DNA from: Acidobacteriota bacterium
GTDB taxonomy: Bacteria; Planctomycetota; Phycisphaerae; WQYP01; JAJZKJ01
DNA length: 8,302 nucleotides
Direction of reading: 5' to 3'
Assembly (NCBI GenBank): GCA_021804195.1
Contig: JAJZKJ010000080.1
Span: 1 to 8,302 of the forward strand
Position 1 is the stretch's first letter. Each line of letters begins with the position of its first letter. The notes beneath the pieces were generated by a model. That model was not told the DNA's origin and did no database searches. It worked only from the letters and a program-made list of their open reading frames with translations. Below, in pieces: positions 1 to 8,302 of this stretch. The position numbers and the translations under genes were made by a program.

Positions 1-225
1 AATTTCCACCCGCGTACCCCAAATCACGGGCCGCCGAGGCGGGCACTGCCTTCAGGGCCTCATCAAAGGGGCATAGCGCCCGTGCCCGAGCGTATTAGTG
101 CCACGCACCAGCCAACCCAGCCTGCGCTAATGCATTTTACTCCCTACGCAGGGGATCGTCATCCCCAAAAGTCGGGCGGAGGAAGCGGCACGAAAGGTGA
201 AGGAAGATGGCCGCCGGGCCGACAA
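1..225. other. Intergenic left edge, no confident gene
   Basis: No reading frame here has both a credible start and a recognisable product. One open stretch on the plus strand (131-229) ends in a charged, protein-like tail (RAEEAARKVKEDGRRADN) but has no ATG, GTG or TTG start, so it is at best a gene remnant. A minus-strand frame open to the window edge (about 1-100) also lacks a start. A perfect hairpin, GGGGAT-CGTC-ATCCCC, lies at 151-166 without a T-run in either direction. Confidence 0.5.
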
Positions 226-255
226 TTAACAGGGTCGCAGAGCCGCGGATATAAT
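226..255 (+). promoter_or_regulatory. Sigma-70-type promoter of the PIN module
   Basis: TTAACA at 226-231 matches the -35 consensus in 5 of 6 bases. A perfect TATAAT -10 box lies at 250-255 with an 18-nt spacer. The predicted start of transcription is near 262, giving a leader of about 26 nt before the ATG at 288. This is one of the clearest promoters in the window and it points into the two-gene PIN module. Assigned from consensus only. Confidence 0.7.
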
Positions 256-274
256 CGTGAACGTATCTTTCACG
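256..274. promoter_or_regulatory. Dyad symmetry downstream of the -10 box, candidate operator
   Basis: CGTGAA at 256-261 and TTCACG at 269-274 form a perfect 6-bp inverted repeat around a 7-nt centre. It begins one base after the -10 box and covers the predicted transcription start, where a bound repressor would block initiation. Toxin-antitoxin operons are usually autoregulated through such a site, so it fits the PIN module downstream. The same sequence could instead fold as a small hairpin in the 5' leader. Confidence 0.5.
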
Positions 275-287
275 GGTGGATTTGGTA

Positions 288-1061
288 ATGGCTGGTAAAA
301 CACAAACACGATCGACGTTCGCTGTTCGGCTTCCGAACCTTGCCAAGGCCACATCGCTGCGCGATATGGGTGCCCTGATCGAGACGATGAGCGCGGCGAT
401 GGCGACAATGGCGGGATGCCCGGCGGAGGAGTTGAAGGTTGTAAAAATTCGGATGAACAGCCCTTTGGAGGTAGAGTTTCAGAGCGATCGAGTAACGGCC
501 GCGCGGGTGCAAGCCCGGGTCGACAGCCTGGCCGGGCCGATCGCGGGTGGGGCGGGCGACTCGGACGATCCGTCTCGGGGCGAGCTGGCAGAGCAGCTCG
601 ATAAATTGGCCAAAAACGCGGGCGGCAGCGTTGAACTGCGGTCCGGCGCCCGCAAATGGCGGCGATTCAGCCACCGACAACTGAACCTCATCGCGCGGGA
701 GCGTCCGCGGCTGGAACCGCTGCGGTCGTATCGCACCTCCCTTACCGGCGTGCTGGAACAGGTCACGGTTGAGGGAGATCGGAGCCGGTTTCGAATTCGA
801 GAATCCGCAACTGGCCGTAAAATCCAGTGTGATTTTCCGCAAGGCATGCTTGAGGAGGTGAAGGAGGCCTTGCCGAGCCGCGTGTGCGTCCAGGGGACCG
901 TGAAATGCCAATCGGACGGAGAAGCCGAGTCGATGGAGGTTGAGCACATCGAGACTCTTCCCGAAGCGAGCGACGTTCCACTGACGGAGTTGCAGGCGAT
1001 GGATATTACGGGGGGTGCGGACGCGGCGGACCTGATAGCGAGGCTGCGCGATGGGGAGTGA
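288..1061 (+). CDS. Hypothetical 257-aa partner of PIN nuclease, putative antitoxin
   Basis: I do not recognise this as a named family. The N-terminal part (residues 1-70) contains VVKIRMNSPLEVEF. Residues 85-125 are a Gly/Asp-rich and charged hinge. Residues 150-223 alternate beta-like segments (GVLEQV, RFRIRESATGRKIQCDFP, RVCVQGTVK, MEVEHIE), suggestive of a small OB-like or other beta-barrel nucleic-acid-binding fold. The C-terminus ends [10 protein letters not shown], like tails of proteins encoded before PIN toxins. ATG at 288 is preferred over the in-frame GTG at 276 because a GGTGGA ribosome-binding site lies 7 nt upstream. The stop overlaps the PIN gene start by 11 bp, implying translational coupling. 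By analogy with VapBC it may neutralise the PIN nuclease, but it is about three times the usual VapB length and shows no obvious VapB DNA-binding motif. It could instead be a nucleic-acid adaptor. Confidence 0.72.
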   Translation: MAGKTQTRSTFAVRLPNLAKATSLRDMGALIETMSAAMATMAGCPAEELKVVKIRMNSPLEVEFQSDRVTAARVQARVDSLAGPIAGGAGDSDDPSRGELAEQLDKLAKNAGGSVELRSGARKWRRFSHRQLNLIARERPRLEPLRSYRTSLTGVLEQVTVEGDRSRFRIRESATGRKIQCDFPQGMLEEVKEALPSRVCVQGTVKCQSDGEAESMEVEHIETLPEASDVPLTELQAMDITGGADAADLIARLRDGE

Positions 1062-1569
1062 GGCCCGCAAACAGGTTGCGTTGGACTCATGCGTGGTCAT
1101 TGACATTCTTCAGCGGGACAGCGCGAAGAATCCATGGATTATGCACCTGCTACGCGACGCGGACGCCGGCAAGGTGCGGTTGCAGGCATCCGCGCTGGCG
1201 GCGTGTGAAGTGACGCATGTCGCCGGGCGGCCCGACGCGCGGAAAGGAATCATCGATTTTTTCCGCCGGCCGGATATCGACGTTTTCCCCGTCGATATTG
1301 TTGTTGCTGATTATGTACGGGAAGTTATCGATCTGTCAGAGGGGCTCAAGCCGGCGGACGCCATCCATGTCGCCTCGGCCGCGCTTCACGGTGCCGACGT
1401 ACTGTTGACCCGCGATGCGGGCGGCGGCCGCCAGAGGAAAAGCGTGCTGTCGCTGGACGGGCGGCCGCTGCCACAGGGAAGAGACCTGCGAATCATGACG
1501 CCGCAGGGTTTTCACGACATGATGGCCAGGGCGGAAGACAAGCCCCTGATCAACGGGGCGGATGAATAG
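1051..1569 (+). CDS. PIN-domain nuclease, VapC-like toxin candidate
   Basis: This 172-residue protein has the acidic metal-binding residues of a PIN-domain ribonuclease in the right order: D12 (in [10 protein letters not shown]), E53 (ACEVTHV), D103 ([11 protein letters not shown]) and D122 (LLTRDAG). The [11 protein letters not shown] strand at the N-terminus, the DAIHVASA helix and the VLLTRD strand are typical of VapC-type toxins, which cleave tRNA or rRNA with Mg2+ or Mn2+. About 30 residues after the last strand (to LINGADE) form a longer tail than in minimal VapC proteins. The ATG lies inside the upstream gene (11-bp overlap), so both are probably translated from one mRNA. The last 20 bases overlap the 3' end of hsdM on the other strand. 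The PIN fold is well supported. That it acts as a toxin is inferred from gene order and coupling. Confidence 0.85.
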
Positions 1570-3142
1570 GGCCCTCCGGCCCGCCGTCCATTGGGAAGCC
1601 GATCGAGGCGAGGTTTTTGCGTATCTCCGTTTCGAGCCTTGCCGATTCGGCGAACTGCTGTGCGAGGGTTGTGGTAAGGCGTTTCATCTTGGATTCAAAA
1701 GGCTCGCCGTCGTCGGCCACGTCGGCGGCGCCAACGTAGCGGCCCGGCGTGAGGATGTAGCCGTGGGATTCAACCTCGGACTTCTTTACGGATTTGCAAA
1801 AGCCGGCGACGTCCGAGTAGTTTCCCGCCCCCTTCTCGCCCCGCCAGGCGTGGTAGGCCCCGCTGATTTTGGCGATGTCGGCATCGGTAAGCTCGCGGTG
1901 GGTCCTGTCGGTCATGGCGCCGAGCTTGCGGGCATCAATAAACAGGATTTCCCCCTTGCGTGGGCGGAAAGCCCCGCCGGATCTGTTGCGGGAGATGAAC
2001 CACAGGCAGACCGGAATCTGGGTGGTGTAGAAGAGCTGCACAGGCAGCGCGATCATGCAGTCCAGGAGATCGGCCTCGACAATGGCCCGGCGTATTTCCC
2101 CCTCGCCGGAGGTGTTGGAGCTCATGGAGCCGTTGGCCATCACAAAGCCGGCGGTTCCTCCGGGGGCGAGGTGATGAATGAAGTGTTGAATCCATGCGTA
2201 ATTGGCGTTGCCGTTGGGGGGAATACCGAATTTCCATCGCGGGTCCGATCTGAGGCGGTCGGCTCCCCAATCGCTCATGTTGAACGGCGGGTTGGCCAGA
2301 ATGAAATCGGCCTTGAGGTCCTTGTGAAGGTCCTGGTGGAATGAGTCGGCGTGGTGCGGACCGAGGTCGGCGTCAATGCCGCGGATGGCGAGATTCATTT
2401 TGGCCAGCCGCCATGTGGTGGGATTGGATTCCTGCCCGTAGACGGCGATGTCTCCAATGCGGCCCCCATGGGCGAGCACAAATTTCTCAGATTGGACGAA
2501 CATGCCGCCTGAGCCGCAGCACGGGTCGAAGATGCGGCCGTGGTACGGCTCGATCATTTCGGTGAGGAGCTTCACGACGCAAGCTGGCGTGTAGAACTCA
2601 CCACCACCTTTGCCTTCTGCGGAGGCGAAACGGCCGAGGAAATATTCATAGACCCGGCCGAGCAGGTCCTTGGAGCGACTCTCCGCGTCACCAAGGCCAA
2701 TGTTGGAGAGCAGGTCAATCAATTCGCCGAGACGGGCCTTGTCAAGCGCCGGGCGGGCATAGTCTTTGGGCAACACGCCCTTGAGGCCGACGTTTTCCTT
2801 CTCGATCGCGATCATGGCGTCATCGATCATACGGCCGATGTCGGCTTGTTTGGCGGCCGCCTGCAGCAGGGGCCAGCGGGCCGACTTGGGAACCCAGAAA
2901 ACGTTTTTGGACGTGTACTCGTCGCGATCTTCCGGGTCAGCGCCTCGTTCGGTCCGCAGGGCGTTGTATCGCTCCTGGAAAGAGTCGGAGATATATTTCA
3001 GGAATAGCAGGCCAAGCACGACATGCTTGTATTCGGCCGAGTCCATGTGGCCGCGGAGCTTGTCGGCGGCGGCCCAGAGGGTGGCTTCAAAGCCCAGGGG
3101 GCTGGAACCCCCGCCATTTGGTGCCTTACGCGCTTTGGCCAT
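1550..3142 (-). CDS. hsdM: Type I restriction-modification N6-adenine DNA methyltransferase
   Basis: This 530-residue protein is the modification subunit of a type I system; it transfers a methyl group from S-adenosylmethionine to adenine N6. Residues about 16-150 are the helical HsdM N-terminal domain ([31 protein letters not shown]). Then follow [11 protein letters not shown], motif [11 protein letters not shown] (206-215), the catalytic NPPF motif IV (284-287) and the C-terminal [10 protein letters not shown] segment, ending in [12 protein letters not shown] as in complete family members. Length is normal and no frameshift is seen. ATG at 3142 (MAKARK) is preferred over an upstream TTG at 3157; a weak GGAAG site lies 4 nt before it. 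HsdM needs HsdS for target recognition, yet neither hsdS nor hsdR is in the window. Downstream of hsdM is the convergent PIN module, and upstream is repeat-rich DNA. The partners may lie left of position 1 or be lost. Confidence 0.95.
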
Positions 3143-3178
3143 GCAACTTCCGTCCAACAGACAACCACGGCAGGCAGG

Positions 3179-3207
3179 ATGATAGCCCGTGCACGGTGGG
3201 CAGGCAA
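3179..3207 (-). promoter_or_regulatory. Probable hsdM promoter
   Basis: Read on the minus strand, TTGCCT (-35, 3207-3202) and TATCAT (-10, 3184-3179) are separated by exactly 17 nt. They match consensus in 4 of 6 and 5 of 6 bases. The predicted transcript starts near 3172, about 30 nt before the hsdM ATG. The spacer holds a perfect 10-bp palindrome, CCGTGCACGG (3187-3196), which could be a regulator site. Consensus match only. Confidence 0.5.
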
Positions 3208-3250
3208 CGCGGCAAGGCTGCGGGGCTAGGGGGGACGCGCTCGGGAATCA

Positions 3251-3276
3251 GCGGCACATAAATGTGCTGGCTTACC
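3251..3276. repeat. 26-bp REP-like palindromic repeat, copy 1
   Basis: This unit runs GCGGCACAT-AA-ATGTGCTGG followed by CTTACC, and its halves are imperfectly complementary around the centre. A second copy at 3550-3575 matches in 23 of 26 positions, and both copies end in GGCTTACC. It is short, palindromic and intergenic, in the manner of REP elements. Whether it recurs genome-wide cannot be told from this window. Confidence 0.55.
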
Positions 3277-3300
3277 GGCGGCTTTGCGTGACGCACGGTT

Positions 3301-3332
3301 TCATGCTGACGCATGATGGTGATAGCTTTTTT
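3301..3332 (+). repeat. Hairpin-T6 repeat, partial copy A
   Basis: A perfect hairpin TCATGC-TGAC-GCATGA (3301-3316) is followed by 10 nt and TTTTTT (3327-3332). The arrangement is the same, base for base in spacing, as at 3434-3465 and 6415-6446, but the rest of the element is missing and the large palindrome begins immediately after it. One stem pair is T-A here and C-G in copy B, a compensatory change. Confidence 0.6.
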
Positions 3333-3423
3333 CACCGCAGAGGACGCAGTGGTACGCAGAGGTTTCGGCAGAAAACTCTTTCACCCTATCCTATCCTCTT
3401 CGCGATCTCCGCGGCTCCGCGTG
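3333..3423. repeat. Large imperfect palindrome of CGCAGAGG type
   Basis: The left arm (3333-3362; CACCGCAGAGG through ACGCAGAGG) and right arm (3395-3423; CCTCTTCGCG through CTCCGCGTG) are imperfectly complementary around a pyrimidine-rich 32-nt centre. It resembles the intergenic purine-rich CACxGAGxCGCAGAG inverted repeats that are common in many environmental bacterial genomes, including Planctomycetota. It is bracketed by hairpin-T6 copies A and B, which are exactly 133 bp apart. A smaller stem, GTGAG/CTCAC (3421-3437), links it to copy B. Confidence 0.6.
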
Positions 3424-3433
3424 AGATATTGAC

Positions 3434-3557
3434 TCACGCTGGCGCGTGATGTGATCCGCTTTTTTGTCACGCTAAGACAGACGAAGCAATCTTTTCGTTA
3501 AATCTGATACCCTTCGCAGCGCTACCGCCGGCAAGCCGGCGGCTTTATGGCGGCACA
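3434..3557 (+). repeat. 124-bp hairpin-T6 repeat, copy B (left of primase gene)
   Basis: The element starts with a perfect hairpin TCACGC-TGGC-GCGTGA (3434-3449), then 10 nt, then TTTTTT (3460-3465). Its body is conserved: ACGAA-N8-TTCGT is a second small stem, and CCGCCGGC-AA-GCCGGCGG (3525-3542) is a perfect third one. Positions 3448-3557 align without gaps to 6429-6538 with 12 mismatches in 110. It has the same orientation as copy C on the far side of the primase-helicase gene. It encodes no plausible protein, so it is either a dispersed structured repeat, the edge of a cassette, or a small structured RNA. Confidence 0.85.
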
Positions 3558-3575
3558 TGAATGCGCCGGCTTACC
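3550..3575. repeat. 26-bp REP-like palindromic repeat, copy 2
   Basis: GCGGCACAT-GA-ATGCGCCGG followed by CTTACC matches the copy at 3251-3276 in 23 of 26 positions. Its first 8 bases overlap the end of hairpin-T6 copy B. Copy C of that element does not continue into this unit, so the two are separate repeats that abut here. Confidence 0.55.
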
Positions 3576-3727
3576 ATCTGTATCGTCCGGTCCCCCGACA
3601 TCGCAGCCTCCGAGATATCCCAGCGAAATCCCATCCATTTCTCACTTCTCCTGCCCGGACGCATATAGCGAGGCGGGGCCTGCGGCGCGGATGCCGCGGG
3701 ATAACGACACCGGGCCTGAACCAACTT

Positions 3728-3732
3728 GGAGG
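3728..3732 (+). promoter_or_regulatory. Shine-Dalgarno site that fixes the primase start
   Basis: A GGAGG core lies 4 nt before the ATG at 3737 and is the best ribosome-binding site in this frame. The frame is open upstream to an ATG at 3557, but that extra 60-residue stretch is low in recognisable structure and begins at the edge of repeat copy B, so it is probably not translated. Confidence 0.75.
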
Positions 3733-3736
3733 AATT

Positions 3737-6214
3737 ATGACGACGCCGCCTTCATCTCCCGATCATGCACGGAATTTGGAAATTTTTCGCAAACTGATGG
3801 CCGACCGGGGTTGGTGGATTGTGCCGATCCCGTTGCGGGAAAAAGGGCCGCGGATAAAGGGGTGGCGGGAGATGCGCATCGGCCCCGAGGATTTCGACCG
3901 GTATTTTCACGCTCCCTGCAATGCGGGCATTATCCTCGGCCTGCCGGATACCGATGGCCGGTACCTGATCGATATCGATCTGGATTCGCCGGAGGCGGTG
4001 CAGCTGGCGAAAAATTATCTGCCTCAGACGGACTGCATCTTCGGCCGGGTGGGGAAGCCTGCATCGCATCGGCTTTACTGCGTTCGGACGCCGATTGCGC
4101 GGCAGGTGTACCGATCGGCTGCTGGGGCGATGATCGCTGAAATTCGCGGCAGCGGATGCCAGACCGTGGCCCCCGGCAGCGTACACCCGAGCGGCGAACC
4201 GATTGCATGGGTGCGCGATGGCCAACCGGCGGAGATAGCGTTGGAGGTGCTGCTGGCCGCGGTGGAGAATCTGGCGGTGGTGTGCGGATGGCGGAAACCG
4301 TCCGGCCGGGCAGCACCGATCAGCTTGCCGCCGCACCATGAATCACCGCGCCGCGAGCCGCCGCCCCCCGAGTCGCCGGCTTCTGGCCCGCCGGAAGAGA
4401 GCACGCCGGAAGACATCTGGTACCGGCGATGTCAAAACTATCTGGCCAAGCTGCCGCGAAGCATCTCCGGACACGGCGGGCACGATGCGATGCTGCGGGC
4501 GTGCTGCGAAATTTACCGGTTCGGCTTCGACGACGCCGACGCGTGGCAACTGGCGGACTGGTTCAACACGAACATGTGCGATCCGCCGTGGGATGAAAAA
4601 GAACTGGGGCACAAACTGGCGGACGCCAACGAAAAAGTGTCTGTGAGGGGAGAATTTGCCAAATGGCGGCAGTGGCGGCCCACGGGGACGGCGCTCCCCG
4701 CACCCAAGGCCCCGCCTGCGTCCACGCCCGCGCCCAAGCCCCCGCCCGCACCCGCGCCCAAGCCCGCTTCCGCTTCCGCACCCAAGCCGGCTCCCGCACC
4801 CTCACCGGGGCCCACCCCCGCAGCAACACCTGCGCCCGCCATGGCGGCCGGAACCCAGCGGAATCATCATGAGATTCAATTCACGGATGTCGGCAACGGC
4901 CAGCGGCTGGCACGCCGCCACGGCAGCAATATCCGCCATGTGTCGGGGATCGGCTGGTACGTGTGGAATGGCATCCGCTGGCGGCTGGATGACACGCTGG
5001 AGATCGACCGGCTGGCAAAAGAGACCGTGCGGGCGATGTTGGCGGATTCAGCGAAGGCGGCGGATGACGCGCAGCGGCGGGCATTGGCCAGGCACGCCCT
5101 TGCAAGCGAATCTGCCGTGCGCCTGCGGGCGATGGTGAATCTGGCGGCATCGGAGCCGGGCATCGCCATCCGGGCGGAGGAGCTCGATGCGGATCCATGG
5201 CTATTGAATGTGAACAACGGCATCCTTGATCTGCGTAATGGGGCATTTCACCTGCACGATCCGGCGAAGCTGCAGAGCAAACTGGCGCCGGTCGATTACG
5301 ATCCCGACGCGCCCTGCCCGCGTTTTGACCAGTTTCTCACGGAGATTTTCGGCGAGGGGAACGAACTTCCGCAGTATGCGGCCCGATTATTTGGCATGTG
5401 CCTCACCGGCGACACCCGCGAACAGATTCTGCCGATTCTGTGGGGCGAGGGGCAGAATGGAAAGTCAACGCTTGTGGGCATCATCATGCACATCATGGGC
5501 GATTATGCCGGGCTGGCGGCGGAATCGTTGCTGATGGTGGGGCGACACGAGGAGCACCCGTGCAGCCTTGCCGACATGCAGGGGAAGCGGATGGTGGTGG
5601 CGTCGGAGACGGAATCGGCCGGGCGTCTGAAGATGCAGCTGATCAAGCGGCTCACGGGGGACGAAACGATCAAGGCCCGGCGGATGCGGGAGAATTACTA
5701 TGAATTTCCGCGGACGCATAAAACGATTCTGCAAACGAATAACAAGCCCCGGATCAATGAGAACTCCAAGGCGGTGTGGCGGCGGGTTCAACTGATACCG
5801 TTTAACGTGATCATTCCCGATGATAAAAAAGATACGGAATTGCTCTGGAAGCTCAAGGCCGAGGCGAGCGGCATTTTGAATTGGCTTATCGGGGGATGCC
5901 TGGACTGGCAGCGGCAGGGGCTCGGTGAGCCGCTGGAAGTGAAGCACGCGACGGAAGCGTATCGGGAGGAGAGCGATCCGCTGCGGGAATTTTTGGAGGA
6001 GCGGTGTGTGGAAGCGCCTGGGGCGTGGACAGCGACCGGCGAATTGTACGCTGCGTACACCCGATGGTGCGAGGCAAGCATGGAGCGGCCGATGGGGAAG
6101 AAGCAGTTTGGGGAAGCGATGGCGCGGAGCGGATTTGAAGTGGAAAAGAGGCACGACGGCTGGGGCCGGAAAGGGATTGAATTGAAGCCGGAATTTGCGC
6201 CAAGTTTTGCGTAG
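3737..6214 (+). CDS. Prim-Pol primase fused to SF3 (D5/P4-type) helicase
   Basis: This 825-residue replication protein makes primers and unwinds DNA for a phage, plasmid or integrated element. Residues 20-180 form the bifunctional primase/polymerase domain: catalytic DIDLD (79-83), a basic HRLYC strand (111-115) and the GCQTVAPGSVHPSGEPIAW segment (140-158). Residues 225-305 look like a primase C-terminal helical domain (HGGHDAMLRACCEIYRFG). Residues 317-370 are an Ala/Pro/Lys linker with repeated APKP units. Residues 380-560 are D5_N-like (GWYVWNGIRWRLDD, LLNVNNGILDLRNG). The SF3 ATPase follows: Walker A GEGQNGKST (570-578), Walker B region KRMVVASETE (617-626) and motif C TILQTNNKPRI (663-673). 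The C-terminal part resembles a winged-helix tail. All key residues are present and no frameshift is seen. It stands alone, without integrase, Rep or capsid genes, between two direct repeats, with an iteron-like cluster right after the stop. Confidence 0.93.
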   Translation: MTTPPSSPDHARNLEIFRKLMADRGWWIVPIPLREKGPRIKGWREMRIGPEDFDRYFHAPCNAGIILGLPDTDGRYLIDIDLDSPEAVQLAKNYLPQTDCIFGRVGKPASHRLYCVRTPIARQVYRSAAGAMIAEIRGSGCQTVAPGSVHPSGEPIAWVRDGQPAEIALEVLLAAVENLAVVCGWRKPSGRAAPISLPPHHESPRREPPPPESPASGPPEESTPEDIWYRRCQNYLAKLPRSISGHGGHDAMLRACCEIYRFGFDDADAWQLADWFNTNMCDPPWDEKELGHKLADANEKVSVRGEFAKWRQWRPTGTALPAPKAPPASTPAPKPPPAPAPKPASASAPKPAPAPSPGPTPAATPAPAMAAGTQRNHHEIQFTDVGNGQRLARRHGSNIRHVSGIGWYVWNGIRWRLDDTLEIDRLAKETVRAMLADSAKAADDAQRRALARHALASESAVRLRAMVNLAASEPGIAIRAEELDADPWLLNVNNGILDLRNGAFHLHDPAKLQSKLAPVDYDPDAPCPRFDQFLTEIFGEGNELPQYAARLFGMCLTGDTREQILPILWGEGQNGKSTLVGIIMHIMGDYAGLAAESLLMVGRHEEHPCSLADMQGKRMVVASETESAGRLKMQLIKRLTGDETIKARRMRENYYEFPRTHKTILQTNNKPRINENSKAVWRRVQLIPFNVIIPDDKKDTELLWKLKAEASGILNWLIGGCLDWQRQGLGEPLEVKHATEAYREESDPLREFLEERCVEAPGAWTATGELYAAYTRWCEASMERPMGKKQFGEAMARSGFEVEKRHDGWGRKGIELKPEFAPSFA

Positions 6215-6218
6215 CGCC

Positions 6219-6322
6219 GTGACATTGTGACAAATGGTGACATGACTTTCCCTATGACGCTATATGAAAAAAAAATTATTCTGCTCATACGGAAAACAGT
6301 GTCACGAAATGTCACATGTCAC
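6219..6322. other. Mirrored GTGACA iteron cluster, candidate replication origin
   Basis: GTGACA occurs at 6219-6224, 6227-6232 and 6237-6242. The inverse, TGTCAC, occurs at 6300-6305, 6310-6315 and 6317-6322. The inner pair on each side has the same architecture, T-GTGACA-N4-GTGACA, giving 17-bp arms that match in 14 positions. Between them lie 57 bases, 38 of them A or T, including nine consecutive A, in an otherwise GC-rich window. Short iterons beside an AT-rich tract, next to a primase-helicase gene, are the layout of origins used by P4-type alpha proteins, which bind their own origin. Alternatives are a regulator site or a long hairpin. Origin function is inferred. Confidence 0.5.
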
Positions 6323-6414
6323 AAGACCCGCATTATTTTGCAAATAACGCCACTTCCGTGACGCACCGGCCGCTGCCATTTTGGCATTGCCGGGCTCCGG
6401 CGGGGGCGCGGACC

Positions 6415-6538
6415 CATGCCAGTGGCATGATGTCATTTGCTTTTTTCCCACACCAAGGCAGACGAAGCAATCTTTTCGTTAAATCTGATAGCCTTCGCAG
6501 CACTACCGCCGGCAAGCCAGCGGCTATATGGCGGCACA
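6415..6538 (+). repeat. 124-bp hairpin-T6 repeat, copy C (right of primase gene)
   Basis: This is the direct-orientation partner of 3434-3557. The stem is CATGCC-AGT-GGCATG (6415-6429), different in sequence from copies A and B but still perfectly paired, again followed at the same distance by TTTTTT (6441-6446). The body after the hairpin (6429-6538) matches copy B in 98 of 110 positions without gaps. The third stem has lost one pair (CCGCCGGC-AA-GCCAGCGG). The spacing between corresponding bases of B and C is 2981 bp, which covers exactly one primase-helicase gene and the candidate origin. Confidence 0.85.
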
Positions 6539-6616
6539 GCCGCTCGTCCCCGGCGTGCTCTTGCGGGAAATTTGCGGAACAGAGCTGAACAGGATAGGGT
6601 GTTAATCGCGGGGCTG

Positions 6617-6656
6617 ATTCGGAATGAGTCCCAATTCGGAATGAGTCTCAGTTCGG
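6617..6656 (+). repeat. 17-bp tandem repeat upstream of pseudopilin gene
   Basis: ATTCGGAATGAGTC occurs at 6617-6630 and again at 6634-6647. A truncated third unit (GTTCGG, 6651-6656) keeps the 17-bp period. It ends 32 bp before the chosen start codon. It could be a regulator-binding array or a replication-slippage product; nothing in the sequence decides. Confidence 0.6.
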
Positions 6657-6688
6657 CCCGTCGGCATATCCAGTCCGGGGGTTATGTT

Positions 6689-7777
6689 ATGCGGCAGAGC
6701 CATGCTTTATCCACATTGTCCTCGACACCCACTGTTTTCAAAATGACTTACCTCCGCGCATTTACGCGGCTCGACGTTATCGTCCTGATCGTGTGCGCCA
6801 TCCTGATCGGATGCATAACCGTGGCGCAGGCGAATCAGATGAGACGGGTGAACAAAAGAGCAATTTGCACTGCCAACATCCGCGGGATCGTTCAAGCCAT
6901 GTTAAAGTATGCCAATAGCAATAATGGCTGCCTCCCAACGGTGGCACCCCCATTCCACGGGCGATATGAAAATTCGCCGGGTAATCCATTGCGCGGCGTT
7001 AACTCGGCCGCGAAGGTCATCAAGGCGATGTATCACCATGTCCCGGCACCGCTGATCCGGCGGCAGAAGAAAGCTCATCCGCTGATAGTTCCAGGAATCC
7101 GGTCGAAAATGACCCTTCATCAGGGGTCACCACTGGCGTGCATGTGGATTTTGGTCTTGCAGGATTATGCGATTCCGAAAAGCTTTATCTGCCCGGCGGA
7201 CCCGTTTGGAACGCGACCCAGTGCCCAATTCGTACTCTCGAAGGGAATTCGTTATCCTTCAAATTTCGGCCTTCTGTTTGAAGGCAACCGTAAAGCTCCC
7301 AAGCTCGGCCACCCCGGCCAAGGGGAAAGCTACTCCATTGCCTTCCCGTGGCAGGGAAACAAGACGGCTGTCTGGTGGACATTCAACATCAACTCCGAGG
7401 TGCCGGTGGTGAGCGATATGGCCCCGGCAAAGGATATCCATGAACATGGCAAGAATCGCAAGGCATACCGCAATCCGGCGGCGCCGCTCCATCACCCCAA
7501 ATTCAAGTGGGAATTCAATTCAGGCAATCATGGCGGCCGGGGACAGGATGTGGGCTTCGGCGACGATCACGTCACGTGGAACACCAATCCCTATGTAGGC
7601 GAGGATCAAGATAATATTTTTACCTGGGGTTCACCGCATCGGAATCACCCGAGCCTGGGCGGCGGACGGGTCTTGGGCACCGGCCGCAGGGTAAAATGCC
7701 CGACCAACCTGCCCAATACCTCGCCGTACGATACGGTCATGGTTCCTGTACGGAATGTCGCAACCGGGGCATGGTAG
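6689..7777 (+). CDS. Pseudopilin-like protein, DUF1559 / H-X9-DG relative
   Basis: This 362-residue protein has a prepilin-type N-terminus: a short polar leader, then RAFTRLDVIVLIVCAILIGCITVAQ (residues 23-47), one hydrophobic helix after an Ala-Phe cleavage-like site with Asp in place of the usual Glu at +5. Next is the helical RRVNKRAICTANIRGIVQAMLKYANSNNGCLP, typical of planctomycete pseudopilins. The C-terminal part has NHGGRGQDVGFGDDHVTW (280-297), matching the H-X9-DG signature with one extra residue and DD instead of DG. The family is exported and processed by prepilin peptidase; individual roles are mostly unknown. ATG at 6689 is chosen for a G-rich site 7 nt upstream. ATG at 6743 would give a shorter, more typical leader but has no ribosome-binding site. 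The gene converges with the GH16 glycanase 49 bp away. Function beyond a surface or secretion-linked structural protein cannot be given. Confidence 0.82.
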   Translation: MRQSHALSTLSSTPTVFKMTYLRAFTRLDVIVLIVCAILIGCITVAQANQMRRVNKRAICTANIRGIVQAMLKYANSNNGCLPTVAPPFHGRYENSPGNPLRGVNSAAKVIKAMYHHVPAPLIRRQKKAHPLIVPGIRSKMTLHQGSPLACMWILVLQDYAIPKSFICPADPFGTRPSAQFVLSKGIRYPSNFGLLFEGNRKAPKLGHPGQGESYSIAFPWQGNKTAVWWTFNINSEVPVVSDMAPAKDIHEHGKNRKAYRNPAAPLHHPKFKWEFNSGNHGGRGQDVGFGDDHVTWNTNPYVGEDQDNIFTWGSPHRNHPSLGGGRVLGTGRRVKCPTNLPNTSPYDTVMVPVRNVATGAW

Positions 7778-7790
7778 TCGGCGACCGGGC

Positions 7791-7812
7791 GTGGCAGCCA
7801 CAAGTGTGCCAC
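7791..7812. terminator. Weak hairpin between convergent genes
   Basis: GTGGCA (7791-7796) and TGCCAC (7807-7812) pair around a 10-nt loop in the gap between the pseudopilin and GH16 stop codons. No T-run follows on either strand, so it is not a canonical intrinsic terminator. Its position 14 bp after the pseudopilin stop is the only argument for a role in termination or mRNA stability. Confidence 0.25.
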
Positions 7813-7819
7813 CGTGAGG

Positions 7820-7846
7820 GCGTCTATCAGCGGCGCTGATAGACGC
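7820..7846. terminator. Perfect 12-bp stem hairpin over the GH16 stop codon
   Basis: GCGTCTATCAGC (7820-7831) and GCTGATAGACGC (7835-7846) are perfect inverse complements with a 3-nt loop. The stem contains the GH16 stop codon and its last codons (V-Y-Q-R-R). It lies between convergent genes, where a strand-symmetric structure could stop transcription from both sides, or protect the mRNA end. There is no T-run, so intrinsic termination is uncertain. Confidence 0.4.
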
Positions 7847-8302
7847 GGACGTAATCCACCTCAAAATATCCGGGAAAATGCGTGTGTGCCGGATTGCCGG
7901 CAGCTCCACCGACCGCAAGATTGAGAATCATATACATCGGGTGATGGAACGGATTGTAATTGCCATCGCGGAGATCGAGCGTTTGGCTGAGATTTACGTG
8001 GTTGTAAAGGTGGCCGTCAAGATAGAGACGAATAAACGTCGGCTCCCAATGCATCACCCATAAGTGAAATTGTTTTGCCCAATGCGGATCGTGAAGTGTT
8101 GAAAGATGGGTAAATTTGGCTTTCCATTTCGCCCGCCATTTCGCGGGTCCCTGCCAGCCGACATTGGCGTTGATATGCCCTTGATAATATTCCATGATGT
8201 CGACTTCGCCACACGCCGGCCATGGCTTGGATGTTCCCAGCATCCACCATGCGGGCCAGAGACCCTGCCGGATATCGATACGCCCGCGCATGGCGAATAT
8301 GC
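7827..8302 (-). CDS. Glycoside hydrolase family 16 (partial, 5' end outside window)
   Basis: The C-terminal 158 or so codons of a GH16 endo-glycanase are present; the frame stays open to the window edge (I-F-A before MRGRID), so the start lies beyond 8302. The catalytic motif is GEVDIMEYY: nucleophile Glu at 8205-8207, assisting Asp, and acid/base Glu at 8190-8192, the E-x-D-x-x-E form seen in laminarinase- and agarase-like members. Upstream is the family strand RGRIDIRQGLWPAWWMLG. Downstream are FHLWVMHWEPTFIRLYLDGHLYN, MILNLAVGG and the terminal EVDYVRVYQ strand, so the 3' end is complete. GH16 enzymes cleave internal beta-1,3 or beta-1,4 linkages of glucans, agars or related polysaccharides and are usually secreted; the signal peptide would be outside the window. 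Substrate cannot be fixed from this part. No carbohydrate-binding module follows. Confidence 0.93.
   Translation of the reverse strand, partial: IFAMRGRIDIRQGLWPAWWMLGTSKPWPACGEVDIMEYYQGHINANVGWQGPAKWRAKWKAKFTHLSTLHDPHWAKQFHLWVMHWEPTFIRLYLDGHLYNHVNLSQTLDLRDGNYNPFHHPMYMILNLAVGGAAGNPAHTHFPGYFEVDYVRVYQRR

What the first reader, a model, noticed from the sequence alone, without database searches (positions are those of the whole stretch)
6219..6322. Mirrored GTGACA iterons around an AT-rich tract next to a primase-helicase: candidate origin
Three GTGACA motifs and three inverted copies lie symmetrically about a 57-bp tract that is two-thirds A/T, starting 4 bp after the primase-helicase stop codon. 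The inner pairs share the exact T-GTGACA-N4-GTGACA layout. Prim-Pol/SF3 proteins of the P4 and phage type recognise origins near their own gene, so this could be a complete one-gene replicon: replication protein plus its origin.
Basis: partly seen in the sequence, partly recalled or inferred. Interest (0 to 1): 0.72.

Follow-up and report, generated by a model that had tools for sequence, protein, structure and literature searches.

The report
Mirrored-repeat origin behind primase-helicase gene
Right behind a phage-type DNA-copying gene lies a short stretch of mirrored repeats that is probably the start site which that gene's own protein recognises; many related genes carry the same layout with a different repeat word, and the word tends to change together with the DNA-reading part of the protein.

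Summary
GTGACA is not conserved, but the layout is: relatives at 81, 46 and 40% identity carry ATGTCGC, ATGACGC and GTAACCG arms at the stop codon. A scan scores mirrored arrays at 61 of 107 related 3' ends against 34 of 1396 control ORF ends; 46 of 107 miss. Among 40 chosen loci with 28 words, word similarity follows the recognition helix and wing of the C-terminal winged helix (partial rank r 0.22, permutation p 0.0002), not the helicase. In a Proteobacterial branch all 20 GACGG-type rows have Lys in the recognition helix; 3 of 53 GACGC-type rows do. Best reading: an origin of the kind known from PICI/SaPI elements (two iteron sets flanking a tract 3' of rep), here in phage-type genes. New member of a known kind; the changing word coupled to the protein is the interesting part. 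Binding and replication were not tested, and 'one-gene replicon' is unproven.

The parts
3737..6214 (+). primase-helicase, 825 aa: Prim-Pol, D5_N, DUF5906 (SF3 helicase), Pox_D5 winged helix
   Evidence: Pfam, PHROGs DNA primase families, AF2 model and fold match to AsfvPrimPol and poxvirus D5/E5; dN/dS 0.27 against L004
5972..6211 (+). codons of the C-terminal winged helix (residues 746-825); recognition helix 788-797 = 6098-6127
6219..6242 (+). left arm: three GTGACA repeats (6219, 6227, 6237)
   Evidence: score 5.7 against controls
6243..6299 (.). A/T-rich centre, 57 bp
   Evidence: sequence
6247..6257 (+). inner inverted repeat, left half TTTCCCTATGA
   Evidence: sequence; present in relatives
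6285..6295 (-). inner inverted repeat, right half (TTTCCGTATGA on -), one base different from the left half
   Evidence: sequence
6300..6322 (-). right arm: three inverted GTGACA repeats (6300, 6310, 6317)
6332..6353 (.). near-palindrome GCATTATTTTGCAAATAACGCC behind the array, role unknown
   Evidence: identical in L004, 2 mismatches in L005, in all six G001 origin copies with at most 1 mismatch

Best explanation
6215-6326, perhaps to 6353, is a replication origin recognised by the protein encoded just before it. The C-terminal winged helix binds the repeats; the two arms, facing each other, load two SF3 helicase rings; these melt the centre; the Prim-Pol domain primes on the opened strands. 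The repeat word may change as long as the recognition helix and wing change with it, so lineages carry their own lock and key. Shown here: the array, its kept position and layout, the changing word, and a statistical coupling of word and winged helix. Inferred from published work on PICI/SaPI, Cch2 and P4: binding, ring loading, melting and priming.
For: Array at the stop codon in W, L004, L005, L013 with different words. Scan: 61 of 107 family 3' ends at score 3.85 or more against 34 of 1396 control ORF ends; 10 of 107 against 0 of 1396 at 5.7 or more; 24 of 41 representatives at 60% identity. Known cases found by the same scan: Sfi21, whose record annotates an origin at the 3' end of the primase gene (score 4.55), and P4 crr behind alpha (score 5.25). 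Words follow the recognition helix and wing, not the helicase (40 loci). GACGG-type repeats go with Lys in the recognition helix, 20 of 20 against 3 of 53. Winged helix resembles the P4 origin-binding domain. dN/dS 0.27.
Against: 46 of 107 3' ends miss the threshold, among them 10 of 13 annotated phage records other than P4; BIP-1 shows no array at the place tried. In the Proteobacterial branch the centre is not A/T-rich (32-49% A/T in the rows). On well-supported branches only 3 independent word changes exist, too few for that test to be significant. In stranded copies L105 and L108 the two arms carry different words. P4's annotated rep_origin lies elsewhere, crr being a cis-required region. 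No binding or replication was measured.
Confidence: 0.82

Rival explanations
1. The DNA shape, not the repeat words, is read: the two arms extrude a stem-loop, as proposed for plasmid pRN1.
For: The window strand folds with z -5.0, 0 of 200 shuffles as good. For pRN1 an essential stem-loop lies downstream of a Prim-Pol/SF3/winged-helix gene and is unconserved in sequence (PMC4234260, passages).
Against: The arms are out of register by 1 bp in the window, L005 and L086. Words covary with the winged helix. For Cch2, deleting the direct repeats abolished binding and deleting the inverted repeats did not (PMC7581432, passages).
Confidence: 0.08
2. Fossil: a once working origin in a prophage remnant, without function today.
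For: No recognisable phage genes around it in the window apart from a methylase family; G001 holds five origin copies behind broken gene ends.
Against: The window frame is complete, with dN/dS 0.27 against L004, and all six repeats are exact. This shows past selection, not present activity; the reading is compatible with the main one as to what the array is.
Confidence: 0.3
3. Operator or terminator: the repeats control the gene rather than start replication.
For: Inverted repeats at a gene's 3' end can end transcription (general knowledge).
Against: The array lies behind the gene, not at its promoter. In L233, L237 and L243 an array was scored inside the open frame, before the stop (a scan without its own control). 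Sfi21 and P4 positions are annotated as origin and cis-required replication region.
Confidence: 0.06

Closest known systems
PICI/SaPI pri-rep-ori module
   Same: Origin immediately 3' of the initiator gene; [quoted passage not shown] SaPI Rep reads the iterons with its C-terminal domain (PMC7581432, passages)
   Different: The window shows no PICI gene set; the closest relative lies in a phage or prophage; Prim-Pol, helicase and winged helix are one protein (also seen in some PICIs); word differs
Sfi21-type streptococcal phage origin
   Same: Annotated origin at the 3' end of the primase gene; mirrored array found by the scan
   Different: Different word (AGTAACC), distant protein; record also calls it a phage inhibitory sequence
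Phage P4 alpha and crr
   Same: Repeats in ++ / -- order just behind alpha; similar winged helix 1ka8
   Different: P4 also has an annotated rep_origin far from alpha; different word; 120-bp unit in two copies
SCCmec Cch2 and its direct repeats
   Same: D5_N-type helicase whose C-terminal domain binds repeats downstream of its gene (PMC7581432, passages)
   Different: Three direct repeats needed, not a mirrored set; separate primase
Crenarchaeal plasmid pRN1 (ORF904)
   Same: Prim-Pol, SF3 helicase and winged helix; essential element just downstream, fast-changing sequence with kept symmetry (PMC4234260, passages)
   Different: Described as a stem-loop, not iterons; not scanned here

Membership tests
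PICI/SaPI-type origin | Lies immediately 3' of the initiator gene | tested here: met
   4 bp after the stop codon
PICI/SaPI-type origin | Two sets of iterons flank an AT-rich region | tested here: met
   Three and three repeats around 57 bp, 38 of 57 A/T. In Proteobacterial relatives the centre is not A/T-rich
PICI/SaPI-type origin | Initiator binds its own iterons with its C-terminal domain | not testable with these tools
   Only indirect: word-winged helix covariation
PICI/SaPI-type origin | Gene plus origin drives autonomous replication | not testable with these tools
   -
PICI (the mobile element) | Integrase, regulators and satellite gene set around the replication module | tested here: inconclusive
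   None seen in the 8.3-kb window, which is short; L004 has a terminase and a ParB-like gene
P4 alpha-type initiator | Primase, SF3 helicase and C-terminal origin-binding winged helix | tested here: met
pRN1-type stem-loop origin | Long intact stem formed by the two arms | tested here: inconclusive
   z -5.0, but the arms are out of register by 1 bp

The most novel reading that the evidence does not exclude
Initiator and origin of this family change together as a lock-and-key cassette across phyla, giving many mutually exclusive replication specificities. Hosts such as G001 keep several stranded origins with words of their own, which could act as decoys that draw incoming phage initiators (the Sfi21 origin is annotated as a phage inhibitory sequence).
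Probability: 0.12. Interest if true: 0.82.

Novelty: new member of a known kind. Interest (0 to 1): 0.56.

Why it matters
[quoted passage not shown] Here the layout appears behind D5-type primase-helicases outside recognised PICIs, in records titled Planctomycetota, Chloroflexi, Bacillota, Acidobacteria, Armatimonadota, Actinobacteria and Proteobacteria and in viral contigs (metagenome bin titles may err), with 28 words among 40 loci. That is a natural data set for working out how a winged helix chooses its DNA word, and a sequence-only way to propose origins for uncultured phages and satellites.

Tried and rejected
GTGACA as a conserved motif: rejected; L004, L005 and L013 have no GTGACA array. 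The 114-bp direct repeats (3444-3557 / 6425-6538, 89%) as ends of a one-gene mobile element: rejected; pieces of this repeat match at 12 places of G001, 10 of them not beside an origin copy. Stranded origins of G001 as a transposing miniature element: weakened; three copies share upstream sequence, but in L134 this runs into a frame that reads like a propeller-type regulator (name recalled), so duplication of host segments would explain it. Exact search for a 21-bp piece of the near-palindrome in viral contigs: 0 hits. Pattern scan of three genomes: 23 matches, 17 in G002, of which 15 are another dispersed sequence. Whole genome and read depth of the window: not held. BIP-1: no array at the place named in the pRN1 paper. 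Wider scan around the stop: arrays in 9 of the 19 Planctomycetota loci that had missed; it has no control of its own and is not counted. Profile search of the winged helix against PDB sequences: nothing significant, best E 0.077. Paper searches (lists of 12-20 titles seen, 3) showed no title or abstract start describing this layout in phages; subscription papers and preprints are not held, and I read passages of three papers only. That entry 7ola is the SaPI5 protein is recalled; one search names it only 'DNA primase'.

Full report
What is there. The window holds an 825-residue primase-helicase at 3737-6214 with Prim-Pol, D5_N, DUF5906 and Pox_D5 domains. Four bases after its stop codon the array begins: GTGACA at 6219, 6227 and 6237, then 57 bp of which 38 are A/T, then inverted copies at 6300, 6310 and 6317. 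The window has seven GTGACA copies; none of 200 shuffles reaches seven. Inside the centre lies a second inverted repeat, 6247-6257 / 6285-6295, and behind the array the near-palindrome 6332-6353.

Relatives. The protein search gave full-length relatives at 81, 71, 60 and 46% identity. DNA could be read for the 81% (L004) and 46% (L005) relatives and for one at 40% (L013). The main stretch of DNA identity between window and L004 runs from 3550 to 6376. Behind each gene lies a mirrored array with its own word: ATGTCGC in L004, ATGACGC in L005, GTAACCG in L013. The L005 genome holds a second copy, again with ATGACGC. Window, L004 and L005 share the near-palindrome with at most two mismatches; the L013 genome has none with up to three.

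How general. I scanned from 40 bp before to 180 bp after the stop codon for mirrored arrays of 7-letter words with one mismatch allowed. Of 107 scored genes 61 reach 3.85, against 34 of 1396 ends of other open frames of 250 codons or more in the same loci; at 5.7 or more it is 10 of 107 against 0 of 1396. After clustering at 60% identity 24 of 41 representatives reach 3.85. Two known cases are among the 61: Sfi21, whose record annotates a 302-bp origin at the primase gene's end, scores 4.55; P4 crr, behind alpha with type-1 repeats in ++ / -- order, scores 5.25. Against generality: 46 of 107 miss, including 10 of the 13 annotated phage records other than P4, and BIP-1 shows nothing at the place tried. 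Of 392 Planctomycetota genomes 74 have a match; of 29 loci scored there, 10 have the array at the stop codon. In a wider scan without control, L233, L237 and L243 show one inside the open frame and in L247 one straddles the stop. In the Proteobacterial rows the centre is G/C-rich and alternating, not A/T-rich.

Word and protein. Across 40 loci chosen for readable arrays, with 28 different words, word similarity correlates with identity of recognition helix plus wing (rank r 0.21, p 0.0004; given helicase identity 0.22, p 0.0002) and not with helicase identity (r -0.02, p 0.62). In the Proteobacterial branch 20 of 20 rows with GACGG-type repeats have Lys, and 50 of 53 with GACGC-type repeats have Arg, at the second residue of the recognition helix, the place of Lys789 in the window; the exceptions are L077, L078 and L194, which look alike. 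In the smaller set the wing residue goes the same way: Leu in 10 of 10 against 4 of 44. The tree built without the winged helix needs 10 changes of word class; on well-supported branches 3 independent pairs exist, 2.9 on average going the same way and none the other way; sign test p 0.25, as so few pairs cannot reach 0.05. L062 and L079 differ at 4 of 58 winged-helix positions, two of them the helix Lys/Arg and the wing Leu/Val, while both left-arm repeats change from GACGC to GACGG.

Selection. Against L004 dN/dS is 0.27 over 801 codons: the protein was kept working for much of the time since the split. This does not show present activity.

Stranded origins. G001, the genome of L004, carries five further copies of origin plus near-palindrome behind broken gene ends: L102, L105, L107, L108, L118. 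Words include GTGACGC, GTGGCGC, GGACAC and ATGACGC; in L105 and L108 the two arms differ (GTGACGC left, GTGTCGC right). The near-palindrome is 92-100% identical to L004 in the five, the origin segments 66-92%. Three copies share upstream sequence and may have been duplicated with a host gene.

Known work. [quoted passage not shown] one was tested in E. coli; [quoted passage not shown] PMC7581432 (passages): SaPI Rep recognises iterons directly downstream of its gene with its C-terminal domain; Cch2 needs its direct repeats. PMC4234260 (passages): for pRN1 a stem-loop downstream of a Prim-Pol/SF3/winged-helix gene is essential and not conserved in sequence. The window locus is best filed as an origin of the PICI kind, not as a PICI.

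Verdict. The origin reading is well supported by comparison and untested at the bench. The stand-alone replicon reading is open. What seems new is the breadth of the layout outside PICIs and the coupled change of word and winged helix.

Noticed in passing
window 3444-3557 and 6425-6538: 114-bp direct repeat, 89% identical, on both sides of the gene and origin; pieces of it match at 12 places of G001, so it looks like an ordinary dispersed repeat.
   Followed up: yes
window 6332-6353; G002 contigs: The near-palindrome behind the origin shares about 20 bp with a different sequence found 15 times in G002 with its own flanks on both sides. Why an origin and a dispersed sequence share it is unexplained.
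   Followed up: partly
L102, L105, L107, L108, L118: Five stranded origins in one genome, each behind a broken primase end, with differing words; L105 and L108 have arms with different words.
   Followed up: partly
window 6247-6257 / 6285-6295 and centres of relatives: The inner inverted repeat has CCCTA in one half and CCGTA in the other; of 72 centres examined both halves were readable in 9, and all 9 are of this unequal kind, 6 with C left and 3 with G left. It might set a direction.
   Followed up: partly
L026-L082: Centres of the Proteobacterial arrays hold long alternating tracts such as ACGCGTGCGCGTGCGCGC in place of the A/T tract.
   Followed up: no
L233, L237, L243: Arrays scored inside the open frame, in the tail behind the winged helix, so that the repeats would also be translated (no control).
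   Followed up: partly
window 1553-3157 (-) and 1051-1569 (+): Type I HsdM-like methylase without hsdR or hsdS in view, next to a PIN-domain gene that overlaps the end of an unknown frame at 276-1061.
   Followed up: no
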